Assembly: GCA_001600615.1 (NCBI GenBank)
Contig: BCKK01000005.1
Coordinates: 868,001 to 932,000, forward strand
Direction: 5' to 3'
Source of the DNA: Dioszegia crocea
Taxonomy: Eukaryota; Basidiomycota; Tremellomycetes; Tremellales; Bulleribasidiaceae
DNA: 64,000 nt
This document shows positions 1 through 64,000 of this stretch, one piece after another (position 1 is the first letter of the stretch; the number at the start of each line of letters is the position of its first letter). Below the pieces are notes generated by a model. It was not told the origin of the DNA. It saw only the letters and a list, made by a program, of their open reading frames with translations, and did not search any database. Made by a program: the position numbers and the translations under genes.

Positions 1-1135
1 CCCCTGGTCCTCGCCACTCCCCTGACGAGAAACAACGACAACGTCGTCAGCCTCGCCAAGACTCGTAACAAGTACTTTGGCACCGCCTACCAGTCGTTCT
101 ACCCGGCGGACGGTCGTTTCTTCCCAGTCTTGGAGTCGCAGTTTGATCAGTACACTCCCGAGAACGAGCTCAAGTGGGAGGTGGTCCAGCCGCAGAGAGG
201 TGTCTTCAACTGGACCGGCGCAGATTTGGTGAGTTTGCTACTGGCGGCGCTGATTAGATCTTCGATGAGGCCAAGAAGACCGGAGCTATCGTCAGAGGAC
301 ACACCCTCGTCTGGCACTCGCAACTGCCGATGTGGGTGCAGAACATCACCGACCCGAACGATCTTAAAAGTGTGATGAAGACACACATCGATGCTGTGAT
401 GGGTCGATACGGGTCTCGTATGGCACATATTGATGTTGTCAATGAGCGTGAGTTTGGAGTTGGCCTCGCTGATGTTAGCCCTCTTTGACAATGGGACATG
501 GCGTAACTCGGTCTGGTACAACCTGCTCGGAGAGGACTTCCCTCGCATTGCTGTAAGTGATGAGTAGACCCCACTGACATCAGCTCGACTACGCCCATGC
601 CGCTGCCCCTGGAGTCAAACTCTACATCAACGATTACAACATCGAATCAGTTAATAACAAGTCTCGCGCCCACGCTCAGATCGCCAAGAAGTTGCTCGAT
701 CAAGGCGCACCGCTTACCGGGTACGGTTTCCAGTGTCACTTCATCGGTGGCTCAGCACCAAATGACACTGCCCAAGCCATGAAGATGTTCACGGACATGG
801 GTCTCGAGGTGGCGTTGACTGAGCTGGACGTGAGAGTACCGGTCAACAATAGGGGATTGACCAACTCCACTTGGCTCGACATACAGTGAGTTCACATTAG
901 GCAAAGCTGATCAGATCTCGCGACTACGCCAACGCGGTCAAGGTCTGTCTCGACAACTCAAAATGTCCCGGTGTCACGATTTGTAAGTCCCACCATTTCA
1001 AAGCTGACGTCAGGGGGGGTCAGTGATGAAACCAGCTGGGTTCCGGGAGTCTTTGCTGGGACTGGAGCTGCACTGCTGTTTGACTTTGACTACAAGCCAA
1101 AGTCAGCGTACTATGCCATCAAAAACTTGTTCTAG
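1..1135 (+). CDS. GH10 endo-1,4-beta-xylanase, 5' partial
   Basis: Secreted glycoside hydrolase family 10 enzyme that cleaves internal beta-1,4 links of xylan. Exons are 1-229, 259-447, 479-552, 584-885, 915-982 and 1014-1135, giving 327 visible residues; only the start codon and part of the signal peptide lie outside the window. GH10 hallmarks read across the splices: the [10 protein letters not shown] block, [12 protein letters not shown], the acid/base Glu in DVVNE, and the nucleophile Glu in [10 protein letters not shown]. The first residues look like the end of a signal peptide. All five introns are 29-31 nt with ctgat or ctgac close to the 3' AG. The stop codon overlaps that of the convergent lipase gene. 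Family assignment is firm; substrate preference within GH10 cannot be told. Confidence 0.93.
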
Positions 1136-2865
1136 AATCCCTGCTCGGCTAGGTAGTCGGACTATAATTAGCGCCTTCAATGCATCACTTACGATTTCAA
1201 GATAGAATGTGGCTGGTTTGAAGGTTATTGGACGCCCGGTCCAGCCCGCAAAAGCGTAGCGTACGTGATTTACCCACCCCACCCTGACATCAGCGTTGCC
1301 GCTTGTTGACTCACAGATCCAGGTGGTTCACGCCTAGTAATGTCCCCCTATACTCGCCCCACTGCGCACTTTGCACGCTGACCAGTCCGTCATTCGGTCC
1401 CTCCTTGGCTAGGATGACGCTATGTGGCCACTTGAAGGTGTCGAGGAGGCCGGGGTCAACTGATGCGCCCCACGAGTAGTACTGGACCCCAACCTCGTCC
1501 ACCACCTGAGCGTTAAACTCCTTCATAGACTTTGTGCCGAGACTGGCAAAGGCTGAGCCATCGCCTGATTGGGGTAGGCGCAGGGTTTCCAGAAGGGATA
1601 GGAGAGATGGTAAACGGTCGCCTGAGGTCAGCGGGGTATGGCATAAACTCACGTCCGACAACATTGTCAATGAGATAATCGGCAAAAGGGCTCCCTCGAT
1701 GTGGTGTGCTGATAGTCGTCACGCTAACGGGAGTGAATCGCTTGTCTTTGATTTCGGACACGAGGTATCTGCAATCCAAGCCGCCCTGACATCAGCGGGC
1801 TCGATCAATGACTCACCATACTATGCCCTATCAGGTTGATCTTCTGTCCAGCGTACTTTTCCGTTATCGCGTCGTTCAGGATAGCAGCTCGGTCCGCTAT
1901 AGAAGCCGTCGCCGGGACACGAGTGATGAGTACTTCTACGCCGTTGGATACGAGGACTTCTCTTATACCTCTCCAGTGTGATATTTGCAGTGGCGGGAGT
2001 GAGGTAGGGCCTGGATCAGCTCAGTGTATACTGGACCCACCTATAAAGTCGAATCCCAGCAGGCCGTGACAGAAGACTAGTGGATACTTTGGCGTGCGGT
2101 CTGAGTCAGCTTGCTCAACCCTGACTTACATTTTCTTCTTCGTCGCTCCTCCTCCTCCTCGACCGTCTCCCCTTGATCCTCCTCACTGAGCATATTGTCC
2201 ATCTTGCCTTTGCCACCGAACCATCCTGTCGTCCACGACCCCCAGTCACCTTGCCCGGCAGAGGAGCTTATACTCCGAGCAGAGTTTGTTCTTGACATGT
2301 CTGTGGATTGGCGGCCGGGGAGGGAGGGGAGAGAGACTCGAGGTAGTGACATGGATAGGCTGGACATGGAAGGAAGGGCAGGTATGGAGGGGAGATTCGG
2401 CATGGAGGGTAGATAAGACGATAACCCCTCGGAAGGTGGAGGAACAGCTAGCGTATCTGTTATCGTCCGTTGCAGATGGAGTCGAGGGTCCAAATCCGAG
2501 CCTTGAGGTAGGCCCGTGTCAGGGTCGAGGTCTGGATAGGGGTCGTCGGCGGGTTTTGGCTGGGTGGTGGAGACCACTCTTGACCCATCTGGACCATACG
2601 CCAAACTGGCAATGGGCATCGTGGACCGTGTCAGCTGGGACACCAGCCTAGGCCGGCCTAAACCCGTCATACTGCTAGGATAGTGCGCTTGGGGTGGCGG
2701 TGTGATGGGGGATTCACGACCGAACGTGGGCGGGGGTAGTGGGGAGCGGATGGCTTCATCAATGAGCGAGTCGAGGGATGGTTGGGTACGTATCGAGCCG
2801 TCCGCACGACCTTTGCCCTTATCCATGGCGCGATGGAGAGCTAAAAGGCGTCTTGACAAACGCAT
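1132..2865 (-). CDS. TGL2: TGL2-type triacylglycerol lipase with long N-terminal extension
   Basis: Alpha/beta-hydrolase lipase resembling yeast Tgl2, which acts on triacylglycerols and is mitochondrial in yeast. Coding parts on the minus strand are 2130-2865, 2041-2100, 1817-2010, 1653-1785, 1315-1621, 1193-1283 and 1132-1161 (516 aa, frame closes). Seen: the oxyanion region VFCHGLLGFDFIGP, LPPLQISHWRGI, the serine elbow INLIGHSMGGLDCRYL split by an intron at 1786-1816, TTISTPHRGSP, the acid region EGPNDGLVSV and the terminal GVNHLDL with the catalytic His. About 245 residues of Pro/Ser-rich low-complexity sequence precede the lipase domain, ending in an acidic and Arg-rich stretch. The start at 2865 is the first in-frame ATG; ATG 2826 (MDKGKGR) is the alternative. 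APC5 starts 45 bp away on the other strand. Confidence 0.88.
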
Positions 2866-2910
2866 AGGATATGGGTAAACACAACTCAAGTTTCATCTAC
2901 GCGTCATACA

Positions 2911-5238
2911 ATGTCTAAACCGCGAAGATCATCATTCACCACCAAGAAGCAGCCAGACCATGTGCTACCGCTTCAGCTAGCCCTGGCGGGGCTGCTGGTG
3001 AAGCTGCACCCGCTCAATCTGGACCGGGAGCCAATATACCCCTATTCGTCAACCTTCACAGCGGCTGTGCTTCATGTCGTCTCTCGCGAGGTGTTCGAGG
3101 TGAGGAATGTTGGGATTGAGCTGATTAGCTCTCGGACCCTGCCTCTTTTGAGAGTCTTTCAAGAGAGATCGACGCGCTGGTGAAGACGGAATGTAAAGCG
3201 CTGCGACGGAGGAATCGTCTCTTGAGAACGAGAGGGTTGACCATACCCCCCATCCAGCAAGAAGCCGAGGAGTTCCACAGCTGGATGGAGGATTTTGCCT
3301 TGGAATTTGAGGACTCTGCTTCTGGCTGCTCATACTTGGATCGTAAGTCTGGGTTGGGCACGCTGACGTAGATCTGGAGCATGAGATGCAGGACAGGATC
3401 AGCGACAAGATGGACGAGGATATAGCAGATACTCAGGAGCCTTTTGTAAGTGAACCTTGGGCTGTCTGACAGTAGGAATGCAAGAGTCCTCTGGCACTCT
3501 TCCTGCGCTCATTGATCATCACCCTACGCAAGCTGTCTTTCGAAGACACGGCACATGTGTCTAGGCAGATTGCTCAATGGTGCCGGATCAAGGTGTTGCC
3601 TACAAACTCACGCAACGTTCTGATGCTGGATCGTGAGTTGTCAAACGACCGCGCTGATCAGGCCCCGACGACACAGATAGTAGCCGATCGACAGCTATAG
3701 CACAGTGAGTTGTGTCAAACTTGGCTGATAGATATCAATCCGCCACAGCGTCTGGCGACTATTCCCTTGCGATAAGTTCGCTCAAGCGATTCTACGACCA
3801 CAAATTTCCTGGTACGACGAAGAGCCAACACGCTCATGGCTTGCTAAATCTGGCTCTGTTCTATCACCAGACTGGAGGATGGGACGCTGCGAGGACTGTA
3901 AGTCTGGTTTGGGCGAGCTGACAATAGGCCGTCGAGGAAGCCATCAGGATCGCTCGGAAGGACGGAGATAAGGCCTGTTTGCAACACGCCATGAGGTAGG
4001 TTCAGGTTGGCCAAGCTGATGTAGTCTCCTACATCAAATAAGTGCCATATCCCAGCCAGCCACATCAAGCGCTAGGCGTGCCATATTGTCGCACCTCCCC
4101 CAACCCGCTACCTCGAATGACGAGCTCACCATGCTGCTCACGGCTTTGGATCTGGTGAGTGATGTAGCTACCGTGCTGACCCTAGGGCGAGCCTTTGCCT
4201 CAGGCACTCCAGCGTATCCACCTCGCCCTTGCACGTCACCTCCAAGGCGAGAGCTCGTGGACGGCGAAGACACCCCTAGACCTGTCGGCATGGCACATGG
4301 CCCAGGCGAGGATATGGGATGACATGGGCCAGGTCGAGTTGGCCAAGGTGCACGAGGATCTGGCGTTGGAAGTGGAGAGTGGATCAGGTCAGGGGTTGAC
4401 AGTGGAGATTGCGAGAGCCATGCGGGTACGTCAAGGTTTGACAAAGCTGATATAGTGCTGGAGTAGTGACCAGTCTCTGGCGCGGCTTTTGACGAAAGAC
4501 ATCATTGAGGGGTTGTCGTATGCAGAGTATACCCGCTGGTCAGAGGCGATTTGGGATATACTACATCGGCAGGCAGAGATAAGGTACGTCCGACGAAACG
4601 AAGCTGACATCAGGGACGACAAACCAGCAATATGCCTAGTCGCTGCTCTACGTCCAACATCCCAGCCAAGCCTTGAAGACCAATTATGGCGATATCACAA
4701 AACGCTAGAAACCGCCCAGGCCCACACCATCCTCCCGGACATTCTGAAGACCCTACAATCTGCACAAGATATAGGCGCTTGGCGGATTCACCGCTTGGCC
4801 ACGATAATCACGGCCGGCGCGCTGTTGAAGCTGGATCAGGGTCTGGGGCAGAAAGCGGCGGAGCTTGTCGAGGGGGTGATGGCTGGTATCATGGGCGACG
4901 AAGAAGAGATTCGGGCGTTGGCTTTGTTGATTCTGGGCAAGGCGAGAGTGGAGATTGGGCTCGATTCTGGTCTCGGCTTAAGTAAGTCCTTGCTAAATCG
5001 AGCTAATGCAGAACTCGCCTCCACGCACTTACAAGACGCCCTGCGCCTCGCCAAAAAGCTGCGCTATCGCAAAGTCGCCATCGAAGCGACGAACATTCTG
5101 ACCATGCTGGCGGTTATCAACGGGGAAGCGTCGGATTGGCGGGTAGACGCTGACGATGCCAAACTCTGCAACCGCGTCCAGCAAACGGCAGAAATAGTCA
5201 AACTTGTAGGAGTAGTTGTTCATAAACCCAAAATCTAA
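2911..5238 (+). CDS. APC5: Anaphase-promoting complex subunit 5
   Basis: TPR-containing scaffold subunit of the APC/C ubiquitin ligase, which drives exit from mitosis. Twelve exons: 2911-3099, 3129-3342, 3372-3445, 3476-3632, 3662-3704, 3732-3897, 3928-3995, 4025-4154, 4186-4425, 4456-4583, 4614-4981 and 5012-5238 (667 aa, frame closes). The diagnostic APC5 tetratricopeptide segment is readable across three splices: HAHGLLNLALFYHQTGGW, then AVEEAIRIARKDGDKACLQH. The rest is helical and poorly conserved, as usual for fungal APC5. Introns are 27-31 nt; the 27-nt intron at 3705-3731 is among the shortest in the window. Intron 4982-5011 is 30 nt and stop-free, so its retention would add 10 residues. 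The TAA overlaps the stop of the convergent SGNH gene. Confidence 0.87.
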
Positions 5239-7058
5239 TCATTCATCACCGCGATGATACGAAATTCCTTCCGTCCTTTTGGATCACTTGTTTCCGACAA
5301 TAATTTGCACGACAATGTATGTGGTCCAGGCTCGAGATGAGTGGCGATTTCCGTCACCCTAAGATCAGCTTTGACTAAACAAAACTTACACTCCCATATT
5401 CCTTTCGTCAATCTGCCAATACCCATCGACTTCTGTGGCCTCCTCCACTTTGTCGTCGACCCAACAAGACACCCGCCCCAATCCAAAATACTTGCTGCGC
5501 TGATATGCTATCGCCACTGTGCCTCCGAGTGATGGTTCTTTGGGCGCATCTGCCTTTCGCTGTCTCCCAGATATAGGCAAAGCTTTGTTTTTGCTTCGGT
5601 TGGGACGAGGGATGCGAGGGGGTCGGTGTTCGGGGATGCGAGGTAGAGGAGGAAAGGATGGACTCGACGTGGTGAATTCGAATTTTGCCAAAGAGCCGGG
5701 GGTGTTGGATGTGAGGTATCGCTTTTCCTTCCACGACCATTGGGTCCTGATCTCAGCGCGGTCGGAGGGTGACTCACCATCCCTCGGAGCCTGAAGCCAG
5801 AGTCACACCCTTGACATCTTCATTGCCGTGCGTATGGGCCGAATTCATAGATCTGCACACGGGCGTTGAGATCGGAACCTGGCTATGCGGGTTGAAGGCG
5901 CCAGTGAGGAGGGTCTGATCAGCCACGTCTTGCCATAACTCACAGATGGCACGCCCAAGTCATCTTCCGGACGTTTGGTCTTCCACCATCGCTGTTTGAT
6001 GTCATGCAGCTGGTGCGAGAGGTAGCGAATCATCAAATCTGCAGCTAGGGCATGTCCGACTGCCGAAATCTCATCAGCTCCGATTTTGTCCCACTCACAT
6101 GCATCATATCCACCGGTTCGCCTCCATGTTCCCTGACCTTTGGATCGAGAAGACTGAGCTCTTCGCCAGTCCTGAACCAGCGTGGTATCTCCTCCTCGGG
6201 ATCGGCAAGTATTCGCGGTAGCACCACATCTCTCAGCGAGATTGAGGGTATATCGTAGTACGCGCACACATCCTGATGTATAGCCGAAGATGAAATGATG
6301 GGTGAGAAGAGAACAGTAAAGGTTCTGCATTAGCTCTGGCCACACCAGACTCACTCAATATTGATGATGGCTGGCTTATTCTTCATCTCCAGGACTGAAC
6401 GGATCAAACGTTCGTACGCCGCAAAGCCGGACGTTGTGACCAGATCGTTGATTCCAAGTTCTACAATGACCAAATCTGCCTCTTCGGAGATGTGCTCCTC
6501 TGCCATCAGCCACGAAACTGCCGTACTCACTGAAGCACCACCCAAAGTACTCTGCCCCGACTGCTCCTTGGGCTCCATTCACAAAGGTATGGCGCGCCAC
6601 TGGAAAGACATCCTTGAGCCAGTCAAACACGATGACGTGCATATTTTCGGGCGAGTACAGTGTCGGTGCTCGTCCTCGCCTCGATAGCTCCGCCGTGACA
6701 TCTGTTGATTCGTTGCCTGTCATCTTTGGGACGAGGTGAGGAGCAGGTACCAAACCGCGTCCTTTCGACACTGCCATTAGCGTAACCAAGCGTCAACATA
6801 CCTGAACCACCAATAACTGAGATAGTGATTGTTTCGCCCCTGCTAGCCTTATCTAGGAAGCGCCGTATTCGCTCCCCGGACCCTTCATGCTGTAGGCCCA
6901 GTCTATACTCTTGCACCCTTCCGTCAGCCATGTCTATGGTCAACTTACGATACACCGCTTTCGAACTTCCGCTCGGAGCCGTGGTGGACAACGAGGAACA
7001 GTACTACCGCAAGGCCCACCACCACTAGCAGCGGCCGTATGTTGACCCGGATTGTCAT
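5235..7058 (-). CDS. Type II membrane SGNH/GDSL-hydrolase-like protein
   Basis: Predicted single-pass type II membrane protein of 526 aa with an extracytoplasmic SGNH hydrolase fold. Coding parts on the minus strand are 6949-7058, 6802-6917, 6531-6770, 6355-6499, 6099-6324, 5944-6069, 5778-5914, 5390-5746 and 5235-5358. A short N-terminal tail is followed by a hydrophobic segment (LLVVVGLAVVLFLVV, about residues 10-24). The catalytic blocks are present in order: GGSVSKG near residue 75 (Ser), VELGINDL (Gly/Asn) and DMMH (Asp-x-x-His). A C-terminal beta-rich part includes YFGLGRVSCWVDD and EPGPHTLSC. Related proteins in Tremellomycetes are often labelled capsular-associated; a polysaccharide O-acyl role is plausible but inferred. 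The 29-nt intron 6070-6098 was set by frame to end at gatgag. Confidence 0.8.
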
Positions 7059-7388
7059 GGTACCATGTTATGCGTGATGTTGTGAGGAGGGTGTAAATTT
7101 GGCACCTCGTGAGATCTGAGATCCATGTGATCGCGTCCACAAGGCACGGTTACCAACAAAGCCTAAAGCGGCAATCGTCGGACTTCTCGGAGCAATCTAA
7201 GGAATGCGACCTCGGAGATGGAAAGAGGATGGAAGGGATCTGGGGCAGCTGTGTCACCGGCCGATGCGGTCAACACCCGTACTGGAGACGCTTAAACTCT
7301 GTAGTCTCTACTGACTTTCCACAGTACACTATTTTGCGCAGATACTCGTATGTGTTCAAACGCTCTTTGGAGTACACACCCTAACCAG
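7059..7388. other. Intergenic, SGNH/PRP3 spacer
   Basis: 330 bp between the start of the SGNH gene and the stop of PRP3. It must hold the SGNH promoter and the PRP3 3' end. No conserved open frame, RNA gene or repeat was seen. Confidence 0.6.
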
Positions 7389-9134
7389 CTACATCTCCTC
7401 ACCCCTCCACACCGTCCTCTTTGCCAGATCCCACATGCCTTCCCACTTTGGTGTCAACCACTCCTTTGCCGCCCCATCCGTCTCGGCGTGCCTCGCGCGG
7501 AATTGCTTGAATGACCGCTCTGGAATCTCTCCCTCCCATATCAACTCGCACTTGTTATCCGCCAAATCCCCTGGCTCATCCTCGTCCTTATCCTCATCCC
7601 CACTTTTATCCTCCTCCGCCATCGGCCGCGCCTGCTCCGTCCAATCGATTCGCGACAGCATGAGCTTTTTGTAGTGCTTTATGCTCTTGTCCACACCTTC
7701 AACGAGCACAATGGCAAAGTTGGGACTGAACAGGCAGATCCCTGATAGCAGATCCGTCTTTGCCGTTTCCCGGACCTTGTATTTGTGTCGGCCGTTGGTG
7801 AGGTATCGGATTTTGAACACCGCGCCGTGTAATCCCTTCCGCTCTTTCGCCACCATGAGTTGGTACTCCTTTTCTTTGCGCTCCGCCGGGGTGAGTTTGC
7901 GCTCCTGGTTGTCCCGCTCGTGTTTTGTTGCCCGATTCGCGACTTCTCGCCGGACCTTCGCTTCGACCTTGGTAGGATCTTGCACAGCGTCGGATGTGAG
8001 GACTTTCATCAGATTGGCGAGGCGCACTGGGGTTAGCTTTGTCAAATGTGTAGACCTACCCTTTGGTGGATCTGGCGGCAGTAGCCCCATCTTCTGCCTA
8101 TCCCTCTTATCCTCCAGCTCGGCCATTCTTCTCTGGCGCCGCATTTTCTTCTGCTCTTTTTTGGTGAGCATCAACCCCCGCTCGTCTTGCTTCTTGTCGC
8201 CGGGCGCGGGGATGGGGATAGGATGTTGGATGAGATGGGTGATGAGGGAGTCTTCGGACTTTTCGAGGAAAGCCATGGTAGTGTCGAGATCGTCATAGGT
8301 TTGGCCATCAGGAATGAGAGCTTTGTCCCACCATTCCACATCTGGCGGGGGGTTTCTCTGATCATCAGCAAAGTACATACTTATGCTCACCTTCAAACTT
8401 CTGCCCATAGTATCAAACTCCCCATCCAAACCCGCCTTCCGACTCTTCTCCATAATCCTCAACCGTAACGCCTCCATCTTTTGCTCATTCCGCATAGCCT
8501 CACCCTGCTTGACAAACCGCCCAGGCGTAGCAAATTGCAGATTTCGCTTTCCCCTCCTTCCAGGACCTCCCTCCTCCACCGCTGCTGTTTTGCTAGCGTA
8601 GGGGTTCAAGCTTGGCGGGGGCACAACGACCGCCTCTGTTTTCTGCACCGTAGCTACATTCGCCTTGACTGTAGAAAACTTTGGCGCCATCGTCTTGTAC
8701 CTATTCCTCAACGCCATCTTCTCATTCTTCTCCTCCTTCTGCGCTGCAGTCTCGCCCATGAGCAAAGGGTGGAGGGCGATGTTTGACGACAGGACGGGTT
8801 GATAGGTACGTTCAGAGTCGGGTTTGGGCATAGAGCCGCTTCCGGAGAGGTAGGGATTTGAGCTCCGCGAGGCATGGGCATCAATCCGCGCCTTCGCAGC
8901 TGCTGATCTCTCTATCGCAGACATGTCGGCTTTGGGAGGTGGGGGAAGGGAGGCGGGACCTGCAGGGCGGTCTGCATTGGCGCGGAGCTTCTCAGCTTCG
9001 GCTTGGGCTTTCTTTGCTGCGATTTGAGCGCGGATGGTTGCAATGTCGAATTTCGCAGGCATGGCGTCGACCTTGGCCCGCTTGGGGTCAGGCTGACCTG
9101 CTGCAGCATCATCTGCTGGGCGGCGGGATGACAT
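7389..9134 (-). CDS. PRP3: U4/U6 small nuclear ribonucleoprotein PRP3
   Basis: Spliceosomal protein that binds the U4/U6 duplex in the tri-snRNP. Coding parts on the minus strand are 8391-9134, 8060-8357 and 7389-8026 (559 aa). The N-terminal half is charged and low-complexity. The PRP3 domain follows, with PPKVRLANLMKVL, then AVQDPTKVEA and a Lys/Arg-rich helix; the C-terminal DUF1115-type domain has IVLVEGVDKSIKHYKKLMLS and IDWTEQ. Both introns are exactly 33 nt and stop-free, so an unspliced reading stays open and would be annotated as a 581-residue intronless protein; family alignment shows both must be removed (the second interrupts the conserved PPPEPKV-type block). Start chosen at the first ATG, MSSRRPADD. 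Confidence 0.93.
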   Translation of the reverse strand: MSSRRPADDAAAGQPDPKRAKVDAMPAKFDIATIRAQIAAKKAQAEAEKLRANADRPAGPASLPPPPKADMSAIERSAAAKARIDAHASRSSNPYLSGSGSMPKPDSERTYQPVLSSNIALHPLLMGETAAQKEEKNEKMALRNRYKTMAPKFSTVKANVATVQKTEAVVVPPPSLNPYASKTAAVEEGGPGRRGKRNLQFATPGRFVKQGEAMRNEQKMEALRLRIMEKSRKAGLDGEFDTMGRSLKVSISMYFADDQRNPPPDVEWWDKALIPDGQTYDDLDTTMAFLEKSEDSLITHLIQHPIPIPAPGDKKQDERGLMLTKKEQKKMRRQRRMAELEDKRDRQKMGLLPPDPPKGRSTHLTKLTPVRLANLMKVLTSDAVQDPTKVEAKVRREVANRATKHERDNQERKLTPAERKEKEYQLMVAKERKGLHGAVFKIRYLTNGRHKYKVRETAKTDLLSGICLFSPNFAIVLVEGVDKSIKHYKKLMLSRIDWTEQARPMAEEDKSGDEDKDEDEPGDLADNKCELIWEGEIPERSFKQFRARHAETDGAAKEWLTPKWEGMWDLAKRTVWRGEEM

Positions 9135-9519
9135 GGTGTATGTGAGGAGGTGGCAACTGGATTTGTTGGCCTTATATGAGCCAGGTGGTTACTTAATTTA
9201 TCCCTCCACTACGGGTGGCAAATGCCCTTGCTGGGCCAGGCTGCGCTGAGCCCTTACTTGTTACAGCTTACTGCACTCGTACAGTACACTTAGTCTCGAC
9301 GCCATCCCCACGAGGCCTAGTTGAAGCCCTGCTTCTACGAGACTGGGAGTAGATGGCTCATGTCGAGATTGAGTGCACTCGTGTAGGCTCGACGCAAGCT
9401 CCACGCTTCGAGTCTGTCTTCACTGTCGAGCCTAACACTTCTTCTGATATAGGCAGTCCCGCAGTTGCCACAACTGAATCATTAATCATTATGCTGTCCG
9501 ATTTCACCTCCACATCTAT
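9135..9519. other. Intergenic, PRP3/VPS1 spacer
   Basis: 385 bp between the PRP3 start and the VPS1 stop. Two imperfect copies of a short stretch (tgcactcgt followed by ctcgacgc) lie near 9273-9302 and 9374-9396. No gene is supported here. Confidence 0.5.
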
Positions 9520-11840
9520 CTACACAGCCGCAACAATCGCCTCTGCGGTGTTGAGAGCTCCGACCATCTTGACACATTCACGTCGTCTGCTGTTAGCTTT
9601 GCCATACTTGGACTCACCTCGCAACCACATCTGGAGACTCCTTAAGCAGCTCCTCTAGCACATCCGGCTTGTACAGGTTTTCCAACAGCTCGCGCTGCAG
9701 ATTCTCCTTTGCAAAGTTGACCAGAGTGAAGGTGATGGCCTTGGGGACCATATCGATCATCTCCCTCTTGACCACTGCGAAGTACGACACAATGAGTAGT
9801 TCTAATTAGCAACGCTCAATTTGAACTCACTAATGACCTCAGTCTCCATCAACTCCCGCTCGCTCAACGTAGCCACAGGCTTGATGATTGCCGGAGGCGC
9901 CTCCATCTTTCCACCCGCCCGCTTGGGCTGCTTGTCCTTTGCAAAGAAGCTTCCAAAGAAGGATGGTTCCTCTTTCTTCAGATCGGCATCGAGGTCGCGC
10001 GCATTGTTGATGGCGGCCGAGATGGGTTTCCCAGTCTTTGGGTCCATCTTCTCAGCTGGCTTGTTGGCGGCCATTCGCTCATTGACAATCGCCATGGCCT
10101 TGTGGCCGTTGAGGAAGTCTGGGTGGGTAGTGTTGACGTAACAAGCCTGCATTGCGACCATGTCGGTGACGAGTTTGTTGGTGGGTGCCATGCAGTTTTT
10201 GAAAAAGTTGATGACAACGAGGTTGAATCGGTCTTTTAGCTCGGGGTAGCGTTTGAATGTGGTCTATGTAAGCTGGGCCAGATTTCAACTTACAGTCTTG
10301 CCTAGGAGCTGGCCGAGTATACGGATCAACTCATCGTAGACCAACGCGCAACATCTGAGACTGGGCTCTTCGAGACGCCGGATCTGTTGCTTGACAATCA
10401 CCTCGAAGGCTGTCGTGCCGACGAATAGACTAGGGGTGGAGCCGGAGGAGTTGTACAGAATAGTGCGGATATCCCCATCTTTGACTTGGTCAAAGGGGTC
10501 GATGCTCTTGACACCGTTGTTGTATAGCTCGTGGTAGACGAATGAGATTCGGGCACCGCCAGACAGTTCGTTCAGGGATAGGTCGTTTGTGTTACCGTCG
10601 ATTGCCGAGCGGAACTCTGAGCAGAACTCGGTAATGGTGGACAGGACGACCGAGCCGGGATTGGCCTCGCCCATGGCGCCACCGAGAGCCGCGAGCTCAG
10701 CAGAGTACTTCTGCAATTGCTGCGAGATCCTCGCTTTGATGTCCGGGAGGGTGCTCCTGATGTGGTGCATGAGGATCTAATCAGCGGCGTTTTGTGTCAA
10801 CTCACAATGTTGAGCTTCTTGGCCAGCCAGGGAGTACCACAGTACATTGCCTTGCTGGAGTAACTCGCGTGATTCTCAAAGAATCGCTTCTCATTCTCCA
10901 ACGCCAGGGCGATACTCTTGGATTGGTCGATGTCCCTCTGCCCTCGGTTGACGACCGGCACATACCCCAGCCTCAAAGGAATAACCCTTCCAGCGAGAAT
11001 ATCCACCACATCCGTTCCTTGATCCATCAAATCCACCTTGGTCAAAACACCAATCGTCCTCGTTCCCTCTGGGTCGACCTCTCGGGCCATCTTCAACCCA
11101 TCCGAGTTGGCCAAATCGGTATTCGCACCAGTGACGGCGAGGATGATGGCGTTGGGCTTGGAGATGAACCGCATGAGCATGTCTCGGATTTGCTTTTCGA
11201 TATCGCGGGGTTGATCACCAACGGGGACTTTGGTCAGACCGGGCAGATCCACCAGGGTAAGGGTGAGGACGTTGGGGGAAAAGATACGGAGATTGATGGG
11301 GTTGGGCGAAATGCCTACATCAGCTTAGCCTTACTTTGACCCACCTGCATTCTTCCCAGTCATCTTTTCAGTATCGCGCACAATCTCCTCTCGGATCTTG
11401 TGGAAGTCGTGGAACTTTTGTCCAGGCAGATGTAGGAATTCTCCCCATTCGTCTGGGTTGTTTTCGTTCAGCTGCATCTTGGCAGCCTTATCGGCGACTT
11501 CCTCATCTTCCGCGGGTTTGGATGTCGCGGGTCGGTTGATCAATTGCAGCACCTACTGTCAGCTAAGCAGTAAAGGCACTCACTAATGGCCGTCGCGTGA
11601 CAATACCCGTTCCTCGGGGCAGAAAGTCTCGGCCAACAATGTTCTCGAGCACGGAGGATTTACCGGAACTCTGCGAACCGATAACGGTGATCTGGGGCAA
11701 GTCCTGGGGTCAGCCTGGTCGAGTGAACACTTACGATGTTGTTGGATACACCGATAGATGCAAAGACATCTTGGAGCTGGGGTCAGCTTGGACAACAAAG
11801 GGCTCACCTTGTTGACGAGCGAGATGAGTGATAAATCCAT
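9520..11840 (-). CDS. VPS1: Dynamin-related GTPase VPS1
   Basis: Membrane-remodelling GTPase needed for vacuolar/endosomal sorting and peroxisome division. Nine coding parts on the minus strand: 11808-11840, 11735-11776, 11584-11703, 11345-11552, 10806-11314, 10294-10776, 9831-10263, 9618-9801 and 9520-9589 (693 aa, frame closes). It starts [15 protein letters not shown], as VPS1 does. GTPase motifs: GSQSSGKSS (G1), [11 protein letters not shown] (G2), LVDLPG (G3) and LTKVD (G4). The dynamin middle domain follows, then a charged insert ([15 protein letters not shown]), and the GTPase effector domain ending [19 protein letters not shown]1 rather than DNM1 is favoured by the start and the effector domain. 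Introns are 28-31 nt. Confidence 0.95.
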
Positions 11841-12090
11841 CTGCGAATTAGTACGGGTAGTATAATTAGGGGGGCTCGCTCACATTGTGTATAGTGCTCT
11901 AGCGCGAGAGTATATGTAGAAGCTCAAACAGTGGATAAGGCGGTGAGGTATGGACGCGTGGCAGGTCAAGGAGGAATTTGCCTAAACGGGAGATTACCTT
12001 AACCGGCATTGACTGATGTGTCACTAAGTCTATACAACCCATCTATCACCATCTACAGCTCATCTACATTGACATCTACCCCTTAGCAGC

Positions 12091-13318
12091 ATGCCGGACA
12101 TCTCATACGAAGCACTCGCAGGCGCGGCACTGGTCATTGTCCTCGCGGTGGGATATCAGTACCTGCCCAAAGCCGACGACGCAGGGGGTCCGGGCGGGAG
12201 CTCAGGCAAGAGCAAGAAGAAGAACAAGAAGAAGGCGAAGGGAGGAAAGAGCGAGTCAGCAGAGGAGGGGAGTGATAGATCGGCAACAGAGGTGGTGAAG
12301 AAGGGTGTGCAGGAGGTGAAGAAGGCCGCAAGTGGCAAGAAGGACAAGGCCAAGCCGGCGTCGACTCCTGCGGCTCCACCACCAATCACTCCAGACACCT
12401 CGGCCCCGTCTTTTGCAGAAGTTGCAGCGGAGGAGCCTGAGGAGAAGGAGGAGAAATCCAAGCCAAAGACGCTGGCGCAGAAGATTGCCCCAAAGAATAG
12501 GAAATCCAAGGTTGACGAGTGAGTCTTTTGATCAATGCCTGTGATCAAAGCGGGAGGGCGAGGGAGGAAATGCGGCTGTGGCTCTGTCTAAGCGTGGCTG
12601 CGAGTGGCTACCATCAGCAATGAGGCGGTACAGGTGAAACGAGGAGTATAACTTTCCAGGAGGTCAGGATGGGACGAGGGTGAGAAGGGGAAACGTTGCG
12701 ACGGGTTGATGGGCGCTGGAGTGCCATATTCTTCGACACCGCACATCGCTGACCATCAGTATGCTCGCTCCCGAAGATCGACCCGCCGAGCACGCTCGAG
12801 TCATGAAGGTGGTGCAGAATGGCAGCTCTTCCGCAGCACCGGCTGAGCCCGAGCCAAAGCAGTCCGAGAAAATCGCCAAATACGAGGATGACTACCAAGA
12901 AGGTGACGACACCTCTGGCACGGGCACCATCGAGGACGATGGGTGGGATGTCGTACCCAGCAAGAAGAAGAGTGAGCAGCACAAAGTCCAAGCTAATCCA
13001 TAGAGACATTTAGCATCTCCAACTCTGCCTCTCCCGCAGCGACGTCTGCACCTCTCCCCGTTGACACCAAGATCCAACGCAAGAATGCCAAAAAGTCAGA
13101 GGATAAGAAGGCTATCAAAGATGCCGAAGAAGCGGACAGGCTCAAGCGGTTAGCGCAGCACAAGAAGGGGTTGGAGAAGTGAGTTCGCACCCAGCTGGGC
13201 TAATGGCAGGGAACGCATCACGGAGATCTACAAGAATGGCAAGAAGGGAGCGTCAGGGAAGACCAACGGAGGAGCATTTGCATCGCTAGACACGAATGGC
13301 AAGCTTGTATGGGAGTAG
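12091..13318 (+). CDS. Unrecognised single-pass membrane protein
   Basis: Predicted 307-aa protein from four exons: 12091-12518, 12760-12971, 13004-13178 and 13210-13318 (frame closes). A hydrophobic segment (AGAALVIVLAVGYQYL) occupies about residues 10-25 and is followed by a long Lys/Glu/Ala-rich, probably cytosolic tail. DGWDVVPSKKKK lies about two-thirds along, then a coiled-coil-like charged stretch (KSEDKKAIKDAEEADRLKR); the end is FASLDTNGKLVWE. This architecture recalls basic-tailed ER or mitochondrial outer-membrane proteins, but no family was recognised. Intron 1 (12519-12759, 241 nt) is far longer than its neighbours; the other two are 31-32 nt. Confidence 0.72.
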
Positions 13319-13437
13319 ATAGCATATGAATAGTTGTTGATGTGCCACACACGGCGATCGGCGCGTCCACATTTTCATCTCCACCCATATTTGAGCGTTA
13401 CCCATCCATCTACAAACATCATATATTCAGCCTGGTC

Positions 13438-16400
13438 ATGTCGTCTGAGGCAGAGAAGAATCGGATAAGGGTAGGTATCTTATACTGCACGGCTGACGAT
13501 AGGCTCAGACTCTCAATGACCTGAAGCAAAAACGTTCAGGCTTCCCTGCCCTCCCGTTCAGGAGTGCCGACTCTTCCCCCGACAGCAATGTCCTCGTCCC
13601 CTCATCATCCCCTCCCAAACAAATGTCCGTCCCGTCAACGAGCAAATTTTTTAATGGAAGCATGGTAGCCCCAACTCGACCAGCCGGCCTCCCCTCGAGC
13701 AACATCGTCCACAGCGGAGGATTCTCTACGGGCTCGCCGGCGGGTATAATGTCTGCTCTCCATCGCAAGGATAGTCCTATAGTCATACCAGACTCACCGG
13801 AAACTCCCCAATTATCCCGCTTAAAATCTAAATATACCGCCGACTCGCCCGTGGTAGGCTCGCTCAAACGCGTACCGAGCCTCATTGCAGCGGCGAAGCA
13901 GTCTGTATCTACAAAAGATGCTCGGCTAGCAGGACTGTCACAACGGTACCCGACTGTACCAGTAGAGAAGATCAAGGGGTTTATGTCGCGGTGTGCAGCG
14001 GGCGAGGATGGGAGGCTTAATGCGATGCTCAAGGACGAAGCAGGGCGGATAAAGAACGCTCCAGTTGCTGCCCCCGCTAGAAGTTCATCTTCAAGTTCGG
14101 TACCTATTCATTCTTCACAACTCGTATCGGACGAGCCCACTCCTCGACCCAAAAAGAAGGAATCTGCCATCTACAATAATCGTAAAGCCGTCTCGCGCCG
14201 CCGGGACCCGGACGAGGATTCAGGCGATGATTCCCAGAATGACAGCGAAGGGGACTGGTCTAGCGATGGCGGAAGAAAGAAGAGGAGGAGAAGAAATGAC
14301 GACGAGGTGGATGCTGAAGGGGCAGCGCTGAAGGCGTTCAACGAGGAGGGGGCGGATGTTTTGACTGGAACGATTGGTGAGTTGCCATAAGGTCTAGCTG
14401 ACAATAGCCTGCTCGATAGAACAAGCAGCCACCATCATCAAACACCGTCCCTACTCCAGCGCCGACGACCTCCGTCATAAGTTGACCAAAGCTCGGGGCG
14501 TATCGATCAAGCTGTTCGAGCAGTATACCGAAATCATGGAGGGCTTCGTCCAGATTGACGGATGCCTAAATCGGTGCGAGGCCATCGCCAAGGATATATC
14601 TGGGACATTGTCAGTGTGGAGGTCGGCGGGTGGAGGCCAGGACGGTAGTGTAATCGGGACCCCCCAGGCGGACGGCTTGAATGACGTCAAGGTGGACGTC
14701 AACAAGGTGTCGGAGTTGCTGAGGAAAGAGACGGATTCGAGAAAGAAGAAGATACTGTCAAAGTATATCAAGGAGCAGCCGGCGACGCTGAGCGAGGGAA
14801 CGGTGTTGAAGGATTATCAACTCCTGGGTGTGAACTGGTTGAACCTGTTGTTTACAAAGAAGATTGGGTGTATCCTAGCGGACGAAATGGGTGAGTGGCA
14901 CGCTGGTCTGGCTGACTGTAGGCCTCGGCAAGACTATCCAAGTTATAGCGTTCCTCGCACACCTCGCGGAACAAGGCAACAAAGGGCCACATATGATCTT
15001 TGTCCCGTAAGTCTACCATCGGCCCTGCTGATGTAGTGCCTCAACGCTCGAGAACTGGATTAGAGAGTTTGAAAAGTTCGCCCCTGATATCGACGTACAA
15101 ACATACTACGGCACCCAAGCCGAGCGCGCCGAGCTTCGACAGGAGCTTAAGCGGAAGGCAAGGGACAAAACTCTTGAGGTCGTACTGGCCAGCTACACCC
15201 AGATGTCCTCGCATGACGATTTGAACTTTTTCCGAAAGAAGATTGATTTCGAGGTGAGCCCAGCTATAGCAGAGCTGACTTAGACCTGTGTTTACGACGA
15301 GGGACATCGGTTGAAAAACTGCCTCACCAAAGCCTATATCGACCTCACATCCATAAAGCCTAGATGGCGTCTTCTCCTCACTGGAACGCCGCTCCAGAAC
15401 AACTTGCAAGAACTGGTCGTAAGTCCCCTGTCGTACCCGCTAACCCTAGTCAATCCTTATGTTCATACACAAAGACACCTTCACCGATGCGGAACCTTAC
15501 CTCCGCGCCATCTTCAAATCCGGATCCCAAATCAACCTCCTATCCCAACAACGCGTATCTCGCGCTCGTACCATGTTAACGCCGTTCGTCCTCCGTCGAA
15601 GAAAAGCCATCGTCCTCGACCTCCCCCCCAAAATCGAAACCATCCGAGAGTGCGCAATGACCACTGCCCAGTCTAAGCTCTACCGCGAGACCCTCCAGCG
15701 GTCAAAGAAGGTCTTTGCAGAGCTGGACGTCGACGCATTGGCGGCTATAGATGACGACTCGGAAGTCAAAAAGAAGCCAACGCCAAAAGGCAAGGCCAAG
15801 TCCGTCAGCTCCAGTAGCAACATCTTGATGGATTTGCGCAAGGCTGCTTCACACCCTCTACTCTTCCGCAAAAAGTACACCGACGCGACGGTGCGGAAAC
15901 TTGCCAAGGAGTGTCTCAACACCCCAAAGTGGTGCGATGCCAACCTGGAATATGTCATTGAGGATCTACAAGTGAGTCAAATGTTGAACTCTGCTGATAG
16001 GTCATGAGCGACGCCGAGATATCACACTTCTGTACCGAATCCGAATACGACAGTATACAGCAGTTTGCGCTGGATTCAGAGGCGTACCTCGAGGGCGGCA
16101 AGGTTGCGGCGCTACAAGCCATCATTGAGAAGTGCCAAAAGGAAGGCAAGCGGATGCTGCTCTTTTCGCAATTCGTCATGATTCTCGATATCCTCCAGGT
16201 CGCCCTGGACCACCTCGACGTGCGGTATACACGATTGGACGGGTCGACCAAGACGGACGAGCGGCAAGCCCTGGTCGATGAATTCACGGATGACTCCGAC
16301 ATCACCGTTTTCCTCCTATCTACCAAAGCGGGAGGTGTCGGTATCAACTTGACCGCCGCGAGCGTTGTCGTCATCTACGACCTGGATTTCAATCCCCACA

Positions 16401-16784
16401 ATGACCGTCAAGCTGCGGATAGGGCATACAGAATAGTGAGTAGCCAACCGACCTCGCTGATCCCAGGGACAAGAACGGGCAGTGGAGGTGATCAAACTCA
16501 TCACGAAAGACTCCATCGATGAGGACATGCTCAATATCGGCATGACCAAGCTGCAGCTTGACGATGCAGTCGGCGGCGACGAGGCGGCAGCTGGGGATGG
16601 CAAGGAGGACACAGCGGCGAAAGAGGTCAGGAAGAGTCTGTTGACTACTCTGCGGAACAAGTTTGAGGCGGGCGATGTCATGGAGGAGATCAAGGAAGAT
16701 CCGGAGCCAGAAATGCAGGTCAAGACGGAGGGCAAGAAGGAGGTGAAGAAGGCGAGAGGTAGTATTGTCGTCAAGGATGAGTAG
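13438..16784 (+). CDS. FUN30: SNF2-family chromatin remodeller FUN30/SMARCAD1
   Basis: ATP-dependent nucleosome remodeller acting in heterochromatin maintenance and DNA-end resection. Nine exons: 13438-13470, 13503-14376, 14408-14890, 14922-15006, 15037-15253, 15284-15418, 15450-15971, 16001-16435 and 16467-16784 (1033 aa, frame closes). The N-terminal region is Ser/Pro-rich with a CUE-like segment ([16 protein letters not shown]). Helicase motifs: [13 protein letters not shown] (Q-like), DEMGLGKT (I, split by an intron), YDEGH (II, the DEGH form typical of this subfamily), [10 protein letters not shown] (III), [13 protein letters not shown] (IV), [11 protein letters not shown] (V) and DRAYRIGQER (VI). 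The C-terminus is acidic. Introns are 29-32 nt. The first coding exon is only 33 nt. Confidence 0.94.
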
Positions 16785-16897
16785 AAGCATACCCATATCT
16801 GTACTTGTAGTCAATATCGAAGGTAAATGTAGGACGTGCTGTCTAGGCATCATCGAAAGTAACTGTAAGACGCGCTGTCATTCATATATCCAATTAT

Positions 16898-17877
16898 CTA
16901 CGTTCCAAACATGGATAATGCCCGCATTTGTCTGTCTACAGCCGAGCGGAACTGGAGTTAGTCAGGTTCTTGAAGACAACTCACAGCATCGTTGTCGATC
17001 CCTATTTCCCGATTGTCCATATCTAGCAGAGGGTTCTTCACCACAAACTCAATGAAGGGACCAGTATATAGTTGGCGTAGAACAAAGCGGAGGGAGTCGG
17101 TAGAGGGGTCGGAGAGGAGGACGAAGCGGTAGTTTGTAGGTGTTTCGAACAGGTGAAATTTGTAGGTGGGGGTGCGGTAGGATGTGAAAAGGTCGTCCCT
17201 ATCTGATCAGCCACGAGCCCTTCCGCGCGGACGCGAAGGTAAGTGTATGTGGATGACTCGGCGGGTGTTCTATAATCCTCGCTTGATGCTTCCACAACCT
17301 TCCAGCCACCCGTGCGCATGAGTGACATCCTTCAGTCACATCAGCAAGTCAGGTAGTCCATGGACCGCCTTATACATGAGACCACACGGCCATCCAGTCT
17401 ATGCCTCCTCGGCCGTCCCAGGATCAAGAACCGGAAGAGCAACCGTAACAGAAAAACAACAGTATAGACTCCATGATTGCACCCCAAGCGCAGACTCACT
17501 TTCCAGACAGCTTCTTGGCCATATTCCGCAAACTCAGCACCACCCCATAAACCAACTTCGCCTCCTCATCGAATGGCAATCCTCCACCTTTCCCGCCTCT
17601 ACCCACTGCCCTACTCTCATTTCCTGGTGCCTCTCCCGATTGCACTGACGCGCGTTGATTCGAAAAGATGCTCTCACGCACAGCGCCTGTGGGGTCGGTT
17701 GGGGGAGGTAAGCGGTGTATGCCTGATTTTAAATTCGAAGGTGGAGGAGGGCGGACTGGTGATGTGCGGTGCCAGTCTTGATAGTAGACACATTCGCAAT
17801 GTCTGTGCTTGTCAGCGCCACTCCACACAGAGTAGGCAGGCTGCTCACCTATCGTAGATGTAAAGCGAGTAGATCAT
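16898..17877 (-). CDS. BET5: TRAPP subunit BET5/TRAPPC1
   Basis: Longin-fold subunit of the TRAPP tethering complex in ER-Golgi transport. Coding parts on the minus strand are 17849-17877, 17500-17802, 16985-17198 and 16898-16951 (199 aa, frame closes). It begins MIYSLYIYDRHCECVYYQDWHR, the TRAPPC1 start. A 55-residue low-complexity insert follows, then EEAKLVYGVVLSLRNMAKKL, spliced to KDDLFTSYRTPTYKFHLFETP and FIEFVVKNPL, all at family positions. Intron 17199-17499 is 301 nt, about ten times the local norm; the splice was fixed by family alignment, because KKLSGK must join DDLFTSYRT. Intron 17803-17848 is 46 nt and 16952-16984 is 33 nt. Confidence 0.85.
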
Positions 17878-18291
17878 CGTGAGGTGGGCTGCTTCGGTCG
17901 CGTCCAGCGGAAAGTGGTCGGTTATTTGCGATGTTTCTCGTACAGAACAGTCCCAACTATCTGATTCGCTATGGGAGCTGCTTCTCTAAGTCCTTGGGAA
18001 TGTAATATATCAATCCTGAAAGGCTGAAGGTGATAGAGCATATAGATCGTAGAGGCAGCAGTCCCCTATAGCTATATCGCGGACATCGCCGGTCCCTATT
18101 GCGAAACGTTCCCGGAACTAGGTCGGTAACGTAACCTGAAACGAAAACTCCCCGCGGCGCGCCACTCCGCATTCCTCATATCCAGAAGTGCCACATCAAA
18201 ACAAAACCGGCCATATCTCGTCTCCTGCTGATCGGATCGTCCCCAAATCACGTTAGGATGTTCATAAACGTATGGCTACGTGCCAGACATC
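17878..18291. other. Intergenic upstream of tRNA-His
   Basis: 414 bp between the BET5 start and the tRNA-His gene. It presumably contains the BET5 promoter. No open frame with family resemblance was found. Confidence 0.5.
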
Positions 18292-18385
18292 GTCTCTATC
18301 GTATAACGGTCAGTATGCGACCTTGTGGTGACGTAATACGTACAAGTGCGCGGTTGAGATGGGTGTTCGATTCACCCTGGGGACA
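18292..18385 (+). tRNA. tRNA-His (GUG) with 22-nt intron
   Basis: All arms fold. Acceptor 18292-18298 pairs with 18378-18384 (two G-T wobbles). The D stem is 18301-18304/18313-18316, with GG in the loop. The anticodon stem CGACC (18318-18322) pairs with GGTTG (18352-18356). The anticodon loop TTGTGG-C places GTG at positions 34-36. The T stem GGGTG/CACCC flanks TTCGATT (18366-18372). The intron, 18329-18350, sits at the canonical site after position 37. Discriminator is A18385. A run of five T (18391-18395) just downstream is a Pol III terminator. The loop with C38 matches yeast tRNA-His. Position 9 is C instead of a purine, a mild oddity. Confidence 0.83.
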
Positions 18386-18888
18386 ATACCTTTTTGAGGG
18401 CAGGTGCCAGACTGACCTAGATAGGCTAGAAAGACAGCTGCCTTCCCGACGATCCTGATACTCCTGAAATTTTTGTATGTTAGATATAGTAGCCAGTTCC
18501 AAACGCCAAATGCAAACGGCAGTGACGATGGAGGAGATCGAAGCGCTGTCTCCCTGGCCGCCATCTTTTTCTCACGGGCTGTGCACCGCAAATGGACGGT
18601 GGTCTGACCGGGTGTCACTGGGGGTCCTCTGGTCCCAATACAGACTTTTCAGGACTCGTGCTTCTGAACCGACCTGAGCATTTCTGTCCAGCTTATCGCA
18701 GAGTCTGCTTAGAGCACAGACAGCTTGCTATCGAGCGCCCCTGGCAGCAATGGCCTTCGGCATCGACTGCCGGCATTCGGCAAGCCTTCCCGATTACGGT
18801 AGCTCGATAGCGATTAGCCGAATTGACCGATAAACGCACCACATATTGATTCATCGCTCCTTCCTCAACCCCCTCCTCATCAAGGATC
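18386..18888. other. Intergenic between tRNA-His and SDR
   Basis: About 500 bp holding the tRNA terminator and the SDR promoter. Beyond these no gene or repeat was seen. Confidence 0.5.
18391..18395 (+). terminator. Pol III T-run after tRNA-His
   Basis: Five consecutive T residues six bases past the tRNA discriminator base, the usual RNA polymerase III stop signal. Confidence 0.7.
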
Positions 18889-19791
18889 ATGACCTATCCC
18901 GGAGTAGCTGTCATCACCGGGGCAGGAGGCACAGGTGAGTGTATTCAAGATGGAGCTGAGACAGGTATCGGCAGCGCCGTAGCTCACGCTTTCGTTCGCG
19001 CGGCCTGCAACAAGCTAGTCATCACCGACATCAACCCTCAATCTCTTGCCCTCACCGAAGCTTCTTTGAAGTCATCTACTGCCTTACCCCTCGACATCCT
19101 CGCGGTCGCCGGTGACATCTCCTCCTCCACCTTCATCACCGAGCTCTTTGAGCGTATCAAGGCGTACTTTGGCCGGATAGACTATGCGGTCAACTCTGCC
19201 GGTATCATCGGCGATAACCTTCCTACCCACCTCAGCACAGTCGAGGCATTCGACAAAGTAAATGGAGTGAATTACCGGGGACTATGGATGTGCGTCAGGG
19301 AGGAGATCAGGATGATGAAGGAGCAGGAGATCAGCCAGGATGGCGGACCAAGGGGGCAGAGGGGAAGCATCGTCAATATTGCCAGTCAGCTGGGGATAGT
19401 CGGCCGGCCCAATGCTTGTGAGTCTATATACCATAGGGCTATCTGACCTATAGCAAGCTATTGTGCCGGGAAAGCAGCTGTGATAAGCTTGACTCGATGT
19501 GACGCCGTCGACGTCTCGCCTTTCCGAATCCGAGTCAACGCTGTCTGCCCTGGTATCATTGACACACCCATGGTGAAGCCTGGGAAGGACGCCATGTCGA
19601 ATCCCGCCCCTTCATCCAGTGATCCCAAAGCCCGGGTGATGGATCTTTCCAGCTTCATCGCCATTGCGCCCATGAATAGGATGGGTCAGCCGGAAGAGAT
19701 CGCCGACGCGGTGCTCTTTTTGAGTGGGGAGGGGGCGTCTTTTGTTCAAGGGGCTGCTTTGGTGGTTGATGGGGGGTATACGATCAATTAG
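18889..19791 (+). CDS. Short-chain dehydrogenase/reductase (classical SDR)
   Basis: NAD(P)-dependent oxidoreductase of the classical SDR family, 278 aa from exons 18889-18934, 18965-19417 and 19454-19791. Seen: the cofactor motif TGAGGTGIG (completed only after removing the first intron), the Asp-containing ITDIN after beta2 (suggesting NAD rather than NADP), VNSAGI (the NNAG-type motif), catalytic Ser in NIASQ, and YCAGK as the Tyr-x-x-x-Lys pair. The end ALVVDGGYTIN is typical of the 3-oxoacyl-reductase-like group. The first intron is 30 nt and stop-free. Substrate is not predictable; toxin or secondary-metabolite neighbours are absent. Confidence 0.88.
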
Positions 19792-20196
19792 AATAGGTAG
19801 ATACTCCTCGCGAGACATTCAGTAGCTTACTAGATGCGATGTGTTAGCTGAAAGCAGAGCCAGCTGCAGTCGAAGAGCACGCACAATAACTGATTGGACG
19901 AGCGGGGCATGCCTCCCCTTTTTCCATCCTTACTCTATTCATTTAAGGGTAAGATGTCGACACACCGATCTGCTTATCGCAAGACCTACAGCGTCAGAGA
20001 GCTGCGTCAGCTGATCATCAGCCCCCCGACGATTAGAGGGAGAGCATGAGTCGCGAAGTATGGCAGGTCGGACTTCTGACAAGACAACAGCAGGAAGACA
20101 GACCTAGTCCAATGTGGGGCTTGTCTTCAATACCTAGATACATGACCGAAGCTCATGCCCTCCACGCGGTCACTCTACCTGATCACAACCTCCTTT
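19792..20196. other. Intergenic, SDR to duplicated block
   Basis: 405 bp between the SDR stop and the end of the decayed copy-A gene. Nothing recognisable. Confidence 0.45.
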
Positions 20197-21034
20197 TCAA
20201 ATCGCCGACCCATCCTCCAAGCCCCCAATCTTCAGCAGATACTGCCCCACCTCATCCTCAGCACCGCCCCGCAGCCTCATCGGGTTCTCAAGAGCGGCGT
20301 AGTGTGTAGATGACGATGGGGATTCGCTGAGGTTGAGCTTAAGCCATTGACGGCCGAAGGATAAATCCCAGCGTTCGGGAGACCGGCCATCGATAGAGTA
20401 GCCTGATATGTCAGCCTAGACTAGTCCGTAAACTCACCGTGTGCAAACACCTTCCTCTCGTGCATGCCCAGCAACTCATCGGATCTCGGTACTACGACCT
20501 TCAAAGAGTCAATTTTGACTACTCACATCAGCCACGCGTTCAAGTGAGGTAAATCGAAGGGACTTACTAGTATCCGACGAATTCGAGATGCCCACGTCTG
20601 GCTTCAGACGCCTCAAAGACTGGAATGGGACGTCCGAAGCTCAGCCTCTTTCCAGGCACTTCATCCGTTCCATAGTCCTCCATCAAGAATTCCGCCCGAT
20701 TATGCACCCAAAGCTCGCTCTTGCTTTTCCAATCGGGGTGGGGGTTGGAGAAGATGGCAATGTAGCTGATTACGTCTTTGTACGGATGGGTCGAAGTGTA
20801 GCTGATGGATTTGGCAAGAGTACGCTCGAGATACCGCGGTGTGTCCGAGGGGAGAGGATAAGAAAAGTAGGTGATTGATGCCGCGAGTGGATGGGTGAAG
20901 TGGTGGCTGATGGTGTCGGGATCTTAGACCTCGGCATTGTTGTCGCGCCCGCTGACAGGTCGCCTGTAATCAGGTGGAAGATGGGATGCTGGTGGAGCGG
21001 TCTGGCCAGCTCTTCTTGATGGGGGCACGTACAT
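20197..21034 (-). pseudogene. Copy A of MYVPPS family gene, probably inactive
   Basis: Degenerate paralogue of the intact gene at 22980-23862. It shares the start MYVPPS, ISHHFTHPL, NPHPDWKSKSELWVHNRAEFLMEDYG and the end pattern ALENPMRLRGG, in the same exon order. Two defects are visible. An in-frame TAA interrupts codon 36 or so (just before the segment aligned to YAISHHFTH), with an open frame continuing beyond it. At the first splice (donor near 20572, acceptor near 20522) the next exon is shifted by one base relative to copy B, so the natural splice meets an early stop. The upstream neighbour on the other strand is also frame-broken. An unrecognised extra intron cannot be fully excluded. 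Confidence 0.66.
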
Positions 21035-21253
21035 GGTGGGCTGATGATGATGTGATGAGGGACTATAGCCACTTCAGAAAGGCGAAATGGAGGTGGCAGA
21101 TGTGAGCTGACGTAAGTGTCACAGCTGTGCACGTGACATCGGCAAAAACTTTATGCAGCGGCTCATGGCGCGCGCGTCGACGCGTCGACACCAACGCGTC
21201 CATCATTAAGCATCCATCAACACTCCAGCCTATACCTCACACCATCAAGCAAG

Positions 21254-22781
21254 ATGACATCCCGACCATCTGCCAGATGCGAGATGTACCTGAATGGTGA
21301 CCTGCGCCGGGCCATACTTAGCCAACTCGGTCGGGCCGATCTGGCGTCATACATGAGGGCATCGAAGGATTGCTTTGTTGAAGCGGTGGAAGAGCCATAC
21401 AAATCAATGTGCTATAAAAGGGTCCTGGATCATATGCCGGATGAGACTGTATGTTGATCTCGTAAGATCTCTGACAGCACCTGCTTGTGCTGATCTCGCG
21501 CAGCCTCGCCAGCTCCAATACCTCGCAGCTGTTCGAGAAGTTCACGAATGCTCGTCACGCCTCGGTCCCGACAGTATCTGCGTGCTCAGAACCGAGAGCA
21601 GATACAAGGGCATTTACCACACCGCCGAGTCATACTCGGTTGGCTCCTTCAATACCATGGTTCCCCCTATCCTCGCCAAATGTCCCCTCCTTCGAAAAGC
21701 TATATTTGGTAACGGTGATGATGACCACAATTTCGAGGGGGATGATTGTGATCAATGGGTCGTCGAGTTTGACTCGCTCGGTCATGGCGGACAAATCATC
21801 GTCGATCGGGTCATCGGTCTCCCTATCCAGTCACTCCCGCCGAAGACCATCGAGGTCCATCCCCACCGTCCGATCTATATACCGCCAGGATGCAGGTACA
21901 TCTCTTCCTCTGGACAGATCCGGAGAACCCCATCCCCTCACTCCTCGCTGAATGGCTGGCAGCGTTCCGTCGCAAGCCATGCATGACGACACTATACGGC
22001 AGTATCGACTTCGAAGAACTCCCAGTCCACCTCGCCGACATCACGGACCTATGCGTCCAGCAAAGTGAATCTGATCACTCGGTCCGGTTCGAACTCATCG
22101 GGGCGGAGAGAGTCTCGCCTTGGAGCCTCTACGATTTCGAAAATTTCGCAACTGCAGCATCCACATCCCTTCGCTACCTTTCCCTGACCGGCCGACAAGA
22201 CGCAGACGAGCTTCTCGGCTCAGGTATGACATTTGCAGATCTACCAGCATTCATCACTATCGTCCGGGAGCGGCTCGCCAACCTAATCACGCTCTCCTTC
22301 GGTATGAGCGGTAGCGAAACAGCCGAAGCTGTATGCTTTGGCATGCTTGATGGGGATACGTTGGAGGATGGAGGGTTCATCGAGAGCGTTGATGTCAATA
22401 CCGGGCACTTGCACCACGGCGTACCTGCATTCAATGTACTGCGTGTGTTGTCTCGCCTCTGCAAACCCACGGGCATAATGAGAATGGACAAAGTCGAACA
22501 GAGTCGAGGCTATAAGCCAAAGGATTTCCTCCCATATCTGCGATCGTAAGTTAACGGTAGTCTGCCTCAAGTGGAACCTGTCAAATGTCTAAAGTTGACA
22601 TTTCAGCCAACCACTACACCGTCGCCGTCACCTGTCCACTGTCGACTTCACTAACCTTGGTCTCACGCGGCTCGACCAAGTCCAGTACCTCGATTACGAC
22701 GAAGAAGGGAGACCGCTTCCCCTGTCAAAGATTGCGGAGGTGCAAGGGCAGCAAGGGTGTGACGCCGAGGCGGAGGGATAG
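21254..22781 (+). pseudogene. Copy A of F-box-like family gene, frame-broken
   Basis: Paralogue of the intact gene at 24116-25893. Exon 1 (21254-21448) encodes an F-box-like start (ILSQLGRADLASYMRASKDCF), exon 2 begins at 21504, and the last exon is 22607-22781 (QPLHRRRHLSTVDFTNLGLTRL). Exon 2 opens in one frame to about 21,880 and continues in another from about 21,830 to 22,545 (PVHLADITDLCVQQ, SPWSLYDFENF), matching copy B throughout. Its length is one base short of the frame that copy B keeps. No convincing intron bridges the change; a 29-nt candidate lacks a branch site. Either a frameshift pseudogene or an assembly error. Confidence 0.6.
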
Positions 22782-22979
22782 GAGCGACGGGTGGTGTCGT
22801 GTCAGGGAGGGTGGAGGGTTTCAGAGGTCAGAGATGAAAGTAGGGCACGGGTGGAATAAGCTGGATCCGATCGATTATATGTAGGTGCGAGTAATCTTAG
22901 TGGGCTCTGGGAGATCATGAGTGTATAATGGGAGGGCTGTGTATGAGGTCTCATCAATGTCTACGTCTCCATCCTAACG

Positions 22980-23862
22980 CTATATCTTCTCATCCAGGGT
23001 ATCCTCGCCCAAGATTGCCAGCTCGTCCTCCAACCCCCCAATCCTCAAAAGATATCGCTCAACTTCTCCATTCGCACCTCCTTGCAACTTCATTGGATTC
23101 TCAAGTGCCGTGTAGTGTTTGGAGGAGGGCGGAGATTTGGTCAGACGGAGCTTGATCCATTGATGAGAGAGGGATTCTGCCCACGCGGCAGGAGAACGGC
23201 CACCGGAGGAATAACCTGTAATCAGCTAAAGCCTAAGGATTTGACCTACTCTTTCCAGCTTCTTTACGATGTAGCAGCTCCCTCAACTCGTCAGAATCAG
23301 GAGGGACGACTCGTAGTTTATCAATCTGACTAGTCACATCAGCCAAAATCTTTTCGAGCACTCACTAGTATCCCCCAAATCCAAAATTGGCCTTCCTAAG
23401 CGGAGACTCTTTGAACACTGGAATAGGTCGCGCGAAGTTCCTCCTCTTTCCAGGAAGCTCATCCGTCCCGTAGTCCTCCATCAACTCCTCGCCACGATTA
23501 TGAACCCATAGCTCGCCTTTGCTCTCCCAGTCTGGGTGGGCGTTCCGGAAGAGCGAGATGTAGCTGACGAGATGAGCGAGTGGGTGGGATGGGGCAATTA
23601 TGGGACTGAGCGGAAGAGGAGTTGTCTCGGCAGTCCTAGATGGGTCGTAGGCTGGTCTGGGTGGTCGTATGATAGGATCAAGAGGAATGGAGAAGAGGGT
23701 GAAGGTGTTGTCGAGTGGATGGGTGAAGTGGTGGCTGATGGCGTAACGTGTGTAAGACTCAGACCTTGAATCTTGGGGGGTGAAACGAGGTTTGTGGTCT
23801 GGAGGGAGGGTAGAGGCTGATGGTGCGGTGTAGCCTGCGCGCTTAGATGGGGGAACGTACAT
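22980..23862 (-). CDS. Unrecognised MYVPPS-family protein, copy B (intact)
   Basis: Predicted 270-aa soluble protein; coding parts on the minus strand are 23366-23862, 23250-23329 and 22980-23215 (frame closes). It begins MYVPPSKRAGYTAPSAS, followed by a Pro-rich linker. The core contains HPLAHLVSYISLFRNAHPDW and GELWVHNRGEELMEDYG, and the C-terminal third contains LEDELAILGEDTLDEKI. There is no signal peptide, membrane segment or known motif. The start is the first ATG and is preserved in the decayed copy A. It lies head-to-head (253 bp) with the F-box-like gene, and this arrangement is duplicated as a unit. No function is proposed. Confidence 0.75.
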
Positions 23863-24115
23863 GGTATCTGCAAGATGAATGATGATGGGGGAACAGGCAG
23901 GGAATTTGGGTTGAAACGGGGGCAAGAGGCAAAATCGGGGCTCCGCGTTGCATATTGTCACGTGATGATCAGGCAAACTACCTCTTTGAGTAATCCTGCT
24001 GTAACACACCAAAATAACACCCGGGCCCGGCCATGTCCTGGACCGCAACACATCTCCCTTCTTTCCTTCGCCTATGACTTCGCCCTTATCCTGCGCACAA
24101 ACGATACAAAACAAG

Positions 24116-25893
24116 ATGACACTCGCCAGTGCTATGGTGTACCGCATCGCACGGCGCGAAATCCTGCGCTACCTCCCCATTGCCGACTTGGCGTCCTTCA
24201 TAAGAGTAGAGCGAGACTGTGTCAAGGAGGTGATTGCCGAGCTTTATCACACGATGTGTTATGTCCGGGTCCTCTGTCTTATGCCAGATACTACGGTGGG
24301 TACTTTTCACTTGTGTCGCTCCAGAGCTGTAGCTGATCAATCCTCAGCCTCGCTCAAGAGACTACATCGCCGCGATTCGGGTTATAGACGCTCGACACCC
24401 TTCTATTCAGCCTGCCTGGCTTCGAAAGACCTCCCCTCCTTCCTCCTTCGACTCACGGCTCTTTCGAGACGACTCCAGTTCACCTTGGTCATACACTGAG
24501 GCAGAATTCACGTCCACCGTACTCCCGATGAAGCAGAAATGCCCAGGCCTGATCCTAATCCGGCTGGGTAACGGATCCGCTGGGTGGATCCCCTCATGGG
24601 AGGTTCGCTTCAATCCGTTATCGGGCGTAAGGCATATCTTGGAGTATACCGGACGTATCGAACTTGTCAAGGATATCGAAAACTACGCGAGCGCGGGCTC
24701 CAAAGACCGACTGCGCTATGCGCGCACTCTCACTCCACCCAATAATTACACCATACACGCACGATTCAACTTTGTCGTACAGCCAGATCCTTGGGTGTCC
24801 AACGGGCGACACTGGCACCAAGTCTCGAGCGGATATCCAATCGAGGAAGATTGGATGTGGGGAGAGGATCCTGCCTACGAGACGTATGATGTCGACGTCG
24901 GGTACGATGCGTATTGCGAATACGAACATCCAGACGATGGCGTCGAAGATCCCGCCGTGCTGAAACACATGGTCGAGCAAGTTCGCAAGGTTGCAGACTA
25001 TTCTCACCTTCACCAACATGTCGATATCGGCAATGTCCCTGTTACCCTCACCGACCTCACAAACCTATATCTGCGCCAAACCGCTTCCGGATACTCGGAT
25101 GGCCTCAGAACCATTGCCGCACAGCGTATCCAGCCGTGGAACATTCACGACTTCCAGACCTTGGCCCGTGTCGCATCGACATTCCTCACTTCCCTCATTC
25201 TGGCTCCGCTCAAGCGCGAAGAAATCATCGCATCCGCCCTCCTACGCTTCGAAGAACTCCCCTCCATCATCAAGACCGTCCGAAACACCCTCGTCAACCT
25301 CCGAGTCCTCGCTATTGGTATGGGCGGTATCGAAAATGCAGAGGTTGTGTGCGGGGAGATGCTGGATGAGGACGGGCTAGGAGATATGGGGACGGTACGC
25401 GAACTCACCATCGCTGTGCCGGAGTGCGATTATCCCACACCAATATTCAACACCCTTCGTATCCTCACCCGACTGTGCACCTCCACGGCGGAAGTCAAAG
25501 TTCAACTCTTCGTCGAAGATCCAAGATGCTGTAGATATGGTAGGATCAAACATCAACACCTACCGGAGTCGCAGACGAGGTTTCTACAGTACCTACGCAG
25601 GTAAGCTTTACATCACTTCCTTTCATCGCGAACTGGAGTTGACCGAAAACAGTCAAGCTCTCCAGCGGAAACGTCATCTCGCCACTGTCGACTTTGCGGT
25701 GCTGGGCATAGAGCGGCTGGACCAAGCCAGCTCCCTCTTGTTCGGGAAAAACGGTTCTCCCCTCCATATCAAAACGCCTGCCACAAACCTCCATATCCGA
25801 AGGCCTGCAAGGACACTCCCCGATGACGGGTATGCCATTTATAAGGCCCAGATGGCCGAGAGGTCTCGTAGATCCGGTAGTGATAGGCTGTAG
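24116..25893 (+). CDS. F-box-like N-terminal protein of unknown function, copy B (intact)
   Basis: Predicted 557-aa protein from exons 24116-24295, 24348-25600 and 25653-25893 (frame closes). The first 45 residues (RREILRYLPIADLASFIRV, then ERDCVKEVIAELYHTM) have the spacing of fungal F-box-like motifs, which recruit Skp1; this is a resemblance, not a proven domain. The remainder has no clear leucine-rich repeats; it carries an acidic Asp/Tyr/Glu-rich middle (about residues 210-260) and conserved blocks shared with copy A such as VPVTLTDLTNLYLRQ and the RFEELPSIIKTVRN segment. Introns are 52 nt, longer than in neighbouring housekeeping genes. Confidence 0.72.
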
Positions 25894-26543
25894 TAGATGT
25901 GGTCTGAGGTCAGGCGGAGTGGGAAGGGGCGAATGGGAACGCAAAGGATGTAGGGGCTGGGGTGGGATGGTGGGGACATGGAGCAGGCGGAGAATGTCGG
26001 CGATGAAGGGAAAGAACGACTGAGGTGCATAAGTTACGAAGTCTAAGGGGAATCTGCATGGGGCAAAGAGAGGGGGTGCGCGTCGAATGGGTACCGCTGG
26101 CCGGGAGATTTCAACTAGGAGTAAAGGCAATGCATGGGAGAATATGGTCGTACAGTGGTTGTACAATGGTATGGCGGTTGCTGTGGATCATCATATCATG
26201 AGCAGGGTGTGAAATCTACGTGTGGAAGTTTTTCGTCTCATCTCCACTTTGAGTCGCAGGTTCAACTTGTACGTAGCTTGTACTCTGGCCCATGATCATC
26301 AGGCCTCGGACCCCCGAGAATGGGCACAGAGCCTAGAGGGTTGATTGATGGAGGAAATGCGGGGCTCTACATTCCTCCCCGTTACGTTATGCCTTCAGCT
26401 CGGTCCTCCTCTCGAGCTGCTATGCTCTATCTTAGCTCTATCGATCCCCCTTCCTTAGCTTCCTCCTTCTTACTTCATCCTCTTATCCCACAGACAGCCC
26501 GTACTTTCGCTCAGCTCCTACTCTTTTTACGATTCCTCAAGCC
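25894..26543. other. Intergenic after duplicated block
   Basis: 650 bp with no supported gene. Open frames here are antisense or compositional. Confidence 0.45.
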
Positions 26544-27956
26544 ATGCAAGACACTTCAAGCTCCGCTGCTTGTCTGCCAGCCCACCAACACCCCCCGTTG
26601 AACGCAAGCACTTCCGGCGCTTCTCAGTCTTCAAGCCGCAAGCGACTGGCCTCAGCCGCCTTTACTGAAGACAGCGCCGATCCTATGATGGCCTTCAAGA
26701 CTACCCAGGCAGTGTTTAGACCGGAAGACCTCGTCAAGGTGAGTCATATAAGATCCACAGCTGACAAGAAGCTTCACGATAAGAAGGACGAGAAACGGCT
26801 CAAGAGTGTTGGGGAGTCCTTGAAGATGACGGACGATAAGCCAAGATCTCTGACTGAAGATGGGAAGACCTATGTGGTGGATCACCCAGCAGAGTCAGAG
26901 AAGGAAGTGAAGGAGCTGGACCGAGCGGGTGGAGGTGGGAGAGGTCCTCTGGGTTCTTCTTTCCCGATGACTCCCGGCTGTAAGCAATAGTCTTCAAAAC
27001 CACAGGACACGAAAGCTGAATTCAATGCGCACTGGTCCCTTACTCAGCCAGCAGCGAGTCCGGTGAGATTTGACCCAAAGGGTTTACGGAACGCCGCTGA
27101 TCCACACTTAGCCTCTTCAACACCACAAACCGCTCCAGTCCAGCCCTTCGATCGTCTTTCTGATGCAACGTTCGCATCGGGCACCAGACATGGCGGAATA
27201 GGCTGGGTCTGCTACGGGGATGAGACAAAATCCATCCGGTACAAGATGAGGAATGAGGCTTTCGCGCGGGAGGTCGATGTGAGTTCAGCTCGGTCGTAAA
27301 AAGTAATGCACCTGGGCTGAAGATCTAGCAAATCGTGAAGGGTGATTACACGGCTGCAACCAGCGAAGCCACTTGGATCTTTGCCGAAGGAGTAAAGGTT
27401 AGTTTTACACCATCGAGGGTCGAGTATGAGCTAAATGATTCAGGAACTCCGAGAACATCACAAGTCCATTAACACTGGACGAGCGGAAGAGATATCGGCC
27501 GAAATCGCCAGTGTAAAAGCTCGTTCCGATACTCAAAGGCGGCACAACGATCGCCAAGCTATCACGATCAAGAACCAAGCCGTATTTCTCGCCAGTATAC
27601 GCTCGCAACTACTCGTCAAGCAGAATCGCATCGCGGAACTTAGCAAGAACATCTCATCCTCATCTTCAGCTACGCCAGAATTGTCTCCTTTCGCCTTTTA
27701 CGACCCGAATAATACCATTGTTCCCTTCATACCCGCAAGCTTCAAGTCGACCCGACCACCTCCGACCGACGAGGAGATCATAGCGGCAACGGCGCGGTTC
27801 GTGCGAAGGAGCGCCCAGAAAAAGAAGAAAGAGGCTAAGAGGCTAGACGAGATGCTGGAAGATGAAGGGGATGTGGGGGATGAAGAAGATGAGAAGGATG
27901 GAGGGATGCCATCTTCAAACTTTCTCTCAGGAGAGAGGAAGAGGAAGTTAAGGTGA
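26544..27956 (+). CDS. Unrecognised Ser/Lys-rich protein, possibly nuclear
   Basis: Proposed 406-aa protein from exons 26544-26738, 26769-26979, 27016-27081, 27112-27278, 27329-27397 and 27444-27956. It has a basic, Ser-rich N-terminus (SRKRLASAAF), a charged central helix with GIGWVCYGDETKSIRY, a coiled-coil-like stretch after 27,444 (KSINTGRAEEISAEIASVKA), and an acidic C-terminus ending in KRKLR. No family was recognised. Splices at 26980-27015 and 27082-27111 were chosen because they keep frame; both have weak signals (the first lacks a clear branch site, the second has a GTTTAC donor), so the middle of the model is uncertain. Confidence 0.55.
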
Positions 27957-28186
27957 CAGGTGGAAACGTAGCATGCTCACGAGTATGTTCACGCTGGGAC
28001 AGGTATGATAGAAGCAGTATCCAGTAGGATCATAATGTACAAGCATGCAATCGAGAATATGCCGCTGTCATCCATCAGCTACAATAGCAAAACCGCCTCG
28101 GACTTTGGACCAGTCAGTCCAACAGATGAGCACGGCCGCATCCACTGTCAGATTTTACATATGCAGCCACTTAATCACATCCTCCA

Positions 28187-29732
28187 TTACCTGCCCGCCG
28201 CAAACCCATACCTCTCACCGACATTCCTCGCCATGATATCCTTGACGGGACCGAGCAAACGAGTGAAGGCTTGCTCGCCCAGTGCCGCAACAACCAGCTT
28301 CTCCCCACCTGACGCGCGGACGCTAGCAGCTCGAGTCTGACGATTGAGCAGAGCGAGTTCTGTAATCAGCCTTGTCCATCATTTTGCTCACCTCCAAAGT
28401 AGTCTCCCTTGGTGTACTGCTTAACCACAACGTCCTTTCCATCCTGGTGCTTGACCGCCACTGCTGATCCCGACTCAATCAGGAAGAACTCCTCTCCCTC
28501 GTCGCCCTCCTTGATGACATCCTGGCCTTCGGTGAATGTCCTTGACTCGAGAACATCGGCAATCTTGGCGCGTTCTTGAGGCTGGAGCGAGGCGAGAATG
28601 GGGACTTCGGAGAGGAAAGTTTCATACAGTCTGCGCTTGCGAGAGGTGTGCTATTGTCAGCGGTGTCGAAGGTGGACTCACGTCTAGGAGGATAGTCCGG
28701 AATGAGACTCGGTCCAATGCCCAGAGGGTACAGGGTGAGGTCGAGATGATGGATGCCGCTCGAGGAGCACTACATTAGCCTAGTCTAGCGTCAACTTACT
28801 TGTGCATCAATGCCAACTCTCCAAAGCTGCTGCCTTCTTTGCAAGTTGCGACTTTCTTCCCTAGCAACTGCTTGTCGCCCTTGTCTGCGTCGATGACCTG
28901 CCCGTCCTTCTTGACAAACACCTCGAGTGTTCCCCTCTCCACAACGTAGAAGTAATCTCCCGCTGCGCCTTGCTCAATGATCATCTCTCCCGGTCCGATA
29001 TCAACCTCCTTCATCGCCGCCAACACATCCTTCTCCTGCTCTGCGTCAAGGTTGCGGAAGAGGAAGTTGGGCGCGATGGCAGCTTTGATGCGGGCGAGTT
29101 GCTCGTCGCTTTTGGGGAAAGAGGGAGTGGCGTTTGCCATCGGGGTCTCCTCATCCTCCTCCAGAGTAGACGCGAGGTTGTTGGTTGCGCGATGGCTCTG
29201 CGGGACAAGAGACTCAGCCGATACCGATGTCCTCCGGCCGAGTGCATAAGACGGCACGGGCGGTTCGTCATGGTGGTCGGTGGGCGGAGCGCCAAAGGGG
29301 GAGTTGTTGAAGTTCATTCCGTGAGAAGCGGGACCAGAGTTGGGTCCGCCGTCATCCTCGCCCTTCGCCCCCGGGCTGGCATCGCCTCCAAAGGGTGAAG
29401 CCTCTGCGCCGAAGGGTGACGAAGTGGAGAAGAGACTGGGAGCTGCTCGTGCGCCAAAGGGAGAGCCAGAAGGGCCCATCTCAGAGAAGGGAGATAGGGT
29501 ACTGCCAGCGTTGAGGTCGGGCAGGCCGCGCGGAAGCGCGCCGAGGGACCCCGGGCCGCGTTTGTTTGACGCCCCGCGCTAAAGTCAGCAATGCCTAGGT
29601 TGTACTTACCTCTTGCTTTAGTCGAGCCTGGAACCAATCAGAGCCGAACTGGACGACATCTTGGGGTTGCTCCTTGGCGACGTCACGGTTGAGCTCATTC
29701 AAAATGTCTGTCCAGGAGGGTGTGGACGGCAT
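28187..29732 (-). CDS. PKR1: cAMP-dependent protein kinase regulatory subunit
   Basis: Holds the PKA catalytic subunit inactive until cAMP binds. Coding parts on the minus strand are 29610-29732, 28800-29578, 28682-28769, 28392-28650 and 28187-28359 (473 aa, frame closes). The N-terminal docking/dimerisation helix (WTDILNELNRDVAKEQPQD) is followed by a low-complexity linker, the inhibitor site GRRTSVSAESL (a type II, phosphorylatable Ser), and two cyclic-nucleotide-binding domains. CNB-A has SFGELALMHNAPRAAS, its phosphate-binding cassette crossing an intron; CNB-B has YFGELALLNRQTRAAS. The end is RYGFAAGR. Introns are 30-32 nt. Orthologue of yeast BCY1. Confidence 0.95.
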
Positions 29733-30083
29733 TCTAGTTTGTGAGAAGAGGGGTTGTTTCCTTCTCTGGCTATGACTGCTGCTTCTGATGGCAGGCTGTG
29801 ACTACTTGAGGGTGGTATATAGGGAGGTATAGGGGCAAAGTGAGCAGTGTAAGGGATGTATAGATGGCGGTAAGATTCAGGCACGGCGCAGATCCCCCTT
29901 TTCCGCTTTGGGGAATTCTGCATTCCGTGCGTTGTCCAAACCTTAAGTCGCGAATTGATCGTCGCGTCGAGAAATCACTCACTTCGAGTGTATATAAGAG
30001 GCACACAGGGACTCACAGCTGTCCCTTGCTACCTCGCCTTGCACCGACTCATATTTACTCCTCTTTGGCAATCTCCAGAACAA
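29733..30083. other. Divergent promoter region, PKR1/Kar9-like
   Basis: 351 bp between two divergent starts. It contains TATA-like tatataag near 29992 upstream of the plus-strand gene. No additional gene. Confidence 0.5.
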
Positions 30084-32037
30084 ATGATGTCGTCTGAGGG
30101 CCAGCTCTCCGCTGAGATGTCGAAGGTCACCCTAGGCGAGCTGAGCGATTCGTCCAGCCCTACTCGGTCGACCTTGGGTCTCTTCGCGTCGCCGCCGGGC
30201 ACACCTACAAGGCCCAAACGAAACCCCCTCAGAGCTCACTCTCACGCCAGCCTACGCGAAGATGCTGCGCTTCAGGATAAAGGGTAGGTTGAAAGTTGGC
30301 CCAGCTGATGATAGGGCTGAGATCCGCCTACTTGGGATGGAAATATCCAGGCTGCACGATAGGATGTATGGTGAGTGTAAGCTCGACCTGTCTGATGGTA
30401 GAAATTCAAGAGCTCCGACATTCATCTTCCGCCCCTACCGAGCGCCTAAACACCCTACTATCCTCGCTGGCCGAGGCAATTGCTGGATTGACCATACGAG
30501 TCGACGCCATCTCAGCGGTTGACTCCACTGCCGTGCAGGATCTCCAGGTGGAATGGACAAAACTACTCAAGGCGCAGAATGCCCTAGGGGAAGAGATGAA
30601 GGAGGATGGATGGTTGATACGTTTCCGAACGTGAGTCCTTGGTGTTCTGTGCTAATGACAGTACTGCCGACCAAGCCGAAGCTATGATGGACCACTTGCA
30701 GAAGAGTCAAGAAGACCTCTCAACCTATCTCGATAAAGTATCTGCATCACCATATGAGATCCCGCAGGAAGCGCCTCATGGCGATTTGAGCATATCCGAA
30801 ATGCTAAAGCTCAACAAGGCGCACGAGTCGATGAGATCGTAAGTTTGTCACAGACTCCGCTGATTCCAGGACCTACGTTCCTAGCGTCAACAAGATTCTC
30901 AAAATGATGGCTCGATCCTTGGCGGAGCGGACGACGAAGAATGGCGAGTCGTTAAGGCGATATGGCGATATGGAGGTTCGCTGGACGGGATTGCAGCGAT
31001 CCCTTGCACATCTTGACGCAAGGGTGAGGCTGAGCTTGTCGCAGTATGAGATATCAGGGGAGGAGATTGAGATACTGGATGATGGGACAAGTAGCCCCGG
31101 AGAGGCGTTCACTGGTAAAAATCGGATAAGATCTCAACCCTCCGCCTATACCTCACCATCATCCTCCACGGCTGGCGGTCTACAGCGTCGGCCATCTGCC
31201 ACTTCTATGCGGTCCACAAACACTAGCCGACCTGATAAGCCCCGGTGGAACGTGTCGACGAAGGCGGACCATCCTCCGAAAGACAAACGGGCGTCGTTCG
31301 GCTACACCGGTCGTGGCTACTTGGACACAAGCCCGTCGTCATCAGTCTCCGGAGGCTCGCGTATACCCGTACCTGCCACACCTCGTCGGACACAGGCATA
31401 CGAATCCATCACCCCTACACCAAACCTCACCGTCCCTTCGCCCCTCTCCACTCCACCCCACCCATCCCTGTACCGTCCCCCAAACACAACCCAAACATCC
31501 CGCGTCAGCCTATCACGCATGCCCACTGCACCTCTCGTTTCCGCATCTGCGCCCCGGCCACGCATACGCTCGAACGGTCCACCATCAGCATACCGCCCTA
31601 CGACCCCATCCCCGTTCATTCCCTCCCGCCCATCTTCGCGCCAATCCATGACTGGAAGCGTGCTAGGCCATAGGGCCGGCTCAGTCCGTGGTCCTGCCCA
31701 AGATCTCAAACCCTTCCAACCGAGCAAATACGACCTGCTAGATCAGAGTGTGGCATCTATCATTGCGGAAGAGGGGTTTGACCTCTTTGTGGCCAGAGTG
31801 GATCAGCCTTTGGGCAGGGGGCAACGCAGGGCAGAGGGAGAGGAGTGGAAGGGGGAGTATGTATTCGGGGCGGGGGAGAAGAATAGCTCGGTCAAACTGC
31901 TGACTCTTGCTGGGACCAAAGTGGGCAGTGCGGCTGGAGTCAAACGGACGAAATGTTTAGTGAGAGCTCAGGGGATGTGGGTGGGGTTGGCAGAGGTCTT
32001 GAGGGAGAGAAAGGCGAGACAGGGGGATGTTTTCTGA
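30084..32037 (+). CDS. KAR9: Kar9-like microtubule-associated protein with GAS2-type domain
   Basis: Predicted 609-aa protein from exons 30084-30283, 30315-30370, 30402-30630, 30662-30838 and 30870-32037. The N-terminal half is helical (spectrin-like in Kar9) with segments such as LRRYGDMEVRWTGLQRSLAHL. A long Ser/Pro/Arg-rich basic region follows and carries GGSRIPVP, an S-x-I-P EB1/Bim1-binding motif inside a basic Ser-rich context. The C-terminal 110 residues resemble a GAS2/GAR microtubule-binding domain: PSKYDLLDQSVASIIAEEGF, VDQPLGRGQRR and CLVRAQGMWVGLAEVL. In yeast Kar9 links Bim1 on microtubule ends to actin-based spindle positioning. The assignment rests on architecture plus the terminal domain. 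Confidence 0.72.
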
Positions 32038-32089
32038 GTCTGACGGCTTCGGGACTGTATCAAAGAGAAGTATCTAGGTTGTATCATAT

Positions 32090-33921
<1,832 letters not shown>

Positions 33922-34130
33922 GGCGAGTGGTAGAGAGGAAGAAGGTTAAGAACGCAAAATTTGGAGATGTTTCAGGTGGCAATTGAGGAATGCTGCTGCA
34001 GGACTCTCCAAGAGTGGGCTAGCCCGACATCTACTGCCTGTACTCAGGCCCTGTCTCAGAAACACAGCTGAAAACCAATACCAACAACTAGTACATAGAT
34101 AGTGCCAATCCTACAATCTGCCCACAACAC

Positions 34131-36481
34131 CTACTCATTCCCATTCATATCCAGCTTGCCCGCATAGTGTCGCCCATCCGTCATATGCCCATTCAGCAAC
34201 TCTGCAAACTCTCCCACACCCGGCAAGCTACCCTTCTGCTCATCTCTAAACTTGCCAATCACCTTGGCCAAGTTCTCGACGCCAAAGCCAAAGTGGCTGT
34301 AGAGGATGTCCTGTGGCGCCGACAGACCAAAGGTGTGCATGTGACACCCGGCGTGCGCGTACCGTGGCCACGAGAGCGAACCCCAGGCTTCAATAGCGAC
34401 GACAAGGGATTTGGTAGTGGGTAGGACTGACTGGCGGTAGTCTTTCGATTGAAGGTCAAAGTGGCGTTGACTTGGCATGGAGACGACGCGTACTTTACCG
34501 CCGAGAGCTTTGGCAACTTGAACAGCGCGCGAAACTTCGCACCCGGTGGAAACGAGGGTGAGTTCAGGTTCGATGTCGGCGCCGTGTACAATGTACGCGC
34601 CCTTGCTGACTTGGCTACGGTCCGAGCCTTCAAGCATGGGGACGGCCTGGCGGGAGAGGGAAATGAGAGTGGGGTGGCTGGCTTCCTCTTCTGACAAGGC
34701 AAGCATCCATGCGCCAGCAACCTCCTCGGCGTCGGCGGGGCGGAGGAAGTTCTGGTTAGGCAGACCGCGGTAGAAGTTGGCGAGGGAGATGGGCTGGTGG
34801 GTGGGACCATCCTCACCCAGCCCGAGACCGTCGTGGGTGGCAATCCCGATGATTCGGAGACGCTGCAAAGCGGCCATCCGAGCTGCCGGAGCGGCATATA
34901 GCCAGAACATAAAGAAGGTGGACATAATTCTGATATCAGCGCGTTCGGACTAGGACTTACGGTATGAACATCCCCTTTTGATAAGCCGCCATACCGTTAC
35001 CACAAGCTACCATTGCAAACTCCCTAATCCCCCACATGATCTGACGACCATTATAATCGCCCAATCCAGACTGGGGGTTCTGGAACTGCGTCTGTCCCTT
35101 GAAGTTGACAAAGGTGCTCTCCATGAGATCCGCCGAACCCGCCACGAAGGTCTCGTCGGCGGGAACCAAGGCCTGAACCATAATACCGCTGGCCTTTCGA
35201 GTGGGGATGGCGTCTTGGGGTAGCTTATCCTTAGCGGGGATACTGCTCTCCCATCCTTCCCTCAACTTGCCCGCCTGCCGACGCTGAAGCTCCTTGTAGT
35301 CTTCAGGGTACTTCTTGGCGTAATCCGCAAGCATGGTGTTGTACTCCTCCTCAATCTCCTTGCCGCGAGCGGGGCAGGCGCCAAAGAAGTCGTAAACCTC
35401 CTTTCCGACTGTGAACTTGTCGGTAGAGTTGAAACCGAGCTGCTTCTTAAGATTGGCAACGTCGTCGGGACCAAGAGCGGCACCGTGGACGGAACCCGTG
35501 TTTTGCTTTTGCGAGCCGATACCGATGATGGTGCGAATATTGACGAGGGTGGGTTTGCCCTTGGTGTGTTTGGCCAATTCCAATGCAGCGACAATGCCGG
35601 TAATCTAAATCAGCCACGCCTGGACTAAACTCACATCGTTCGACCCATCGTACACTTCAATAACCTCCCAACCCATCGCTCGGAGCTTGGCAGAGGTGTC
35701 GTCGGTGAAGCACATGTCGATCGAGCCATCAACAGTGACGCGGTTGTTGTCGTAGATGAGGACAAGGTTGTCCAAACCGAGATGTCCAGCGATAGAGCAG
35801 GCTACTGTCAGCGAGGTCAAGCCCAGACTCACCTTCCTGACCCACACCCTCCTGCAGACAACCATCACCAGTCATAGCCCAGATCTTGCCATCCGCCACG
35901 GGGTACCCCTCCTTGTTGAACCTGGCGGCTACCTGCTTGCCGGCCATGGCCATACCAACAGCATTGGCGATACCCTGTCCTAGAGGTCCAGTAGAAGCTT
36001 CGATACCGGGGTACTCAATCTCGGGGTGGCCAGCAGCCATGTGCTCGGTGGAAGGCGAGTGGTACTTGCGGATTTCGTCCAGAGTCCAGCCTTCATATCC
36101 GGAGAAGTGGAGCATGAGGTACTGGAGGAGACAGGCGTGGCCAACCGACAAGACGAAACGGTCACGACCGAACCATGAAGGGTTGGAGGGGTTGTATCGC
36201 ATGACATGGCGCCAGAGAGCTACACCAGTGGCAGCGGCGCCCATGACGGTACCTGGGTGTCCACCTTTGAACTGGGGTCAGCTAAAACCAGGGCTGGTCT
36301 CACCTCTTGGCAGAGATCAGCGGCTAGGCAGCGGATGGTATTGAGCACGAGCATCTCTTGCTCAGCCTGGGGTTAGCGACACCAAGGCATGACTCACTGC
36401 TCCACCCTTCTGAGGAACATTGAGCTTGCTGTCCAAAGTGGACGAGTGGCCTCGGTCTGCAGCAGCGATTGAAGGTGTCAT
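34131..36481 (-). CDS. TKL1: Transketolase
   Basis: Thiamine-diphosphate enzyme of the non-oxidative pentose phosphate pathway. Coding parts on the minus strand are 36398-36481, 36304-36366, 35833-36271, 35635-35801, 34961-35604 and 34131-34929 (731 aa, frame closes). Seen: KGGHPGTVMGAAATGV, TGPLGQGIANAVGMA, the ThDP motif GDGCLQEGVGQEACSIAGH (spanning an intron), GSQKQNTGSVHGAALG, then the pyrimidine-binding half with EFAMVACGNGMA, THDGLGLGEDGPTHQP and the C-terminal SMPSQRHFD. Introns are 30-32 nt. It is divergent to NDUFA6 across a spacer with a perfect 22-bp palindrome. Confidence 0.96.
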
Positions 36482-36853
36482 GTTAGGGTTGTGAGTTTTG
36501 GAAGTTTGTGTGGGCTCTCTTTCCCCAACCTCACTATATATCCTCGTCGTAGGAGCTATCTTTCCAGACGCCTAGCCTACACATGGCCATCTCATTTTCC
36601 CGGATGATGGAATGTGCCCAGGAGGTGGAGGCAACAACCGCCCGGTGCCGGGTTCCGGCGGAAACGAGCGGCAAATCGTTAACCGAAATTATAACTCCGG
36701 GCCCGGAGTTATGTTGGTCCCGCACGGTCATCGCCGCTGCGCCTGTCGCTTGGCGCGCCTAAAAGCCTACATTAGATAGGCGCGGGTCTTCCTACTGATG
36801 GCCTTTACCTGTGAGCTGATTCGCACTGTAACTACTCGACCATCAACAACACA
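36482..36853. other. Divergent promoter region, TKL1/NDUFA6
   Basis: 372 bp between divergent starts, including GC-rich CGG/CCG motifs and the palindrome at 36691-36712. No gene. Confidence 0.55.
36691..36712. promoter_or_regulatory. Perfect 22-bp palindrome in divergent promoter
   Basis: Half-site ATAACTCCGGG followed directly by its reverse complement; all 11 base pairs match. Inverted CGG half-sites are the usual targets of fungal Zn2Cys6 regulators, so an operator is plausible. The palindrome is seen; binding is inferred. Confidence 0.55.
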
Positions 36854-37303
36854 ATGACGACGATACCCTCCCGCCTAGCCAAGCTGGCCACATCCTCCAC
36901 GTCCCTGGAGCAGGCTCGGATACGCAGTATCGACGCCTACAGAGCATGGTACCGATCGGTGCGTAATACCACGTCTGAGCTAACTCTAGGCCCCCGAAAT
37001 CGTAGCGCTCTACGCATTAAACATCTCCCCCTCCATGATCCGTGTCAAGATCAGACAAGAGTTTGAAAAGAACCGGGCGATAACGGATCTGTCCATTATC
37101 GACATGCTCCTACACAAGAATCAGCAGGAATATCAGGAAACCATGAATTGCTGGAAACAAGAGGTGAGTCCTAGTCTGGCTTGAGCTAATTGCAGCCGCA
37201 CATCCTACACTGGTTCAAGTCGTATGACGACCCACCACCACCTGTGACTTTCCTCGATAAATTCTATGCGGGCCGGGACGACCCGAAGCAGATCTCTGCT
37301 TAG
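36854..37303 (+). CDS. NDUFA6: Complex I LYR-family subunit NDUFA6 (B14)
   Basis: Accessory subunit of mitochondrial NADH:ubiquinone oxidoreductase that binds acyl-carrier protein. 128 aa from exons 36854-36958, 36990-37163 and 37196-37303. The LYR-type segment is SIDAYRAWYRSAPEIVALY, then IRVKIRQEFEKNR, MLLHKNQQEYQETMNCWKQ and PHILHWF, all in family order. Introns are 31-32 nt. Stop lies 23 bp from the convergent RAD3 stop. Confidence 0.92.
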
Positions 37304-37326
37304 TGTAGATACATATGTTACAACAG

Positions 37327-40216
37327 TTACGGCAAATCCAGCGCCATGAGCGCTTCGTCGTCCAACTCGGCGTAGTCCATATCCTGATCTACCGCCCTTG
37401 CCTCTGGTTCAGGCGCATCCATCGCCGCGATTTCATCCAGGTCCATCCCCTCATACCCCTCAATTGCCAAAGCAGGCGTTCGAGCTGTGCCAAACGCCTC
37501 CCCATACTCCCTCTGCGCTCGCTCCATCTCCTCCCGGTCCCTCTCCTGCTTGGCTTCGATGTCCTCCAATGTCCACAGACTGATGCCTGTTTGGGTGTGG
37601 TCGAATGGCTGACTGATTTGACGAATAAACTTTTTCGACAGGGAAATCGCCATATCGGTCGACATGTTCGAATGGGCCTCGATAATATACTGATTGATCC
37701 ATTTAGGCAATCTCGACCGTTTATCCTGGCGTGCGAAGCGCTGAGTAAGCTTTGCCAATGTCACACTTACCTTATCCGCAAACACCATCAATCCCCAATC
37801 GGTCTTTCCGCGCAAGACTCGCCCGACACACTGCGCCGCATGCCGCATGGCGTCGAAAGTGAGATAATCATTCTCCTTGATTCGGTAGCTGTCCCGCAGG
37901 AATTCCAGGCGCGCCTTGAGGATACGCGATTCGGTATATTGGTACGGGATACCGAACATAATCACCGCTCGACCGTAGTTGCTGATGTCAGCTGGGCCAT
38001 TTTGCAACTTACTGATCGAAATCAATACCCTCCGAGACCTTCCCCCGAGCGACAGACAGCAACACCGCCCCTCTGCCGTTATTACACGCCTCTCGATAGT
38101 TCTTCAACGCTATGCTAGTCTCCATGGCATCTGGCGTTTCGACAAAGAGCAATTTGTGCTTCCAAACTTCGCTCAAAATGCCCTGGAGTCAGTCCAGCCT
38201 GACCACCACTCACCATATCATACCACGCCGATACTATACTCTCCATGTAGAGATAACTCGGGAAGAACGCCACGATCCCATCAGGCACAGTCCGGCTCAT
38301 ATCAATGAGGATACTTCCAAAATTCCGCACGACGGCCGGGTCGTTTCGGACTTCGAATCTGGAACTGATTGGTACCTGGTCCGATCCTCGCGTAATGACC
38401 ATGGGGAAGAAGGCATTTCGCGTGAGGGTCATGGGGTAGGATTCGATACGTGTAGGTTGGAATTGCAGGATTTTGGGGTACATGTCGAGTGGTGAGATGG
38501 TTCCGGAGGTGATGACGACTGATGCGAATCGTTCAAATACCGGTGCTATAGCTAGGGATGGGTCAAGGCAACTATCATCAGCTGTGTCAAGACCTCACTC
38601 ACGTAAAGTGGAATATAGGATTGGGCACAGTTGCGTGCTCAGTCTCGTACGGCTCAAGAATGAGCAGAAACCCCTTCTCATACGTCGCCACGAGCGTCCC
38701 GAAACCCGCCACTTTCTGCAAAGCGTAGTGCTCGTCGATGTTGGTGAGTTCTAGCGTTCGGACCAGCGACGTTAGCCGCTCAGCGGCGAATTTGAGGGGT
38801 CGACGCTCGATAAATGTGATCTCTTTGAGGTGGGCGAGGAAAGATTGGGGTGTCTCAGCTACGACATGTAGTACGCGCATTCGGGTCTGGCCTTAGCGTC
38901 ATTTGTGCTAGACCCACCTTGAGATATTCGATGAATCGCTTGAGGAAGGCAATGAAATGTTCCGCTTTGCGAATGTTTCCTGGGATGGCTTCATCCAGCA
39001 TGTCTTTGGACAGGACTGACAGTCAGCTCAACAATTGGCCACTTTTGCTTAGCTCACCTGGACTGTTCATCATATCCTCATCTTCGCGATGATCATTCGC
39101 TTCCTGCAAACCCGCCACCAACTTCTCATACTCATCCTGCAACTTGCTCGCATCGGTGCGTTTAATCTCTTCAATCTTGTCGGCAATCTTGTTGACGCTT
39201 CTAGCTGCGGATTCTAGCATCGGGCGAGTAAGGTCAATCGACAGTGATTCGATACAGACGTTATCTACCGTCAGCGGTGTCTTTCACTCAGTACTCACCG
39301 ATGTTGTGCGCTTCATCAAACACTATAATACTCTCCTTGCTCAATTCTGCCGATACATTTTCGGCTACTTTGGGATCGAGCAGGTAGTGGAAAGAGAAAA
39401 TGACGACGTCGAGGTATGGTAGCTGAATGTTAGTTGTTTCTCCAGGGATCTCACTTACCATCCGCCTGACTGTAAAGTACGGACACACCCCCTTCTCCTG
39501 TCCATACCGCTTCACATCGTCCAGAGTATGTATCCCAGCCGGGATAAGATCTCCAGTTTCGTAATTATTCAATTCCTACTTATCAGCTAGACCTACCGTA
39601 TAACTCACCTCGTGAAAGCTACATAGGGGCTGACTACCCGGTTCCGCTCTACCCTTCTCACACGCAAACGCAGAGGTTAAATCCCGACATCGAGAATCCA
39701 CCATCTTGCCCTTTTTCTCTTTTGAAATCTAGGATTAGTCAAGTCCTCATAAGGACTCACCTCTGGATGTAGACAAAGATTCTTCCGACTCGTCAATCCC
39801 AACCCTCTAAACTCTTCATCGTGCGCACCATACTCTGCTCGGTATTCCATCAACCGCTTTAGCTCAGCTAAAGCCTTCTCAATCTCGGGCACTGTTCGTG
39901 AACAGTAGATGAGCTTTCGCTTTGTTGGGTAGAACTGTCCCATGAGCTCAGGATAGACCTACTTGAGCAGACTGCTCACCTGCATATATGACACAATCAG
40001 GGATAAGAGCGAAACAGTCTTGCCTGTTCCCGAGGGCATTTCAAGCACACAGTGACCACCCGCATCGAGCGTTTCTTTCAGGTCGGTCATGTATGAGAAT
40101 TGCTCTGTGACTGTCAGCTCCTCGCCAGAGACAGATCATCGTGGGGGCATAAGCGGACCTGGGTAGATTCGGTCATACGGGAACAGAACCGGGAGATCCC
40201 CGATCATGAACTTCAT
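37327..40216 (-). CDS. RAD3: TFIIH helicase RAD3/XPD (ERCC2)
   Basis: 5'-3' iron-sulfur DNA helicase of TFIIH, for nucleotide excision repair and transcription. Thirteen minus-strand coding parts: 40159-40216, 39980-40104, 39761-39934, 39609-39728, 39459-39575, 39299-39422, 39058-39264, 38918-39015, 38604-38886, 38214-38572, 38013-38182, 37771-37981 and 37327-37740 (819 aa, frame closes). Walker A is EMPSGTGKT and the DEAH box is IVFDEAHN. The Fe-S cluster cysteines are in DSRCRDL, FACEKG, PLCSFHE and GVCPYF. Motif VI is QCVGRVLRG. Intron 39935-39979 is 45 nt and in frame; earlier AGs at 21 and 33 nt were excluded by alignment. The first intron (40105-40158) uses a GTCCGC donor. Confidence 0.95.
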
Positions 40217-40335
40217 GATGCCGCTTGGATGTCACACAGCGTTTGTGGAAGTGCTCTGTGAAAGTCGAAGTTTCGCCTGCTTAGCGGCAGCCTTGATAAC
40301 AGGGGGTCTGCTTAGAGCTTCAGGAGAATCGAGGT

Positions 40336-41431
40336 ATGTCAGACGTATGACCGAGCGATGAGGGAGTGACTGTATTTGGGCGTTTCAAATATTGGCGAGT
40401 TAAGCGAGGTGGAGGTGGAGGTGCCCGCAGAAGAGAGCATTGCCGTTCCTCCTTGTCTAGCACCTCCAATCATGGCTGGCGGATATGTAGAAGAGGTCAG
40501 ACCAGAACCACCAGCGTCCAGCGGTGTAGCTAGCAAAAATGGCGGTAAAAACGGCCCATTACTCGCTCTTACGCCCAAGCAAGAGTCAAGGCTCTGTGCC
40601 CATCTCGATGATCGCCTCCTAGGTCTGGAGAGGGATGAACGAAAGCAGTAAGTGCCAAAGTGGCAGTCTTCCTATACCCCACGCTGAGTACATCAGAGCA
40701 TTTGTATCCATCCCAGTCCTCCTAGATCGCCTCTACCCCCTTCTCCACCTCACACTGCAGATCCCGCCTCGCGCACCATGGGCCGATCTCCGAACGTCCT
40801 ACCTCCTCAACCTGACTGGCTTCATCGCGACATACATCACTTCTCTGCCTCTTCTACCTGCAGCTACGCTAAGGCGGAAGGGCAAAGAGGCAGAAGATGA
40901 GGCAGGGCGAGTGATGAGAGATATCCTTCACTTCTTAGGGGAGGTGGAGCGGGGCTGGATGGCAGTACTAGAAGGCCAAGGATGGGTCATGGATGAAGTT
41001 GAGGAGAGGGTAGGGAGGAGAATGGGTCATGGTGTACGGGTAGAATTCGCAGCAGGCGTGGGGCAAACGGAACGGTACGTCCATTGTCGACTTGACTGAT
41101 GGGCAGAACGAGATTACGTTCCATCATCATCTCGTCTCGGGCAAAATTCACAGCTTGGGCAAGAACGTACGGGTCGTTTTCAGGCTCAACGTTGTCTCAG
41201 TCCGATACTGTGGCTGCACAGCCCAAATCAGGCGCAAGGCAGACAATGGGATGTGAAGGACCAGAAGATTTCGACCCTGATCCACCTACGTCTTATTCCC
41301 CAGATCCCGCGGCCCAGGGTCGACAGGCCGGAGAAGGAGAGACGGATGACTGGGAAGATCGTATATTGGGCATGTGGAACACCGTCCTGGAACGTCTCAC
41401 AGATCAAGACCTAGGACGAGGCGGACGATAA
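40336..41431 (+). CDS. Unrecognised protein, conserved-looking
   Basis: Proposed 319-aa protein from exons 40336-40344, 40400-40647, 40697-41074 and 41107-41431. The core is helical: PVLLDRLYPLLHLTLQIP, then LLNLTGFIATYITSLPLLP, then ILHFLGEVERGWMAVLEGQGW. The C-terminus is acidic and Pro-rich, ending DDWEDRILGMWNTVLERL. No family was recognised. The start is uncertain: a three-codon first exon (MSD) spliced at 40345-40399 keeps the frame and gives an acidic N-terminus, whereas ATG 40472 would need no intron. Internal introns are 49 and 32 nt. Divergent from RAD3, with 119 bp between the two start codons if ATG 40336 is used. Confidence 0.6.
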
Positions 41432-41476
41432 TGGCAGGCGTATAGGGTACATGTAGTCGTGTAGCATAAGTCAGAA

Positions 41477-42463
41477 TTAAAATCGTCCATCGTCTCTGCC
41501 TCGTCAGCTTCTGGGATCAATGCCACTCACATTCTCCTCGCATCCTGTACTCTGACATATAACCAGTTCACAGCCTCTTTCACACCCGTCCTACTTGTCA
41601 GCTCTAGCTATGGGCATTACTCACCCCTCCAAAGCAGAAGCACCCATGACATCCAGACTCGCAACTCGCTCATCCCTCACGCCCTGATCCCTCTTTTCCG
41701 CGCCCTCCACTTCAGTAGCGCCTGAAACATCCTCCGCATCGACCGCTCGACCCTTGCCTTTGCCCTGAAAGTTTGCTCTCGCCGCCTCTTTCGCGTCTGC
41801 CTCGCGGGATTGTCGGGCGCGTTGCCACGCATCAAACGATTCACGGATTTCGGATACGGATAGCGAAGTGGGATTGTCTTGTTTGTTCGCTAAGAGTAGA
41901 AGGGGAAGGTTGAGGAGGCGTGGTGAATTGATCACTTCGTCTGGAGAGTTAGCACTTGGCTTTACGCTCTTGTAACTCCAACATCGAAGACTCACCAAAC
42001 ACATCCCACGTCTCCCCTAGGCGGACCTGATCTACCGCATCCAGGACGAAAACAACCGCATGACACTCGTCATAGTATTTAGGCCATATCGATCTGATAT
42101 CCCTCTGTCCACCTAGATCAAAGAAGCGCAGTGTTGTCGACGGGAGCGATATCTTGCCAACTAAACTCATCAGCAAACAATCACACGGCAAAGGCAAGAC
42201 GCACTGTTCTGGCCAACGGTAGGACCGATTTTCTCTGGCGCCATACCCGGCGTAGGATTATACAGCGTTTTTATCTTCTCCAGCATCGTCTGTTTGTCAG
42301 CTCAGATGAGGTATGTAAGCGTACCGTCTTCCCAGCCTGGATCATCAGCATATACTCATTCATCAACGCTGGAACAGCTCACATTGTCCAGCCCGATAAT
42401 CACCACCGAGTACTCATCCTTGCGCGTCAGATGGGCGTGTAGCCCCTTGAGCAGGTGATACAT
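41477..42463 (-). CDS. ARL3: ARF-related GTPase ARFRP1/ARL3
   Basis: Small GTPase acting at the trans-Golgi upstream of Arl1. Coding parts on the minus strand are 42383-42463, 42325-42336, 42205-42289, 41996-42160, 41625-41940, 41531-41590 and 41477-41495 (245 aa). Seen: start MYHLLKGL, P-loop GLDNAGKT, GPTVGQNIG (switch I Thr), FFDLGGQ, LANKQDN and SALEGTGVKEAVNWL. The second exon is only 12 nt and encodes AGKT of the P-loop. A charged insert of about 45 residues (QRARQSREADAKEAARANF onward) replaces a short loop before the last strand. The final 35-nt intron (41496-41530) is predicted from clear signals; reading through it gives a TGA at 41527-41529 and 240 aa. Confidence 0.85.
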
Positions 42464-42751
42464 CGCTAGCAGAGGTGTGTGGCTATATCAAATGCTGATG
42501 CGTCATGGCAAGGTGGAGAAAAGTGATGCAAATCGCGTCCAATTTGGCTCGCGTTTCATCTACATTTGGCCCGTGCCTGAAAAGACTTTCTCAAATGGCT
42601 TGGATGCTGCTTTGGATGGCTATGAGCACTCGTGTTCCGTGATGTTTGGATATGCATGGCATCTGTACTGTCCATCACAACATAGAGATGAATAAACCTC
42701 ATCCGCCTCCTACAAAGAGCTGTATCAAATCTGATTACATGGGTAGATAGC

Positions 42752-44498
42752 CTATACCTGCTCCTCCGGGATGTCAATTACTGCCGATTAGCCAGGACCC
42801 CAGGTGCCAGTGAACAGACTTACTATGTCCCATCCGCTCCACCTTGGTCCTCAAGTACTTCTCCAGCTCCACTCCACTTGCCTTACCCGCCCCAATCAAC
42901 CCGACGCCCGCACGCCTCTCCCTCCAATCGGCATAATCCTTCTCTTGCAGCATCCCATCACCATCCCCTCGTCCCTCCCTGTAGCCGTGCCCGCCCATCC
43001 CATCCCGACACTTCCAATCTCTAGGAACCATCCCCACCCTCTCGCTAACCCTGACGCCCTCTTTTGTCAGACCCCCAACCTTATCCGGGTTATTTGTCAA
43101 TAACCTGATTGCCTCGCCACCCTCTCCCGCCAGTCCCAAATCACGCAAGATCTCCGCTGCAACGTCGTATTTCCGCTCATCTGCACCGTGACCCAGCATC
43201 AGGTTGGCGGTGACTGTGTCATGCCCCAGATCTTGCAAATTGTACGCTCTGATCTTTTCCAGAAGCCCGATGCCCCGTCCTTCTTGCCTCATGTAGATGA
43301 CGACGCCTCGTCCGGGTACGGGAGTTTGAGACGATGCTGATGGGGATGGAGCGCGAGAATCGGCGGGCGTAGGAGGGATTTGTGTATGTACGGGGGATGA
43401 GATAAGTTGAGGTCGGGCGATAAGCCGCAAAGCCTCGTCCAGTTGCTCGCCGCAATCGCACCGCATCGATCCGATTGTCTCGCCAGTGAAGCACTCCGAA
43501 TGGATTCGGACAAGAGGTAGGATATCCTCAATCTCACCCTCCTCCGCTATTCGCCCTGGGCGATCGGTACTGGGCACGCTGGCCTGGCCCTCACCGCCGG
43601 GCACCAATCTCCCAACATACGCACCCCTGACCACCCGCTCCATATCCGTCTCCCCCTCTCTCCACTTTTCATTCAAAGTCCTACTCCTGATCTCTCTCCG
43701 GCCTCGCGGTGCTGCCGCTCGCTCATCCGGAGAGAGCTGTATCGGATCAATGACAATAGCAAGATGCTCCTTGTTGTCGACGTCATTATGATAGAGGTGT
43801 AGGAATAGTTCGCCGTGGGGGGTGGGAATACGGGTTCGAGCCATACATCTGACCTGGGGTCGAGATGTTGGCAGACGGGGATTGGCCTGCAAAGCAGAGC
43901 TGGATTGGGGATTTGAAAAGAAATTGATGTTTGGGCTAGCAGCTTGTAGCATCTGCGAGACGGGAGCAGGGTCGATGCTCATTCGACGCCGGGGACGATC
44001 TTTGCTGCCAAATGACGAGCTCATGCTTCGGGCAGGTTTGAGCTGGACGTCGTCGCTAGGGGGAGCCGCCTGCTCATCGCCAAGCTCCTTCTCCTTTTCA
44101 ACTCGAAGTCGTTCAGACCTCGGAGCTTGGCAAGACCGCATGACGACTTTAGAGGGAATGGGACCTCGGGAAGGGGATGGAGGACGGGAATCGTCGCACG
44201 ATGCATAGGCACCGGCTCGGGCTATCGATTAGCTCCAATCGCAAAGACGAAACTTACCAACACCATGACCGAGGTGATGTCGTGTGACAGGCCCACTGCC
44301 CGCGATCACAGCACTAATCAAGAGCGCATCGACTGGATTCTCCCGCCGAGGGAGCTGCTTTTTTGGGCGGTGCTCGTTGCCTGGCCCGGCCGATAAGGGG
44401 CCCATGGAGGACGAATCGGAGGTGAGCAAAGCGAGGAGATCGAGGTCGCCCTGCGAGGGTTGTGAGTGCGCCATTCGGGAAGACATGACCATAGGCAT
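42752..44498 (-). CDS. RIB1: GTP cyclohydrolase II
   Basis: First committed enzyme of riboflavin synthesis, opening the GTP ring to a pyrimidine with formate release. Coding parts on the minus strand are 44258-44498, 42824-44221 and 42752-42780 (555 aa, frame closes). After an N-terminal extension come [14 protein letters not shown], the zinc site [32 protein letters not shown], the [15 protein letters not shown] region, and [13 protein letters not shown] Pro/Ser insert of about 25 residues separates the zinc site from YMRQEGRG. Start chosen at ATG 44498; in-frame ATG codons at 44492 and 44486 are also possible. Introns are 36 and 43 nt. Confidence 0.94.
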
Positions 44499-44891
44499 GC
44501 CTGCTTGGAATTAGGTGGTAGTTGAGTCAATAGCTAAGACGGAACTGCAGCTGATAGCAGAGAGTGAGATGAGATGTGTAAGTGGAGAAAGTGGAGTCGT
44601 CGCTGAAAGTCCCGCCGGAACTGATTTGTCACTGCTCCGGCTAAACTCGGAGCCGGTATCATGCACCTTAAAATGTCCACGTCACCAGTGTGGCACCTCA
44701 GTGTGGCACCACTGCGCCACTGTGGCCACTTTCGAGCGTGATTGACACCAGTATATCAGCATTATCATACTATAAGAGGTCCACAACCTACATCCGGAAG
44801 ACCATAAAGTGACACATCAGTGTGAAATCAGTAGACGGCATAGCCTATTGGTCATCCCCGACGACCGCAGACAGCACGCGTCGGCGTGACT
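44499..44891. other. Intergenic between RIB1 and the MITE
   Basis: About 390 bp upstream of RIB1; a triplicated tgtggca(c) motif occurs near 44690-44720. No gene seen. Confidence 0.45.
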
Positions 44892-45237
44892 GCCTCGCAT
44901 AGTGCTTTCCAATAGTACAATAGTAGGTATACCAATACTATAAATCCGGTCGAGGCTGATACCAATACTATACCAAATACCAGTGCTGATTCTGGTACGA
45001 TACCATATACCTACTAAGTGCCCTGGGACCGGTATATACCATGGTATACCAGCGTTTTTGGCTGGGGTGGCGAAGATTGACGACAGGAATTTTCGTTTTC
45101 GCCCATACTGATGATACCATACCAGATACTAGGACATTTCTTGGTATTGATACCATGTACCTACTATTGCACCTGGTACTGGTATAGTATCTGGTATCAA
45201 ATCGGTACCGATACTTTTGGAAAGCACTAGCCTCGCA
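44892..45237. mobile_element. hAT-like nonautonomous element (MITE) with 8-bp target duplication
   Basis: The element itself spans 44900-45229 (330 bp). Its ends are inverted: TAGTGCTTTCCAATAGTA on the left and, read from the right end, TAGTGCTTTCCAAAAGTA (17 of 18 identical). The outermost TAGTG fits the hAT terminus pattern YARNG. It is flanked by an exact 8-bp direct repeat GCCTCGCA (44892-44899 and 45230-45237), the hAT target-site size. The interior has no coding capacity and is packed with GGTAT/ATACC motifs, like hAT subterminal transposase sites. No transposase lies in the window. Family assignment is inference from TIR and TSD. Confidence 0.82.
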
Positions 45238-45555
45238 TACACAGTGAGTACCCGCCGGCCGACGTGCTCTGTGTAGTCAGAGGTCTTGGTCATAGACACG
45301 GCAGAAAGGAGAGCCTCTGACACCGCAGTAGCTGCGCCTACATGTGGCTATTCAACAAAGGACCTCGGAGCAGAGTCCGACAATATGCTTGCAGGCCTCA
45401 ACTCGAAGGCCGGGGGGCGGCCATTCGCACCGTGGATAAGACCGGACCAATCTCAGGTGAACTACTGACCACATACCTACATTGACACACTATCTCCAAC
45501 CCATCATCCTGCATTTGAACTTGATTGGCTTCTTGCCTGCCCCTCTATATCCACA
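45238..45555. other. Intergenic downstream of the MITE
   Basis: About 320 bp between the right target-site copy and the start of the small protein at 45556. It presumably holds that gene's promoter; nothing else seen. Confidence 0.4.
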
Positions 45556-45947
45556 ATGCCCCTAGAGAGTCAGGACAGCCAGATGCGTCGTGACGCCCGC
45601 GAAGAATTGCTGGCAGAAAGCACTACAGCGGAAGAGACACTGTTGCACATGCTCTCCCCGTTGGAAGCCAAGCATGGTATGTCGGCCGGAAGCTGACACT
45701 TGTCAAAGAAGCTGACTACACAGACGCCAGCACGATCACGCAGGACGAGGAAGTCCTTAGGACAGCATTGCGAGCAAATTTGACAAAGATCCGAGGGGGT
45801 GCGGTCCAGACTTTGCGCCTTGAAAGTTCGGCCACGCAAGAATCCAGGACTCCAAGCGGGTCCCAATCCGAAACCGCCATCCCCGAGGACGTCTCCGAGC
45901 TGATCGAACTCTTCTCTGAGGGCTCCGCATTGGTACTTGACAAGTGA
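45556..45947 (+). CDS. Small unrecognised acidic protein
   Basis: Predicted 114-aa protein from exons 45556-45676 and 45724-45947 (frame closes, 47-nt intron). Largely helical and acidic: ESTTAEETLLHMLSPLEAKH, then DEEVLRTALRANLTKIRGG, ending ELFSEGSALVLDK. No signal peptide or membrane segment. Function unknown; size and heptad-like spacing would suit a small complex subunit, but that is a guess. Confidence 0.55.
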
Positions 45948-46062
45948 TGGTGATCCCCACAGGGCTAAAGCTTTGCGCTCTACATGAGCACTCTCTACCA
46001 ATGCATGAATTTTACCATACCCTGCCTTTGAGGACTGGCTTATACAAGCACAGCTGTGTAGA

Positions 46063-47620
46063 CTAGTCTGTGATATCCACCCCACCAATCCAGATCTCAA
46101 CCGCTTCCTCTTCCTCCGCGCCAGCGATCTTGTCCACCAATACCAACCGTATCTCCTCCTTCTCCAGCATACCCCACAATTCCCTCTCCCCTGGATCCCT
46201 CTGTTTATACGCCAGCAACAGCTTCGGTCTTTGCGTCCGACCCGGAGGCTTAAGCAGCGATTTGAGCGTCCGGATGAGGGAGGGAAATGATGCAGTATTG
46301 TAGGTCACATCTGCCGCTCTGCAAAGTCAGCTACGCATCTACACTGAGCGATTCTCGACCTACATTATCAGGTCGGGCCACGATTCTTGCCCCTCTTCGC
46401 CATGTGAAACACAAGATGGTAGCGGCTGATCCCAGTCGAGCACATCCGCCGTGAGCGAGAAGTCTGCATCGTCTGGCGCAGAATCGCAGATGAGCCGATT
46501 CAGAGCCATGTTCTCCCGCATGAGCTCTATTGCAGACTCTGCCAGATTAGCATGATGAAAGAGGACAAGCGAGAATAAGCGCACCGAGATCTGTAGCTAC
46601 GATCCTTCCACCCGTAGAGCGACGATGGCAGAGGATTGAACAGAGAGCGATGGAGACTAGCCCGGTTCCGCTACCTGCGATGTCAGTGCTTGGTCTAACG
46701 CCAAAATATAAGACTTGCCTAGCTCCAGGATGTAGTGCGACCCACGAGGTTGGCGTAGCGAGTCCAGTACTTCAGCCGCTAGAGCTTTCGCCTCCACACT
46801 TTGACCGCCTGGATTGGATGCACCGGCGCTCTTCTCTTCGAGATGTCGATACAGCCAAGAAGACAATGCCAGACCAGAGTCCCATACTTTCTGCTGATCA
46901 GCATCGAGATACCCATCTACAAGAGGCAGCGCACCTTGTCCAGGTCAAACGAGGTCTGCTCAACCAGTCTCAGAGGAATCACCCCCGGTATCCCCCACTC
47001 CCTCATGATCCTGCTCTGCTTAACACCTTCGTCCCTCTCTTTGCCCTTCTTTCCAACCTTCTCTCGATCATCACCCCTCTCCTTGCCTTTTCCTTTGCTC
47101 TTCGCCCCAATCCCCTTCGTAACCCCAGATCCACTGGCGGGATTTGGCCGGATAATTTCGATACCCTCACTATACACGCTGAGCGGTATACAGCTAGAGC
47201 TCGGGCCGGTCAAGGCAAGTATATCTTGCCATCCACATTCACGTCCGTCGGTCACCGATGAACTAGAGCTAGCTGTGGCAGACAGACAAAGTTGCCATCT
47301 CTCGCCAATTTGCGCTTGATCTGGAAGCGGGATGGACAAGGGTCGATAGGTGCTTTCGGGCGGAGAGAAAGTTGTCAGATGGACAGCAGGGGTGTGTGTG
47401 ACCGATGGAGCGGATCGTCTCCAATGGTAAGATAGGTCGGTAGGCTCATAGCGTAGTCTGCAGAATCAGTAGATGTGTGGGATTCACCGGCTGAAGGTTG
47501 GGATAAGATGCGTACGGACTCTGTACGCAGATCGTTGGCTACTTGAGGCGTGATGGTGATGCTGCTCCCTGCCTCTGCAGATATAGGAGGCGGTCGTAAG
47601 AACGAGATGTACCAGTACAT
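46063..47620 (-). CDS. METTL21-type protein methyltransferase (Methyltransf_16)
   Basis: Seven-beta-strand SAM-dependent methyltransferase of the lysine-methylating METTL21/EFM group. Reliable minus-strand coding parts are 46935-47444 (approximate 5' edge), 46719-46890, 46585-46674, 46364-46538 and 46063-46318. Motifs: KKVWDSGLALSSWL, LELGSGTGLVSIAL (SAM motif I) and AADVTYNTASFPSLIRTL. The intron at 46675-46718 has a GC donor (GCAAGT) and splits SAM motif I. The 5' end is unresolved: the frame from the putative start (ATG at 47620, MYWYISFLRPPP) does not join the downstream frame through the obvious 30-nt intron at about 47481; a 71-nt intron with a GTACGC donor would. Substrate unknown. Confidence 0.78.
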
Positions 47621-47931
47621 TGGATAGATGGGAGAGTGATGAAAGCAAATTTGGTCTCGGGCAGTTTTGGCGCTGGCTTTGGCTCTGAAACTTGAAGCTG
47701 GAAGGTCTATCGCTCGCCGTCTGGACTCGTGGACACCCTTCTGCTCCCCATGATGGATCTTAATGCTACTAATCTGACAGTCATAGCCTTGTCAAGCATG
47801 CCATGACCTGAACTTGATGCTCAAGAGGGCAATGGTCTACTAAACCTGCCATTAATCGGGCAACTGGATACCCCTCGAGCGCTACTCCCCAGTTCCTGTA
47901 TCGATCCGCAAGTACAGCCTAGTTGTTACAT
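47621..47931. other. Intergenic, methyltransferase/bL32m spacer
   Basis: 311 bp with no recognisable gene or repeat. Confidence 0.45.
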
Positions 47932-48633
47932 TCATGCTTCGGCACTGGGGACCACAGCTTCACTAGGCCCTGCCGATGCCACACCACCTCGAGCTTCGTG
48001 CTTCCATCTACATCATCAGTGTGGCTCTGACATTCGAGGGAGTTCAGCCCGCAACGCACCTTCTTGAGATCTGCGAGTAGCAGTTTCCACAAACGTTATG
48101 AGCCAATTTGATCATTCCGCATGCTTCGCAGTGTGAAAAGTCTACAATGTCAGCGTAGATCGAGGGGTCATTATGAACGCAACAAGAGGAGGATAGAGAG
48201 GCTGCCCATTGATGGAAATCCTTCCGAGGGACACTTCAACATCTGCCAATACGCCAATGAAGACTGCCAGCTGAAGGCCGTATCACAATCAAGACTCACT
48301 TGTCTTGTTCTTCAAACCCTTATTGGCACTGCGCATGCTTTTCCTCGAATGCGACACCTTGGATTTAGGCACCGCAAGTAGGATAGGAGGAACCAGCTCT
48401 GCAAGAGTGTCGAGGAGCGGTATCAGAGATAGACTCCATGGCGCTGAAGGCCGGTCGAGAGCCTGATGTTGGACAGTGGATGGGTTGGCAGATGTGGTGG
48501 GAGGGGGAAGAGTGGAGGTGGAGCTCGAGCTTGACGGGACGCAGGGGAGTGACCAGCTCGGTCGGAGAGCTGTCCATCGAGCAAGTCCTGAGAAAGCTGT
48601 TCGGGGACCAGCAGAGAGCGAGAGTGAGGCCAT
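47932..48633 (-). CDS. MRPL32: Mitochondrial ribosomal protein bL32m
   Basis: Zinc-binding protein of the mitochondrial large ribosomal subunit, matured by the m-AAA protease in yeast. Coding parts on the minus strand are 48300-48633, 48060-48141 and 47932-48007 (163 aa, frame closes). A Ser-rich mitochondrial presequence-like N-terminus precedes ILLAVPKSKVSHSRKSMRSA, the start of mature L32. The zinc knuckle is HCEACGMIKLAHNVCGNCY, with two CxxC pairs. Introns are 158 and 52 nt, both long for this window. Confidence 0.9.
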
Positions 48634-48838
48634 TGTGATTGTGAGAGCTGATTAGCTTCGATGATTGTTGATGAGAGCGAGATGCAGAGCTCCAGAGCGA
48701 ATTTCGCTGGGCGGTGGTGCCAACGGAATCAAATTTCCACCATACAGATGGCACCTGTGTAGACCGACCATGCCTTGCGAGTCTGCATAGCACTTCTAGG
48801 CATCTATGCATGTCTACAGGCCTCTAGAATGAGCAAAT

Positions 48839-49870
48839 CTATAGCAAGGAATCGACAAAGTCCGCGAAAGAGTCAAAAATCTCGTCTGGCGGATTCGCCA
48901 CCTGTTCCACGCCAGGCCGATACTTGCCAGTCCGCACTAGAATCAGCTACTAGACTCGGTCCTGACCTACCCAGTACGCGGCTGAGCCCTAGATCCAACG
49001 CGCCTTCTCCTAGATCATTCTCGATATCATCCCCCACCACTGCACATTCGCTGATCCCGCCTTGAAAATCCGGGTCCAGCGTCTTCATCCGCTCCACCGC
49101 CATCTCAAAGTACCGCTTGGTTGGCTTGCCGACTATTTCCGCCGTCACACCCGTAGCAGACTCTAGAGCCTTGACAAAGGGGCCGATACCGAGTGACAGA
49201 CCCGCTGGTAGGGCCGAGGTTGCGGGTGATTGTAGGAATGATGCCGTATGTGGAGCGATGAGGGTAGGCTTCGCACTACTCGCCGAGCTTGCTTTGTCAG
49301 ACAGCGGTTCGTGATTGAGTATGCGAAAGGCGATATTGAGCGATTCGTATGATAAGGATGGAGGGTGTTGTCCTAGGATGACGGAGTCGCATTCTTCCGG
49401 CTCACACGAGGGTAAATGTGAGAACTCTGCTTTGGCTGAGGGTGAGAGTATGAGATACGGTCTGGATCAGCCATTTCATATGAAGACTTACTTGAGTTTG
49501 CGGTCATCTACCACTTGTCGACAGGCTCCGATACTGGTGGTGATCTCTTCAGTCCGGGCTGGTATTCCCATCCCCATCAGTCTTCTAGCCACATCGGCAG
49601 TGCTCTCTTTGGTGTTGTTCGAGCTGGATGTCAGTGGTGACTCCAGCATTCAGAAGAGTAGCTTGCCAGAAGATGAATGGGACTTTGGCCTGCCGAAGTT
49701 TTGTTATCGCTTCAACTGCGCGAGGGGTGGGATCATGCCCCACATGAATCGTCCCGTTGAGGTCTATGAGTAGAGCTTTTATGTTCTTCAGACTGGAATC
49801 ATCAGCGGGTCAGTTTGATCAGCATTAGGGTAGCGTACCGGGACATCTGGCCGTTGTCATCCATACTCAT
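48839..49870 (-). CDS. HAD phosphatase of the HDHD2/LHPP group
   Basis: Haloacid-dehalogenase-like hydrolase, 292 aa; coding parts on the minus strand are 49839-49870, 49667-49792, 49492-49623, 48971-49461 and 48839-48936 (frame closes). Motif I is ALLIDLNGTIHVG (nucleophile Asp, then DLNGT). CSNNTKESTADVARRL fills motif II. VGKPTKRYFEMA carries the motif III Lys, CAVVGDDIENDLG is motif IV, and the end VRTGKYRPGVEQ is typical of the group. The intron at 49624-49666 has a GC donor (GCAAGC) and interrupts the motif II Ser region. The group includes phosphohistidine and pyrophosphate phosphatases; the substrate is not predictable. Confidence 0.87.
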
Positions 49871-50080
49871 TGAGCCAGAGCAGTCTGAAGGACGAGAAGA
49901 GGCGGAAGACGCGTCGGATCCAAACGCGTCCAGCTTGAGGCACGGATGACGTCAGAGTGTGTCGCCTGGTGGAGGATGTCCACCCGATCGCGATCTACTG
50001 TGCATATTCTGTCCAGACGTCAGACGTTCATACCAGGTCACCCTACAGCATCCCATACTACATACACTTAACAAATTCCA

Positions 50081-51032
50081 ATGTCCGTCGCCATAATTCA
50101 AGGGGCATCCGGAGGGCAGGGTCTCGCCCTAGCCTCTCACATTCTCCGCAATACCGGCATGAAGGTCTACGCGCTTACTCACGGCAAGGGTAGCGGTATC
50201 CAAGATCACCTCGGCGAGCTATCAAAAGGCGATAGGTTGACAGTGGTGAATGGCGTGGATCTCAAAGAGGAGAGAGGCCTGGAAGATGCAGCAAAGATGG
50301 TGAAGGAGCGAGAGGGAAAAGCGGCCGTTCGATTAATTGCTTGCTTTGCTGGAATCGTAAGTGCTGATCTAGTCGCAAAGATATCTTCAGCTAATTCTCA
50401 GCTCACACCTGAAAAATCTCTAGGCGCTGTGGACCCCTCGACAGTACTCTCCCAATTCCAGGTCAACACCATCGGCCACCTCCTCACTTACAAGCACTTC
50501 GTCCCGCTTCTACCCTCCCGCAAGGAATGGCGAGACGTTTCGGCGCAATGGAAGGATGGGAATGATCCAGCGAAGGGTTTAGTAGGGGCGGACAACAGTC
50601 TCTGCTGGTCAATGTCGGCCAGAGTGGGCTCGATATCAGGCAATGAAAAAGGAGGGTGGTACTCATACAGAGCGTAAGTTTGGCTCTACCCAAGTCAGAA
50701 CTAATCAGTCAGGTCAAAAGCTGCACTCAACCAGATCATTCGCAGTCTGGACCACGAGGTGAGTGGCTACACGTTCTCGCTGACAACAGCTCGTCAACAA
50801 ATCATCATCAGGAATAGCTGTAGCATACCACCCCGGCACGGTCCTCACACCATTCTCTAAAGCTGTGGTGGGCCAGAATGCCAAGCCGGACCCGGAGCAC
50901 GGCCGATTCGGTGTGGAGGAGGCCTTGGAGAAGATGACAAGTCTGATGGGCAAGGTCGAGCGCGATGGCCAGGGTGGAGGTTCGTGGGGCGGAGGATTCT
51001 TCGATTGGAAAGGTGAGAGAGTGGAATGGTAA
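50081..51032 (+). CDS. SDR of the C-factor type
   Basis: Short-chain dehydrogenase of 278 aa from exons 50081-50356, 50402-50673, 50713-50758 and 50790-51032 (frame closes). The cofactor loop is QGASGGQGLALA, the active-site segment is SARVGSISGNEKGGWYSYRASKAALNQ (Ser plus YRASK), and VAYHPGTVLTPFS follows. It resembles bacterial C-factor/CsgA-like and fungal homologues of unknown substrate. The first intron is 45 nt and stop-free, so retention adds 15 residues. Divergent from the HAD gene by 210 bp. Confidence 0.87.
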
Positions 51033-51150
51033 TCATGCATTGTACAATTAGTCACACGTACGGAGCTGGTCCAGGCCTCGATCTACAACCTTGCTTCGTC
51101 TATTCAGTGGCAATAGAGCCAGCAACGTACCAAGATCTGGGACTGGACAG

Positions 51151-51184
51151 AAGTGCCACATTCGGAAATTACCGCTTCCGGGCA
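51151..51184. promoter_or_regulatory. Shared upstream block, copy 1
   Basis: AGTGCCACATTC, then a short A/T stretch, then CCGCTTCCGGG. The same ordered motifs lie upstream of the other two paralogues (53843-53880 and 55799-55840). Conservation between copies is seen; a regulatory role is inferred. Confidence 0.45.
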
Positions 51185-51745
51185 AACCTTGACGATGTTT
51201 CATCCCATTTTGAACCTCTTCAAATCCTATCCACTCATCTCTTCCAATGTAGCGATTCTACACCAAGAAGTCATGCTTGGAAGCGATCGGATTGACGACA
51301 GATCCTCCGAGCACTAGGCTCAAAATCTTTTGGAGCCCCGAGACCCGACCATTCGGACCGAGTCATTCGCTAATCACGACAATTTCGGACATCTTCGCAA
51401 CTGGCAATGAAAGATCCCTCGCGACTGACTCGACTTACATACCGCTCATGACGCTCGACACTTTGAATGCTTCAAGCATGCACGAGGCGGCGCCGAGCAA
51501 CTGCCGGCGGAGCTACCGCGGATTAGGGTTGGGATGAAAATGGAGATGAGCCGTTGCCGAGCTTCATCTCAATCTACCAGTACTCTGGACCTGGCAACGA
51601 ATAGCTCAATTCCGACCTAACTTTAGGAATGCGGTGTGGAGCGGTGGGTTAGGCAGAGGTAAGCAGTAAACAATGGTCGGCCTGTGGAGCAGGTATGATG
51701 CTTGCAGATCCATGATCTGTCGCATTCCGCAGACACCTCGAGGGA

Positions 51746-51752
51746 TATAAAA
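51746..51752 (+). promoter_or_regulatory. TATA box of secreted repeat protein 1
   Basis: TATAAAA, 83 bp before the ATG, followed by a C/T-rich leader. The paralogues have TATATAAG at the same place. Confidence 0.65.
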
Positions 51753-51834
51753 GGGCCACTGTTTCCCCCTTCTCGTCTTCACCGACTCACTCTTCTCACC
51801 TCAGTTTACAACAACTCCAACAAACACATCTACA

Positions 51835-53642
51835 ATGCAGCTCTTCGCCCTCTTCACTCTCCTACCCCTCCTCGCCAATGCCGCACCCCTCGGCCTCCTC
51901 CCCAACATCCTTCCCAAAGTCTGCATCGGCTCGGCCTGCCTCACCAACTCCACCGCTCAGCCTGGCAACCTCGTCGATGTCAACGCAGCTCTCGGTAAAG
52001 TCGGGGTCAATGTCACTCTGGGTCTCGGTGGTCACACTACCACTGTAGCTCCCGCCCCAGTCCCCACTCCCGCTCCTACCACTGGCGGTAAGAATCTCGT
52101 CGACCTTAACGCCGACCTCGGTATCCTCACACTCAACGCTACCGTTGGTCTTGGTGGCCACAACACCCCTGTCTCCCCTCCTCCTGCTCCCACACACGCT
52201 CCTGCCCCACCTCCCGCCACCGATGGTAAGAACCTGGTAGATGTCAACGCCGATCTCGGTATTGCCACCCTCGGCGCTACCGTCGGTCTCGGTGGCCACA
52301 ACACCCCTGCCCCCGTCCCCGCGCCTGCCCCTGCGCCTACTCCTGCCCCTGCGCCAGCTCCCGCTCCTGCTGCCGATGGCAAAAACCTCGTCGACGTTAA
52401 CGCCGATCTTGGCATCCTCACNNNNNNNNNNNNNNNNNNNNNNNNNNNNNNNNNNNNNNNNNNNNNNNNNNNNNNNNNNNNNNNNNNNNNNNNNNNNNNN
52501 NNNNNNNNNNNNNNNNNNNNNNNNNNNNNNNNNNNNNNNNNNNNNNNNNNNNNNNNNNNNNNNNNNNNNNNNNNNNNNNNNNNNNNNNNNNNNNNNNNNN
52601 NNNNNNNNNNNNNNNNNNNNNAAAGACCTCATCGACGTTAACGCCGATCTTGGCATCCTCACCCTCAACGCTACCGTCGGTCTAGGTGGTCACCACACCC
52701 CTGCCCCCGTTCCCGCGCCTGCCCCAGCACCTACCCCTGCGCCTGCGCCTGCTCCCGCCCCCGCCACTGATGGCAAGAACCTCATCGACGTCAACGCCGA
52801 TCTTGGCATCGTCGGGCTCAACCTCACTGTTGGCCACGGTACCCCCACTGCCCCCGTTGCCATCTCCATCCCCACTCCGAACCCCAACAACCTCATTGAC
52901 GTCAATGCCAACGTCCTCGGTCTCAACGTCACTCTAGGTCTCGGTGGTGCCGGGGCCCCTGCTCCCACAGCCCCTACCGTCCCTACCGTCCCCACTGTCC
53001 CCACCGTTCCCACCATCCCCAACAAGCCCATCCTCGGTAACGGTCTCAACCTTGACGGTATTTCCGGTCTTCTCAGCAACGTCATTGACACTGCTTCTGG
53101 CACTCTTTCTCCCATCCTCGACGGTCTCACGGCTTACCTTGTGAGTCTTCACGTTCTTCATCCCGCACAGTGCTGACTTTCAGATCAACTTGAAGGCGCC
53201 TTCCGTCCTCACCGCCATTGCTCAACTCAACATCGCTATTCTCAAACTGCAGCAGGCAGTTGATCAGCAGGCCGCTGCCATCAAGAAGTGAGTGACCCCT
53301 GCCTAAGTAGAGCTCAGCTGACAATTCAGCCGCAAAGACATTGCCAACATTGTCAACTACACTGTCAACCTCATCCGCAACATCAGCGCCTACCTCGACC
53401 GCATGCCCGGATGGATCTTGACCAACAACTCTGTCAAATCTTTGGCTGCATCCCTCGACAACCTCCTCGCTGCCTACATCCTCGGTCTCCAGATCATCGG
53501 CATCTCCACCGCCATCTTTGCTCAGCAGGCTGCTTTGCTAGGGTTGACTTTGGGCAATTGGTCTCCTTTGCTTGCAAAGAGTGAGTACCGGTTCGTGCGC
53601 TTGGATAATGCTGACATCTCAGCCGGGGCTCTCTTCCTCTAA
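51835..53642 (+). CDS. Secreted Ala/Pro repeat protein, cluster member 1 (contains assembly gap)
   Basis: Extracellular protein with signal peptide MQLFALFTLLPLLANAAP. The core is a tandem repeat of about 45-60 residues, each NLVDVNADLGI-x-TL-x-ATVGLGG followed by an Ala-Pro linker; four and a half units precede the gap and at least two follow it. The C-terminal 120 residues are an amphipathic helical domain shared with the two downstream paralogues. Exons are 51835-53140, 53184-53287, 53330-53580 and 53623-53642, ending TGALFL. Positions 52422-52621 are exactly 200 N; the frames on either side disagree by one base, so the true gap length is not 200. Introns are 41-43 nt. Function unknown; a surface or matrix protein is plausible. 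Confidence 0.75.
52422..52621. other. Assembly gap of 200 N inside tandem repeat
   Basis: Run of exactly 200 N within the repeat core. The repeat continues in a consistent reading frame on each side, but the two frames join only if the real gap is 1 modulo 3. Typical placeholder gap where a tandem repeat collapsed. Confidence 0.95.
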
Positions 53643-53842
53643 ATCAAGCCCCTAGTAGATCATCAGCAGTAGTGCATCAAAGTCAAAAGTAAACACCTTG
53701 TAGTCGTAGCAGTCTCTATCGTTCTCTTACATGTATACTATCTCTCCGTTACTACTATAAGCACAGCCTTTCTACTCTCGACTTCAGAGGCACGTCTCCT
53801 CCAGTAGCAGCGAGAGGTCAGCTTGGCCTTAGCAGATGGCAA

Positions 53843-53880
53843 GAGTGCCATATTCAAAATTGCCTCTTCCGGAAGTTTCG
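53843..53880. promoter_or_regulatory. Shared upstream block, copy 2
   Basis: GAGTGCCATATTC, A/T stretch, then TGCCTCTTCCGGAAG. The palindrome CTTCCGGAAG is identical in copy 3. About 610 bp before the ATG. Confidence 0.5.
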
Positions 53881-54385
53881 AGCGATAGTTCAAAGCCTCC
53901 ATTCCGCGCCTTTTTGGGCGTTTTTAGTCCTTCCATCCAGCTTACATCCAGCCATAGCATCTATCGCCGTACATGCACACAAACAACGCCCAGATCTGGT
54001 CTATTCAGCTCATACGCCTTCCCGCGGCGATATCCAATGGGCGAGCCGGCGGCGGTTGAACGTGTCGCAGCCGGAGCAACCGACTTCAATGCTAATTCTC
54101 CGGATGACCCGAGTTGCGATATTCCGCATACCGCAGAAGAGCTCGCAGAAGGATGATAGCTTGGAGATGGTTCAACCTCTTCATTTGGACGTTGAGTCAG
54201 CACAAGCTTGATGTTTGCGCCTCTTCAACATGACAACAGTCAGCACATCGATGTCGATGAGTGGCGGCGGATCCATTCATCGAAGGCGATTCGCTTCATG
54301 CTCAAATTGACAGAGTAACGCTGGATGTGGACGACGTGATTGCGCTCATTCTCACTCACAGGACAGGAAGGACGCCGACGAGAGA

Positions 54386-54393
54386 TATATAAG
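54386..54393 (+). promoter_or_regulatory. TATA box of cluster member 2
   Basis: TATATAAG followed by GCGGTCA, identical in member 3; 97 bp before the ATG. Confidence 0.65.
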
Positions 54394-54489
54394 GCGGTCA
54401 CTTTTCCCCCTTTCCCTCTTTCTTCATCCAAACTCTTCATCTTCACACTCCTCCACAACCACACCTCCCACCTTCCATCTTTCATCACA

Positions 54490-55441
54490 ATGCAGCTCGC
54501 TATCCTCTTCACCCTCCTCCCGATCCTTGCCAGCGCCGCTCCTCTTCTCGGCCTCCCCAAGCCCGCCCTTGTCGACCTCAACCTCGTCAATGCCCTCAAC
54601 CTCAACCTTACCGTCACTCTCGGCGGCGTAACCATCCCCGGCAAGGGCCTTCCCACCGGTCTCCCAGTCCTTCCCACTGGTCTCCCCGCTCTCCCTGCCG
54701 GCGTTGTACCTGCTGTCCCCGCCATCCCTGCTCTCGACCTCGCCAAACTCCCCGTCGTCGGTGGTCTCTTGGCCGGTGGTATCCCCACTGGTCTCCCTAG
54801 CTTGCCCACTGGCCTGCCACCCTACCCTCCACTGGCGCCCTCCCCGACCTCAGCAGCATCATTGGCGGTGCTCTCGCCGGCGGCTCTGCTCCCTCTCTCT
54901 CCCCTGTCCTCCAGAGGCTCTCTAGCTTTCTCGTAAGTCTTCCTTTCTTACCTCTACCAGCTAAGCTAACCCTCAGATTGGCTTGAAGGCTCCTTCCATC
55001 GTCACCGCCACCACTCAGCTCAGCACCGCCATCACTAGCTTGCAGGCTGCCATTGCTGAGCAGGCCAACGTCCTCAAGGCGTAAGTCCAACCTCATTGAC
55101 CAAAAACGATAGCTCACCCCACAGCCGCACCGATGATCTCGCCAACGTCGTCACCCAGGTCGTTGCCCTCGTCCGCACCATCAGCAACTACCTTAATCTC
55201 ATCCCTTCCTCCATCTTGACCAACAGCGCCATCGAATCCCTGGCCGCCTCCGTCGACAGGCTCCTCGCTGCCTACATCGTCGGTCTCCAGGTTATTGGCC
55301 TTTCCACCACCGCTTTCCTCGCCGAGGTCACCAAGCAGCGTCTCGACCTGGCTGGTCTATCCACTCTGCTCCCTTCCAGCAAGTCTTCCATCTTTGGGCT
55401 GTGACACGCGCTGACCCTCAGCCCGCGCTCTCTTCGCTTAG
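54490..55441 (+). pseudogene. Secreted Gly-Leu-Pro repeat protein, cluster member 2, with 1-bp frameshift
   Basis: Paralogue of member 3. Signal peptide MQLAILFTLLPILASAAP, a short GLPTGLP-type repeat core, then the shared C-terminal domain. Exons 54490-54932, 54977-55080, 55125-55378 and 55422-55441; exons 2-4 have exactly the lengths of member 3 (104, 254 and 20). In exon 1 at about 54,818-54,821 one base is missing compared with member 3 (GCCTGCCACCC against GCCTGCCCTCCC), so the frame runs into a stop at the splice donor and the C-terminal domain is lost, although it remains otherwise open. The last intron uses a GC donor (GCAAGTC). Recent inactivation or a sequencing error cannot be told apart. 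Confidence 0.7.
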
Positions 55442-55573
55442 GCAGTCATTGGTCGTGGCAAGGGTTTATGCAGTATCAAAAGACAATCTTGGACAGTTGA
55501 AGTATAATTCGGTTTCGGTTTCGGTTCTGTATTCTGCAGAAAAATGCAATACATCCTTGATTACTACACCTCA

Positions 55574-55686
55574 TCTACTACTGCATCCGCTGCTAACTAA
55601 TTAGTAACAGCGCCTGCTCAAACGACTCCTTCAATACTGGAATAGCCTCTTCTCCCACACTGACTCCCACCAGTCCCGCTTCTACC
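55574..55686 (-). pseudogene. Relic of the 3' end of cystathionine gamma-synthase
   Basis: The minus strand reads GLVGVSVGEEAIPVLKESFE then QALL, matching the C-terminus of the intact gene at 57980-60028 ([20 protein letters not shown] then [11 protein letters not shown]). Nucleotide identity is high over about 85 bp, after a small insertion near the stop end. Only this terminal piece is present. It shows that a segmental copy carrying a repeat-protein gene extended into the convergent neighbour. Confidence 0.8.
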
Positions 55687-55798
55687 GCTTAGAGTAGATC
55701 ACCAGGTAGTAAAGCATCTAAGTAAACCTCTTGTAGTCATAGCAATCATCTTACATGTCTACTATTTCCATCACTCGACTTGGCTCTGTAGCAAGTGG

Positions 55799-55840
55799 CA
55801 AAAGTGCCACATTGAGAGATTGCCTCTTCCGGAAGTTCCG
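55799..55840. promoter_or_regulatory. Shared upstream block, copy 3
   Basis: AAAGTGCCACATTG, A/T stretch, then TTGCCTCTTCCGGAAG, as in copy 2. About 610 bp before the ATG. Confidence 0.5.
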
Positions 55841-56342
55841 AGCAATAGTGCAGCCGTCCATTCAGCTCTTCCTCGGCGTTTCTACTTCTTCCACTTACAG
55901 ATGCATCTAGCCACAGCATCCATTGCAGCGCATGCACAGGCACAGCGCCCAGATCTGGACTATTCAGCTCTATGCATCCCAATCTCTGCGGCGCTATCGA
56001 ATGGCCGGGCCGGAGAATTGCAGCCGGGACGATAGACAGACCTTCAATGCCGATTCACCGGACAACCCAAAGCAGTGATGTTGCGATATTTCGACATATC
56101 GCAGAAGGAAATTAGCTTGGAGATGGTTCGGTGTGTTCATTGGGGCATTGGGCCAGGTCGATCTTGATTTTCACGCCTTTACTTTCGTGGCGACAATCAA
56201 CAAATTGATCAAATGAGAGGCGGCATCTCTATCGATCGAAGGCGATTCGGTTGATGCCTCAATCAAACAGATTGACGCTGGAAGCGGACGATATGATTGC
56301 GCTCATTCCGACGTTATGAGTAGCCCAGAGGTCGTCGAGGGA

Positions 56343-56350
56343 TATATAAG
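56343..56350 (+). promoter_or_regulatory. TATA box of cluster member 3
   Basis: TATATAAG followed by GCGGTCA; 99 bp before the ATG, with a C/T-rich leader after it. Confidence 0.65.
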
Positions 56351-56448
56351 GCGGTCAAATTTCCCCCTCCTCTTCTTCTTCATCTCAACTCATCTTCACC
56401 TTCACACTCCTTCACTTTCACACCTTTCCATCTTTCATCTTCTTCACA

Positions 56449-57839
56449 ATGCAGCTGGCTGTACTTTTCACTCTCCTCCCGCTGCTGGCCAGCGCCGCTC
56501 CTCTCTTCAACCTCCTCCCCAAGCCCAACAACCTCGTCGACATCAACCTCGGCAACCTCGGTAAGGTCCTCGAGGTCAACGTCACTCTCACCGTCGGTGG
56601 TGTCGCCCTCCCTACCAAGGTCATCCCCACTGGGCTCCCCACCGGTCTTCCTACTGGCCTCCCTACCGGTCTTCCCACTGCTGGTCTCCCCGGTCTCCCC
56701 ACTGGCGGTCTTCCAGGTCTTCCCGCTGGCGGCCTTCCTGCCCTCCCTGCGCTCGACCTCGGCAAGCTCCCCGTCGTCGGTGACCTCTTGAACGGTGGTC
56801 TCCCCACTGGTCTCCCCGCCGGCCTTCCTACCGGCCTCCCCACCGGTCTCCCCAGCCTCCCCACTGGCGGTCTCCCAGGCCTCCCCGGCCTCCCTGCTGG
56901 CGGTCTCCCTGCTCTCCCCGCCATCGACCTCGGCAAGATCCCCGTCGTCGGTGACATCTTGGGTGGTGGTCTCCCTACCGGCCTTCCTAGCCTCCCTACT
57001 GGTCTCCCTACCGGTGGACTCCCAGGTCTCCCCACTGGCGGTCTCCCAGGTCTCCCCGCTGGTGGCCTTCCTGCTCTCCCTGCTCTCGACCTCGGCAAGC
57101 TTCCCATCGTCGGTGACCTCTTGAACGGTGGCCTCTCCACTGGTCTCCCCACCGGCCTTCCTACCGGCCTTCCCACCGGTCTCCCCACTGGCCTCCCCAC
57201 CTTGCCCACTGGCCTGCCCTCCCTACCCTCCACTGGCGGCCTCCCCGACCTCAGCGGTATCATCGGTGGTGCTCTTCCCGGTGGCTCCGCTCCTTCTCTC
57301 TCCCCTGTCCTCCAGAGGCTCTCTTCTTTCCTTGTAAGTCTTCATACCTCTCATCTACCTGCGCTAACCCCACAGATCGGCTTGAAGGCTCCCTCCCTCC
57401 TCACCGCCATCACCCAGCTCAGCACTGCCATCACCAGCTTGCAGCTCGCTCTCGCTGAGCAGGCCAATGTCCTCAAGGCGTAAGTCCCTCCTCTATGCTC
57501 CGAACCACAGCTGACCCAGCAGTCGAGCCAACGACCTTGCCAACGTCGTCACCCAGGTCACTGCCCTTATCCGCACCATCAGCAACTACCTCAACCTCCT
57601 CCCCACCTCCATCCTCAACAACAGCGTCATCAAGTCTAGCGCTGCCTCTGTCGACAAGCTCCTCGCTGGCTACGTTCTCGGCCTCCAGGTCATTGGCCTC
57701 TCCACCGCCGCCTTCCTCGCCGAGGTCAACAAGCAGGGTCTCGACTTGTCTGCTCTCTCTTCTTTGCTCCCCCAGAGTAAGTCATCTGTCTTGGGCTTGT
57801 AACATACGCTGAATGATAGCCCGCGCTCTCTTCGCTTAA
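56449..57839 (+). CDS. Secreted Gly-Leu-Pro-Thr repeat protein, cluster member 3 (intact)
   Basis: 420-aa secreted protein from exons 56449-57333, 57376-57479, 57523-57776 and 57820-57839 (frame closes). Signal peptide MQLAVLFTLLPLLASAAP. After a segment related to member 1 (NNLVDINLGNLGKVLEVNV) come about 215 residues of GLPTGLP repeats, organised in three larger units each with LPAL-DLGKLPVVGDLL. The C-terminal domain begins GLKAPSLLTAITQLSTAI, continues DLANVVTQVTALIRTISNYL and LQVIGLSTAAFLAEV, and ends TRALFA. There is no Cys, no GPI-anchor-like tail and no catalytic motif. Role unknown; the composition suits a structural cell-surface or matrix protein. Confidence 0.82.
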
Positions 57840-57979
57840 GCACTTGCTGGAAGAGCCAAAAGCAAAAGGCAATATTGGCAGTCGAAGTATAATTGGGTTC
57901 CAGTTCTCCGTCTGTAGTCTCGATCTGTAGTTTCCGTCAGTGGTTTGTAAAAGTTATCAAGATGCAACATATTCGTTCT

Positions 57980-60028
57980 TTACTCTACTACTGCCTCCGC
58001 TGCCAACAGCGCCTGCTCGAATGACTCCTTCAATACTTCAATGTCCTCTTCTCCCACACTGACTCTCACCAGTCCCGCTTCTACTCCATACCCCGCCGCC
58101 CAGTCCAGCTCCAAATAATGCGCCAAGATGGTATACGGACACGCCAGTGTGAACGCCGTCCCCAATGACGGGCCCTTTGCACAAGCAAGATTGTCAAAGA
58201 AGGCCCCGCTAGCCTTGTCCGACGTAAAGGTCAAACTGAACAACCCACCATATCCGCCTTCGCCGAGAGTGGGTGTGCGCCGCGCCTGATGGAAGTTTTC
58301 GGGGGTGCTGAATCTGGGGTAATAGACTCGCTTTATGGCTTTGCCAGTTTGGGATGAGGAGGTATCCATAAGTGAGCGGGAGTGGAGGTAGGATGTGAGG
58401 AAGTGGGTGTTGTCGTTGATCCGCTTGATCCGTAGGCGGTAATCCCGAGAATTACGCTCCATGTAGACTGAGTCTTCGGGGAAGTAGTTGTCTTCGTAGG
58501 ATGACGCCATGACCGTCTGGAGACCGTCGTACCATGGGCTACTGGGATTGAGAACAAGACTGGAGTCAGCTTGGCCAAACTTAGACTGACCTTCCACCCA
58601 TGACATTGGCATCTCCGCTGAAGATCTTGGACAAACTGCTGACGACGATATCCGCAAATTGTACCACCTCGACGTTGATAAAGTTCCCAATGGTCTCGTC
58701 AATGACAATGGCAAAGCCGTATTTGTCGGCCAATTGTCGTAGCCGGACGAGATCTGGAGATCTGAGGAGAGGATTTGAGGGGAATTCGCAGAACAGCGAG
58801 AGGATGGGGGTGTCGGCCTTTGCACAGATCTCCTCTAGCGCCTCTACCTCTTCAGAACCGCCTCGACCAAGAAAGTGGCACCCAGCACCCCACTTTTGCA
58901 ATATCTTGAGTGTATCGGTGTATGGGAAACTACATTAGCTCTGGTCAGAGTTTCACTCACCCATAGCACACGCTCTTGCCTTCCGGCTTCCCTTCCGCTC
59001 TTCTCGCTCTGCGCACATTATCATGCGCATGCCAGATAGCACTCATCCCAGTCGGGTAAAGATACACATCCTCCTCTTTTACCGCCTTCTTGCCATCTCC
59101 ACCTCCTCGCTTGATATCCGCCACAGCCCCAAATCCCTCATCACTCGGCAACAGCCCACCGGCAATTCTCCGCTTCAGCGCATGTTTCGCCAGCGGAGCG
59201 TTAAACAGCGGCAGATTCCGCCCATACCGCTCTTCAAGATACGTCGTGAGGTCCGGTGTGAGATTTTCGTCCACAATTCGAGTTTCCTCTTTTCGCTGGG
59301 GGATGACGGTGGTGCTGGGGGTGCTAGAGACTGGATTTGGCTTCCGGCCGTAATGACGGTTATTCTTCCAGTTGATCGTGGCGTTCTTGCCTTGCTTCTC
59401 GGGGGCGGTAGCAACTGGAGAGTCTGGCGGAGCACCAGCGGGAGTCTCGCCGAGGAAAGATAGAGCTCTTTCGGCGGTACGAGAGGATATGCCATCTCCG
59501 GTATGTTGCCAGAACGCCTTTGCGGTCGGGAAGTGCTCCTTGTCAAAGAGCAAGATTTGGAGTTCGATCAAGTCTACGCCGGATGTTGGAGCTGCATCCG
59601 CAAGAGAAGTGACCGAACCGTCCATGGGCATAGTAGGACTCGAGGGAAGGGTAAGGGACGGGCAAATGACGAACTCGACTATGCGAGAGGGGATGGAAGG
59701 GGATTGATTGGCGAGGAAATCTCGGGCGGCTGCGGCGACTCTTTGGGATGGTAGGAGAATGCAGAGCTCGTCCGGTCGGCCAAATTTTGCCGTACACAGG
59801 TTGGCAAGCTATAATCAGCTCTGGCAAGGCTCCACGCACCTTTTGTATACTCAGGTGAATGAAGAATCTCGGATACCCCGTCTGCATTCGATCGACGACT
59901 CGGCGTTCGCCCTCTTCATATCCCACGACATCGCGGATGGTCGGGAGGGACACTGAAATTGCGTGGGGCGTATCAGCCGGCACTGAGGCACCGAGAGGGA
60001 TGGCTGGCTGTCTTTGAGGGCCGGGCAT
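57980..60028 (-). CDS. STR2: Cystathionine gamma-synthase
   Basis: PLP enzyme joining cysteine with an activated homoserine to cystathionine in transsulfuration. Coding parts on the minus strand are 59840-60028, 58961-59808, 58591-58929 and 57980-58559 (651 aa, frame closes). Start block [20 protein letters not shown] and VVGYEEGE are typical of the fungal form, which has a long N-terminal domain. Then [45 protein letters not shown] and SSLSKIFSG (PLP Lys). The end is [19 protein letters not shown]. An in-frame upstream ATG at 60130 would add 34 residues; ATG 60028 fits the family better. The intron 58560-58590 has a GTCAGT donor. Confidence 0.93.
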
Positions 60029-60189
60029 ACTGCTAGAGTTAAGGTATGGTGGGTCGATCTGACCTTTTCTGGCTGCAGCAAGCACGCGAGTCGACAACAC
60101 TGCCGTAAAGGCCAAGGTTCCGGGGCACATGAGACGCTAGGACAAAAGGGGCCTCTATGCCATCTACCCACCTTCATTCTTATACCACA

Positions 60190-61017
60190 ATGTCAGGAAG
60201 AAAGAGACCTCGCAAGTCTGGCCCGGTAGATCCAGAGCCCAACGCCGCGGCGGAAAAAACAGATGCCAATTACAGCGACGGAGACTTGACAATCTTTTCC
60301 TCGGATGGAGTGGCATTTAAGGTGCACTCGTTCTATATAAAGAGCCTGAGGTGAGCATAGGATCTACTCAGCGAAGCTTGTACTGATATAGCAGTACCGT
60401 GCTCAAAGATATGGTCGACGCGTGTACGGACGAATCGACCGAACTCAGGTTGACGGACGACACGCTTGAGCACTCGGTCGTCCTAAAACTCCTCCTCGAT
60501 CTCGCTTGTAGTAAACCTCTGCCTGATTTCGACTCCCTCCCCTGTCAAACTGTCCTCAGCCTCATCCGTCTCGCTCAAAAGTACGACTGCGGGACTCCCC
60601 AGCGAATGATCTCGCTCTACATGTCGCAACCCCTCGGACCCAAGTCGAACAATTTCAATCGCTTCATGTTCGCGACCGTCCTCGACGACGTTGACGCCGC
60701 CCACCGATTCCTACCCTCTGCAGCTATGCAGACATTCCCAGGAAGAGTCACGTACAGTGCGACTCCTGTGACTCTACCGGTGGCGGGAAGTTCCTGCATG
60801 GACGTGACGAGCATGTCCGTTGAATGGCAAGACCAGCTACCCCGGAAATACTTCCACGCCCTGCTGCGAGCATCGAGATTGCGCCTGCAGCTGCCTCCTG
60901 CTCAATGGGTCACGGTGGCGGATGAGTTCCGGATATTGGTGAGATTGCAAGGTAGGTTCCTCCCTCATCAAGCTGGGCAAGGGCTGATGAGAAGACCCCA
61001 AGAGAAAGCCGATATGA
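60190..61017 (+). CDS. BTB/POZ-domain protein, array member 1
   Basis: 248-aa protein from exons 60190-60350, 60392-60951 and 60992-61017. The N-terminal BTB signature is DLTIFSSDGVAFKVHSFYIKSLR, cut by the first intron before SSTVLKDM. The middle reads LLLDLACSKPLPDFDSLPCQ and LIRLAQKYDC; the shared C-terminal block is DQLPRKYFHALLRASRLRL. BTB domains mediate dimerisation and Cul3 recruitment; no second known domain is present. Short tail EDPKRKPI after the last splice. Exon 2 is 560 nt, identical in length to member 2. Confidence 0.83.
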
Positions 61018-61418
61018 CTGGATCGCAACCCATATTCTGCATGATTAGCGGTTCGCCTGTACTGTACAGCAAATTGGATGAGATAGGGAGGGAATGTCGA
61101 CATTCAGATGGATTATAAGATGTAGGTGCAGCACCAGAATTGACTGCTAATGACCAGACCGAAGTATCTCACAATACTGTACATGTTGTACCGATATATA
61201 ACCACAATCTCAATGTCCTGGAGCTTCCTCGTGTGACGAGGCGAGATATGACGAAATGCAGGCACGGGAAGGAATTGGCCCAGGTCACAGGTGCTGGCCG
61301 CTCACATGACGCTGGCTTCCCACCCGCCATTTCGGACTGTGCAATATCCCTTCGACTGAAAAGCATCCCGTTCTCATGCCCCTCATAACCTCCATCAACA
61401 CCCATTCTCGCGATTAGA
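61018..61418. other. Spacer of BTB array with shared promoter block
   Basis: About 400 bp. A block near 61235-61335 (ACGAGGCG, then ATGACG, then GCTCACATGAC and CCCACCC) is alignable with the region before member 4. No gene. Confidence 0.5.
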
Positions 61419-62234
61419 ATGGAAGGTACAAACGGACAGGAACCCAAGGTGGATGAGGTGTACAACGAGCGAGACGCCGACGTCGTCCTCATATCTTCCG
61501 ATAACGTTTCTTTTAAGATTCATGGCTACTTCCTTCAGGCTGTCAGGTATGTACAAAGTCCGTCTGGGTTCCCTTGCAATATGCTAATCTCCCAGTCCTG
61601 TATTCCGTGCACTGTTACAAAAGACATCGGCCGTCTCGAGTCCCGCAATTCAGACTATCCCTTTCACCGACGACAAGCTCGAGCGCGCCGCTGTACTGAA
61701 GCTTCTGCTCCACATGGCAACGAGCACACCCCTTGGCACATTCGATGACATCCCGTGTGACGATGTCATCGATCTCATTTACTTGTGTGACAAGTACGAC
61801 TGTGCCACCCCTCAACAATTGCTCAACCTCTGGATTGATCCCCAATCTAAACCCATACAAAAATATCACCGATTCTTCTACGCGTGTGCCCTGGGCAATA
61901 CAGACGCTGCCTTTCGCTTGTTTACTGCCGCGGCGACGTTGAACTTCGCAGTCCACATGACTCCCGATGATTTCTCGATTGCCGTTAGCGGGTGCGGCGG
62001 TCTCGATGTTACCGGTATGCCAGCCTTGTGGCTTGATAAACTCCCTCGCAAATACTTCCTGGCCTTACTTCGAGCATCGCGCCTGCGTATGCAGGTGCCT
62101 GACGCGACGTGGCAGAGTGTGGCCGATGAGTTCAAAAAGCAGGTGCTTCTTCAAGGTAAGCTGGACTCGCCATCAAAAGTCAGGTGGGGTAGGCTGACAG
62201 CTCAGAATCCACAAGTGCCTTAAGTTCTATTTGA
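61419..62234 (+). CDS. BTB/POZ-domain protein, array member 2
   Basis: 238-aa paralogue from exons 61419-61546, 61596-62155 and 62206-62234 (frame closes). DVVLISSDNVSFKIHGYFLQAVR then SPVFRALL is the BTB start. LIYLCDKYDCATPQQLL and DKLPRKYFLALLRASRLRM are shared with the other members. It ends ESTSALSSI. Introns are 49 and 50 nt. The N-terminus before the BTB is shorter than in members 1 and 3. Confidence 0.84.
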
Positions 62235-62648
62235 GACGTCTGAGTCAGCTATCTCATGTGTACGGATTCTTGTAAAGGTGCGCCTACGTCGTAGAATTCT
62301 AGTTGCATAGATGAGACCAGAAACTGATCCTGAAGATTCAATTCGTGGGCGGATCGTAGTGATTGACGGCGATATGGATGACCATGAATGTGCTCATCAG
62401 CCTGTCGCGCTCATCTCGCGTTGTCAGGCACTTTGCACAATGATAGATGATAGGCTCTTTCGGCCAATCTTCGCAACCAAGCTGTTGGCATGGCAGGATC
62501 GCGAGACAAGACCGCTGCAGATAGAGATAAGGTTCCGGGGCATTCCAGCTGCCCCATTCACGCGCAAGCGCCTTATCGCGCACTAGCTATGACTCACCTA
62601 CCCTCCATACAATATAGCCAGGCCAGCTTGCTCAGCTACCAAGATACC
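62235..62648. other. Spacer of BTB array
   Basis: 414 bp without supported gene; open frames here are not conserved. Confidence 0.45.
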
Positions 62649-63450
62649 ATGGGAGACGACGAATTGCCCTTTGCACTGGCTACCGACATCTCATCGGAGA
62701 AGGGGAGAAAATTCCACCCCAACTACGACGATCCGGCCGCGGACGTCATCATCACCAGCGCGGATGATCTGAAGTTCAGAGTACACAAGTACTTCCTCTG
62801 TGCGGCCAGGTGAGTCTGCTGCCTCGAAACCGCTGACTATCAAGTCCCGTATTCAGAGACATGGCCGGACCTGTTGCCTCCGCCTCAGCTGCCGAGCTGC
62901 AACTCACCGATTCCATTCTGGAACGCGGCGACATCCTCCTGCTACTACTCGACCTCATCTGCAACAAGCCCTTCACGAACTTTGACGACATCCCCTGCAT
63001 TGACATGCTCAATCTTATCCGGCTGTCGCAGAAGTACGAATGCTCCGCCGTTCTCCGAACCATCTCCCTTCACGTCACCCAACCCACCGACGCCAAGTCG
63101 AACTTCTTCGACCGGTTCTACTACGCTTGTGCCCTTGATAATGTCGAGGCCGCGCATCGCTTCCTGCCCGAGGCAGCGGCTATGACTTGGCCAGACAGGG
63201 GTCTACCAGGTCCGGCCTCGGTCCATGCGTCCACAGACGGTGGATCGAGATTGGACGTGACGAAGATGAGCTCAGTCTGGATCGATCAGCTGCCGAGGAA
63301 GTACTTCCTCGCACTGCTCCGGGCGTCAAGCTATCGTTTGTCAGGACGTGATTGGAAAGTCGTTGCGAACGACTTCAAGGCGCAGGTCGAATTACAGAGT
63401 GAGTTACGATGTCAGGGTTCGCTCTTCGCTGATTTGAAGATCGCGAATGA
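62649..63450 (+). CDS. BTB/POZ-domain protein, array member 3
   Basis: 241-aa paralogue from exons 62649-62809, 62845-63398 and 63440-63450. BTB start DVIITSADDLKFRVHKYFLCAAR then SPVFRDM. LLDLICNKPFTNFDDIPC, LIRLSQKYECSAVLRTI and DQLPRKYFLALLRASSYRL match the array. The last exon would encode only NRE; if the 41-nt intron is not spliced the frame runs on to 63532, but splicing here matches the short tails of members 1 and 2. Confidence 0.8.
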
Positions 63451-63873
63451 ATACTGCACAACTCAGACCCCTGTTCACGCCCTCGATTCAGTACTACCGT
63501 GCGGTAGCTTCGTCCGAGTCCCCCTCACCTAGTCTACAAACAGCAAACATCACATTCTGCAAATACAGTCGCGCGCCAGATGGCGGCCGGGGAGTCGAGA
63601 CTCATACAAGATGTACGTTGCTTGATGCGATGGTTGCTGATGACTAGACGAGATTAAGTGCAGTGCTATCCATATGCATCAACATGCTCTATCATTCGCG
63701 ACTGTCAGAACATCCGAATGTCAGACGAGGCGTGACATGACGCGTTCAGACCCAGGGACGATATGTCTCAGATCTCGGACCTTATCGTGCTCACATGACT
63801 TGATTTTCCCACCCACCTACCCAGGGATTTCGGTATTTGACTGATGCCTTTTCCCATCGTCATTCACATCATC
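63451..63873. other. Spacer of BTB array with shared promoter block
   Basis: About 420 bp. Block near 63723-63835 resembles the one before member 2. No gene. Confidence 0.5.
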
Positions 63874-64000
63874 ATGTCCGAGAAAGAGCCGTCTGTCGAT
63901 GTCAACGGGCTCCACCTGGATGCGAAGGGAGGAAAAGGAGGAAAGGTAGACAAGGTCTACAACGGCAAGGGCGGAGAAGATCTCGTTCTCGTCTCCAGCG
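63874..64000 (+). CDS. BTB/POZ-domain protein, array member 4, 3' partial
   Basis: 42 codons visible before the right edge: a Gly/Lys-rich N-terminus (LDAKGGKGGKVDKVYNGKGG) then EDLVLVSS, which aligns with DVVLISS of member 2. Assigned to the array by this start, position and the shared upstream block. The rest lies outside the window. Confidence 0.7.
   Translation, partial: MSEKEPSVDVNGLHLDAKGGKGGKVDKVYNGKGGEDLVLVSS

Follow-up and report, generated by a model that had tools for sequence, protein, structure and literature searches.

A tandem family of putatively secreted repeat proteins sharing a conserved C-terminal domain in Dioszegia crocea

Three paralogous genes that have in common a conserved C-terminal domain, an N-terminal unit and a strong codon bias, but have unequal repeat cores, were found in tandem on the + strand at positions 51835–57839 of the window (the whole 64,000-nucleotide stretch of contig BCKK01000005.1 from D. 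crocea that was analysed), where their presence was confirmed by reading of the sequence. The chances are about even that they represent a recently arisen tandem family of secreted structural proteins with high expression, in which the domain would oligomerise or anchor and the core would act as a flexible spacer. The three proteins, apparently abundant and secreted, with a shared helical end domain and without a known family, may therefore be surface or matrix material of this lineage.

In each gene, a start resembling a signal peptide is followed by a repeat core and then by a Cys-free C-terminal domain of about 125 residues. Inspection of the N-termini revealed the signal-peptide-like pattern MQL..LLPxLAxAAPL in all three genes, which, together with the coordinates, was in agreement with an earlier reading made from the sequence only, in which three tandem genes with signal peptides had been proposed. 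Exon 1 of gene 1 (51835–53140) carries, after the signal-peptide-like start, seven recognisable NLVDxN units, one of them cut by a gap, with Ala-Pro linkers, and is followed by the domain exons (53184–53642) at 53184–53287, 53330–53580 and 53623–53642. In gene 2, exon 1 (54490–54932) contains the signal-peptide-like start, one sequon unit and a short GLP core, and the domain exons (54977–55441) are located at 54977–55080, 55125–55378 and 55422–55441. Gene 3 has the same start, one sequon unit and a GLPT core in exon 1 (56449–57333) and domain exons (57376–57839) at 57376–57479, 57523–57776 and 57820–57839; its spliced protein comprises 420 amino acids in full. The domain exons, expected from the sequence-only reading to measure 104, about 254 and 20 nt in all members, measured 104/251/20 nt in gene 1 and 104/254/20 nt in both gene 2 and gene 3. 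The nine introns are each 42–44 nt long with a CTNA motif beginning 11–12 nt before the 3′ end, and eight of them have a GTRAGT donor, the remaining one (gene 2, intron 3) being GC-AG. The spliced sequences confirmed that the domain is free of Cys and ends in ALFL (gene 1) or ALFA (genes 2 and 3), the C-termini reading LLPQTRALFA, LLPSTRALFA and LLAKTGALFL.

The repeat cores had been described as different, and this holds for their type, Ala-Pro/NADLG in gene 1 and Gly-Leu-Pro-Thr in genes 2 and 3, but not for the N-terminal unit NLVDxN...NxTLxxGG, which is common to all three genes and of which NADLG is the form amplified in gene 1. A sequon is present in seven of the eight complete N-terminal units (five of the six in gene 1 and the single unit of each of the other two genes). 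The gene 3 core contains 33 GLP as well as three [LI]DLGK[LI]P modules, with 25% Leu, 25% Gly and 20% Pro in its composition; gene 2 has a single module. The 2P+G value of the core was 0.65 for gene 3, 0.62 for gene 2 and 0.48 for gene 1. In composition only, the hydrophobic Pro/Gly-rich core of gene 3 is like that of elastin-like elastomers, from which the proteins differ in having a helical domain at the end and in that no Lys cross-linking pattern was seen. Elastin is held disordered and hydrated by its high Pro and Gly content (PMC5703643). Dibasic sites were absent from the readable cores, that is, from gene 3, gene 2 exon 1 and the 5′ part of gene 1 outside its unreadable gap, and the single RK pair is located in the domain of gene 1. 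Secreted repeat proteins of basidiomycetes include the Repellent-type, Kex2-processed peptides; the three proteins share this general character, but not the dibasic sites between repeats.

No significant relatives were detected in Pfam, among PDB sequences or elsewhere in the genome. When the gene 3 domain region was compared with 5.8 billion proteins, none of 1359 candidates reached E ≤ 1e-3, and none of at least 7992 candidates scored with the three-domain alignment against the same proteins was significant; this search detects only proteins of 0.55–1.75 times the query length with shared exact 5-residue words, so that more distant relatives may escape it. In a control with the GTP cyclohydrolase II ORF next to the cluster, 7998 of 8000 candidates were significant, and the 120 matches listed include many Tremellomycetes, with Naematelia, Saitozyma, Kwoniella, Cryptococcus, Tremella and Vanrija among them. 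The opinion that the domain belongs to no described family thus stands for Pfam, where the profile search suggested earlier gave no significant match, for PDB sequences and, at word-sharing sensitivity, for the 5.8 billion proteins. Several weak resemblances, which look to be of coiled-coil or low-complexity type, were rejected: to Baculo_PEP_C (E 0.0023, in two of the three domains), LepB_N (0.016), XhlA (0.036) and others in the domains; to FlgN (0.019); to the PT repeat in the core of gene 3 (0.0031, below its cut-off); and to 11 PDB sequences (best E 0.062), some of them coiled coils made by design or helices from coronavirus spike proteins. Genome matches on C4 and C2 (E 0.13 and 0.21) sit in Pro/Ala-rich ORFs, and one on C1 (E 0.045) in a Tyr-Leu-Pro-Thr run.

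Alternatively, the proteins could be like HsbA (hydrophobic surface binding protein A) or other binders of hydrophobic surfaces: the domain alone would adhere to solids of this kind (plant cuticle, insect frass, plastics) and carry hydrolases or the cell to them, and might be a remote HsbA relative that escapes detection by sequence. This appears unlikely. The size of about 120 residues (121 positions in the Pfam model PF12296), the putative secretion, as in the secreted fungal HsbA, and the helical, Cys-free character with a hydrophobic third helix speak for the relation, but PF12296, a match to which had been named beforehand as evidence against the proposal, did not match the three domains at E up to 10. 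Its only match in the whole genome, searched exon by exon without a fungal positive control, scored 15.7 bits, below the 33.5-bit cut-off, and lies outside the cluster in an ORF which we take to be an ATP synthase subunit. Species-specific paralogs have been reported for HsbA as well, while most HsbA proteins are single-domain (PMC5872309); here, in contrast, a long signal and repeat core precedes the domain.

The domain contains a 54–55-residue heptad-patterned segment free of Gly and Pro, followed by a hydrophobic helix. In genes 1, 2 and 3, the observed heptad moment was attained by 12, 4 and 2 of 2000 shuffled sequences (0.006, 0.002 and 0.001), results that are not independent among the three paralogs, and this periodicity over a long helix is like that of coiled-coil proteins. 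The description of the domain as amphipathic helical applies to the long helix and fails for the third helix, which is nearly uniformly hydrophobic. Poor AlphaFold models (mean pLDDT 54 and 72; pTM 0.43 and 0.46) lend weak support to the helices; the first includes intron-derived residues and the second covers exon 3 only, so that the native domain is not represented in full by either. A fold search gave no significant match. The heptad pattern and the hydrophobic third helix make it plausible that the domain serves in anchoring or self-assembly. That this helix is transmembrane, with a short cytosolic tail and the core thus displayed on the cell as part of a membrane-anchored surface glycoprotein, has a low probability. 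Its best 19-residue Kyte-Doolittle means (2.04 in gene 1, 1.74 in gene 2 and 1.72 in gene 3) speak for it, but a crude sum on a translocon scale came out positive for each gene (0.69, 2.39 and 2.66), and a central Gln is invariant. On inspection, a GPI-type hydrophobic tail after an omega site is likewise lacking at the C-termini, unlike in GPI-anchored wall proteins.

In the preferred reading of a secreted structural family, the signal peptide would be removed and the N-terminal unit N-glycosylated, and the Pro/Gly- or Pro/Ala-rich core would be a disordered flexible spacer whose length drifts freely through gain and loss of repeats. The C-terminal domain would be the working end, its long heptad-patterned helix or hairpin forming coiled-coil oligomers and its hydrophobic third helix packing on the long helix or binding a hydrophobic surface; chains might thereby build up a layer on the cell surface or in the extracellular matrix. 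Hydrophobins (PF01185) are Cys-rich, with eight conserved Cys. The candidate would be like them in working mode, as an abundant surface protein of a small fungus with hydrophobic assembly, but Cys is absent from gene 3, gene 2 exon 1, the domains and the 3′ part of gene 1, and only two occur in the 5′ part of gene 1. A bolder extension, that this is a clade-restricted, hydrophobin-independent extracellular material of elastin-like or glycosylated flexible chains linked end to end through a new domain made up of a coiled coil and a hydrophobic helix, with translation-factor-level output and chain length tuned between paralogs by repeat gain and loss, is tentative and rather improbable.

The codon usage of the three genes is far shifted toward that of eEF1A and eEF2 (z 11.7 to 20.6), whereas 11 other ORFs of the window gave z −1.6 to 3.6, centred on 0 by construction since these ORFs, taken stop to stop and not all confirmed genes, are themselves the background. 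The CAI was 0.48–0.65 in the three genes versus 0.22–0.32 in the 11 ORFs, the reference being two exons (eEF2, 629 codons; eEF1A, 151 codons). Such a bias is a sign of selection for translation, not of location, and high expression would fit it. The lack of significant relatives in the databases searched, the codon usage, the P/G- or P/A-rich cores and the helical Cys-free end domain fit, taken together, proteins that are lineage-restricted, secreted, structural and highly expressed.

The domain of gene 1 is 48–50% identical to those of genes 2 and 3. The dN/dS of the domain was 0.25 between genes 2 and 3, and 0.43–0.60 between gene 1 and the other two, where synonymous sites are near saturation; purifying selection acts on the domain. 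The domain is conserved while the cores vary in type and in module number, gene 1 having amplified another unit. Domain identity, the low dN/dS of genes 2–3 and the codon bias make the cluster more than chance. Two traces of duplication lie between genes 2 and 3. At 55574–55685, the neighbouring gene for a Cys/Met PLP enzyme has left a partial copy of its 3′ end (57984–58084 in the original) as a duplication scar (93 of 112 columns; score 134, with no more than 26 in any of 300 shuffles), and just past it, at 55693–55768, begins a copy of the 3′ flank of gene 1 (53654–53744), marking the tandem-duplication junction (66 of 93 columns; score 52, with no more than 25 in any of 300 shuffles). An orphan, secreted, tandem family of variable repeat length might also be one of effectors or varying antigens directed at a host or competitor, conflict driving the changes in repeat length; we consider this very unlikely, the domain dN/dS being well below 1, the translation-factor-like codons suggesting constant bulk production, the cores looking structural and no host being known.

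Two of the genes are interrupted, which leaves gene 3 as the only complete model. Gene 2 lacks a single open frame: judged against gene 3, the frame of its exon 1 is off by one base relative to the domain exons, and no canonical frame-changing intron was found in the stretch scanned. Nor is gene 1 continuous, as a run of 200 N occupies 52422–52621 within exon 1; the flanking frames are incompatible with a gap of exactly 200, and its length is therefore probably nominal. That the family is decaying, gene 2 having turned into a pseudogene and the cluster having arisen as a side effect of local duplication, with little function, is suggested by the broken frame and the GC donor but is hardly probable, since gene 3 is intact and the gene 2 domain exons retain their low dN/dS against gene 3 and a codon bias of z 12.7, which would make any break recent or an assembly error.

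If made and secreted at the level suggested by the codons, these proteins would form a major part of the surface or matrix in a yeast-like Tremellomycete, without recognised counterpart in Cryptococcus or Kwoniella, and could help to explain how new surface materials arise in fungi. Secreted repeat proteins without known relatives are common in themselves, which makes the finding less surprising; the cluster is also a clear case of an end domain conserved and repeat cores free to change after a datable tandem duplication.

The TATA boxes and C/T leaders named in the sequence-only reading are present. Gene 1 has a TATA motif at 51746–51752 (+), read from the sequence and aligned with genes 2 and 3, followed by a C/T-rich leader; its spacing differs, and it falls outside the core-promoter pattern of the other two genes. 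This pattern, TATATAAGGCGGTCA-NN-TTTCCCCC, is located at 54386–54410 (+) in gene 2 and at 56343–56367 (+) in gene 3, its only two sites in the 20.6-Mb assembly with up to three mismatches (reversed-pattern control, 0). The genome search also returned a 50-bp DNA match on C8 to the Ala-Pro stretch of gene 1.

The three tandem genes on the forward strand at 51835-53642, 54490-55441 and 56449-57839 (genes 1, 2 and 3) form a real orphan family, the products of which are probably secreted and highly expressed and share a new, helical domain of ~125 residues at their C-terminal end. The window occupies 868001-932000 of contig BCKK01000005.1 in an assembly of 20.57 Mb and 17 contigs, and the gene models were derived from its sequence. 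Gene 3 has four exons coding for a single protein of 420 residues. Gene 1 has the same exon plan, with a run of 200 N within exon 1; since a gap of exactly 200 does not agree with the flanking reading frames, the length of the run is probably nominal and the run an assembly gap in a repeat. All the elements are there in gene 2, with exon 1 one base out of frame relative to the domain exons, and no canonical frame-changing intron was found in the stretch scanned for one. The domain exons measured 104, 251/254/254 and 20 nt, in agreement with the sizes put forward in the sequence-only reading. The nine introns were all 42-44 nt long and carried a CTNA motif 11-12 nt before their 3′ end; the donor was GTRAGT in eight and GC in one. 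With intron 3 retained, the reading frames of genes 2 and 3 run on to similar short ends, ..SKSSIFGL and ..SKSSVLGL (55379-55404 and 57777-57802), and intron 3 of gene 1 also keeps an open frame. Retention of this intron could give an alternative C-terminus.

The three proteins start with MQL..LLPxLAxAAPL, followed by the unit NLVDxN...NxTLxxGG, about 22 residues long. Genes 2 and 3 have a single copy each, and gene 1 has at least seven (three complete units 5′ of the gap, one cut by it and three 3′ of it). A sequon was present in seven of the eight complete units of the family. Because the unit is common to all three genes and multiplied in gene 1, the NADLG repeats of gene 1 are its amplified form. 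In gene 3 a different module, [LI]DLGK[LI]P...GG with runs of GLPT, has been amplified: there are three such modules, and exon 1 holds 33 GLP. Gene 2 has one module. We infer one ancestral layout, different parts of which would have been amplified in different paralogs.

The domain of gene 1 showed 48-50% identity to those of genes 2 and 3. In all three genes the domain contains a segment of 54-55 residues without Gly or Pro, with a hydrophobic moment peak near the heptad angle; the fraction of 2000 shuffles that attained the observed moment was 0.6% for gene 1, 0.2% for gene 2 and 0.1% for gene 3, the paralogs not being independent. The third helix contains GLQ[VI]IG[LI]ST, which is invariant in type; the helix is nearly uniformly hydrophobic (Kyte-Doolittle 1.7-2.0), and as a transmembrane segment it was not convincing on a crude translocon scale. 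AlphaFold predicted helices at low confidence, both for the gene 1 domain with retained intron residues (mean pLDDT 54) and for exon 3 alone (mean pLDDT 72), and fold comparison gave no significant match.

Within its own genome the domain was confined to this cluster in the searches made: with the gene 3 domain as query, all six matches at E ≤ 10 fell there, as did nine of 11 for the 3′ half of gene 1, the other two being weak and Pro/Ala-rich. No significant relative was found in Pfam, PDB sequences or 5.8 billion proteins at word-sharing sensitivity, and HsbA (PF12296), the fungal hydrophobic surface binding protein, was unmatched, which bears out the earlier view that no described family is involved. 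Within the limits of that sensitivity the absence of relatives is informative, because a control gene from the same window showed the database to be rich in Tremellomycete proteins. Secreted low-complexity structural proteins are a known kind; this family itself was not known before.

Codon adaptation indices (CAI), with weights taken from a single exon each of eEF2 and eEF1A, were 0.48-0.65 in six segments of genes 1-3 versus 0.22-0.32 in 11 other ORFs of the window, with z of 11.7-20.6 versus −1.6 to 3.6 against random synonymous codons drawn from the same 11 ORFs. In cross-scoring, eEF1A reached 0.77 by eEF2 weights and eEF2 0.61 by eEF1A weights; the gene 3 domain reached 0.66 by eEF2-only weights. 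This shift towards elongation factor usage is strong indirect evidence that genes 1-3 are highly expressed. Judged by their anatomy and codon usage, the proteins may serve as surface or matrix material. Separately, PMC10960036 describes in Papiliotrema terrestris a strongly expressed, uncharacterised gene, g3655, with a signal peptide and with relatives known from other basidiomycetes.

The stretch between genes 2 and 3 carries two copied segments. The first (55574-55685) duplicates part of the 3′ end of the Cys/Met PLP-enzyme gene that flanks the cluster (57984-58084; 93 of 112 columns); the second (55693-55768), beginning seven bases after it, duplicates the gene 1 3′ flank (53654-53744; 66 of 93 columns). 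Their alignment scores were 134 and 52, with maxima of 26 and 25 in 300 shuffles. On the simplest account, 55574-55768 would be the scar of one tandem duplication of a block that began in the gene 1 3′ flank, took in the second gene and reached into the Cys/Met gene. Upstream of genes 2 and 3 the sequences resemble each other (77%); the likeness of the gene 1 upstream region barely exceeds a shuffled control. For the domain, dN/dS was 0.25 between genes 2 and 3 (dS 0.46), and for gene 1 0.43 versus gene 2 and 0.60 versus gene 3. Constraint has thus acted on the gene 2 domain exons, which also keep their codon bias, and the frame break in this gene is either recent or an artefact of assembly.

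Elsewhere in the window, ARAGORN called a tRNA of no assigned type at 18292-18385, its anticodon being four bases long; when the window was scanned with Rfam at gathering scores, no match was listed. The rDNA array seems unassembled, because the assembly's one listed 5.8S rRNA match, near the start of contig BCKK01000005.1 (3065-3190), looks diverged. The ORFs antisense to the repeat exon of gene 3 (280 and 307 aa; reverse strand, 56380-57341) are probably by-products of its repeat composition.
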